From the IMG/VR virus record IMGVR_UViG_3300035670_000904, positions 1-31,277 of that record: 31,277 nucleotides of DNA; one strand, 5' to 3'. The notes beneath the pieces are model-generated. The model searched no databases, had not been told where the DNA came from, and saw only the letters and a list, made by a program, of their open reading frames with translations. Both the position numbers and the translations under genes were made by a program. Source of the stretch: a virus. Below, in pieces: positions 1 through 31,277 of this stretch (position 1 is the first letter of the stretch; each line of letters begins with the position of its first letter).

Positions 1-162
1 GTAGATGGTGTAATATCATTAGCATGGGAAAAATTTGACTTTGATAATGAAGACGAAAGATTAACATTTAAATTTGGTGAATCTGTTGAATCTGTTTCTA
101 AAAAGTTAAAACAAAGAAATTATCATCTATTAAAAGAAGAAATAAAATTCAAAGACATATGA
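1..162 (+). CDS. 3' end of an unidentified phage protein
   Basis: An open frame runs from the first base to a TGA at 160-162 and encodes the last 53 residues of a protein whose start lies outside the window. The visible part is charged (LTFKFGESVESVSKKLKQ, then YHLLKEEIKFKDI) and shows no domain I recognise. Its stop overlaps the ATG of the next gene in an ATGA arrangement, which supports it being a real translated gene coupled to its neighbour. It lies at the head of the rightward block leading to the terminase. No function can be assigned. Confidence 0.6.
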   Translation, partial: VDGVISLAWEKFDFDNEDERLTFKFGESVESVSKKLKQRNYHLLKEEIKFKDI

Positions 163-731
163 AAAGAAACGAAATTGTAAATTCTTTATTGAAAGAAGGA
201 TTTTCAGAAAAAACGTTGGTTAAATTTAGCGATAAACAACTTTTAGATTTGGCTAATAGAATATTAGGTGAATCCGATGTTATGATATCTAAAAAAGACC
301 CTCAGGCTGCACAGAAAATTGAAGACGCGAAAAAGAAAAACCAATCTATCGAAACTTATGAAGAAGAGATGGAGGAATCTGAAGACTCAAAAGATGAAAA
401 GGAAAATATAAAGGAATGGGTTAGTAGGGTAACTAACGAAAACTTCCATAGTTTTACATCAAAAAATGAAATTATGAGTTTAATTAGTACTAAAATAACG
501 GAACAAGAAGTTGGTTCAAATGTTAAAAAGGGACATAATGGTGTTCCTGAATTTATGAGTTACGATTCAATATCAAAATCAGAAGTAAAGGAGCAATCCC
601 CAACAACAAAACCAAAAACGAAACCAACAACAAAACCAAGTACACCAAAACCAAAAACCCCATATCAACCGGGACCAGGTAAAAATCCTAAACCAAAAGC
701 GTTAAAAGAGACTGAAAATGCAAATAAGTAA
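159..731 (+). CDS. Uncharacterised charged protein with Pro/Lys/Thr-rich tail
   Basis: This encodes 190 residues. The ATG overlaps the preceding stop by four bases. The N-terminal 40 residues contain two short helices, the second (FSDKQLLDLANRILGE) resembling the tag-like helices at the ends of other proteins here and ending in L-G-E, a possible gp21 cleavage site. The middle is rich in Glu and Lys. The last 45 residues are a low-complexity Pro/Lys/Thr linker. The final bases overlap the next gene by 14, so the two are probably translated together. I do not recognise a family. Its place just upstream of terminase and its helix-plus-linker build suit a small head or packaging protein, but that is inference. 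It does not look like a small terminase subunit, since no helix-turn-helix is evident. Confidence 0.75.
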   Translation: MKRNEIVNSLLKEGFSEKTLVKFSDKQLLDLANRILGESDVMISKKDPQAAQKIEDAKKKNQSIETYEEEMEESEDSKDEKENIKEWVSRVTNENFHSFTSKNEIMSLISTKITEQEVGSNVKKGHNGVPEFMSYDSISKSEVKEQSPTTKPKTKPTTKPSTPKPKTPYQPGPGKNPKPKALKETENANK

Positions 732-2076
732 AAAAAATTTGTTATCTTTAGTAAAACAAAATTTGAACGAGATGGCGATGGATTTCGATACACCAGATAG
801 ACCTGACCAAGGTTTACAAGATAAACTATCACAAGGTGAAACACCATATAAAAAGGTCCCATTACCTACAACCGGTGATGAACCGAATAAAAATTTCCAA
901 GAGGTTTTAGCTTCTGAGAGATATAAGCAAGTTGTTGGTAATTTAAGAACATACTTGGGCACAAACGCACCAACACAAAGAGGTATGGAAGGTGTGATGT
1001 CACTACAAGGTTTGTTAATGAACGCACACAACACTATCGTTTCTATCGAAAGTCAACACAAAGAAGAATTAGAGCAACTAGCGGTTGAATTGGTAATGAA
1101 GGAGATGGGGATACCTGAAGGGGCAATTGAATACGATGCCAAGATTATTGGGATGGGTGAAATTGATATGAGTGACTTTAATCGTGAAGAAGGTAACGAA
1201 GAGAATCCACAGGAAGTCGACATTGAAAATGAGGTTGAGATTTTTAACGAATTACAAAATTTAGATTTAGAGAAAGCAAAAAGAAGAATGATAAATGCTA
1301 TCATTCAAGGTGCATCGAAAAAGGGACATTACATGTTTCATTTAGTACCTGAAAGATTGGAGCAAATTACTGGAAATCAAAATATTTTAAATTTATACGG
1401 AACGTTAATGTCAATTAATGATATAACATATTGGCAATTAAGTGATGAGTTGATAAAAGGTTTAGGTGGTGCCGCAGCAGGTAAAGAAAGTGTTGAAAGA
1501 CCTGAAGACGAAGATGGTACAGCAAAAGTTGTTGCTAGAGGAATAAATTTTCCAGTTTTGGTTCATGAATTAATTAAAGGAACATTAGAATTATTCGCAA
1601 TTCAAGGAAGACCTGAAGGAGACGAAGGTTTTGAAGATGTTGAAGATTCTGAGGATACACTTGAAAAGGAAATGTGGGATTTAAGATTAGGACCTGCAAT
1701 ATGGGATAGAATCAGAAGTCAATTTCCTGAAGATATTTTAACAGATGAGAATAAAGTTGAATTACAGAATTATCTATTAGTTGAAATTTTCAAATTACCA
1801 GCTAAAAAATTCTTAGTATTCATGAAAGAAGTGTTAAATGGTACCGATAGAGGTAAACGTTTAATGAATGAATTAATGGAAGGTATTAATCAGATGTTTA
1901 GAGACCAAGAATACGAAGAGTCAGTTGCAATGTTTAGAGATGATTTAGACGATGTAACCGATGAAACTGATTCTGATGACTTAGATGATTTCTTAAAATC
2001 TTTAGGTATCGAAGGAACCATCGATTTGGATGATGAAGATGAAGAAGATGATGGTGGTGTTCCTGTTACAAGATAA
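718..2076 (+). CDS. Acidic putative head-associated protein, possible core tag at N-terminus
   Basis: This encodes 452 residues upstream of terminase. It begins with a short amphipathic helix (ISKKNLLSLVKQNLNE) ending in L-N-E, a match to the T4 gp21 cleavage rule [LI]xE, as in several other proteins of this window. The body is mostly helical and acidic, with blocks such as FNELQNLDLEKAKRRM and YLLVEIFKLPAKKFLVFMKE. The last 60 residues are very rich in Asp and Glu (DLDDEDEEDDGG). The gene overlaps the previous one by 14 bases and is followed at once by a strong terminator, so it closes its transcription unit. The family is not recognised. Acidic composition and the tag suggest a prohead core or internal protein; a packaging accessory role is an alternative. 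Confidence 0.8.
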   Translation: MQISKKNLLSLVKQNLNEMAMDFDTPDRPDQGLQDKLSQGETPYKKVPLPTTGDEPNKNFQEVLASERYKQVVGNLRTYLGTNAPTQRGMEGVMSLQGLLMNAHNTIVSIESQHKEELEQLAVELVMKEMGIPEGAIEYDAKIIGMGEIDMSDFNREEGNEENPQEVDIENEVEIFNELQNLDLEKAKRRMINAIIQGASKKGHYMFHLVPERLEQITGNQNILNLYGTLMSINDITYWQLSDELIKGLGGAAAGKESVERPEDEDGTAKVVARGINFPVLVHELIKGTLELFAIQGRPEGDEGFEDVEDSEDTLEKEMWDLRLGPAIWDRIRSQFPEDILTDENKVELQNYLLVEIFKLPAKKFLVFMKEVLNGTDRGKRLMNELMEGINQMFRDQEYEESVAMFRDDLDDVTDETDSDDLDDFLKSLGIEGTIDLDDEDEEDDGGVPVTR

Positions 2077-2080
2077 TGTG

Positions 2081-2107
2081 AAGGTGGTCTAAAAACCACC
2101 TTTTTTT
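2081..2107 (+). terminator. Rho-independent terminator before terminase
   Basis: A perfect 8-bp stem is formed by AAGGTGGT (2081-2088) and ACCACCTT (2095-2102) with a 6-base loop. A run of seven T follows at 2101-2107. It lies five bases after the stop of the acidic protein and just before the promoter motif of the terminase gene, separating two transcription units. Confidence 0.9.
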
Positions 2108-2108
2108 A

Positions 2109-2116
2109 TATTTATA
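2109..2116 (+). promoter_or_regulatory. TATTTATA motif, putative late promoter of terminase
   Basis: An exact TATTTATA lies between the terminator and the terminase ATG at 2120. It is one of nine copies, all intergenic and all in the sense direction of the gene that follows. With T4-like spacing, transcription would begin within a base or two of the ATG, which implies a leaderless message. Confidence 0.6.
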
Positions 2117-2119
2117 TGT

Positions 2120-3892
2120 ATGAATTCTAAAATAGAACAATTAAAAGAATACGCTAAAATCATGAAGGATGCACCATACGCATTAAAAACGTATTTGCAA
2201 ACTTATGATAATACACAAAAAAAGTATGTACCGTTACAACTTTTCCCTGACCAAATTCAATTGATTGAGGATTATGAGAAGTATAATGAAAATATCACAA
2301 GAAAATATAGACAGGCGGGTGTTACAACTGTAACCGCTGCTTGGATTTCAAAAAAACTACAAACAGCAAAACCCGATGAACCCGAAAGAGTTCTTTTGAT
2401 TGCGAACAAACGAGACACCGCAGTGGAAATGGCCAATAAGGTTCGTAATTTTTTAGAACAATGGCCTGAGTGGATTAATGTAGGATTTTCTCCAGATAAA
2501 AACTCCGAAAGTAGATTTAGATTAAATAATGGATGTGAAGTTAAAGCCGTTGCAACTTCTGCGGACGCCTTACGTGGTTATACCCCAACAATTCTTGTAT
2601 TTGACGAGGCGGCCTACATTGAAGCGGGTGAGGATTTTTGGGCAGCATCTATGGCGTCGTTATCTACGGGTGGTAAAATTATTCTTATCTCGACACCTAA
2701 TGGTTACGACCCAATTTATTATGGTGTCTATGACCAAGCGGTTCGTGGTGTTAATGATTTTCACATTACAGATTTAAGATGGTTTAAAGACCCTCGTTAC
2801 ACAAAAGATTTACGTTGGGTTAAGTGTAATGATATTTGTCACTACATGTTAAACAGGGAACAATACGACGACAACGAAGTAGTATTGTATGATTTTGATA
2901 TTGAAAAATATAGAGAATATGAAGAACAAGGTTACAAACCATTTTCATCTTGGTTTGAATCTATGTCAAAAAAATTCAAATACGATAGACGTAAGATTGC
3001 ACAGGAGTTGGAATGTGATTTCTTGGGTTCGGGTGATGGTGTAATTCCAGGCGAAATACAAGAAAACATTGCAAAAAACATGATTAGACAACCCAAAGAA
3101 AAGTATATGCAGGGTACGTTTTGGCAATGGAAAGAACCAATTAATGGTCATAGATATATTATGGGGGTTGATGTTAGTAGGGGTGATAGTGAAGATTTTT
3201 CATCCATCAATATTGTTGATTTTGATGATAGGGAGCAGGTTGCAGAATATATTGGTAAAATACCACCTGACGATTTAGCGGCAATTGCATATAAATGGGG
3301 TGTTCTATATGATGCGTTTATTGTGATAGATATCACTGGTGGTATGGGTATTGCCACGTCAAGAAAACTACAAGAAATGAATTATAAAAATCTCTTCATT
3401 GATGGTGTGAATACACAAAATATGTGGGAGTATAATAGAAAGGCGTTAGAAAAAATACCCGGATTAAACTTTAATAATAAAAGAACACAAATAGTTGCAG
3501 CCTTTGAAGAACAATTAAGAAAAGGGTTCCAAGTTAGGTCGAGTAGATTATTAAATGAGTTAAACACATTTGTTTATGTTAATGGTAGACCTGACCACAT
3601 GAAGGGGGCTCACGACGATGCCATAATGAGTTTATCAATGGCTTTATATGCTGGAGACATATGTTTTAATCAATTACAAAGAAGTGACTCTAAAAACAAA
3701 GCAATGATTGAGTCTTGGGTGATGTCGGAGAGAACTTATGAATCCAATAGAACATTTTATTCATATGGTACATCCTTAGACCCAATCGGTTCAATGCAGG
3801 TTGACCCATCTATTTACCATAGAGATAATCCATTAAATGTACCAAAATCCGCTTATCAAGAGTACTCTTGGTTATTTGGTAAAAAGAAATAA
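2120..3892 (+). CDS. 17: Terminase large subunit (T4 gp17-like DNA packaging motor)
   Basis: This encodes 590 residues, close to the 610 of T4 gp17. The protein pumps DNA into the prohead and cuts the concatemer. The N-terminal ATPase shows a variant Walker A, KYRQAGVTT at residues 62-70, where the usual GK[ST] lysine is Val and a Lys instead opens the loop, as in other phage terminases with a K.RQ.G.[ST]T loop. Walker B is TILVFDEAA (157-165) with the catalytic Glu after Asp, and the coupling motif is ISTPNG (190-195). The C-terminal RNase H-like nuclease has its acidic residues in GVDVSRGD (Asp351), VIDITGG (Asp404) and HDDAIMS (Asp499/500). No Shine-Dalgarno is present. It is preceded by a terminator and a TATTTATA motif, and the portal gene follows directly, without the tail tube and sheath genes found here in T4. 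Confidence 0.97.
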   Translation: MNSKIEQLKEYAKIMKDAPYALKTYLQTYDNTQKKYVPLQLFPDQIQLIEDYEKYNENITRKYRQAGVTTVTAAWISKKLQTAKPDEPERVLLIANKRDTAVEMANKVRNFLEQWPEWINVGFSPDKNSESRFRLNNGCEVKAVATSADALRGYTPTILVFDEAAYIEAGEDFWAASMASLSTGGKIILISTPNGYDPIYYGVYDQAVRGVNDFHITDLRWFKDPRYTKDLRWVKCNDICHYMLNREQYDDNEVVLYDFDIEKYREYEEQGYKPFSSWFESMSKKFKYDRRKIAQELECDFLGSGDGVIPGEIQENIAKNMIRQPKEKYMQGTFWQWKEPINGHRYIMGVDVSRGDSEDFSSINIVDFDDREQVAEYIGKIPPDDLAAIAYKWGVLYDAFIVIDITGGMGIATSRKLQEMNYKNLFIDGVNTQNMWEYNRKALEKIPGLNFNNKRTQIVAAFEEQLRKGFQVRSSRLLNELNTFVYVNGRPDHMKGAHDDAIMSLSMALYAGDICFNQLQRSDSKNKAMIESWVMSERTYESNRTFYSYGTSLDPIGSMQVDPSIYHRDNPLNVPKSAYQEYSWLFGKKK

Positions 3893-3936
3893 AATATACA
3901 TTAATCCAATAAAAAGGTTTATATTATAAAGAAAAC

Positions 3937-3944
3937 TATTTATA
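3937..3944 (+). promoter_or_regulatory. TATTTATA motif, putative late promoter of portal
   Basis: An exact TATTTATA sits four bases upstream of the portal ATG at 3949, inside a 56-base gap that otherwise holds only AT-rich sequence and no clear terminator. The short spacing again predicts a nearly leaderless mRNA. Confidence 0.55.
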
Positions 3945-3948
3945 TAAA

Positions 3949-5769
3949 ATGGCAGATAATAACTTAACAGTTTTTCAGAAATTAACACGAGTGTTTGGGT
4001 TTCCTAATAAGGTAAAACCTGAAGAAATACCGTCATTTAATTTTTCGAAAGACGAACTATTGAAAACCGATAGTAGAGAAGAATATGAAAAGGCAATGTT
4101 ACAGGCTCAACAAAGTCAATACATTGCGGATAAATGGACAAAACTTGACCAATCCCTCTATAACCAATCGGTATACTACGAACCAAATAGATTGGCGGCG
4201 TATTATGATTATGAATCAATGGAATTCACACCTGAGATTTCTGCTGCGTTAGATATCTATGCTGAAGAATCAACAACATTATCCGAAAAGGGAGAAATAC
4301 TTACAATTTTTTCAGAATCAGAAAGAATTAAAAATATTTTAGAGGATTTATTCATTGATAAGTTAGACGTAAACACTAACCTACAAATGTGGGCTCGTGG
4401 GTTATGTAAATATGGGGACGATTTTGTTTATTTAAAAATTGACCCTGAGAAGGGTATTGTTGGATGTCAACAATTACCTAACATCGAAATAGAAAGGATT
4501 GAGGGTGCAGCAACTAAAACACCCGGTAATGAAAGAGACATTAAAATCCCAACAAGAGAGCTACGTTTCCAATGGAAAAATAAAGAATTAGAATTTCAAG
4601 CTTGGGAAATTGCACACTTTAGATTATTAGGTGATGATAGGAAGTTACCGTATGGTACTTCAATGTTAGACAAGATAAGAAGAATTTGGAAACAACTTTT
4701 ACTTGCCGAAGATGCTATGTTGATTTATAGAACAACAAGGGCACCAGAAAGAAGAGTATTCAAAGTTTTCGTTGGTAATATGGACGATAAAGATATTGAC
4801 CCATATGTACAACGTGTTGCAAATAAATTTAAAAGAGACCCAATCGCGGACCCAAGAAACGGTCAGGTTGATATGAGATATAATCAAATGGCGGTAGACC
4901 AAGATTATTTCATACCTGTTCGTGACCCATCACAAACAAACCCGATTGAAACATTACCAGGAGCACAGAATCTAGGTGAGATTGCCGATATTGAATATAT
5001 CCAAAAGAAGTTATTAGCAGCACTTAGAATCCCCAAGGCGTTCTTAGGATTTGAAGAAGTTGTTGGTGAAGGAAAAACATTAGCGTTAATGGATATTCGT
5101 TTTGCGAGAACCATTAATAGAATTCAAAAATCATTAATTCAAGAATTAAATAAAATTGCTTTAGTTCATTTATACCTTTTAGGTTTAGAAGATGAACTTG
5201 GTAATTTCTCATTATCATTAACAAATCCATCAGCTCAATCTGATTTATTAAGAATTGAGACTTGGAAAGAAAAGATAACATTATATAAAGACGCAACATC
5301 AGACCAATCACAATTAGGTATATTACCTGTGTCACACACATGGGCTAAGAAAAATATTCTTGGTATGAGTGATAGTGAAGTCGTATTAGATTTACAACAA
5401 CAACGTCTTGAAAGAGCAATGGGATTTGAATTAACAAACACACAAAATATCATAAAACGTTCAGGTGTGTTTGATGAAGTTGATAAGAAATATGGTATAC
5501 CCGAAGAAGAGAGAAAGAAATTAGAAGCTCAAGGAGGATTAGGTGGTGAAGAACCGGGTGGTTTAGATATGGGTGGTGGAACACCTCCACCGGCAGCACC
5601 ACCAGCTGGTGAGGAAGCGGCACCATTAAGTGAATCAACAAAAAAATCAAAAATATTGGGGATGTTGGGAGAAGAAAAAATGAGTTTTGAAGATTTATTT
5701 GATATGAAGAAGGCCCAACAGAATATTTATGAAATAGAAAATAAAATAAAAGATATTTTAAACGATTAA
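3949..5769 (+). CDS. 20: Portal vertex protein (T4 gp20-like)
   Basis: This encodes 606 residues, somewhat longer than T4 gp20 (524). The portal forms the ring through which DNA enters the head and on which the prohead is nucleated. Family features include YYEPNRLAAYYDYESMEF (residues about 76-94) followed by PEISAALDIYAEEST, a stem and clip region with RAPERRVFKVFVGNM, and RIPKAFLGFEEVVGEGKTLA typical of the helical stem. The extra length is mainly C-terminal: a Gly/Pro/Ala/Glu-rich linker (GGGTPPPAAPPAGEE) and a final charged helical segment ending KIKDILND. The tail could be a scaffold-binding extension, which is inference. The gene starts after a TATTTATA motif, lacks a Shine-Dalgarno, and is followed two bases later by the next gene. 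Confidence 0.95.
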   Translation: MADNNLTVFQKLTRVFGFPNKVKPEEIPSFNFSKDELLKTDSREEYEKAMLQAQQSQYIADKWTKLDQSLYNQSVYYEPNRLAAYYDYESMEFTPEISAALDIYAEESTTLSEKGEILTIFSESERIKNILEDLFIDKLDVNTNLQMWARGLCKYGDDFVYLKIDPEKGIVGCQQLPNIEIERIEGAATKTPGNERDIKIPTRELRFQWKNKELEFQAWEIAHFRLLGDDRKLPYGTSMLDKIRRIWKQLLLAEDAMLIYRTTRAPERRVFKVFVGNMDDKDIDPYVQRVANKFKRDPIADPRNGQVDMRYNQMAVDQDYFIPVRDPSQTNPIETLPGAQNLGEIADIEYIQKKLLAALRIPKAFLGFEEVVGEGKTLALMDIRFARTINRIQKSLIQELNKIALVHLYLLGLEDELGNFSLSLTNPSAQSDLLRIETWKEKITLYKDATSDQSQLGILPVSHTWAKKNILGMSDSEVVLDLQQQRLERAMGFELTNTQNIIKRSGVFDEVDKKYGIPEEERKKLEAQGGLGGEEPGGLDMGGGTPPPAAPPAGEEAAPLSESTKKSKILGMLGEEKMSFEDLFDMKKAQQNIYEIENKIKDILND

Positions 5770-5771
5770 AA

Positions 5772-6512
5772 ATGAACAATTTCGGAAAAATAAAATCCAA
5801 ATTTTTGAAAAAAATAACGGAGGCTTACGAGCAGGGGGGTTTAAAAAATAACACCAAGAACTTAATTAAAGTCGTTAAAAAGAATAAAGACTTTAAAGAA
5901 ATGTATTTGTTCTACGAAGAAATTGAAAACAAGTATTTCGACGATAAGGAAATTGCAAAGTTATATGTCGAAGAAATCGGTGGTATATTAAAACAAAAGG
6001 CAACAAAAGTTAAAGACTTCTGTGAAGTTATTAATATGTCAGTTTACGATACTCAAATCGATGAGAATGAATTATATGATTGTATAGACCAATTATTAGA
6101 AGAAGATACGTTGAAAAACATAGACAAGAAGGTAATTGCTAAGAAGAAATTAGTTGAGCATTTAACAACAAAAAAAGAAATTAAAGAATCTGAAAAATCT
6201 TCACACACAGCAAACGAAAATCTTTTACATGCCGTATTAGCAAATAATTTTAATGTACTTTATAATAACACATTGAATGAAGAACAAAAAAATGAGTTAA
6301 AAACTATTCTTTCATTGTCTAATGAGGAATTGGATGTGAAAACCGGTGAATTAAGAGAATCGATTTTGGGTAAAGTTGAAACTCTTTTATCTGAATCTAA
6401 AGAATCTGAATTCTCATCTAAATTAAATGACGTAAAAAAAGAGGTTAATAACATGTCAACCTCGAAATACAATTACTACAAACTATTACAATTAAAAGAA
6501 GGTCTTAATTAA
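5772..6512 (+). CDS. Putative prohead core/head protein in the gene 67/68 position
   Basis: This encodes 246 residues starting two bases after the portal stop, so it is almost certainly co-transcribed and coupled. It is Lys/Glu-rich and largely helical with no recognised domain. The first 17 residues form a basic helix ending in I-T-E followed by Ala (KITEAYE), a close match to a T4 gp21 cleavage site. In T4 the space between portal and protease holds the small core proteins gp67 and gp68, so a prohead core role is plausible by position. The last residues (KEGLN) are encoded inside a hairpin that also encodes the C-terminus of the convergent bS21 gene. Function is inferred, not shown. Confidence 0.75.
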   Translation: MNNFGKIKSKFLKKITEAYEQGGLKNNTKNLIKVVKKNKDFKEMYLFYEEIENKYFDDKEIAKLYVEEIGGILKQKATKVKDFCEVINMSVYDTQIDENELYDCIDQLLEEDTLKNIDKKVIAKKKLVEHLTTKKEIKESEKSSHTANENLLHAVLANNFNVLYNNTLNEEQKNELKTILSLSNEELDVKTGELRESILGKVETLLSESKESEFSSKLNDVKKEVNNMSTSKYNYYKLLQLKEGLN

Positions 6513-6523
6513 TCATTAAGACC
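6501..6523. terminator. Bidirectional terminator hairpin at convergent gene ends
   Basis: GGTCTTAAT (6501-6509) pairs perfectly with ATTAAGACC (6515-6523) across a 5-base loop. T-rich tracts follow on both strands (ATCTTTT on +, TTCTTTTAAT on -). The stop codons of the rightward gene (6510-6512) and of bS21 (6509-6511) lie within it, so one hairpin serves both genes. Confidence 0.8.
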
Positions 6524-6703
6524 ATCTTTTAACTTTTGAATGTAAATCGCCTTAAGTTTTTGAGTTCTTTTGATAACTGAAGGTTTAACAAATTCTTGTC
6601 TTTCTCTCAGTTTTTGTATTTGTTTAGTTTTTTGAACCTTACTTTTATAAACTTTAAGTGCGGTCTCAATGCTTTTCTGTTTAGTTACATCAATTATTAT
6701 CAT
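6509..6703 (-). CDS. rpsU: Ribosomal protein bS21 (phage-encoded)
   Basis: This encodes 64 residues, the short length seen in Bacteroidota bS21 rather than the 71 of E. coli. The sequence starts MIIIDVTKQKSIETALKVYK, continues with QKLRERQEFVKPSVIKR, and ends KLKAIYIQKLKDGLND. The arrangement of short beta strand, first helix with ALKxYK, LRxRQEFxKPSVxKR and KAxYIQ matches bS21. bS21 binds the 30S platform beside the 3' end of 16S rRNA. In flavobacteria that neighbourhood is known to hide the anti-Shine-Dalgarno, so a phage copy could bias or sustain translation on phage messages. The gene stands alone on the minus strand among rightward head genes, with its own TAnnTTTG-type promoter and a shared terminator, like a moron. 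It has no visible Shine-Dalgarno. Confidence 0.9.
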   Translation of the reverse strand: MIIIDVTKQKSIETALKVYKSKVQKTKQIQKLRERQEFVKPSVIKRTQKLKAIYIQKLKDGLND

Positions 6704-6719
6704 AAATTATAAGTATATT

Positions 6720-6733
6720 ACAAATATACAAAA
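6720..6733 (-). promoter_or_regulatory. TTTTGTATATTTGT element, putative host-type promoter of bS21
   Basis: On the minus strand this 14-mer contains TATATTTG, a match to the TAnnTTTG -7 element of Bacteroidota housekeeping promoters. It lies 16 bases upstream of the bS21 ATG. The identical 14-mer occurs once more at 11065-11078, upstream of the SAP/deaminase genes. I do not see a clear -33 TTTG at the expected distance. Confidence 0.6.
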
Positions 6734-6765
6734 AATATTTTGGCTTTTTAAGTTTTTTTCTTTAT

Positions 6766-6773
6766 TATTTATC
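6766..6773 (+). promoter_or_regulatory. TATTTATC, weak late-promoter-like site
   Basis: A one-mismatch copy of the TATTTATA motif lies 34 bases upstream of the ATG at 6808, in the AT-rich divergent gap between bS21 and the next rightward gene. The gap must hold a rightward promoter because the bS21 hairpin ends the upstream unit, and this is the best candidate I see. Confidence 0.3.
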
Positions 6774-6807
6774 TTACACCATAAAATAAAATAATATGAA
6801 AAAATAA

Positions 6808-7233
6808 ATGAAAATTGGGAAATATATTCCTTTAGGTGAATATAAAAATGTAAAGATAGGATACGGAACTGTCGATTTTAAAAATTTAAAAACAATTTAC
6901 TTAAAATTAAATTCTTGGATTGAGCCATTAGGTGATACAGACAATTTTGACCAATTAGTGAGTTCATCAAGAAGAGGTGTAAAAGAAATTATCTACAATT
7001 TAAAAAATGAAAAATTTAAACCACAGTCTATTGTGGATTTAGATATTAAAACAAAGGGAATTAAATTAGATAAAAGGTCTTTTATGAATTTAGAAATCAC
7101 ATTATATGTGGAGCATTTTTTTGATGTTAAGTCAAAAGATGTGAAAAAAACAATAAAAGAAACCATCGAAACTGTCATCGATAAGGGTTTAACAAATAAA
7201 AACCTCTTTAACTTCTACAAAAACAAGAAATAA
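6808..7233 (+). CDS. Uncharacterised protein upstream of prohead protease
   Basis: This encodes 141 residues. The N-terminal half looks beta-rich (GKYIPLGEYKNVKIGYGTVD), and the C-terminal half is a charged region ending in a Lys-rich helix. No catalytic motif or known domain is evident. The start is fixed by an upstream ATG at 6796 being followed almost at once by a stop, leaving 6808 as the first useful start. The leader is A-rich with no Shine-Dalgarno. It sits between the bS21 insert and the protease, in the head-gene block, so a head-assembly accessory role is possible but unsupported by motif. Confidence 0.7.
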   Translation: MKIGKYIPLGEYKNVKIGYGTVDFKNLKTIYLKLNSWIEPLGDTDNFDQLVSSSRRGVKEIIYNLKNEKFKPQSIVDLDIKTKGIKLDKRSFMNLEITLYVEHFFDVKSKDVKKTIKETIETVIDKGLTNKNLFNFYKNKK

Positions 7234-7247
7234 CTTATATATCGATG

Positions 7248-7255
7248 TATTTATA
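7248..7255 (+). promoter_or_regulatory. TATTTATA motif upstream of prohead protease
   Basis: An exact TATTTATA lies 20 bases before the ATG at 7276 in a 42-base gap. Its last two bases begin a perfect inverted repeat (see the entry at 7254-7271). T4-like spacing would place the transcription start near 7261, giving a leader of about 15 bases. Confidence 0.6.
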
Positions 7256-7271
7256 TAGTATAATTACTATA
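7254..7271. promoter_or_regulatory. Perfect palindrome between promoter motif and protease start
   Basis: TATAGTA (7254-7260) and TACTATA (7265-7271) form a 7-bp inverted repeat with a 4-base spacer. It overlaps the end of the TATTTATA motif and ends five bases before the ATG, so it would span the transcription start. It could be an operator, or a weak RNA hairpin in the leader. In AT-rich DNA chance is also possible. Confidence 0.35.
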
Positions 7272-7275
7272 GTAA

Positions 7276-7959
7276 ATGAAGATATTAGGACCAAATGAAA
7301 CCGGCAAGGGTATATTAATTGAATACGATGCTGGTCATGTTTCTCCAGAAGATAATAAAAAAATCATTTCTGAAATGAAGAATGTGGACTTCTCTGAAGA
7401 CCTCATTCTTTATGCCGTTTTACAAAAATACGACACCCCAAATAAAAATGGTAGAATCTATCCCGAATTATTACTTAAAAGGGAAAATGAAAAATATCAA
7501 ACATTAATTAAAAAAGGTGGTGCTCTTAACGAACTAAATCACCCTTCATCATCTCTTATCGATTTAGATAGAGTTTCACATTCAATCCTTGAAACATGGT
7601 GGGATGGTAAAATGTTAATGGGGAAAATTAAATTATTCACATCACCAGGTTGGAAGAAGATGGGTATCGTTTCCACTAAAGGGGACCAAGCAGCAATGTT
7701 ATTAATGAATGGGGCAACTTTAGGTATTTCATCTAGAGGAGTTGGTTCATTGAAAAATATCAAAGGTCAAAACATTGTTCAAGAAGATTTTGAATTAGTG
7801 TGTTTTGATTTAGTTTCTTCACCATCCACACCAGGTGCGTATATTTTTTCTGACCCTTCAGAAAGAGACCAATATCAAGAATCCATCTCAGAAGAACCCG
7901 TTTTAAACGACAGAATGAAAAAATTAATGGGTGGATTAGATAGATTTTTATCCAAATAA
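7276..7959 (+). CDS. 21: Prohead core protease (T4 gp21-like, peptidase family S77)
   Basis: This encodes 227 residues, near the 212 of T4 gp21. The enzyme is a serine protease assembled in the prohead core that trims scaffold and head proteins after Glu in [LI]xE sites. The likely catalytic His is His89 in LNELNHPSS, the Ser is Ser152 or Ser153 in LGISSRGVG, and an acidic residue follows in FELVCFDLVSSPSTPGAY. The region YDTPNKNGRIYP near residue 52 is typical of the family. The C-terminus (ISEEPVLNDRMKKLMGGL) has an [LI]xE site followed by RMKKLM, a pattern shared with the C-termini of the scaffold and two leftward late proteins. The order protease, scaffold, capsid is that of T4. Confidence 0.95.
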   Translation: MKILGPNETGKGILIEYDAGHVSPEDNKKIISEMKNVDFSEDLILYAVLQKYDTPNKNGRIYPELLLKRENEKYQTLIKKGGALNELNHPSSSLIDLDRVSHSILETWWDGKMLMGKIKLFTSPGWKKMGIVSTKGDQAAMLLMNGATLGISSRGVGSLKNIKGQNIVQEDFELVCFDLVSSPSTPGAYIFSDPSERDQYQESISEEPVLNDRMKKLMGGLDRFLSK

Positions 7960-8013
7960 TAAATTTTATAGGGATATCTATATTGTAATAATGATTTTTT
8001 TCAAAAATCCCAA

Positions 8014-8021
8014 TATTTATA
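8014..8021 (+). promoter_or_regulatory. TATTTATA motif upstream of scaffold/capsid genes
   Basis: An exact TATTTATA is 19 bases before the scaffold ATG at 8041 and is followed by an A-rich leader. No separate promoter or terminator is seen before the capsid gene, so this motif probably drives both scaffold and major capsid protein. Confidence 0.6.
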
Positions 8022-8040
8022 AAATAATAAAACAATAAAA

Positions 8041-9252
8041 ATGACCGAAAAATCAATTTTAGAACAAGCGTTACTTCAAGTTCAGACACTTGAAGAAGCA
8101 GTAAAGCAAAATGCAAAAGGTATACTTGCTTCAACAATGAAGGAAGAACTTAATGAATTGCTTAAAGAGTCAGAAGAAGAGGTTGAAGTAGATGAACAAT
8201 CGGAAGATAGTCTATCTATGGATGAACCTAAAGAAGAGGAAGAAAATGACATGTCAGAACAACCTGTAGCCGACGATGAAGAAGGTGAAGATGAATCTGA
8301 AGATGATGAAGAAAACCTCGATAATGAACCAAGTAAAGACATTGATTCAATGGATTCGGAAGATGGTGAAGAGGACGATGAGTTCACTGCCACTGACGAT
8401 TCAATGGACGATGAAACATCTATGGATGACATGGATTTAGGTGGTGATGATGTTATGGATATGACAGATGCTTCTGATGAGGAAGTTTTAAAAGTATTCA
8501 AAGCCATGAAACCTGAAGACGGAATTGTTGTTAAAAAAGATGGTTCTAATGTTGAACTTGAAACCGGAGATGACGAGTATATCATTAAACTTGACGAAGA
8601 AGAAGACGAAGAAGTTTCTGAAGAAAAAGAATGGGGTGATTCTGAAATGCATGAAGAAGATGCTGAAGTTGAATCCGATGAAGTATCTGAAGAAGACGAA
8701 ACAATCTACGAAATCGAGTTAGATGAAGAAGAAGACGAAGAATCTGAAGTATCTGAAGAAGATGCTAAAGAAGTTGAGGCTACAGAAGCAGCAAGAACAT
8801 TCGCTAACGACGTTAGAAAACCAGCAAACCAAGGTAAAAAATTCAAAGCTGGTCGTCCTGAATTAAACGAAGAAGTTGAAACTCTTAAGAAACAAAATTC
8901 TGAGTATAGACAAGCTTTAGTTCTTTTCAAGGATAAACTTAACGAAGTTGCAATTTTCAACGCAAACTTAGCACACGCCACTCGTTTATTTACAGAACAT
9001 TCTACGACTAAACAAGAGAAATTGAATATTCTTAAGAGATTTGATTCAGTTTCGACAATGAATGAGTCTAAAAGCTTATTCAATACAATAAAATCCGAAT
9101 TAGACACTAAAAAACCTGTGACTGAATCGGTTGTTGACAAAATCTCAAACACTCCAACAACATCTACTTCTCAAGAGGTGTTAGCGGAATCAAAAGCTTA
9201 CGAAAATCCTCAATTCAGAAGAATGAAAGATTTAATGAGTAAATTAAAATAA
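8041..9252 (+). CDS. 22: Prohead core scaffold (T4 gp22-like)
   Basis: This encodes 403 residues against 269 in T4 gp22. It is assigned from position between gp21 and gp23 and from its build: N-terminal helix, very acidic centre, C-terminal coiled-coil-like region (LNEEVETLKKQNSEYRQALVLFKDKLNEVA). The acidic stretch, residues about 40-250, is nearly all Glu, Asp, Ser and Met and carries an imperfect internal repeat (LDEEEDEEVSEE and LDEEEDEESEVSEE). Several [LI]xE protease sites are present, including VLAE before the end. The final segment NPQFRRMKDLMSKLK shares RMKxLM with the protease C-terminus. Scaffold would be degraded by gp21 before DNA entry. The expanded acidic centre explains the extra length. 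Confidence 0.88.
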   Translation: MTEKSILEQALLQVQTLEEAVKQNAKGILASTMKEELNELLKESEEEVEVDEQSEDSLSMDEPKEEEENDMSEQPVADDEEGEDESEDDEENLDNEPSKDIDSMDSEDGEEDDEFTATDDSMDDETSMDDMDLGGDDVMDMTDASDEEVLKVFKAMKPEDGIVVKKDGSNVELETGDDEYIIKLDEEEDEEVSEEKEWGDSEMHEEDAEVESDEVSEEDETIYEIELDEEEDEESEVSEEDAKEVEATEAARTFANDVRKPANQGKKFKAGRPELNEEVETLKKQNSEYRQALVLFKDKLNEVAIFNANLAHATRLFTEHSTTKQEKLNILKRFDSVSTMNESKSLFNTIKSELDTKKPVTESVVDKISNTPTTSTSQEVLAESKAYENPQFRRMKDLMSKLK

Positions 9253-9285
9253 TAAATAAAAACCAAAAAAATAAAATCCAAAAAA

Positions 9286-11004
9286 ATGGGAGCATTATTA
9301 GAATCAGGTATGGTTGGTAACATCGGTCTTAAGCACCTTCGTGTTATCAAAGAAGATACCATCAAAAAATGGGATGACTTAGGATTCCTAGACGGTCTTG
9401 ACGGCCATCAAAAAGATAACATCGCGCAATTGTATGAAAACCAAGCGTCTTACTTAATCAACGAAGCAGCAGTTTCTGATGCTAGTGGTTCTTTCGAGAC
9501 TGTAGTTTTCCCAATTATCCGTCGTGTATTCTCTAAATTATTAGCTAACGACATCGTGTCTGTACAAGCTATGAACTTACCTATCGGTAAATTGTTCTAC
9601 TTCATTCCGAAGATTCAGGACACTAAAAAGGCACCTTTCGGTTACCCTAACGCATCTGACACAGACCCTCAAGCTGGTTATACATCTTCTCAAAGTTTGT
9701 ATGACAGATTTTATGAAGGAAGTGACGAAGCTGACCAAGGTATTTTCGATTACTCAAGAGGTGAGGCTACAACTATAGAAGTTAATCCACACGCATTCGT
9801 TACATTCGATGCTGGTGTTCCTTCAACTTCAGCAGCAGCATTAAGTGGTGACAGTGTATCAAACTTTATCATCGTTCTTTCTGGTTTCAGTACAGACGGT
9901 CAAGGTAAAATGATTGGTGCTGACGGTAACGTAATGGATACTGAAGAGTTCTTAGCATCTCTACAAGTTGAAATCACTGGTAACACAACTGCAAACAACG
10001 GTGTTAAAAACTTTAACGTAGTTACACAAAAGTACGGTAAAGGTATCGTTGAGTATGGTGCAAAAGCTGGTAGTGGTTTAAACAAATATAACACTATTTG
10101 TGACCAAGAAGGTTTAATCTACCTAAGTGTAGACGTAGAAGGTTACACTTCAACTTCAGGTTTCAGTGCATCTGACTACAGTGCAAATGATTTATCATTA
10201 GCTAACATTAAAGTTACATATAGAACTTACGATAGTTTAGAATTTGAAGAAACTATTGGTGAAGTATCTTTCGACCTTCAATCAGTAACAGTTTCTGTAA
10301 CTGAAAGAAAGTTAAGAGCTAGCTGGTCTCCAGAATTAGCACAAGACGTTTCTGCGTTCCATAACATCGATGCTGAAGCTGAATTAACAGCTTTATTATC
10401 TGAGCAAGTTGCAGCAGAAATCGACCGTGAAATTTTACGTGACCTTCGTAAAGGTGCCGCTTGGACAGCTAAGTGGGATTACAACGAATGGAAATACGGT
10501 AATGGTGGTACAGCGTTCGCAGGATACACTCAAAAAGACTGGAATCAAACGTTAATCACTAAGATTAACCAAATTTCAGCACAAATCCACAAGACTACTT
10601 TAAGAGGTGGTGCTAACTGGGTTGTTGTTTCTTCAGAAGTATCTGCAGTATTAGATGATTTGGAATATTTCCACGTATCTAACGCTCACCCTGAGCAAGA
10701 CCAATACAACATGGGTATTGAGAAAGTTGGTTCATTAGCAGGTCGTTACCAAGTATATCGTGACCCTTACTTCCCAGCAGGTAAAATCCTTATTGGACAC
10801 AAAGGTAAGTCATTGTTAGACGCTGGTTACATCTACGCACCGTATGTACCACTTCAATTAACTCCAACAATGTATAATCCATTCAATTTTACCCCAATTA
10901 AGGGTATTATGACAAGATACGCTAAGAAAATGGTTAACAACCGTTACTTCGGTGTAATCAACGTACATGGTTTACAAACATTCAGTTTGGACACTTTAAG
11001 ATAA
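9286..11004 (+). CDS. 23: Major capsid protein precursor (T4 gp23-like)
   Basis: This encodes 572 residues, compared with 521 in T4 gp23. The N-terminus matches the gp23 propeptide region: NIAQLYENQASYLINE followed by Ala-Ala. The I-N-E/A site after Glu60 is the predicted gp21 cleavage, close to Glu65 in T4, leaving about 512 mature residues. FPIIRRVFSKLLANDIVSVQ (about 74-93) and the closing NRYFGVINVHGLQTF are typical of the family. Codon use differs from neighbouring genes, with many C-ending Asn, Phe, Ile and Asp codons and CGT for Arg, as expected of the most highly expressed gene. The leader is A-rich with no Shine-Dalgarno, and a strong terminator follows. Confidence 0.96.
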   Translation: MGALLESGMVGNIGLKHLRVIKEDTIKKWDDLGFLDGLDGHQKDNIAQLYENQASYLINEAAVSDASGSFETVVFPIIRRVFSKLLANDIVSVQAMNLPIGKLFYFIPKIQDTKKAPFGYPNASDTDPQAGYTSSQSLYDRFYEGSDEADQGIFDYSRGEATTIEVNPHAFVTFDAGVPSTSAAALSGDSVSNFIIVLSGFSTDGQGKMIGADGNVMDTEEFLASLQVEITGNTTANNGVKNFNVVTQKYGKGIVEYGAKAGSGLNKYNTICDQEGLIYLSVDVEGYTSTSGFSASDYSANDLSLANIKVTYRTYDSLEFEETIGEVSFDLQSVTVSVTERKLRASWSPELAQDVSAFHNIDAEAELTALLSEQVAAEIDREILRDLRKGAAWTAKWDYNEWKYGNGGTAFAGYTQKDWNQTLITKINQISAQIHKTTLRGGANWVVVSSEVSAVLDDLEYFHVSNAHPEQDQYNMGIEKVGSLAGRYQVYRDPYFPAGKILIGHKGKSLLDAGYIYAPYVPLQLTPTMYNPFNFTPIKGIMTRYAKKMVNNRYFGVINVHGLQTFSLDTLR

Positions 11005-11026
11005 TATTATCTTAATATATTAAAAG

Positions 11027-11053
11027 AACCCTCGAGAAATCGAGGGTTTTTTT
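11027..11053 (+). terminator. Strong terminator after capsid gene
   Basis: AACCCTCGA (11027-11035) pairs with TCGAGGGTT (11040-11048) around a GAAA tetraloop. Seven T follow at 11047-11053. It is the most GC-rich hairpin I see in the window, placed 23 bases after the gp23 stop. Confidence 0.93.
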
Positions 11054-11064
11054 ATTTTATAATA

Positions 11065-11078
11065 TTTTGTATATTTGT
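11065..11078 (+). promoter_or_regulatory. TTTTGTATATTTGT element, putative host-type promoter
   Basis: It contains TATATTTG, matching the Bacteroidota TAnnTTTG -7 element, and is identical over 14 bases to the element upstream of bS21. It lies just after the gp23 terminator and ends four bases before the ATG at 11082, so the message would begin at or very near the start codon. Confidence 0.6.
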
Positions 11079-11081
11079 TCT

Positions 11082-11399
11082 ATGTCAGGAACTATAGATT
11101 ATAATAAACTTAGACTTGATGTCCTTGAAAAAATGATTCATACTAGAGGTATTGAATGTAAAATGAAAAAGGACGAAATGATTAGAGTTTTAAAATTGGA
11201 CGATGAGGGTAAATATGAACCCCCAATGAATGTGACTATATATGAAAAATCTGAAGGTGGGTTTAATATCGGAATAGATTTAAGAAATCATTCAGATTTA
11301 GTTCAAATTGGTAAACTGATGGAAAAAAAAGAATCAAAATCACTTAACAGATATTCCGACAATCGACTGTGGTATTGGTCAAAAGTAAAATTGATATGA
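11082..11399 (+). CDS. Small SAP-domain-like protein
   Basis: This encodes 105 residues from the ATG at 11082; a TTG start 15 bases upstream would lie inside the promoter element and is less likely. Residues about 6-40 (YNKLRLDVLEKMIHTRGIE followed by MKKDEMIRVLKLDDEGKY) fit a SAP motif, two helices with the LxxLxxRG and KxxxIxxL pattern that binds DNA. The remainder has no recognised domain. The stop overlaps the deaminase start in ATGA, so the two genes are coupled. A DNA-binding accessory role is likely from the motif; its target is unknown. Confidence 0.7.
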   Translation: MSGTIDYNKLRLDVLEKMIHTRGIECKMKKDEMIRVLKLDDEGKYEPPMNVTIYEKSEGGFNIGIDLRNHSDLVQIGKLMEKKESKSLNRYSDNRLWYWSKVKLI

Positions 11400-11839
11400 T
11401 GAATTGGATAAACTATTTTTTAAACATTGCAGAACAAGTAAAACTTAAATCTAAGGACCAATCTACACAGATAGGTGCAGTTATCGTTGGAATCGATAAT
11501 GAGGTCCTTTCTACGGGTTATAATTCATTTCCGAGGGGAATGGATGACTCTAAGGAAGAACGTCAAGAGAGACCCGAGAAATACTTCTGGTTTGAACACG
11601 CGGAACGTAATGCAATTTATAATGCCGCACGAGTAGGAACCCCATTAAAAGGGTCAACAATATACTTAACGTCAGGATTACCATGTATGGACTGTGCTAG
11701 AGGTATCGTAAACAGTGGAATTAAAACAGTATATTGTAAGGAGGTATGTACCACAAAAAATAAGGAGAAGTGGGATGAATCTCAAAAGAAATCTCTCCAA
11801 CTCCTCCTCGAATGTGGGGTTGAGGTAATTTATTACTAA
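11396..11839 (+). CDS. dCMP deaminase (zinc-dependent cytidine/deoxycytidylate deaminase family)
   Basis: From the ATG at 11396, which overlaps the previous stop as ATGA, it encodes 147 residues. A GTG at 11369 would extend it but lies deep in the upstream gene. The zinc-binding deaminase signature is complete: His68 and Glu70 in FEHAERN, and Cys97 and Cys100 in PCMDC. Upstream STQIGAVIV and GYNSFPRGM are typical of the dCMP deaminase branch. It converts dCMP to dUMP, feeding dTTP synthesis, and pairs logically with the dUTPase encoded at 22682-23272. Its stop directly abuts the stop of the convergent gene within a small hairpin. With the SAP gene it forms a short operon inserted after the capsid terminator. 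Confidence 0.93.
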   Translation: MMNWINYFLNIAEQVKLKSKDQSTQIGAVIVGIDNEVLSTGYNSFPRGMDDSKEERQERPEKYFWFEHAERNAIYNAARVGTPLKGSTIYLTSGLPCMDCARGIVNSGIKTVYCKEVCTTKNKEKWDESQKKSLQLLLECGVEVIYY

Positions 11840-11844
11840 TTACC
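11824..11844. terminator. Weak hairpin at convergent junction
   Basis: GGTAATT (11824-11830) pairs with AATTACC (11838-11844) around a 7-base loop. The two back-to-back stop codons (TAA at 11837-11839 and its counterpart at 11840-11842) fall in the loop and right arm. The T-tract on the plus side is short, so termination would be modest. Confidence 0.45.
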
Positions 11845-12598
11845 AAGTTTTACAAGCCCAATATCTTGGTTTCCAACGTGGTCCAGGGTTTGAACAATTA
11901 TGTCTAGCTCTAAATGATTTACGTCTTTTTGGGTTATTTTTCTTAATAACCATTCTTTTACCTTTTGCAGATTTACCACCGAAACCGAAGTTCACTTTAA
12001 CTACTTTACCTTTGTCGTTTTTAACGTAAACTTTAAATTTCTTAACATCTCCTTGCATGATTTTACCTAATTGAACTTTACGTCCTTGGTATTCGGCTTC
12101 ACTAATTAAAAACCCATCACTTTCATAATTAGTTTGTTGTACAGAACCAAATTCATCTTCATATATCAATACAGGAGTTTCTTCGTTGAATTCAAATAAT
12201 CTGTTAAATTGTTCTTCGGATATTTGAATTACCATTTTTTTCTGTTCGTCGAATTTTGTCATTGTCGGTTTATTTCCTTTTCCAATTTTAGGGTCTTTTT
12301 TTTCTGCTCTTCTTTTTTGGGATGTCATTGATTTTTTTTCTTTTTTATCATAAGAAGACGCAATTTTTGGTGTACTTTTTGAGACTTTTTTTGATGGTCG
12401 ACATTTTGGATAACCTTTTCTTCCTTCTTCCCCATTTGCAGATTTTCTACCACAAGGGGGGTGTTTACCCTTTATTTTTCTACTTACATCGACCCACTTT
12501 TCTTTAAACCATCTCGCTAAGTCTTCTTTTAACACTTCTCCCGACTCGAGCGATTCGTTTAAATATTGTAAATCTTCTTGATTTATTAATATTTTCAT
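11840..12598 (-). CDS. Basic two-module phage protein, possible internal head protein
   Basis: This encodes 252 residues, strongly basic overall. It starts with a tag-like helix ending in V-L-K-E. Module one (residues about 26-115) has KWVDVSRKIKGKHPPCGR, GYPKCRPSKK, SQKRRAEKK and GKGNKPTMTK, a Cys-containing pattern I know from uncharacterised phage proteins and similar to what databases call DUF6321. At Met122 a second tag-like helix appears (MVIQISEEQFNRLFEFNEE). Module two ends in a conserved basic segment RKSFRARHNCSNPGPRWKP then YWACKTW, with His and two Cys that could bind metal. Two tags in one chain suggest a fusion of two genes, or an internal start at 12235. It is the last gene of the leftward block. 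Function is unknown. Confidence 0.8.
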   Translation of the reverse strand: MKILINQEDLQYLNESLESGEVLKEDLARWFKEKWVDVSRKIKGKHPPCGRKSANGEEGRKGYPKCRPSKKVSKSTPKIASSYDKKEKKSMTSQKRRAEKKDPKIGKGNKPTMTKFDEQKKMVIQISEEQFNRLFEFNEETPVLIYEDEFGSVQQTNYESDGFLISEAEYQGRKVQLGKIMQGDVKKFKVYVKNDKGKVVKVNFGFGGKSAKGKRMVIKKNNPKRRKSFRARHNCSNPGPRWKPRYWACKTW

Positions 12599-12602
12599 TT
12601 AA

Positions 12603-13079
12603 TTATTTTTTACCACTACAGTACGAACCTGAACATTTTTTCTTACCATCCAAACCTTTTATTTTACCCTTACAAACCTGTACGGCGTAACCATTTGCAT
12701 AAGCTGAAGGGTATACTTTAAATTTTGATTTGGCTGCACTTATTCCTCTGGAACAAAGTTTATTACTCTTTTTTTTATCTTCTGAGAGATTTTTTTGTTC
12801 AAAATAACCCTCCATAAAGTTTGCAACTTCCTCAATATCATCTTTTGATGTTGTGAGATGGTCACCAGCCCAAGCATGTTCACCAGTCACTAATTTTGGA
12901 AAATCGTTTTGATGTTTAAATGATAATATCTTTTCGATGTCATTTTTCATTTGTGTCAAATTACTCAATACCATATATGTCCCGTCGTCAGATATATGAT
13001 TTTCTGATTGTTCATTTACCACTTTGTTAACTATCTGTTTTAACTGTGATTCGGTTAATTTAATTATTTTCATATTCAT
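12603..13079 (-). CDS. Tagged phage protein with KFKVYPSAYAN-type C-terminus
   Basis: From the ATG at 13079 it encodes 158 residues; Met3 at 13073 is an equally good start. The longer frame up to 13166 would use a non-ATG start inside the upstream gene and is rejected. The first 21 residues (KLTESQLKQIVNKVVNE) are a clear example of the tag-like helix, ending in V-N-E. The C-terminal 55 residues contain CSRGISAAKSKFKVYPSAYA followed by NGYAVQVCKG, a motif widespread in phage proteins and often labelled DUF5872, with paired Cys residues and a Lys-rich tail. A TATTTATG sequence overlaps the start. I infer a small internal or virion protein; no activity is evident. Confidence 0.75.
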   Translation of the reverse strand: MNMKIIKLTESQLKQIVNKVVNEQSENHISDDGTYMVLSNLTQMKNDIEKILSFKHQNDFPKLVTGEHAWAGDHLTTSKDDIEEVANFMEGYFEQKNLSEDKKKSNKLCSRGISAAKSKFKVYPSAYANGYAVQVCKGKIKGLDGKKKCSGSYCSGKK

Positions 13080-13086
13080 AAATATT

Positions 13087-14460
13087 TTATTTCTCAGAAA
13101 CAATTTCAAATTTAATGTACTCATCGTAAAAGATTTCTTCCGTATGCGTTTTACCTTTAATTTCAATATAATATTCTCTTGGAATATAAATTGAAGTATC
13201 TAAAGAGAAAGAATTTTCATTTGTTACGTCTACTTGGGTCCAATCATGTATAATAACATTAGTGTGTCCCTCTTTGATGAACATTCTATAATAGACCTCA
13301 TCAAAAATTTGTACTTTTGGGTAATCTAAAGATTTAAAGGTAATGACCACTTTTCTTTTCTCACCTCTTATTATTTTTTCATTTTGTTTAATTCCAAAAT
13401 ATTGGATGACGTATCTTTGTAATTCAGTTTGATTTTCACCGATAGTGTATAATGAAGAATATGGTTTCGGTATAAATTTTTGTGTAACGTCATTTATTTC
13501 CACACCATCCAATTCTAAACCTTTCCATTTATCGAAAAAGAAACGTTTACCGTCACATAAAATACCGTCGATACCAAATGTAATTTTATATACACCTTTT
13601 TTAATTAATGTACTTGTTAACCCAGTTAACCCTTCAATCGGTGTACCTGTAGAATCTAATATATCAACTGTTGGTAATTCGTCTAAATTATAAAAATTAG
13701 TACCCTTTGTTATGTATAAGTATAAATTTTGTTCGGTTTTTTCGATAAAATTATGTCTATCATCGTCAATCCTATCGTCAAAAAATGTCTCAACATAGGG
13801 TTCAAAAAACGTTTGTGTGTACTTTGAAAAGAAAGCAACTGATTGGTCGATTTCGGGGGTAATGTCTTGGTATAATACAGCGAAGGCCAAACCTAAACCA
13901 TGGTTAGTGTTTCCTGAAACTATAATACCATTAACATACTCCGTAATATCAACATTAATATCTTCGTTTCCGTTGTCAAAATGTATTGTTTCTAAAATTA
14001 CCGGATTGTCGGTGTAAATACCTTCTGCAGACCATTCATTTAAAGTTGTTCTATTAAACCAGTTAGATGGTCTTTCGTCAAACGTTTCATTTCCTGTGGT
14101 GAAATCGTATCCACCATCCTCATAGTCAAATCCTAAACCTTCATCCCAAAATTCGGAAACTTTAAAAACTATTAAATCGAATGAATTTGTTCTTTGTTTA
14201 CCCGTACCCCTTTTAGCCCCTAAGAAAGTCTCATCACCAAAAATAGTATTAGTTAGATGAAGAGTGTGTGTGGTACCTGTTGTGATAACCTTATCACTAT
14301 TATCAATTAAATTCTTTAAATAGGTAAAATCTACCTTAAATATGAATTTTGAAAATGATGAACCATAAAAAATCTCAGTTGTTGGATTTTTTGCGGTATT
14401 AACTTGAGAATTCTTAATTATAGTATTGTTCTTCTCAAAATATGAACGGAAATATGACAT
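13087..14460 (-). CDS. Putative virion structural protein, beta-rich
   Basis: This encodes 457 residues starting after a TATTTATA motif in a 27-base gap. It is rich in Thr, Asp, Phe and Tyr with alternating strand-like patterns and no enzymatic motif. VDITEYVNGIIVSGNTNHGL near residue 175 resembles the beta-sandwich domains of surface proteins (the DNRLRE-type pattern of a strand followed by nnGl). The segment YYRMFIKEGHTNVIIHDWTQ and the closing SLDTSIYIPREYYIEIKGKT resemble an Ig-like or adaptor domain. It sits downstream of baseplate-type genes, so a tail, neck or baseplate accessory protein is the best guess. A fibre adaptor is an alternative. Confidence 0.75.
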   Translation of the reverse strand: MSYFRSYFEKNNTIIKNSQVNTAKNPTTEIFYGSSFSKFIFKVDFTYLKNLIDNSDKVITTGTTHTLHLTNTIFGDETFLGAKRGTGKQRTNSFDLIVFKVSEFWDEGLGFDYEDGGYDFTTGNETFDERPSNWFNRTTLNEWSAEGIYTDNPVILETIHFDNGNEDINVDITEYVNGIIVSGNTNHGLGLAFAVLYQDITPEIDQSVAFFSKYTQTFFEPYVETFFDDRIDDDRHNFIEKTEQNLYLYITKGTNFYNLDELPTVDILDSTGTPIEGLTGLTSTLIKKGVYKITFGIDGILCDGKRFFFDKWKGLELDGVEINDVTQKFIPKPYSSLYTIGENQTELQRYVIQYFGIKQNEKIIRGEKRKVVITFKSLDYPKVQIFDEVYYRMFIKEGHTNVIIHDWTQVDVTNENSFSLDTSIYIPREYYIEIKGKTHTEEIFYDEYIKFEIVSEK

Positions 14461-14474
14461 CTTTTATCTTTCTC

Positions 14475-14482
14475 TATAAATA
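14475..14482 (-). promoter_or_regulatory. TATTTATA motif for the leftward structural gene
   Basis: On the minus strand an exact TATTTATA lies 14 bases upstream of the ATG at 14460, in a gap of only 27 bases between two same-direction genes. The tight location and sense orientation make a functional role likely. Confidence 0.6.
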
Positions 14483-14487
14483 TCATA

Positions 14488-15987
14488 TTAATTTATTCGG
14501 ATTGAGCTGTTGAGTAAATCTTCCATAATGGTTTCCCTAAGTTTATTTAATTCGGTATAACTTTTAAACTCATCGGTCGCAACCATTGGTCCCGTCACAT
14601 TATGTTCATGTTGGAATATAACATTTATAAGTACGTCTAAGAATCGTATCAAATTCTCACCTCTAACTAATGCGTAAGTGTTAGGGTCTATTTTCTTAAT
14701 ATAGTCGTCTTGGGTGTATTCGTATTTATCTAATGTTGTGAAATTTATTCTTTTTTGTGTTGGTTCATTTGTGTCGGTGGATAAAAAATAAATTTTATCA
14801 GATTTTAAAGCAGAAAATGTCTGTTCTTCGGAATCGGGGTGAACTTTAGTTACTTCCGTCTTTATTTTTTTAGTTTTGAACGGCGGTTTAACACTCAATA
14901 TTGAATATATCAAACCACTTTTTGGTCCAACCGAAAAAACTTTAACATTTGACAATATATTATTTGTGATACTGTTGTTATTATTGGATGTAACAAATTC
15001 TTGTGTTGGTCTAAAATAGATTGGGTGTAAATCTGATTTGTCATATTCTTTATTAATACCTTTTAAACCATTTTCGTGTACAGTATATAAAAAATCACGT
15101 ATTTCATTGGGAATATAATTCTCATTTGAACTATCGATTGTTATAGTATGTGTCGGTGTGGTATCACTCCCATCCGTGTTTATCAACTTTAAAACACCAT
15201 TCGGTTTTGGAGTGTTCTCATTAAAGAAATTGGTTTTTGTTGTTTGACCGAATGATTTTGTTACGTTGTATACAAAAAAATCAATTCTAGTTGGGTTTGT
15301 CACATTATTTACTTCATATTCAATTAAAGTTTTAATGTCTTTAACTTCTAAAGTAGTTTCAGGTATTTCTTTTGTCTCCAACGTCATTTTTTTTGGAAAC
15401 TTTTTCAAGTATAAAACCGAAGATTTTTTACCCATAATTGGGTAATTAACCATTTTCTTTCTATTGATGACACTTGAGGCACCTTTAGATAATAATTTAC
15501 CACCTCTTAATTGTAACCCATCTTGTGTAAAAACAATATCAGAACCCGATTTACCATAAATGGCATAATCAGTTTTTTTCGCCAAAGATGCGTCTGACTT
15601 TTTATCTATGTAATTATCATTCTTGTCAATGATATTTGGACTTTCTCTTAATACTACACCATATGTTGTATTTTCAATTTGTTGAGTAAAATTTTGTGAA
15701 TTAAAATCGTGTACATTGATAAATGGACCCGCAATGTACTCAACGTTTACATGTTCCTTATCGGGATTGTAATTAATTATTTTTACCGCTTGTTCAATTT
15801 CAGGAATGAAGTTTATATTATATGGTAAAAATGGTATTGCAACAAATGGGTCAGTGTCAGACCAAGCCTCATAAGATTTGGCTTTCTCTTTCTCACCAAC
15901 ATAATCCGAATACCTAACGCATCGAATTCTACCGATACCCTTTGGGTCGATGTTGTCAATACAAATACCGATATCAATTATCTTCAT
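14488..15987 (-). CDS. Baseplate protein with gp5-like OB-fold N-terminus
   Basis: This encodes 499 residues. The N-terminus (IGICIDNIDPKGIGRIRCVR, then DPFVAIPFLPYNINFIPEIEQAVKI) has the pattern of the OB-fold found in the T4 gp5 baseplate hub spike and similar proteins: a DPxxxGRI/RVRV strand, then a Pro-rich turn and a strand with a charged centre. GSDIVFTQDGLQLRGGK follows in a likely beta region. The C-terminal 90 residues include ALVRGENLIRFLDVLINVIF then HEHNVTGP. No lysozyme domain is visible, so this would be a hub or wedge OB protein lacking the cell-wall enzyme of T4 gp5. The gene starts in a TAATG overlap with the small coiled-coil gene. Confidence 0.75.
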   Translation of the reverse strand: MKIIDIGICIDNIDPKGIGRIRCVRYSDYVGEKEKAKSYEAWSDTDPFVAIPFLPYNINFIPEIEQAVKIINYNPDKEHVNVEYIAGPFINVHDFNSQNFTQQIENTTYGVVLRESPNIIDKNDNYIDKKSDASLAKKTDYAIYGKSGSDIVFTQDGLQLRGGKLLSKGASSVINRKKMVNYPIMGKKSSVLYLKKFPKKMTLETKEIPETTLEVKDIKTLIEYEVNNVTNPTRIDFFVYNVTKSFGQTTKTNFFNENTPKPNGVLKLINTDGSDTTPTHTITIDSSNENYIPNEIRDFLYTVHENGLKGINKEYDKSDLHPIYFRPTQEFVTSNNNNSITNNILSNVKVFSVGPKSGLIYSILSVKPPFKTKKIKTEVTKVHPDSEEQTFSALKSDKIYFLSTDTNEPTQKRINFTTLDKYEYTQDDYIKKIDPNTYALVRGENLIRFLDVLINVIFQHEHNVTGPMVATDEFKSYTELNKLRETIMEDLLNSSIRIN

Positions 15988-16187
15988 TATTTTTTAGTCC
16001 TTTTTAATATTTCTTTATTCACATTGTTATATAAACCCTCAACAGATTCTAAATGTCTTGTTAAATCAATAATCAAAGTTTTAGTTTTTTCGAACTCTTC
16101 CGATAATTCATCTAACACCAAAAACAAATCTTTATTTGATTTGTTTTCAACGTCGTTTGCAATATCTATTATTTTTTTAGAATCCAT
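15987..16187 (-). CDS. Small coiled-coil protein
   Basis: This encodes 66 residues, nearly all helical with heptad-like spacing of Leu and Ile (DLFLVLDELSEEFEKTKTLI, then DLTRHLESVEGLYNNVNKEI). The start follows the upstream stop with no gap (TAAATG) and its stop overlaps the next start (TAATG), so it is tightly coupled within the structural operon. Such small coiled-coil proteins between baseplate genes are often assembly factors or linkers. No family is recognised. Confidence 0.7.
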   Translation of the reverse strand: MDSKKIIDIANDVENKSNKDLFLVLDELSEEFEKTKTLIIDLTRHLESVEGLYNNVNKEILKRTKK

Positions 16188-18077
16188 TTATATCAATTTT
16201 CCTGCACTGTTTAAAATACCTGGAGGTATAATAAGTGGACCAACTGGTGTTGGTATTATTATTTCTTTATTTGCTACTTTAACAAATGAATTTGTATCGA
16301 GTTCTTCTGTGTTACCATCAATTATTGATTTCACAACTTTAGGTAAATTATTATCAACTCCAAATATCGGACCTAATTTAATTCCCGCAGCCTCCATTCT
16401 TTCCATGATATTTAAAGCCGCCCTGTCTTGGCTGTAACCTGGTAATTTATCAGATAACCCCAATAATATACCCGGTATGTTAAATGTCGCCTTAGTTCCT
16501 AAAGCCCCCTGTATAGTACTCAAAATCGTATTAAATAACGCATAACAATTGTCCAATCCATCTTCCAATATTTTCACCAATAACGCGATTAATGCTGTGA
16601 TAATGACAACGTAACGTTTATATTTATTTTTTAATATTTTTTTCACAATTTTAAACAATAACGCTAATAAATCTACCTTTACTCTTTTCCAAAATTCATT
16701 AATAAATTTCCAAAATAACTCTTTAATTATATTGTAGAATAATTTTGATAAATTTTTCATCACAGTTAAAACGTCAATTAAAGACGAACCTAAATTCTTT
16801 AATACTTTATAAACAATGACGATTGGTAAGAAAATTTTAGGTGATAACACGGACATTATTAATGCCTTAGGTAAATTCAAAATAAATAAGTTAATTAAAT
16901 TTAAGTTGAAATTAATCTCGGGTATGCCACTATCTGATTGTACGTATGCATCTGTGGCGGTTCTCGCTATTGTTGAGTTTACCAAATCATTTAAATCTTT
17001 TTTCGAACTTAGGTAAACGAAATCTTCTAATAATGTAGTATTAATTGGTACTTCAAAATTATTACAATCCGTAAACTTTAAAACTTTACGAAATCTTGCG
17101 TCTTCATCATCTAAATCAATACCTTCCACGTCGTCGAAGTTAAAATAAAATTGGATGTCTTCATCATTTTCGTCGAATAAATCGGTAGCGTTTTGATTTT
17201 GTAAATTATCTCGATTTGTTGGTGTACCACAAACCGCAAATAATTTTTTCAACAATCTGTTTAGGTTATCCATTCCTTTATTCAATAATTCCGAATCGGT
17301 GGAACCTCCCCCTTGAAGAGTCATCAACATTGAAGTTTTTATTACATGTTGAATGTCGGGATATTCAATAGTAGAATAATACCCATTTAGATACTCTTCA
17401 ACCTTCAACGTATTTGTACCTCCTGTGATGTTAAATTCTTGATTGGTAGAATCCCATTCCATTTCAAATAGAGTATCGTTACTATTTGTATCAAAGGTGT
17501 ATGGTCCACCTGTAAAGGAATCATATAATTCCCTATTTACTTGTTTTTTGTTTTTTGCTGGAGTTTTTTCGTAAACAATTTGACCGACTGATGTCGATGG
17601 GTCCACTGTTAAAACATTTAAGAAATCAAATTCAGACGGTTTCATTTTTATTTGATATGAACCTAATGTGGTGTCAGTACCACATATACCATCTGAAGCA
17701 AAAAATATCTTCTTAACATTATTTAATACGATATCTTTAGATGATTCTAAAGTTAGTTTTGTAGAGTCTATTGCATGTTGTTTCAATCTACCTTTACTAA
17801 ATAACTTGTCCGATGATGGGACCTTATTATTTAAACCTAGAAACCCTTCAGTAATCTCAACGAGTTCAGCAAAAATGTCTTTATTATTGACCTTTTTTTT
17901 TCTTCTTTTTTCTAAAAAATCGTCTAATTTTTTACCAAATAATTGGTCGGTAGTTGGTAAATCTGTAAGATACTTGTCATAAATGGAGTCAACCGTACCA
18001 CTTGGGTCGTCATTAATTTTCTTAATGGCGTCTAATTTGGATTTAACTTTATTCTTCGTATCTTTTATCTTACTCAT
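16188..18077 (-). CDS. Large putative virion protein with hydrophobic helices
   Basis: This encodes 629 residues. The first 120 are charged and helical, the next 250 mixed, and residues about 385-430 (INLFILNLPKALIMSVLSPK, then IFLPIVIVYKVL) and 484-506 (RYVVIITALIALLVKILEDG) are strongly hydrophobic, with further amphipathic helices between. The end (IIIPTPVGPLIIPPGIL) is Pro-rich. The hydrophobic helices could insert into a host membrane or pack inside the tail. The size is near T4 gp29 (590), and tape-measure proteins often have such helices, but the rest does not look like one continuous coiled coil, so I leave it as an uncharacterised tail or baseplate protein. It overlaps the upstream stop by one base. 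Confidence 0.75.
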   Translation of the reverse strand: MSKIKDTKNKVKSKLDAIKKINDDPSGTVDSIYDKYLTDLPTTDQLFGKKLDDFLEKRRKKKVNNKDIFAELVEITEGFLGLNNKVPSSDKLFSKGRLKQHAIDSTKLTLESSKDIVLNNVKKIFFASDGICGTDTTLGSYQIKMKPSEFDFLNVLTVDPSTSVGQIVYEKTPAKNKKQVNRELYDSFTGGPYTFDTNSNDTLFEMEWDSTNQEFNITGGTNTLKVEEYLNGYYSTIEYPDIQHVIKTSMLMTLQGGGSTDSELLNKGMDNLNRLLKKLFAVCGTPTNRDNLQNQNATDLFDENDEDIQFYFNFDDVEGIDLDDEDARFRKVLKFTDCNNFEVPINTTLLEDFVYLSSKKDLNDLVNSTIARTATDAYVQSDSGIPEINFNLNLINLFILNLPKALIMSVLSPKIFLPIVIVYKVLKNLGSSLIDVLTVMKNLSKLFYNIIKELFWKFINEFWKRVKVDLLALLFKIVKKILKNKYKRYVVIITALIALLVKILEDGLDNCYALFNTILSTIQGALGTKATFNIPGILLGLSDKLPGYSQDRAALNIMERMEAAGIKLGPIFGVDNNLPKVVKSIIDGNTEELDTNSFVKVANKEIIIPTPVGPLIIPPGILNSAGKLI

Positions 18078-18454
18078 TATAATTTGTATGTTTGAGAATC
18101 GGCACTGTCTTCATTAATCATTTTCTCTAAAAGTATTCTATCTTCTTCGGATAGTTCTAATTTACCCATTGGCATATTTTTACCTCCCCCACCTGATTGT
18201 GTTTGTTTTAGAAGTACACTTTGGAGTTTAACTAATGATATCTTCTTTTCTGTACAGTCATTTAATATTTTTTGTTGTTCTTTAATTACGGGACCAATTA
18301 CACTCATGTCCTCAGCATCTTTCATAAAAGACAACATTTTTTTCATAATAAGAGATGCCGTATTCCTGTTCTCAACGACATCGTTATATATTTCCTGCAT
18401 CAACGCCAATGCGGAGTCAACGTCTAAGGAAATAAGATTTTTTCTTTCTCTCAT
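18077..18454 (-). CDS. Uncharacterised helical protein downstream of sigma factor
   Basis: This encodes 125 residues. It is mainly helical (ALALMQEIYNDVVENRNTAS, then KEQQKILNDCTEKKISLVKL) with a Gly-rich linker at about residue 90 and an acidic C-terminal helix LLEKMINE before the end. Its stop overlaps the start of the 629-residue gene (TAATG), and it begins 14 bases after the sigma gene, so it belongs to the same operon as the virion genes. No known domain is evident. A small baseplate or chaperone protein is possible from context. Confidence 0.7.
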   Translation of the reverse strand: MRERKNLISLDVDSALALMQEIYNDVVENRNTASLIMKKMLSFMKDAEDMSVIGPVIKEQQKILNDCTEKKISLVKLQSVLLKQTQSGGGGKNMPMGKLELSEEDRILLEKMINEDSADSQTYKL

Positions 18455-18468
18455 ACCAATAAATAGAT

Positions 18469-19167
18469 TTATTCTAAAAAACCACCCATTATACCATTGT
18501 ATAATTTTCGATATCTCTTAAGTGATATTCTAATTTCTTTGGTGCTAAGTGATGTCATTTCCCTTAATGAAAGTAATATTAGGTTTTTATTAAACTTATT
18601 ACCGTCCCCAACTTGGAATATTTTATCAAAATTTGAGAATATTTCGAGTAGAGCATATCCTAATTTTTGTTCGTTGTCCGTTAAATCTTCGGTTTCAACA
18701 AATTCTTCTAAGGTTATTGTGAGTTTAATTATGACGTCTCTATAATCCAATGGAGTGTCGTCAATAGTGTAGGATAAATCGGCTCTGTCCTCAATATCTG
18801 ACGATATGTCGTCATATGAAACTTGTCGATTTTGTTCTTTGGTATCTTTTTGTATTGCACCCATCAAATAATTCTTACAAATTGTACCAAAGTAAGAATA
18901 TGCTTTGTGGTTTTTAGTGTGGTCAAACTTATTAATCTTTGTAATCAAAAAAGACATGGTATCGTTGTGAATTTCCTCAAATTCCATGTCTTTTCTGTAC
19001 AACTTATATCGTCGAATAATTGATTCGACCATTATAATTAGGGGTTCTCTTAAATATTCATTGAATATCTTATTCTTTTCTATATCGGATTCTGATTCTA
19101 AATATCGTATTACCGCTTGTTCTTGGTCCTCCCCAAAATATATTTTTTGGGTTCTTTTTCTTGGCAT
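18469..19167 (-). CDS. 55: Late-transcription sigma factor (T4 gp55-like)
   Basis: This encodes 232 residues, compared with 185 in T4 gp55. It resembles a minimal sigma-70 factor: residues about 34-82 fit region 2.1-2.2 (core binding, with IHNDTMSFLITKINKFD), and 85-115 fit region 2.3-2.4 (NHKAYSYFGTICKNYLMGAI, then QKDTKEQNR), which melts and reads the -10 element. The C-terminal part (LREMTSLSTKEIRISLKRYR) is helical and could be a reduced region 4 or clamp-contact segment. In T4, gp55 with the sliding clamp directs RNA polymerase to TATAAATA. Here the recurring intergenic motif is TATTTATA, so this protein is its probable reader. It lies four bases downstream of a glycosyltransferase gene. 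Confidence 0.88.
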   Translation of the reverse strand: MPRKRTQKIYFGEDQEQAVIRYLESESDIEKNKIFNEYLREPLIIMVESIIRRYKLYRKDMEFEEIHNDTMSFLITKINKFDHTKNHKAYSYFGTICKNYLMGAIQKDTKEQNRQVSYDDISSDIEDRADLSYTIDDTPLDYRDVIIKLTITLEEFVETEDLTDNEQKLGYALLEIFSNFDKIFQVGDGNKFNKNLILLSLREMTSLSTKEIRISLKRYRKLYNGIMGGFLE

Positions 19168-19171
19168 TTAA

Positions 19172-19951
19172 TTATGATTCTACATACATTACATCACGTT
19201 TATTTTTAAAGAAAAATTCTTTTTTTGCTGTTTCTAACCAAAATTTAACTTCTGATTCTGTCAACTTTGTACCGTCGTTATTTTTGTAAGACCAAAATAA
19301 AGAGTCTTCTCTAAAATTAACATGTTGGTAACCAATTTTTGGGATTGACATGATTTTAACACCATTGTGTGTTAATCTAAGTAAAAATTCGTAACTGAAT
19401 GTTAGTTTTATATTTTCTTTAAATAGACCATTTTCAACGATAACTTTAGTTCTATATAAACCACCACTTGTTTGGTAGTTTTGGAAATCTAATAAAACTT
19501 CATTATCAATAAATCCTTGTTTTTCGGTGAATCCGTATGCCCAAGCTGATTCGTTAGTGAAATTTAAAAATTTACCCTCAACGTTAATGTCTTTAACAAT
19601 TGGTAAAAAAACATCAACATCTTGATTTTCGTTGACGTAGTCATTAACCGATTTTAACCAAGAAGATTTAAATTCATCATCGATTTCTAAAATACTAAAC
19701 CATTCAGTATCACAATTTGTAATACCTAAATTTACTTGTGAACAAAAATCAGTACTATTTGTGTTAACTACAAAATTGATTTCTAATTTTTGTGATAAGT
19801 CATCCAAACCTTCTTTTACATTTGGTGGACATACTATTGTTAATTTGACGTCGTTATGAAACTGTTCTACCGATTTCAATGCGTTATCTAACATTTCCTT
19901 ATATTCACCTTGTAATGTGTGAATTGGTAAAATAATTGTTATATTTTTCAT
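19172..19951 (-). CDS. Family 2-type glycosyltransferase (GT-A fold)
   Basis: This encodes 259 residues. It opens with ITIILPIHTLQGEYKEMLDN, the first strand and loop of GT-A enzymes, and has the metal/nucleotide-sugar acidic motif at residues 91-93 (SILEIDDEF). Later SGGLYRTKVI and FSYEFLLRLTHNGVKIMSIP fit the acceptor side of the fold. It transfers a sugar from a nucleotide donor; the acceptor could be modified DNA, a virion protein or host surface glycan, and the sequence does not say which. Its start overlaps the stop of the next upstream glycosyltransferase by four bases (ATGA). Confidence 0.85.
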   Translation of the reverse strand: MKNITIILPIHTLQGEYKEMLDNALKSVEQFHNDVKLTIVCPPNVKEGLDDLSQKLEINFVVNTNSTDFCSQVNLGITNCDTEWFSILEIDDEFKSSWLKSVNDYVNENQDVDVFLPIVKDINVEGKFLNFTNESAWAYGFTEKQGFIDNEVLLDFQNYQTSGGLYRTKVIVENGLFKENIKLTFSYEFLLRLTHNGVKIMSIPKIGYQHVNFREDSLFWSYKNNDGTKLTESEVKFWLETAKKEFFFKNKRDVMYVES

Positions 19952-21012
19952 ACTGATTCTTCTTGTTTTAATTTTTCTAATGCCTTTTGAATTTCTTCAA
20001 CTCTTTTATTTTTAAATGATGTGAAAATTGAATTGATATTATTTTCCGTAACTGATGTTGTATATGGTAATAATGTTTCTTTCATTTTCTCTTTCACCTC
20101 AGTTGTTAATTCAACTCCTTCTAACCAAGCAAGTACATATGTTCCTAAGATTTCAACGATTTTATTTGAATCGTATGTCCACATCCCATTTTCAGTTAAC
20201 CAATCAGGTTCTGTGTTTGGTATTTTACCGATTACAGGAACATCACATTTCATCGATTCTAATGGGAAGGTACCAAATGTGGATTCGTCATCAACCCAAA
20301 CAGAAACAAAACATTCTTTAAGTGCATCTGAAAATTCCTCATATGACATTTGTACCATGTCTCTAAATGTGACCCATCTTAATTGTGGGTATTTTAGATA
20401 AAATTCAGAGATTATTTTTCTATGTATAACTCTGTCTCTACAACTGATACCAATAAATGGTTTTCGTAATTTTTCAGATGGTTTAAAATTGTCACCGATA
20501 ATTGGTGGTATAATGTATACAACTGATTCAGGAAAAAAGTCTAAAATGTATTTTTTAGTTTCTTCAGTTGTGGTAATCACTCTTAAAAATCCATAATCAC
20601 TCCATCTACTTCCAATTGGTAAAGTTTCAAAAATGTAATCTTTTTGTTGTACCAACATTACCTTCACACATTTAACATTTGATAATTGTTGTAAAACATT
20701 TGAATAGTATTCAGGAACAACTAAAGTATCGTCAATCTTTAATTCAACCTTATCGTCCTTAATCGATACTACTGGAATATCCTTGTAATCATCACCTAAC
20801 CAATGGGATACTCCACCATATGTGTTATCCTCAACTAAAATCTTAGTTGGTATACCATTATTTTTTAATGTTAACGCTAAATCGTAAATGTATTTTACGG
20901 AAGCTCTTGGGTTATTCTTAGTGTCGTAGGTTAAAAAATAAACAGTACTTTCACTATTCTCCAATCTACCTAAAGCAGATTCTAATTTTTCTATATTTTC
21001 TTTATTATTCAT
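19948..21012 (-). CDS. GT-B fold glycosyltransferase (family 4-like)
   Basis: This encodes 354 residues. The N-terminal domain starts after a 20-residue helix with VYFLTYDTKNNPRASVKYIY, followed by a Rossmann-like half. The C-terminal donor-binding half carries KPFIGISCRDRVIHRK and the family signature TFGTFPLESMKCDVPVIG at about residue 265, where the Glu and the Pro-Val-Ile-Gly turn contact the nucleotide sugar. It is the second of three glycosyltransferases in the leftward block. It overlaps the upstream gene by eight bases and the downstream gene by four, so all are co-translated. The sugar and acceptor are unknown. Confidence 0.85.
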   Translation of the reverse strand: MNNKENIEKLESALGRLENSESTVYFLTYDTKNNPRASVKYIYDLALTLKNNGIPTKILVEDNTYGGVSHWLGDDYKDIPVVSIKDDKVELKIDDTLVVPEYYSNVLQQLSNVKCVKVMLVQQKDYIFETLPIGSRWSDYGFLRVITTTEETKKYILDFFPESVVYIIPPIIGDNFKPSEKLRKPFIGISCRDRVIHRKIISEFYLKYPQLRWVTFRDMVQMSYEEFSDALKECFVSVWVDDESTFGTFPLESMKCDVPVIGKIPNTEPDWLTENGMWTYDSNKIVEILGTYVLAWLEGVELTTEVKEKMKETLLPYTTSVTENNINSIFTSFKNKRVEEIQKALEKLKQEESV

Positions 21013-21286
21013 CGTCTTCTATTAAGATATTGTTTTTTATTAATGTGTTAAATGCTAACCTAAACGAAATTGCCGTATCTTTTTGTGCAAATGGTCCCAT
21101 TTCTTCATCTGATTCATCGAACTCATTTAAAACTCTATCGATACACATTTTTAAAATTTCATATTTAAAAATGTTAATTTCCATAGTTTCACCACCATCC
21201 TCATCTTTTATTGTGTTTCCTGTCCTGCATCGCTCGGTAACTGCTTCGAGGTCGATGTAGTAGTATTTTCCGAAAATTTCAACCAT
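21005..21286 (-). CDS. Small uncharacterised protein overlapping a HAD-like gene
   Basis: This encodes 93 residues: MVEIFGKYYYIDLEAVTERC at the start, then an acidic middle and a helical end (TAISFRLAFNTLIKNNILIE). It is acidic and looks like a compact alpha/beta protein. Its first 79 bases lie inside the end of the upstream gene in another reading frame, an unusually long overlap, and its last 8 bases overlap the next glycosyltransferase. The overlap is more GC-rich than its surroundings, as expected where two frames are constrained. An internal Met at residue 35 could be an alternative start, but the N-terminal strand pattern looks genuine. No function is known to me. Confidence 0.7.
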   Translation of the reverse strand: MVEIFGKYYYIDLEAVTERCRTGNTIKDEDGGETMEINIFKYEILKMCIDRVLNEFDESDEEMGPFAQKDTAISFRLAFNTLIKNNILIEDDE

Positions 21287-21858
21287 GGTTCTTGTATTTC
21301 TGTTAATTTAGTTATTTCTTTTTCATAAGTAAAGTGTTCATTAAAGTTGGTTTTAAATTTTAATGCCATTTTACTTTCTGGTTTTAAATCAAGTATTTGT
21401 TTAGAATCTGTTAGCCATACGTCACATTTTTCCCATTCGTTTTCAATATCCTTGGTTTTAATGAATTTAATGTTGTTACCTAAAAATCCATTCTTTGACA
21501 GGAAAAATAATGTTGCTGGTTTTGATTTACCCAATTCATTTATCCCCACTAATGTAAAATTATGTTCAGGGTTATCATAAATCATTTTGTTCAAGTCAGA
21601 AAAGGTTGTTGAGTAACTTAACCCCGCGTGTCCAAAAATTTCAATTGGATACTCAATGAATAAAAAATATTCAAACTCTTCAACCGATTGGAAGTTATAA
21701 GACTCTAAAAGATTGTCATTGTGTATGGGTTCTTTTATTGAGTAGTTAAAATTATCTTCATTTTCAAACTCTGAATTTAAAAATGCATCTCGATAATGAT
21801 AATCTAATTTTTGTATGGTGTTTCTCAATACACCATCAATACTAATGAATATTTCCAT
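21208..21858 (-). CDS. HAD-superfamily-like protein lacking the nucleophile Asp
   Basis: This encodes 216 residues. The start MEIFISIDGVLRNT has the shape of HAD motif I (hhhhDxDGVL), but the first, nucleophilic Asp is Ser6 while Asp8 is kept. Further HAD-like parts are FTLVGINELGKSKPATLFFL (motif II/III region, with Lys) and KCDVWLTDSKQILDLKP. The family includes phosphatases and nucleotidases that need the first Asp to form a phospho-enzyme, so this copy is probably not a standard phosphatase. The C-terminal 23 residues are a Ser/Thr/Gln-rich tail that overlaps the next gene in another frame. It starts just beyond the PhoH terminator. Confidence 0.65.
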   Translation of the reverse strand: MEIFISIDGVLRNTIQKLDYHYRDAFLNSEFENEDNFNYSIKEPIHNDNLLESYNFQSVEEFEYFLFIEYPIEIFGHAGLSYSTTFSDLNKMIYDNPEHNFTLVGINELGKSKPATLFFLSKNGFLGNNIKFIKTKDIENEWEKCDVWLTDSKQILDLKPESKMALKFKTNFNEHFTYEKEITKLTEIQEPWLKFSENTTTSTSKQLPSDAGQETQ

Positions 21859-21868
21859 AGTGAAAAAT

Positions 21869-21909
21869 ATAATGTGAATAGAATTATAAGTAAACCCTAT
21901 TCACATTAT
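21869..21909 (-). terminator. Terminator after phoH
   Basis: A perfect 13-bp inverted repeat pairs 21869-21881 (core AATGTGAATAG) with 21897-21909 (core CTATTCACATT) across a 15-base loop. Read on the minus strand it is followed by a run of five T. It lies between the phoH stop and the HAD-like gene start, so it ends or attenuates the upstream unit. Confidence 0.8.
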
Positions 21910-21926
21910 TTAAATGATTAATAATT

Positions 21927-22640
21927 TTAATCGTATCTTTCTAAGATTTCTCCGATTATTGGGTTACGAACAATATCCCCATTTCCAAATTCAAAGATAC
22001 CAATACCCTTAACGTCATGTAATCTTTTTTTCGCATCGTATAACCCAGATTTAGTTTTGTCTTTAAATTTATCCGACTGTTCTAAATCTCCCGATAAGAA
22101 AAATTTGGAATTAAACCCGATACGAGTTAATAATAGTTTTATTTGTGCGGGTGTGGCGTTTTGAGCTTCTTCAAAAACAAGAATTGTATTATCGACGTTC
22201 CAACCTCTCATATATGCTAACGCAGCAACTTCAATGTAACCCTCGTCTTTTAATCTTTCTCTTGACTCCTTACCGATGATTTTATTCAACAAATAATAAG
22301 ATGGATAAATGTATGGGTCTAACTTTTCTTCTAAACCTCCCGGTAGTGAACCTAATTTTTCCTCAGCTTCAACTGCGGGTCTAACAATTATGATTTTTTC
22401 ATATTTGTTTTCGTTATCCCAAAGTAAATCAACAGCCCTTTTCATCGCTATATATGATTTACCAACACCAGCAGGACCAAAACATAAAGTGATTTGATTT
22501 TCTCCAAGTATTTTCCAATACTCCTCTTGTGATTTTGTTAAAAACTTTTCCTTAGGTTTTTTAATGATTTCTCTTATTCTTTCCTTGTGTGAAGTTTTTC
22601 TTTCTTCAACAACCGTTGTTTTACTTCTTTGTTTCAACAA
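21927..22640 (-). CDS. phoH: PhoH-like P-loop ATPase
   Basis: This encodes 237 residues from a TTG start at 22640. An in-frame stop lies three codons upstream, no ATG or GTG is available before the P-loop, and a second TTG follows, so a TTG start (or the ATT just before it) is forced. Walker A is GPAGVGKS (residues 55-62) and Walker B is TILVFEEAQNA, followed by LLTRIGFNSKFFLSGDLEQS, all standard for PhoH. The domain resembles RNA helicase-like ATPases, and phage copies are common in marine phages. A role in RNA or phosphate metabolism is often proposed but unproven. A TATTTATA motif lies 30 bases upstream and a terminator follows, so this gene can be an independent unit. Confidence 0.93.
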   Translation of the reverse strand: MLKQRSKTTVVEERKTSHKERIREIIKKPKEKFLTKSQEEYWKILGENQITLCFGPAGVGKSYIAMKRAVDLLWDNENKYEKIIIVRPAVEAEEKLGSLPGGLEEKLDPYIYPSYYLLNKIIGKESRERLKDEGYIEVAALAYMRGWNVDNTILVFEEAQNATPAQIKLLLTRIGFNSKFFLSGDLEQSDKFKDKTKSGLYDAKKRLHDVKGIGIFEFGNGDIVRNPIIGEILERYD

Positions 22641-22670
22641 AATATTTTAATTTAAAAGCATTTATTATAG

Positions 22671-22678
22671 TATAAATA
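22671..22678 (-). promoter_or_regulatory. TATTTATA motif upstream of phoH
   Basis: An exact minus-strand TATTTATA lies in the 41-base gap between the dUTPase stop and the phoH start. The predicted leader would be about 25 bases, the longest of the set. Confidence 0.55.
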
Positions 22679-22681
22679 TTA

Positions 22682-23272
22682 TTAAGAACCCGTAGACCCA
22701 AATCCACCTTCTCCTCTATCACTATCACTTAATGTATCAGTTTCAATAAATTCAATTTTAGGATAAGGTAAAATAAGAATTTGACAAACCCTGTCACCAA
22801 CTTTATATGATAAGGAATCCAACCCATTTGTTTTATTAAATGTTGCTTGTAGTTCTCCTCGATATCCTGAATCGATTACACCAACCGAATTACTTAATGA
22901 TAGTTCAGTATTTCTAATTGAGGAACGTGGAAAGACTAATCCCACAAATCCCTCAGGAATTTCCAACGCAACACCCAATCCATACGTTATTTGAAATGTG
23001 GTGTTAGAAATGATTGACGTTGCAACCAAATCTAAACCAGCATCACTTTTTTTAGCGTATTTTGGAACCACAGCATTTTCATGTAACTTTTTAAATTTAA
23101 CCTTTAAAATTGCTGGGTTGGATAAGAAGTCTGTTTTAATATCCGAATGTAACTGACCCAATATTTTATCTAATTCACCTAAAAATCCAATATCTTCCGG
23201 CTCATCCGAATTCAATTCTCTTTCGAGTTCTTTTAGTTTTTTAATATAGTCTTCTATTTCATTCTTTTCCAT
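22682..23272 (-). CDS. dut: dUTPase with helical N-terminal extension
   Basis: This encodes 196 residues. All five trimeric dUTPase motifs are present: DAGLDL (77-82), PRSSI (115-119), GVIDSGYRGEL (131-141), VGDRVCQILILP (158-169) and RGEGGFGSTG (186-195), including the Asp and Tyr that position and select the uracil deoxyribose. It hydrolyses dUTP to dUMP, keeping uracil out of DNA and supplying dUMP alongside the dCMP deaminase. About 55 N-terminal residues (MEKNEIEDYIKKLKELEREL and so on) precede the catalytic core and are predicted helical; typical enzymes are about 150 residues. It overlaps the upstream small gene by 14 bases. Confidence 0.95.
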   Translation of the reverse strand: MEKNEIEDYIKKLKELERELNSDEPEDIGFLGELDKILGQLHSDIKTDFLSNPAILKVKFKKLHENAVVPKYAKKSDAGLDLVATSIISNTTFQITYGLGVALEIPEGFVGLVFPRSSIRNTELSLSNSVGVIDSGYRGELQATFNKTNGLDSLSYKVGDRVCQILILPYPKIEFIETDTLSDSDRGEGGFGSTGS

Positions 23273-23489
23273 CTGTTTGATTTTTTTTATCTAAAATCCA
23301 TTTATCCAATTTTCGTATTCTATCTTTTAATTCATTGTCCATTGGTCTTAAACAACACTCAACGAAAACATCGGTAACCCTTTGTAGTTCTTCCAATGTT
23401 ATTGATATACCATGTTGACCAACAAATTCCAAAGCTAACTTACTTTGGGATTGTCTAAGAATTTGAATATCTCTACTATAGAATTCCAT
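23259..23489 (-). CDS. Small uncharacterised helical protein
   Basis: This encodes 76 residues, alpha-helical and charged (SRDIQILRQSQSKLALEFVG, then LEELQRVTDVFVECCLRP). Two adjacent Cys occur at about residues 45-46. The stop lies inside the dUTPase start region (14-base overlap), implying translational coupling with dut. I recognise no domain. It belongs to the cluster of small accessory genes between the glycosyltransferase at 23747 and dut. Confidence 0.7.
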   Translation of the reverse strand: MEFYSRDIQILRQSQSKLALEFVGQHGISITLEELQRVTDVFVECCLRPMDNELKDRIRKLDKWILDKKNQTDGKE

Positions 23490-23503
23490 TATTTTTTTGT
23501 TTA

Positions 23504-23734
23504 TTATTTGTAATACTCGGGAGTATTTTTTCTATCGATGATACATTCAATAGGCATTTTCATAATTGAAATACTTTCACTTGAACGAACATCACCCGCT
23601 CTGTATTTTGACGCAACAATTGTCGCCTCTTCAACGGTTTCAGCTTCTAAAATGTATTTAACTTTTTGAAGTCTTGGATTTCCGTTTCTGTCCATTTGTT
23701 CGGTTTCATAACCGATAGTTACTAAATAATGCAT
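23504..23734 (-). CDS. Small protein resembling DUF4494
   Basis: This encodes 76 residues. HYLVTIGYETEQMDRNGNPR followed by QKVKYILEAETVEEATIVAS fits the beta-strand, K-V-x-x-x-Y-L-V/E, then 'sfTEAE' helix pattern of DUF4494, a small domain I associate with Bacteroidota and their phages. The match is by eye and moderate. If right, it supports a Bacteroidota host. The function of the domain is not known. The gene is spaced 12 bases after the glycosyltransferase and 14 before the next small gene, consistent with one operon. Confidence 0.65.
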   Translation of the reverse strand: MHYLVTIGYETEQMDRNGNPRLQKVKYILEAETVEEATIVASKYRAGDVRSSESISIMKMPIECIIDRKNTPEYYK

Positions 23735-23746
23735 GATTTTTTGTTT

Positions 23747-24973
23747 TTAATTGTTTATAATTGATTTAAAGAATTGTGTTCTGTTTTCAGAAACTGTTTT
23801 TAGTGAATATTTGTCTTTTACCGTTTCATATAATCTATTTCCTAAGTCCTCAGATAAATTGGGATTTTCAATGATTCGTTTCATATTTCTTGCCCAATCT
23901 TTATGATTTTTAGAAGGTTGTACTATAAGTGCATTTCCATGATTATTAAAAACTCCTTGGTCAACTGCAGATATTAAATCTAACGTGTAAGGTTTAACTC
24001 CACTAGCAATTACAGGTTTTTTATGAAAACCGGCTTCAATAATTTTTAATTGTGATTTATTACTATTAAACTCGTTTTCGAATAAAGGTGCCAATGATAC
24101 GTCAAAATTATTATAGTTTGTTGCGTAATCATTTATTTTTTTTGTCCACATTCTTCTATATGGTTTTTCATTATCATCATATGGAAGTTCACTAAACGAA
24201 AGAAGATATTTCTTATAATCCTCATCTAATACTTTATATTTGTCGGTAAACATGTTTTCATATTTAAACCAAACTGTTTCATATGGGAGGATTTCTCTTT
24301 TTCTTACTTGATTTGTAACTTTATCAAATTCAGTAACAGTACCCCTTAAATCAAAACCACAAAGTACAAATTGTGCTTTATCTTTAAAACTCGAATAGAT
24401 TGACGATATCCCACTTGTCATTAAGTCTAAATCGTGTAAGTGAGATGAACCACCTAACCATCCGAATCTTATTTTGTCCGATTTAGTGGGTTTTGGTTTG
24501 AATTGTTCTTCATCAGGATTGACAGCATTTGGAAAAACCTCAACATTTTTTACACCTAATTTTGTTTTTATTGTGTTTGCAAAATAGGGTGTTGTGGTTG
24601 TTATATAGTCAGAAAGTCTCAACATTTGGACTTTCTTTTCTGCAATTTTGTTTTGTTTTATTTGAAGATACATTGGATGTTTTTGGTCTACATTCCAAAA
24701 ATCGTCAATGTCCATGATTGTCTTAATCCCCTTTTCTTTTAACCAAGTTAATCGTTTAATGTTTTCATCATGACTTGTTTTGTGGATAAAACTATGGAAA
24801 ACAACAATATCGTAGTTTTCAAAAAATTTATCTTGATTAGGTACGTCGAATGAAATGTCGATATGGAAATCCTCAGAATAGTTGTCACCAATAAATTTAT
24901 ATGGGTCTAATATTCTAAATTTACCGACACCATGTTGGTCGGAAGGGATTGCAAGTATTCTAATTTTTGACAT
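23747..24973 (-). CDS. GT-B fold glycosyltransferase (family 4-like)
   Basis: This encodes 408 residues. The N-terminal half begins IRILAIPSDQHGVGKFRILD, with a HGVGKFR turn often seen in phage glycosyltransferases, and includes IKTIMDIDDFW, a possible acceptor-domain motif. The donor half includes KIRFGWLGGSSHLHDLDLM and the signature QLKIIEAGFHKKPVIASGV near residue 335, with Glu and the Pro-Val-Ile-Ala-Ser turn of family 4 enzymes. It is the largest of the three transferases here. A 53-base gap with an inverted repeat precedes it. The substrate is unknown; candidates are hypermodified DNA bases, capsid decoration or host envelope glycans. Confidence 0.87.
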   Translation of the reverse strand: MSKIRILAIPSDQHGVGKFRILDPYKFIGDNYSEDFHIDISFDVPNQDKFFENYDIVVFHSFIHKTSHDENIKRLTWLKEKGIKTIMDIDDFWNVDQKHPMYLQIKQNKIAEKKVQMLRLSDYITTTTPYFANTIKTKLGVKNVEVFPNAVNPDEEQFKPKPTKSDKIRFGWLGGSSHLHDLDLMTSGISSIYSSFKDKAQFVLCGFDLRGTVTEFDKVTNQVRKREILPYETVWFKYENMFTDKYKVLDEDYKKYLLSFSELPYDDNEKPYRRMWTKKINDYATNYNNFDVSLAPLFENEFNSNKSQLKIIEAGFHKKPVIASGVKPYTLDLISAVDQGVFNNHGNALIVQPSKNHKDWARNMKRIIENPNLSEDLGNRLYETVKDKYSLKTVSENRTQFFKSIINN

Positions 24974-24979
24974 TTTTAA

Positions 24980-25004
24980 TTGTTATATGTTTAAATGATA
25001 ACAA
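24980..25004. repeat. Inverted repeat in the leader of the glycosyltransferase gene
   Basis: TTGTTAT (24980-24986) and ATAACAA (24998-25004) form a 7-bp inverted repeat with an 11-base spacer, six bases upstream of the minus-strand ATG at 24973. No T-run follows in the leftward direction, so it is not a clear terminator. It may be an operator-like site, or chance in AT-rich DNA. No TATTTATA is present in this gap. Confidence 0.3.
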
Positions 25005-25026
25005 AAAAAATTCAAAAAACAAAACC

Positions 25027-25599
25027 TTATTTAGCCTTATTTACTCCTGTAATTTTACCTTTGAAAATGGAATCACCAACTTTTAAAACTAAATTTTCAT
25101 TAATTGTCGATGTTTGCTGTGCGGTTAATATTTGATTCAGTTTCTCGTCTAAGACTTTTCTAATGGTGTTTTCTATTAAAACTGAAATTGAATTCATATC
25201 AATATTTGAAACTGATGTGGTTTTTTGTTGTTGTGATGGTTTTGATTTTGAGGATACGCCTTCTTGTTCCATTAATCTCTTTGCACCTTTTACAAAGTCC
25301 ATGTCTAATGTATCATTTAAAGATATTTGTGGTATTGGGTTTTCCATCATCGCCTTTTTAATTGCATCAGGTAATTTAGAATTTTGAATCTTATCCATAT
25401 TAACGGTTGGATTTGATTTTACGTTTTGTGGTTGTTGAGGTTGTTGTGACTCTAATATGTCTTCTGTTGATGTTAAAAATGCGTCTCTATTTATGTTTCC
25501 AGTTTCGAATGAACCAGAATCCACTTTATTCATTACTTTTTTTGCTTGTACTAATTTGTGCATTAAATCATTTTCAGTTATCGCTCCTTTTTGTGACAT
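25027..25599 (-). CDS. Uncharacterised Gln-rich putative structural protein
   Basis: This encodes 190 residues. The sequence alternates helices with polar Gln/Ser/Lys-rich linkers (ESQQPQQPQNVKSN and KSKPSQQQKTTSVSN). A conserved-looking segment LPDAIKKAMMENPIPQISL occupies the middle, followed by a helix ending RLMEQE. The C-terminus is a helix (ISVLIENTIRKVLDEKLNQI) and a beta pair (ENLVLKVGDSIFKGKITGV). This build is common in phage head or neck proteins, but I know no named family. It lies within the leftward late block, 26 bases after the WYL-like gene. Confidence 0.7.
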   Translation of the reverse strand: MSQKGAITENDLMHKLVQAKKVMNKVDSGSFETGNINRDAFLTSTEDILESQQPQQPQNVKSNPTVNMDKIQNSKLPDAIKKAMMENPIPQISLNDTLDMDFVKGAKRLMEQEGVSSKSKPSQQQKTTSVSNIDMNSISVLIENTIRKVLDEKLNQILTAQQTSTINENLVLKVGDSIFKGKITGVNKAK

Positions 25600-25625
25600 A
25601 TCTATAATACTTTTTTTAATTATAA

Positions 25626-26531
25626 TTAATTTAACAGTAACATTAAAGATTTAATTCTATTAATATTTTCTTGTAATGGTTCTGTTTGTGTGGGCTCGGT
25701 TTGTGTTGGTTCCGTCTGAATTGTCTCGTCAGATACGGTAATACCGTTTTTAGATAAGATATTTGATAATTCATTATTTGATGATATCTCAAATCTTCTT
25801 CTCGTTCCCGAACCTGGATTTAGATTACCTCCCACCTCTTTTTGTGAATTAACCCATTCGTCTTGTTTTAATTTATACAAATCTTTCACAGCATTTAAAT
25901 AATCATTTGTGTTGATTATTTTATTTCCGTTGACATCTTTAATGTTTGTTTGTAATTTTTTAAATATATCACCTACGAAATCTTTTGGTCGTTCTTCAGG
26001 AGTTACGGATGGTTTATCATCTGTTTTAGGTTGTGGTAATACTTGTTTAGTGGGTTGTGGTTTCACCTCAGGTTCTGATTTGGTTATTTGTTGTGTTGGT
26101 TTAACCTCTGGTGTCTTACCCCAATCAGTTGTAACATATGTAACTGACATTGGTCCACTTTTTGATTCCTCCCCTTCTTTATATCCCGGTCTTTTATTAT
26201 CGAATGTTTCATCATTCATGATTTGAAGATTACTCATTCTATTCACCATAAATGTTCTCCATCCTGTTTTGGTAAATCCTTTTTTGGATGTTGATGGTGG
26301 TTGTACAAACGCCCTAACGATTAGGTTACCCTTTTTACTTAACCCTAAAGCAACCACCTCCGCCCTAACTCTAACACCTGGTTTAACACTTTCCTTTTCA
26401 GGTGATTTTGGACCACTATAATAAAATGTAATAGGATTCCTATTGGTTATTGCGTCAACCAATGGTTTTGTTTTTCTACCTTTTAAAAAATCCTGTTCTT
26501 CAAGTATATTGAAGATTATTTTATTAAACAT
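25626..26531 (-). CDS. Tagged protein with a WYL-like domain
   Basis: From the ATG at 26531, one base after the upstream stop, it encodes 301 residues; a longer frame to 26579 lies inside the upstream gene. Residues 1-12 (MFNKIIFNILEE) look like a T4 capsid-targeting peptide ending in L-E-E. Residues about 33-108 (PITFYYSGPKSPEKESVKPG, RVRAEVVALGLSKKGNLIVR, then GWRTFMVNRMSNLQI) resemble a WYL-type beta-barrel, which in bacteria binds ligands or nucleic acid. Next comes a Pro/Thr/Lys linker and a helix. The end has three TEPTQ-type repeats, then LQE and the tag-like helix NINRIKSLMLLLN. With possible tags at both ends it is the best candidate for an internal head protein. The WYL assignment is by eye. 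Confidence 0.72.
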   Translation of the reverse strand: MFNKIIFNILEEQDFLKGRKTKPLVDAITNRNPITFYYSGPKSPEKESVKPGVRVRAEVVALGLSKKGNLIVRAFVQPPSTSKKGFTKTGWRTFMVNRMSNLQIMNDETFDNKRPGYKEGEESKSGPMSVTYVTTDWGKTPEVKPTQQITKSEPEVKPQPTKQVLPQPKTDDKPSVTPEERPKDFVGDIFKKLQTNIKDVNGNKIINTNDYLNAVKDLYKLKQDEWVNSQKEVGGNLNPGSGTRRRFEISSNNELSNILSKNGITVSDETIQTEPTQTEPTQTEPLQENINRIKSLMLLLN

Positions 26532-26532
26532 C

Positions 26533-27171
26533 TTAAAAATCTGGGTATGTTTTTGTGTTACCGTATTTATTTCGTGCAATTGTTTCTATTCTATTATTAA
26601 TATCGACTATTGAACCGACATTATTTTGATTATCACCTTTTCCCTTTTCGTCACCATCTGATAATGCATTTGGATGAATTAAGGAATACTCATTATTATA
26701 ATTATATTGATTTCTTCCCATGTTATCTAAACGACTATTAATATCGGTTAAACTACCAACTGACCCATTATCACTTAAACCCTTACCTTTCTCATCACCA
26801 TCTGAAATAGCATTAGGATTATTTACACCATAACCTTTATTTTGGTTATATGTGTTTCTTGAAAGTAATTCGTTTCTATTTGAGATGTCCACGGAACTAC
26901 CGATTTCATTTTTACCTTTCTCGTCACCATCTGAAATCACATTAGGGTGGTTTGAACTATAACCATTGTCATTGGTGTATGTGTTTCTTGTTAAATTTGA
27001 TATTCTATTTTGTATATCTACAGAACTACCAATTTCATTTTTACCCTTTTCATCTCCGTCCGATATTGCATTAGGGTGGTTTGAACCGTAAGTATCAGTT
27101 GTTTTATATGAATTACGTGTGATGTGTTCGGTTCTAAATTTTTCCGCTAATATTTCTAATTGTGTTGGCAT
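26533..27171 (-). CDS. Tandem-repeat protein with DGDEKGK motifs
   Basis: This encodes 212 residues: an 18-residue helix, four tandem repeats of 43-48 residues (19-61, 62-104, 105-152, 153-199) and a partial fifth unit. Each repeat reads RNxYxxxxxY, then (H/N)PNA(I/L)SDGDEKGK, a Gly/Ser turn, VDI or TDI, NR and a short helix; the second copy has V for A. The DGDEKG core could be a metal-binding turn, D-x-D-x-x-G, of calcium-loop type. Repeats differ in codons, so the expansion is not recent. It is spaced one base from each neighbour in the late operon and is probably a virion protein, perhaps with one repeat per binding site. The family name is unknown to me. Confidence 0.75.
   Translation of the reverse strand: MPTQLEILAEKFRTEHITRNSYKTTDTYGSNHPNAISDGDEKGKNEIGSSVDIQNRISNLTRNTYTNDNGYSSNHPNVISDGDEKGKNEIGSSVDISNRNELLSRNTYNQNKGYGVNNPNAISDGDEKGKGLSDNGSVGSLTDINSRLDNMGRNQYNYNNEYSLIHPNALSDGDEKGKGDNQNNVGSIVDINNRIETIARNKYGNTKTYPDF
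26575..27117 (-). repeat. Four in-frame tandem repeats within the DGDEKGK gene
   Basis: Units are 129, 129, 144 and 141 bases, all multiples of three. The most conserved stretch encodes PNAISDGDEKGK. Synonymous differences between units show that selection acts on the protein, and there are no unique spacers as in a CRISPR array. Confidence 0.85.
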
Positions 27172-27172
27172 A

Positions 27173-27667
27173 TTAATTCATTAATTTTTTCATTCTTTCT
27201 ACTTGTTCAAAAAGGTTGAACGAGGTTATTGGTGTTATTGACGATTTATGTGAGTTACTTTTAACTAAATTTGTTGGTATTTTAAAACTAAATCTTTTTG
27301 TATGTTTTTTTAAGTGTGAATTTTTTCTTTCTCCTGTAATACCACCAATTTCGTCGGCTTGTTTTCTTGAATCTTTAATATTACTCACTAAATCTCTTTC
27401 ACCCTTTAAGAATTGTTTCGCCCATTTTTCCATAACGTCACCACCAGATAAATCATATTTTAATTTATCGTTTATTTTATCCATAGACTGTAGGTCATGG
27501 ATAATTCTCTTTAATTGTCCGTATTTTACTTTCTTATCCTGTAATAATTTTTTGGCACGATTAAGTCCGTCTTTATGTTCACCATTAAGACTAACAACAG
27601 TATGGTTGATTTTATCCAAAACATTCTGGGGGATGTCAAAAATTCTATGTTTAAGGTCTTTATTCAT
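27173..27667 (-). CDS. Basic helical protein with C-terminal tag-like helix
   Basis: This encodes 164 residues, Lys-rich and mostly helical (LKHRIFDIPQNVLDKINHTV, then LNRAKKLLQDKKVKYGQLKR). The first half resembles regions of small phage structural proteins that bind DNA or the head core. A basic segment (GERKNSHLKKHTKRFSFKIP) follows. The final residues FNLFEQVERMKKLMN contain L-F-E, an [LI]xE site, and the RMKxLM motif shared with the protease, scaffold and WYL-like protein. It overlaps the preceding gene by eight bases. I suggest an internal or core-associated protein; this is inference. Confidence 0.72.
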   Translation of the reverse strand: MNKDLKHRIFDIPQNVLDKINHTVVSLNGEHKDGLNRAKKLLQDKKVKYGQLKRIIHDLQSMDKINDKLKYDLSGGDVMEKWAKQFLKGERDLVSNIKDSRKQADEIGGITGERKNSHLKKHTKRFSFKIPTNLVKSNSHKSSITPITSFNLFEQVERMKKLMN

Positions 27668-28457
27668 TATCTTTTAGATGACTTATAACGTCATTGATTG
27701 TTAAATTATGACTTTTAAGTGAATTTTTTAAAGATTTAATTTGTTTTTTTATAATTGGGTCCACTTCAGTTATTTCATCATTTTTAGTCACAAAATCAGA
27801 ATCTTTTGATTTTTGTGAAAGAATCGATTCAATGAATTCTTCAATAAATTTTTTTGGGTTTTCAACCAATCTAACCTTATCATCGGGTAATTTTTCATCG
27901 TAACCCATTTTATTTAAACGCTCTTCAGCCTCTTTATCGTTTAAACCCAATTCATTTTTGAAATAATCTTCCGCTTCCTCCTTATCTTTATCTTTACCTA
28001 ATGTTTCCTCGTATCCTAAAGCGTCCTTCATTGCAATTTCCAAAATCTTACTTTTTGTTAATTGATTCGATTCGGCCCAATATCTTAACGAAGTGTGTGT
28101 ACCATGTACCCCATGAATTCCCATTGCACCTGCAGCGTTGTGTACAACCTCGTCTGAAGTCTTTTTTTGTGTTACACCTTTTGAGTTGAAGTTGGTGGGT
28201 TTTTTACTTCTCATTATATTACCCTTACCGTCTACAATCTCATCAAACTGTAATTCTGTTTGATTTTTTTCTTTTTTCTCCACTTTATCAGGGATTTCGT
28301 CATAATTGGTTTTATCGGAAAATTCTTTAGCCCATTTACCCCATTTCTTTTTTTCTTTTTTACTTGAACCCTTTTCATTGGCCTTCGCATAGAAGAATCT
28401 TTGTTGTGATTTTGAGGCAAATTTCTCCTCAATTACCTGTTTTATAAAATTATTCAT
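27660..28457 (-). CDS. Tagged protein with SKxQQRFF motif
   Basis: This encodes 265 residues and is the first gene of the long leftward block. Residues 1-11 (MNNFIKQVIEE) look like a capsid-targeting peptide with an I-E-E site. KFASKSQQRFFYAKANEKGS then KKWGKWAKEFSDKT (residues about 12-50) is a motif I know from many uncharacterised phage proteins. The middle has GAMGIHGVHGTHTSLRYWAE and DALGYEETLGKDKDKEEAED; the rest is charged and helical, ending in ISHLKDNE. A TATTTATA motif lies 16 bases upstream. I infer a head or internal protein from the tag and context. No catalytic motif is recognised. Confidence 0.75.
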   Translation of the reverse strand: MNNFIKQVIEEKFASKSQQRFFYAKANEKGSSKKEKKKWGKWAKEFSDKTNYDEIPDKVEKKEKNQTELQFDEIVDGKGNIMRSKKPTNFNSKGVTQKKTSDEVVHNAAGAMGIHGVHGTHTSLRYWAESNQLTKSKILEIAMKDALGYEETLGKDKDKEEAEDYFKNELGLNDKEAEERLNKMGYDEKLPDDKVRLVENPKKFIEEFIESILSQKSKDSDFVTKNDEITEVDPIIKKQIKSLKNSLKSHNLTINDVISHLKDNE

Positions 28458-28473
28458 CTAAATACAGTTTTTA

Positions 28474-28481
28474 TATAAATA
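28474..28481 (-). promoter_or_regulatory. TATTTATA motif driving the long leftward block
   Basis: An exact minus-strand TATTTATA lies 16 bases upstream of the ATG at 28457. It forms an outward-facing pair with the plus-strand copy at 28499-28506, the clearest evidence for the orientation of this motif. Confidence 0.7.
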
Positions 28482-28498
28482 TCAAATCTTAGGAAAGA

Positions 28499-28506
28499 TA
28501 TTTATA
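28499..28506 (+). promoter_or_regulatory. TATTTATA motif driving the appendage gene
   Basis: An exact copy five bases before the ATG at 28512, facing right, back to back with the leftward copy. T4-like spacing puts the transcription start on the A of the ATG. Confidence 0.65.
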
Positions 28507-28511
28507 GAAGT

Positions 28512-30143
28512 ATGAATAGTCAAAATATTTTAAAATTTTATGGGTCTAAATTGGACTTGAAGTTGGATTCATCGGAATTTTACGACTTTCAAGTCGGAGA
28601 AACCGAGTTGGACTACAACGAAGATGTATTGGATTTAACCACACCAATTACATATTCATCATTAAAAATTGATGAAACCTTATCTAACATGGATTGTGTA
28701 AGAGAAAAAATTACACTACATGAATTCAATAACACAACAAATGATGAGGATTATATCTATTCCGGATTGTCACTTAACCTTGATTATCAAAATTTTGTTA
28801 ATCATATTGGTGATTTGTATCATCACACAATTTTAAATAATGACGTATTTGTACTAACAGGAATTACAAACGAAACTCACTATTTTCAAATCCACAAGTA
28901 TAATGATAATGTTATACCATTAATCAGTCGATACAATTATCTAATGGATTTGGATGACAATTTCCTAACAACTTTAAATGGTGAAAATTTAATATTTTTC
29001 GAGGATGGTGAATTGGGAGTTGGTGAAACGACATTAGTTGATGTTTTTGATAATTCGTATATTGTTGATGAGGAAGTCAATAATTTGATATTAATGGACG
29101 TTGCAAATGACGAAAATGAGGTACTAAACTTATTTTCAAGTGAAATTATCGAGTCGACAAACAAATTAGAAGACGTTTCAAATTGTTCACCACAATCCCC
29201 AAAATTAAATGCAAAACCTTGGGCATATAAATTTGACACAGGAAGTGATAGTAATTTATGTTCATCAATAATAAGAAGGAGAACGGAAAAAGGATGGACC
29301 TTAGATTTTATTTTTAATAGAGAAACCATATTGTGGTCAATGGGTGGTGTGTTCTATTATTTAGGTGTTAGAGGTGAAAATAACATTGAAAATTACACCG
29401 ATAATAATTTATCTTTTCAATTTACTTCTGATAGAAGAATAAAATGGATTGCACACCATTATTCGGGTTATTGTGGTGTTGATTCATATGAAGAGTCGTA
29501 TTACACTGCAAGTGGTCAAACACCTCAATTGTGTACTGTTGACCCAAGAAAAGATTTTAACATCACAATAGTTTTTGACCGAAATAGTAGATATGAAAAT
29601 TGTGATATTGAAAATAATGGGGGTTGGAATGATTTAATTCCTGAATTTATATTTACACCGATTACAAATACAGGTACCACATCTACACAATTAATTGTAC
29701 CAAACACAAATGAAATATTAAATAAAAAATGGGCCAATGAAAGAAATAGAAGACTCGGAACACTAAAAATATACTTAAACGGTAAACCAATATATAAATT
29801 AAAAAATTGGGAGGAGGTTATACCATCCAACCGAGGAACACAACCATTTATACAATCATGGGGAGGTGGTACTGGTTTAATGAACAATACACATAATGGT
29901 ACATCATGTTTCAATATTAAATCAATAAAATATTACGAAGAACCATTGGATTTTGTACACGTAAAACACAATTTTTTAACAAGATTAAACACATATGATT
30001 TCTTTATATGTGGTGACAATTGTCAGGATTATGTCTATGGTATTGGAACTGAACCACCAATTCAAGATACGTTTTTTATTATAACGGAAAATTCCGACCC
30101 ATTACTTAATCAATCCAATGATAATATCGAATACGAACATTGA
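28512..30143 (+). CDS. Putative appendage protein with lectin-like (LamG/ConA-type) domain
   Basis: This encodes 543 residues. The first 210 are acidic and strand-rich, with repeated Asp/Asn/Leu patterns. From about residue 220, AWAYKFDTGSDSNLCSSIIR, GWTLDFIFNRE and ITIVFDRNSRYEN followed by RLGTLKIYLNGKPIYKLKNW form the pattern of a concanavalin-like beta sandwich: strands with 'W.LDF.F', 'ITIVFD', 'LKIYLNGKPIY', and a late Gly-rich FIQSWGGGTGLMNN. Such domains are common in phage fibres and decoration proteins and bind sugars. Several Cys residues (for example NLCSS, HYSGYCG, CGDNCQD) are unusual for a fibre. Its neighbour is a collagen-like fibre gene, so a tail or head appendage is likely. 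Confidence 0.75.
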   Translation: MNSQNILKFYGSKLDLKLDSSEFYDFQVGETELDYNEDVLDLTTPITYSSLKIDETLSNMDCVREKITLHEFNNTTNDEDYIYSGLSLNLDYQNFVNHIGDLYHHTILNNDVFVLTGITNETHYFQIHKYNDNVIPLISRYNYLMDLDDNFLTTLNGENLIFFEDGELGVGETTLVDVFDNSYIVDEEVNNLILMDVANDENEVLNLFSSEIIESTNKLEDVSNCSPQSPKLNAKPWAYKFDTGSDSNLCSSIIRRRTEKGWTLDFIFNRETILWSMGGVFYYLGVRGENNIENYTDNNLSFQFTSDRRIKWIAHHYSGYCGVDSYEESYYTASGQTPQLCTVDPRKDFNITIVFDRNSRYENCDIENNGGWNDLIPEFIFTPITNTGTTSTQLIVPNTNEILNKKWANERNRRLGTLKIYLNGKPIYKLKNWEEVIPSNRGTQPFIQSWGGGTGLMNNTHNGTSCFNIKSIKYYEEPLDFVHVKHNFLTRLNTYDFFICGDNCQDYVYGIGTEPPIQDTFFIITENSDPLLNQSNDNIEYEH

Positions 30144-30149
30144 TTACAC

Positions 30150-30157
30150 TATTTATA
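30150..30157 (+). promoter_or_regulatory. TATTTATA motif upstream of collagen-like gene
   Basis: An exact copy lies 13 bases before the ATG at 30171, in a 27-base gap after the lectin-like gene. It is followed by an A-rich leader. Confidence 0.6.
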
Positions 30158-30170
30158 ATATAATTGAAAA

Positions 30171-31277
30171 ATGGCAAATTTAAAAATTTCAGAATTACCC
30201 GAATATACCGGAAACACGGACGGAATATATTTGGTCATTGATTCATCAGACTTATCTGAAACATATAAAATAAGAAAAGAAAACCTAATAGGAGAATCGA
30301 GCACCTCTGGTTCAAGTGGAACGTCAGGTACATCAGGTTCGTCGGGTACTAGCGGTTCTAGTGGTTCGTCAGGTATTGATGGGACGTCAGGTACATCAGG
30401 TATTGATGGAACTTCAGGAACTAGTGGTGAATCAGGTTCATCAGGAACAAGTGGTACCTCGGGAACTAGTGGCGAATCAGGTTCATCAGGAACAAGTGGT
30501 ACCTCGGGAATTGATGGGACGTCAGGTACTTCGGGTATCAATGGAACTTCAGGAACTAGTGGTGAAGATGGAACAAGTGGTACTTCGGGTATCAATGGAA
30601 CTTCAGGAACTAGTGGTGAATCAGGTACCTCGGGTTCGAGTGGTACCTCGGGTTCGAGTGGTACAACCGGTTCAAGTGGAACCTCGGGAGTGGACGGGGT
30701 AAGTGGCACTTCAGGTACAAGTGGAATTAACGGCACTTCGGGAACGTCTGGAGAATCCGGTAGTTCAGGTACTAGTGGTACTTCAGGAACAAGTGGAACA
30801 TCAGGTTCTTCGGGTAGTTCAGGTACTAGTATTGACTTATCTACATCATCTCTTGGAGATTTGGGTGATGTATTTACATATACAGGAACCACATTATCGG
30901 ACGGATATCAATTATCTTGGAATGACACAACAGATGAGTGGGAACCAAGACCATCAGCATCACAAAAAGGTGTAATTAGATTATTCGTTTCGGCAGCTAG
31001 AAGTAATACTGCTGTTTTTTATTTTAACTCCGTAACAAGAACGGCAGATGCTTCTTCGAGTCCTGTTTATGATAGTGCTTTTATGGTAACAACAAGTTTA
31101 CTGAATAATGTTACAGTTTATTTAAGACAAGATGGGAACTCATCAAATAGTGTTAGAATAGATATATTTAAAAATGCAGACGGGACAGACTTCTCGTCCG
31201 CTTCAACTATTGCAAATCAAACAACTACTATGGGATTAAATACTGTTAGTACGTTTCAATTTACTGGATTAACATTA
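30171..31277 (+). CDS. Collagen-like fibre protein (3' end outside window)
   Basis: The frame is open to the last base, so only the first 369 residues are seen. Residues 1-43 (LKISELPEYTGNTDGIYLVI and so on) are the short 'ISELP' start typical of phage fibre proteins. Residues about 44-220 are almost pure Gly-X-Y triplets, mostly GTS and GSS with interspersed GID, GIN, GES, GED and GVD, as in phage collagen-like stalks; Pro is absent, so stability would come from trimer packing and Thr/Ser. After it comes a linker (LGDLGDVFTYTGTTLSDGYQ, then LSWNDTTDEWEPRPS) and a globular beta region (VIRLFVSAARSNTAVFYF). A trimeric tail or head fibre is likely. Long open frames on the other strand here are by-products of the repeat. 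Confidence 0.85.
   Translation, partial: MANLKISELPEYTGNTDGIYLVIDSSDLSETYKIRKENLIGESSTSGSSGTSGTSGSSGTSGSSGSSGIDGTSGTSGIDGTSGTSGESGSSGTSGTSGTSGESGSSGTSGTSGIDGTSGTSGINGTSGTSGEDGTSGTSGINGTSGTSGESGTSGSSGTSGSSGTTGSSGTSGVDGVSGTSGTSGINGTSGTSGESGSSGTSGTSGTSGTSGSSGSSGTSIDLSTSSLGDLGDVFTYTGTTLSDGYQLSWNDTTDEWEPRPSASQKGVIRLFVSAARSNTAVFYFNSVTRTADASSSPVYDSAFMVTTSLLNNVTVYLRQDGNSSNSVRIDIFKNADGTDFSSASTIANQTTTMGLNTVSTFQFTGLTL
30300..30830 (+). repeat. Triplet-coding repeat tract with nested tandem duplications
   Basis: The tract encodes Gly-X-Y triplets in 9-base units. Longer, nearly identical blocks are nested in it: a 45-base period at 30417-30461 and 30462-30506 (a single mismatch), and a 54-base period with 42 identical bases at 30525-30566 and 30579-30620. 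All periods are multiples of nine, so changes in copy number keep the frame. Confidence 0.9.

Follow-up and report, generated by a model that had tools for sequence, protein, structure and literature searches.

A phage-borne Bacteroidota-type bS21 gene without a Shine-Dalgarno sequence, in a head-gene block with a promoter-like late box

Genes for ribosomal protein bS21 are common in viruses (Mizuno et al. 2019, PMC6375957). The bS21 of pelagiphage HTVC008M is incorporated into 70S ribosomes of E. coli, a heterologous host, and in this experiment, the sole functional assay applied to a viral bS21, the ribosomes were ~5% active (PMC6375957). Among Bacteroidetes myophages, Chen et al. 2022 (PMC9723584) described a reverse-strand bS21 gene lying among the terminase, portal, prohead protease and capsid genes. 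These phages, grouped into clades a-e, have genomes of 293-331 kb with 5-25 tRNAs. Their bS21 carries an aromatic residue at position 54 and is expressed late in lake metatranscriptomes; the study does not deal with promoters or with the length of leaders (PMC9723584). An aromatic residue 54 is a mark of Bacteroidia-type bS21, and in Flavobacterium johnsoniae this residue, Tyr54, stacks on A1534 of the 16S 3' tail and helps to hide the anti-Shine-Dalgarno. In the same bacterium bS21 is essential and its gene, rpsU, is autoregulated via an extended Shine-Dalgarno (SD) sequence, in light of which McNutt et al. 2023 discuss phage bS21 (PMC9976891). Replacement of the host bS21 by a phage copy was put forward in papers of 2019 to 2023 (PMC6375957, PMC9723584, PMC9976891). 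The phage-borne Bacteroidota bS21 is likewise already published for freshwater phages, and the locus analysed here is a further member of the described group. It comes from a virus record that is a genome fragment of 31,277 bases, all of which make up the window analysed; the rest of the genome lies outside the scope of this work.

A Bacteroidota-type bS21 gene within a conserved head-gene block

The window carries the following genes around bS21, together with a putative sigma factor gene further downstream:

2120-3892, plus strand: TerL, T4 type (Pfam PF03237; phrog_2, E 2e-39)
3949-5769, plus strand: portal vertex protein, named by position (homologues in 79 loci)
5772-6512, plus strand: convergent conserved neighbour, 246 aa, whose stop overlaps the bS21 stop by 4 nt in the window
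6509-6703, minus strand: phage rpsU (bS21, 64 aa; ATG 6703-6701, stop 6511-6509)
6704-6807, no strand: divergent intergenic region between bS21 and its neighbour, conserved in the alignment
6808-7233, plus strand: divergent conserved neighbour, 141 aa, present in 74-78 loci
7276-7959, plus strand: prohead protease (Pfam Peptidase_S77, E 1.4e-21), with a late box (described below) at 7248-7255, position -28
8041-9252, plus strand: acidic protein in a scaffold-like position between protease and major capsid protein, with a late box at 8014-8021, position -27
9286-11004, plus strand: major capsid protein, gp23 type (Pfam Gp23, E 2e-75), without a box of its own
18469-19167, minus strand: gp55-like late sigma factor (phrog_234 'late sigma transcription factor', E 8e-5; Pfam Sigma70_r2, E 6e-4, under the Pfam cut-off)

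The initial annotation had read 6509-6703 as a phage-encoded bS21 of the Bacteroidota type, and both parts of that reading are borne out. A profile search that could have favoured another family matched Pfam Ribosomal_S21 (PF01165; profile positions 2-52 of 55, E 4.2e-12) with 46 bits against a curated cut-off of 27 bits, and the PHROG 'ribosomal protein S21' was hit as well (E 8e-5). In a phmmer search of the PDB the best solved relative is F. johnsoniae bS21 (7JIL chain z, E 1.1e-13), which aligns without gaps over residues 1-63; of five further bS21 chains retrieved, four have E values of 2e-4 or worse. Tyr54 is kept, aligned to Y54 of 7JIL. The sequence is nearest to Bacteroidota bS21, with 45-53% identity to the closest Bacteroidota rpsU products, and its loop is of a phage type (SKVQKTKQIQ, the F. 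johnsoniae counterpart being RKFDKTGTVR). The open reading frame is a true bS21 of Bacteroidota type, and its phage-borne nature is confirmed by the phage head genes that flank it in about 80 contigs.

A scan of IMG/VR identified 276 viral contigs encoding a relative of this bS21, one of them 251 kb long, and 80 were fetched for comparison of the locus. The layout of Chen et al. is found in the window and in these relatives, and bS21 lies in every case on the strand opposite to the genes for TerL, portal, protease, scaffold-like protein and capsid. The order TerL-portal-protease-major capsid protein, as found in Flavobacterium phage immuto, in Chen et al. and in the annotated NC_055915, is the basis on which the portal was named. 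The stops of bS21 and of its convergent neighbour overlap by 4 or 8 nt in all 78 measured loci, and the divergent gap to the other neighbour is 98-107 bp in 74 of 74. Either of these two neighbours, 5772-6512 and 6808-7233, could correspond to the gene that Chen et al. call bS21_CN. Family searches gave no trustworthy hit for the 6808-7233 protein; its AlphaFold model (pLDDT 82.7) matched no PDB fold above noise (best Z 7.1, Foldseek E 7e-3) and had one good match, the uncharacterised myophage protein A0A8S5L9A5 (TM 0.7).

The intergenic region 6704-6807 has features of its own on the strand of the neighbour gene. A conserved TTTTTGG lies ~20 bp before TTAT(T/A)-TTTT, like a -33/-7 promoter, and a conserved CACCATAA precedes the start of the neighbour. 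Abutting the ATG of that gene, ATGAAAAAATAA (6796-6807) is a three-codon micro-ORF that ends at the start codon, and related loci often carry ATGAAAAATTAATG, in variable frame. Elsewhere in the window, the gene at 11840-12598 (minus strand), which follows a switch of coding strand, matches DUF5872 (E 5e-12). An open reading frame that runs off the window end (30173-31277, plus strand) starts with MANLKISELPEYTGNTDGIYLVIDSSDLSETYKI, continues with collagen-like GTSGTSG repeats and is probably a fibre gene; the frames at 30149-30892 (minus strand) and 30316-30702 (plus strand) are its shadows. No tRNA was found within the 31-kb window.

Among phage bS21 pairs with unsaturated dS the median dN/dS is 0.14, which indicates purifying selection and, with the 276 viral relatives, shows that the bS21 frame is not a product of chance. 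A maximum-likelihood tree was built from 43 distinct phage and 51 bacterial sequences of 64 residues, a length that gives the phylum and perhaps the class but no host. All 43 phage proteins form one clade with no bacterial member (ultrafast bootstrap 84). Phylogeny had been proposed as a way to name the host, and it yields no host name, since all phage copies group outside the sampled bacteria. The nearest bacterial rpsU genes by branch length are Flavobacterium-like (L124, L132), and the highest raw identity, 53%, is to a Bacteroidales metagenome-assembled genome (L082); the affinity of the phage proteins is with the phylum Bacteroidota and, within it, probably Flavobacteriia-like.

Shine-Dalgarno sequences and host feedback

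The phage gene had also been described as having no visible SD, an observation that is correct for the window, where the best pairing of the upstream with the 16S 3' tail is +0.9 kcal/mol with no 3-nt match, and that extends to 41 of 41 distinct relatives. When pairing energies with the 16S tail were compared, the 41 distinct phage bS21 upstreams, none of which contains AGG, gave a median of +0.2 kcal/mol, versus -9.9 kcal/mol for 53 bacterial rpsU upstreams. The accompanying claim was that flavobacterial rpsU keeps an SD. Flavobacterium-like host genes do have an extended SD, with GAAAGGAGGTG-type sequences and pairing energies of about -16.6 to -17.7 kcal/mol. A clear SD is absent from 6 to 7 of the 17 sampled Bacteroidota-type host rpsU genes, so that SD feedback is not universal.

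Most genes in the window have no SD. As SD-less starts are the norm in Bacteroidota, its absence from phage bS21 is expected by default and need not reflect selection for escape from feedback. From the published mechanism it would follow that phage rpsU stands outside the host SD feedback loop; what is added here is that phage bS21 copies are without the feedback signal seen on many host rpsU genes.

A late box and the predicted starts of late messages

At the bS21 loci, the sequence TATTTATA occurs no more than 40 nt from the start codon in 105 of 186 distinct intergenic gene-upstreams and never in the preceding 40 nt of the same upstreams, and it is found before none of 42 abutting genes. 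Its occurrence is strand-specific, the reverse complement being present in 3 of the 186 upstreams versus 105 for the sense orientation. It is found genome-wide in the 251-kb relative and in another of 94 kb. In immuto, an isolate without bS21, it precedes the genes for TerL, portal, sheath, tube, tape measure and baseplate hub. A role as translation-start signal is thought unlikely, as its distance from the start codon differs between genes, within a range of 11 to 35 nt, and the sequence is strand-specific and absent before abutting genes. It is best described as a strand-specific, promoter-like phage box that precedes late genes, and the gp55-like sigma factor encoded at 18469-19167 is the natural candidate for its reader.

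The elements upstream of TerL, portal and bS21 are:

2083-2107, plus strand: intrinsic-terminator-like hairpin with T-run (GGTGGT-N6-ACCACC-T7), ending 12 nt before the TerL ATG
2109-2116, plus strand: late box TATTTATA, 11 nt before the TerL ATG
3937-3944, plus strand: late box TATTTATA, 12 nt before the portal ATG
6708-6715, minus strand: TACTTATA, a variant of the late box, starting 12 nt before the bS21 ATG
6721-6728, minus strand: TATATTTG, which fits the Bacteroidota -7 consensus TANNTTTG, starting 25 nt before the bS21 ATG

The distance between box and start codon is characteristic of each gene in the bS21 clade. The box starts at -11 to -14 in all distinct TerL (22/22) and portal (28/28) upstreams, at -21 to -29 in 31 of 31 protease upstreams and at -27 to -35 in 22 of 23 upstreams of the scaffold-like gene, and it is found in none of the 29 upstreams of the major capsid protein gene. 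Nearly every TerL upstream has a C-rich arm and a T-run ahead of the box. As hairpin and T-run end 12 nt before the TerL ATG, a fresh transcript fits only at or beside the start codon, and this ATG is itself credible because the first 14 TerL codons vary largely synonymously among relatives. Transcription in F. johnsoniae starts 12 nt downstream of the beginning of the -7 element, and leaders exceed 10 nt in 87% of the genes with a probable promoter, with a mean of 33 nt (PMC6847099). When this -7 spacing is applied, the TerL and portal mRNAs are predicted to have no leader or one of 1-2 nt. With a T4-like spacing of 5 nt between box and start, transcription of some TerL and portal genes would begin within the AUG itself, and the cases at -11 assume a shorter spacing. 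Read in this way, the upstream sequences predict that TerL and portal mRNAs are leaderless, or nearly so, in the bS21 clade.

In the immuto group, which is without bS21 and was compared over 80 loci, the box lies ~12 nt further upstream than in the bS21 clade. It is at -21 to -36 in 41 of 41 distinct portal upstreams; among 46 distinct TerL upstreams it is at -25 in 16, at -22 to -36 in 3 and at -12 in 2, while the remaining 25 have no exact match, some of them showing TATTTATT at the same place. A DNA-pattern scan with T6-N-TATTTATA-N-ATATGA returned 80 loci, 71 of which precede TerL of the bS21 clade, and bS21 is present in all 35 of these with enough downstream sequence. A leaderless TerL arrangement without bS21 was sought among the pattern-scan loci and no counter-example was found. 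One contig considered as such, L298, was set aside, as its sequence stops within the portal gene and an insert interrupts its TerL. This insert, of 1.5 kb (2645-4182 of that relative), is possibly an intron or a homing element.

The initial annotation had spoken of leader-poor phage mRNAs, a description that is supported by TerL and portal, whose messages are predicted to be leaderless or nearly so. What is new here is the late box, along with late TerL and portal messages that seem to start at the start codon.

Upstream of bS21, a strict TAYTTATA is found at -16 to -9 in 27 of 42 distinct sequences (0.58 expected from a dinucleotide shuffle), and TANNTTTG at -25 to -27 in 25 of 42 (0.79 expected), counts that are inflated by kinship and for which the shuffle controls composition only. 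Relaxed forms of the late box are present in 39 of the 42, in 32 of them at -12. Both the -7 consensus and the 4-5 nt spacing are taken from PMC6847099. Most simply, the two boxes form a tandem, one of host type and one of late type. The host-type box TATATTTG would give a bS21 leader of about 12-13 nt, and the variant late box predicts a leaderless or nearly leaderless bS21 mRNA. Given the host-type box in 25 of 42 upstreams, part of the bS21 transcription may precede the late phase.

Proposed role and comparison with known systems

We consider it probable, if by no means assured, that the locus sustains a late supply of phage bS21 in the 30S subunit, and with it SD-less initiation, while bypassing host feedback. 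A T4-like myophage of a Bacteroidota host would carry, within the head-gene block, an rpsU of host origin that has long since diverged. Its transcription would run divergently from that of the structural genes and, judged by the late-type box, take place mainly late. The product would join the host 30S subunit at the bS21 site, where Tyr54 and the conserved C-terminal helix would keep the 16S 3' tail tucked away, as host bS21 does. In this manner the phage would maintain ribosomes that are complete with bS21 and fit for late mRNAs with no SD or with a short leader or none, and its bS21 synthesis, directed by an mRNA without SD, would not be throttled by the SD feedback of many flavobacterial rpsU genes.

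It is also conceivable, though unlikely, that phage bS21 retunes the ribosome selectively, its altered N-terminal half and its loop near the mRNA path favouring phage late mRNAs over those of the host, above all messages that start at or beside the AUG. The phage loop indeed differs from that of the host at positions flagged by Chen et al. (R21, F23, T28). The predicted leaderless TerL and portal messages of the bS21 clade, mostly not leaderless in the bS21-less immuto group, would fit such a role, as would the pattern-scan loci (71/80 before bS21-clade TerL, bS21 in 35/35) and the leaders of F. johnsoniae itself, longer than 10 nt in 87% of probable-promoter genes. However, the bS21 and immuto groups are two lineages, so that the association of leader and bS21 may reflect a single event, the leader shift being unrelated to bS21. 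Leadered late genes (protease, scaffold-like) occur in the same bS21 phages, no literature was found that links bS21 to leaderless initiation in Bacteroidota, and the transcription starts are predictions; the support for selective preference is correlative. A still more specific proposal, that the late promoter came to lie on the start codons of TerL, portal and usually bS21, and that phage bS21 promotes initiation at 5'-terminal AUGs, is improbable in our estimate.

More doubtful again is a role outside elongating ribosomes, with bS21 for instance packaged in the virion, a possibility raised by Chen et al., or acting as an RNA-binding regulator of its own neighbourhood; its place in the head-gene block would accord with this, but the conservation of ribosome-contact features including Tyr54 would be unexpected if ribosome binding had been lost. 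That a host sequence was joined to a phage contig in assembly, or that the gene is decaying and without function, has nothing in its favour beyond the host-like family of the protein and can be dismissed, given the flanking phage head genes with conserved spacing and overlap in ~80 contigs, the dN/dS of 0.14 and the distinct phage clade.

A late supply of phage bS21 that works within the ribosome would bear on a wider question, phage-borne ribosomal proteins being a testable case of a virus altering the translation machinery of its host, here in the phylum in which bS21 is known to gate the anti-Shine-Dalgarno. Both the insulation of phage rpsU from SD feedback and an aid of phage bS21 to leaderless initiation are directly testable. 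Initiation at a 5'-terminal AUG is a mode seldom used by F. johnsoniae, and the predicted leaderless TerL and portal messages offer concrete templates for that question.

Late transcription in T4 uses the gp55 sigma factor and late promoters of sequence TATAAATA. The window resembles that system in having a putative gp55-like sigma gene and an 8-bp box before head and tail genes, and departs from it in that the sense-strand box TATTTATA is the reverse complement of the T4 sequence, with an orientation bias. Like the bS21 of pelagiphage HTVC008M, the protein is a presumed host-derived bS21 of a myophage; unlike that alphaproteobacterial-type protein, it is of Bacteroidota type and belongs to a different phage lineage. 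With F. johnsoniae bS21 (PDB 7JIL; PMC9976891) it shares a full-length alignment of 63 residues, Tyr54 and the C-terminal helix, whereas about half of its residues differ, notably in loop 20-31, and the phage gene has no SD where F. johnsoniae rpsU has an extended one. The closest correspondence is with the phages of Chen et al.: although the window is a 31-kb fragment only, its bS21 is likewise on the reverse strand between two conserved hypothetical genes in the TerL-portal-protease-major capsid protein block, has a Bacteroidetes-type sequence with an aromatic residue 54, and is accompanied elsewhere by PhoH and dUTPase genes.

Follow-up and report, generated by a model that had tools for sequence, protein, structure and literature searches.

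The described systems closest to the locus analysed here include, besides the GIY-YIG family T5orf172 treated below, the internal and capsid-targeted head proteins of T4-type phages, and the bS21-encoding phages of lake Bacteroidetes. We know of no T4 internal proteins described as repeats, and the site of the T4 prohead protease has the form L/I-x-E. As set out in two reports, T4-type prohead proteases cut after Glu, and the capsid targeting sequence is 10 residues long (PMC9026906, PMC5694885). For the bS21-encoding lake phages, a further report describes a bS21 gene that lies between portal and prohead protease, on the reverse strand (PMC9723584). The DNA analysed here, hereafter the window, is a 31,277-nucleotide stretch of the virus record IMGVR_UViG_3300035670_000904 from IMG/VR, and the subject of this study is a repeat protein encoded on its minus strand, whose unnamed family occurs across many uncultured large T4-like phages.

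A reading made from the sequence alone had described four tandem units with three conserved motifs, and this description is largely borne out. The units are real, with lengths of 43, 43, 48 and 47 residues when each is counted from RNxY, a motif kept in all four units and again in the half unit after unit 4 (13 residues, RNKYGNTKTYPDF, with YPDF at its end). Both [VT]DIxxR and SDGDEKGK are present in 4/4 units; of the longer proposed motif PNA[IL]SDGDEKGK, the PNA[IL] part is kept in three units only, unit 2 having PNVI. At offset 43 the protein matches itself at 57 residues, as against at most 30 in 2000 shuffles, each scored at its best offset between 30 and 59. Translation of frame 1 on the plus strand of the same interval meets many stops. 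Against four relatives, dN/dS is about 0.15-0.19 (dN 0.185-0.256, dS 1.23-1.39), which indicates that the protein is conserved; the gene is under purifying selection. Coordinates are collected in Table 1, in which the +1 gene is taken to start at ATG 26531, not at TTG 26579.

Table 1. Features of the repeat-protein locus, in window coordinates.
Feature	Position	Strand	Description
Repeat protein gene	26533..27171	minus	212 aa plus stop
N-terminal segment, residues 1-18	27118..27171	minus	predicted helix 4-19; R(x6)N register as in unit helices
Unit 1, residues 19-61	26989..27117	minus	43 aa
Unit 2, residues 62-104	26860..26988	minus	43 aa
Unit 3, residues 105-152	26716..26859	minus	48 aa
Unit 4, residues 153-199	26575..26715	minus	47 aa
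C-terminal half unit RNKY...YPDF, residues 200-212	26536..26574	minus	
-2 gene	27660..28457	minus	265 aa; N-terminal VIEE/KFASKSQQ-type segment
-1 gene	27173..27667	minus	164 aa; C-terminal LFE/QVERMKKLMN-type tag
+1 gene	25626..26531	minus	WYL-like domain, C-terminal tag
+2 gene	25027..25599	minus	190 aa, conserved unknown
+3 gene	23747..24973	minus	glycosyltransferase (phrog_7162)
TATTTATA box (TATAAATA on plus)	28474..28481	minus	upstream of repeat-gene operon

Relatives were collected from IMG/VR by a single-sequence search, which returned 8, and by an alignment search, which returned 271 candidate stretches, 206 of them relatives, of which 80 were kept; a DGDEKGK pattern scan yielded at least some further contigs among the matches listed. 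The resulting family set of 86 distinct ORFs, each with at least two GD..G[KR] cores, derives from loci selected by score or core motif, so that its counts are no census and the invariance of the core is partly selection. Comparison of repeat number among relatives, which the sequence-only reading had put forward, proved informative: orthologues carry 1, 2, 3, 4, 6 or 14 units at a constant syntenic place. Complete proteins have 2 units (124-125 aa), 3 units (171-184 aa), 4 units (207-230 aa), 6 units (313-326 aa) or 14 units (729-731 aa), with length used in place of counting patterns that were off by one or two in L033, L047, L065 and L112, and one-unit proteins of about 79-98 aa were picked up by the unit profile. 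When protein pairs more than 85% alike were left out, the closest unit of another protein had the same index for 151 of 188 units from 47 four-unit proteins and for 87 of 102 units from 17 six-unit proteins, which indicates that the units are position-specific and not constantly homogenised; a unit was nearer to one of its own protein in 22/188 and 14/102 cases, respectively. Exactly one match to the repeat profile was found in 15 of 16 large records, the sixteenth (L155) having entered through the DNA pattern only, and 14 of the 16 encode a T4-type major capsid protein.

Across 319 distinct units, G34, D38 and R42 are invariant (1.0) and unforced by the pattern used to extract units, which forces or restricts N2, Y4, Y10, A17, D22 and G25. 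The R13-N20 spacing of the N-terminal segment recurs at R56-N63, R99-N106, R147-N154 and R194-N201, and the R and N positions of these five segments are invariant or at least 90% conserved among 25 aligned four-unit members. Because the R(x6)N spacing of the units is found in the N-terminal segment too, the protein is better described as n+1 helix segments joined by n loops. Structure prediction of the array, also proposed beforehand, was informative in part: an AlphaFold2 model of the window protein, computed with 25 sequences, gives a helix at each of the R(x6)N segments, with the rest at low confidence and no globular fold. In this model, whose confidence is poor (mean pLDDT 49, pTM 0.18), the helices span residues 4-19, 50-62, 93-105, 141-153 and 188-201, and the remainder forms loops or single strand residues; a one-unit protein was given two helices (mean pLDDT 57, pTM 0.22). 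The repeat protein thus has the look of a flexible chain made up of short helices that would serve in binding.

The sequence-only reading had suggested that the D-x-D-x-x-G core, present in all four window units, could bind calcium, and this suggestion is not supported by the composition of the loop. In EF-hand and DxDxDG loops, position 5 is a ligand and carries an acidic or Asn/Ser side chain. In the 319 distinct units, however, position 5 is Lys in 77%, with Leu, Arg and Phe next most frequent, and the first acidic position is Asp in 77%; position 3 is Asp in 100%, as forced by the extraction pattern. Of the five Pfam families to which 25 members gave matches at E<=0.1, none is a calcium-binding one, and the sole PDB match of the family profile was a flagellar rod protein at E=0.99. 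One one-unit protein had serine-aspartate repeat protein D (SdrD) as its best PDB match, a member of a group with calcium-binding repeats, but at E=0.23. A calcium-binding repeat protein of EF-hand, RTX or thrombospondin type 3 kind is thus, in our judgement, very improbable.

A library match to the GIY-YIG family T5orf172 (PF10544) raised the question of degenerate nuclease repeats. It was obtained for 14 of 25 members at E<=0.1, and at least two exceed the 20-bit Pfam cut-off (the best match, 4.4e-7, and L043, 1.7e-6 and 28.9 bits), a short IGSxxDIxxR stretch fitting part of the profile. However, the matches seen in detail span 33-41 of 101 positions, about a third of the domain, and the layout is not that of a nuclease; the window protein scores 15.3 bits, under the cut-off, and neither the 14-unit protein nor any of seven one- or two-unit proteins matches. 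With only 43-48 aa, a unit could not accommodate the domain, and the conserved Tyr of the GIY-YIG family's YIG motif is not kept, the residue before the conserved IG commonly being S, K, N or Q. To our knowledge, T5orf172 is not a repeat family. A profile match to a characterised repeat family had been named beforehand as what would refute the sequence-only reading; the T5orf172 match, being partial and not to such a family, was not taken as a refutation, and we consider degenerate GIY-YIG nuclease repeats extremely improbable. Other libraries gave scattered results: PHROGs matches were weak and fell on differing unknown families, the strongest (1.1e-5) being that of a six-unit member, matches to NCBIfam (best 3.1e-5) and to further Pfam families disagreed among members, as expected of low-complexity repeats, and PADLOC had no match for the window protein at E<=0.01. 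The strings SDGDEKGKG, DGDEKGK, NALSDGDE and GDEKGKGE were not found in the papers searched, and a search at listing level on phage tandem-repeat virion proteins returned nothing relevant. The earlier statement that no characterised family with this repeat is known is supported: neither the family libraries nor the PDB nor the 50,697 phage records searched contained a convincing relative.

In those phage records, tblastn with P0001, L113, L136 and L178 (low-complexity filter on) gave either no match or E>=0.8, and the -1 and +2 proteins of the window had no match. Four of the records nearest by capsid protein gave no match to profile A2, the positive control belonging to a separate large-record search only, and the unit profile gave nothing below E=1 in the regions around WYL-like matches of two huge-phage records (E about 1e-3) and of Flavobacterium phage MaF61 (E 0.3). 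A collection of host genomes from 84,980 species contained one relative, flanked by -1- and +1-type genes; its contig, of 25.7 kb, had been assigned to the bin of a Bacteroidota metagenome-assembled genome. The window itself has the layout reported in PMC9723584: between its portal and prohead protease genes, the minus strand has a match to Ribosomal_S21 (bS21) at 6509-6703 (4.2e-12). The parts of that report consulted make no mention of the repeat described here. A Bacteroidota host is likely for the window phage on these sequence features, and the large T4-like phages that carry the repeat protein probably infect Bacteroidota.

The gene order around the repeat gene is tightly kept. Among 74 anchored of 75 loci, window included, the -1 family lies directly upstream and the +1 family directly downstream in 73 each, and the -2 and +2 families are at their places in 72 and 70. 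One-unit loci were examined in 17 cases (16 with a complete gene, plus L098, where it is cut at the locus edge); in the 13 rows listed, some from loci closely related to one another, the upstream neighbour is always of the -1 family, weakly so in L160 (9e-5), and the downstream gene is of the +1 family in all 11 that have one. This flanking indicates that one-unit and many-unit genes share one orthologous place. The +1 product is a WYL-domain protein (2.9e-6 in L160, above the Pfam cut-off; 0.02 for the window copy), and in the distant relative L126 the -1 protein carries a fused NUDIX hydrolase domain (L126:8338-9039).

A putative promoter element connects this operon with virion genes. The window holds nine matches to TATAAATA, where chance alone predicts 5.4; nine is also reached in 8 of 100 shuffles, so the count by itself is not unusual. 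All nine, read as sense-strand TATTTATA, lie within about 40 bases before a gene, at 2109, 3937, 7248, 8014, 14475, 22671, 28474, 28499 and 30150, just before genes that head transcription units: terminase, portal, protease, a scaffold-position gene (8041) without a match in family searches, 14460, PhoH, 28457, 28512 and 30171. The last of these (30171-31277, plus strand) encodes a collagen-like GTSGTSG repeat protein that continues beyond the window end. When distinct upstream stretches are compared between loci, the box stands before the -2 gene in 49/62, before PhoH in 27/59, before the +2 gene in 17/63, before the +1 gene in 1/70, and before the repeat and -1 genes in 0/68 each. With a box before the -2 gene and none before the repeat and -1 genes, transcription of the repeat gene probably begins at the start of the operon, 28457. 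TATTTATA is the reverse of the T4 late box TATAAATA. The sequence-only reading had placed the gene in a late operon; the operon's box is indeed common to virion genes, and its late timing is what we infer from the box as a candidate late promoter. Production of the repeat protein thus seems to coincide with that of virion gene products.

Operon membership alone is no proof of a virion role, since a glycosyltransferase and a dUTPase, both unexpected in virions, are among the operon mates, along with the WYL-domain protein. These companions, and the acidic (pI 5.1), N/S/G/D-rich chain, would suit a disordered protein with a role in regulation or host takeover, placed in this operon without being part of the virion. 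Against such a non-virion protein, which we hold to be rather unlikely, stand the close syntenic link to tagged genes among distant phages and a promoter-like box common to structural genes.

The tagged neighbours named in the sequence-only reading are supported: the -2, -1 and +1 proteins have end peptides bearing prohead-protease-like [LIV]xE sites. Within 25626-28457 these stand at the N end in the -2 protein and at the C end in the -1 and +1 proteins, although C-terminal tags would be an unusual targeting signal. Counting kin as separate members, so that the numbers are not independent, we found that 62/73 distinct -2 proteins and 60/71 +1 proteins have [LIV]xE within their first 14 residues, and that 68/69 -1 and 68/71 +1 proteins have it at the C end; ASK stands near the start of 49/73 distinct -2 proteins, and all 49 carry the site near the N end. 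As controls, the +2 family and a further 13 families of neighbours gave mostly low figures, 0 to 33% at the N end, save cluster 16, and 0 to 35% in the first C-end test; a looser C-end test gave 39/60 for PhoH, 19/48 for cluster 14 and 24/63 for dUTPase. Cluster 16 (about 965 aa, DNA-polymerase-like by eye) has the site in the first 14 residues of 30/33 members. By eye, such a site is also seen near the start of five T4-like capsid proteins: those of the window, immuto, Mel-JY01, LR756508 and RM378. Elsewhere, WYL-domain proteins at L160:4455-4823 and L131:1904-2761 have an N-terminal segment ending in ILLE or LLE that resembles a capsid targeting peptide, and in the 636-642 kb uncultured phages L213 and L214 several ORFs start with similar MKxxKxF-type peptides.

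With neighbours that look like head-internal cargo, the repeat protein might itself be such cargo, its own N-terminal targeting peptide (MATQLEILAE/K type) being cut by the prohead protease and the protein ejected with DNA like the T4 internal proteins. An LxE site near residue 10 does resemble a T4-type capsid targeting sequence, and in unaligned tests 48/74 distinct members have [LIV]xE within their first 14 residues, more than in most control families, with 0/74 at the C end. At its aligned place, however, the site is kept in only 50/74 anchored members, four more members being unanchored, its Glu being replaced by Asp, Asn, Gly, Gln and others, and a permissive test of 14 one-unit proteins found some [LIV]xE upstream of the loop in 10, at no fixed place. 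The R(x6)N register common to the N-terminal segment and the internal helices, moreover, explains the conservation of that segment without a targeting role. We consider this cargo reading unlikely.

The reading that we favour, tentatively and with somewhat less than even confidence, is a late, head-associated, multivalent tether that binds many identical sites. It draws together the repeat architecture, orthology through synteny, the shared box, a single copy in 15/16 large records, purifying selection, position-specific units and the lack of a confidently predicted globular fold. The protein, encoded once per phage, would act late as an accessory of the virion head, or of head assembly, in large T4-like phages of Bacteroidota. 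As an extended chain of n+1 short amphipathic helices ([V/T]DIxxR....[RK]NxY) and n polar loops with SDGDEKGKG, it would probably dock each helix onto a single site of a multimeric partner that offers many identical ones, most likely in the lattice or core of the head, and its valency, from 1 to 14 units, would drift freely between lineages. Head location is suggested by the neighbours and the promoter-like box, and docking by a repeated conserved helix without a globular fold. Counting against the tether are the incomplete conservation of the protein's own [LIV]xE site at its aligned place, which makes a cleaved peptide no more than a putative means of delivery to the head, the operon mates not expected in virions, the missing TATTTATA box before the capsid gene of the window and the poor confidence of the AlphaFold2 model.

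A capsid-size ruler with a simple rule was rejected on comparisons that included 35 hand-picked loci, with L145 and L161 (locus edge) and L050 and L075 (pattern overcount) set aside: contigs of 296-299 kb have one unit (L186, L100), one of 251 kb has two (L181) and one of 311 kb has four (L068), sizes that are lower bounds on genomes, as contigs may be fragments. Matched repeats in a neighbour were likewise rejected, as median neighbour lengths do not increase with unit number. A unit number that tracks neither neighbour length nor, in any simple way, contig size points to a partner with many identical sites and not to a ruler. Going further, the protein may be a virion staple, a disordered chain of docking helices lacing the head lattice or core, its valency ranging from 1 to 14 by whole-unit duplication between fixed neighbours. 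We think this staple quite unlikely; if true, it would be a new class, in Bacteroidota giant phages.

In summary, uncultured large phages share a conserved gene family which no searched family library resolves. Its valency series of 1, 2, 3, 4, 6 and 14 at one orthologous locus makes the part played by multivalency in phage assembly directly testable, and the unit profile is a usable marker of this phage lineage. Set beside the internal and capsid-targeted head proteins of T4, with which it was compared by features, the repeat protein differs in having no consistently kept cleavage site of its own; it resembles them in that its neighbour genes encode short end peptides with cleavage-like sites and in that it possibly belongs to the same expression class as the T4 internal proteins.
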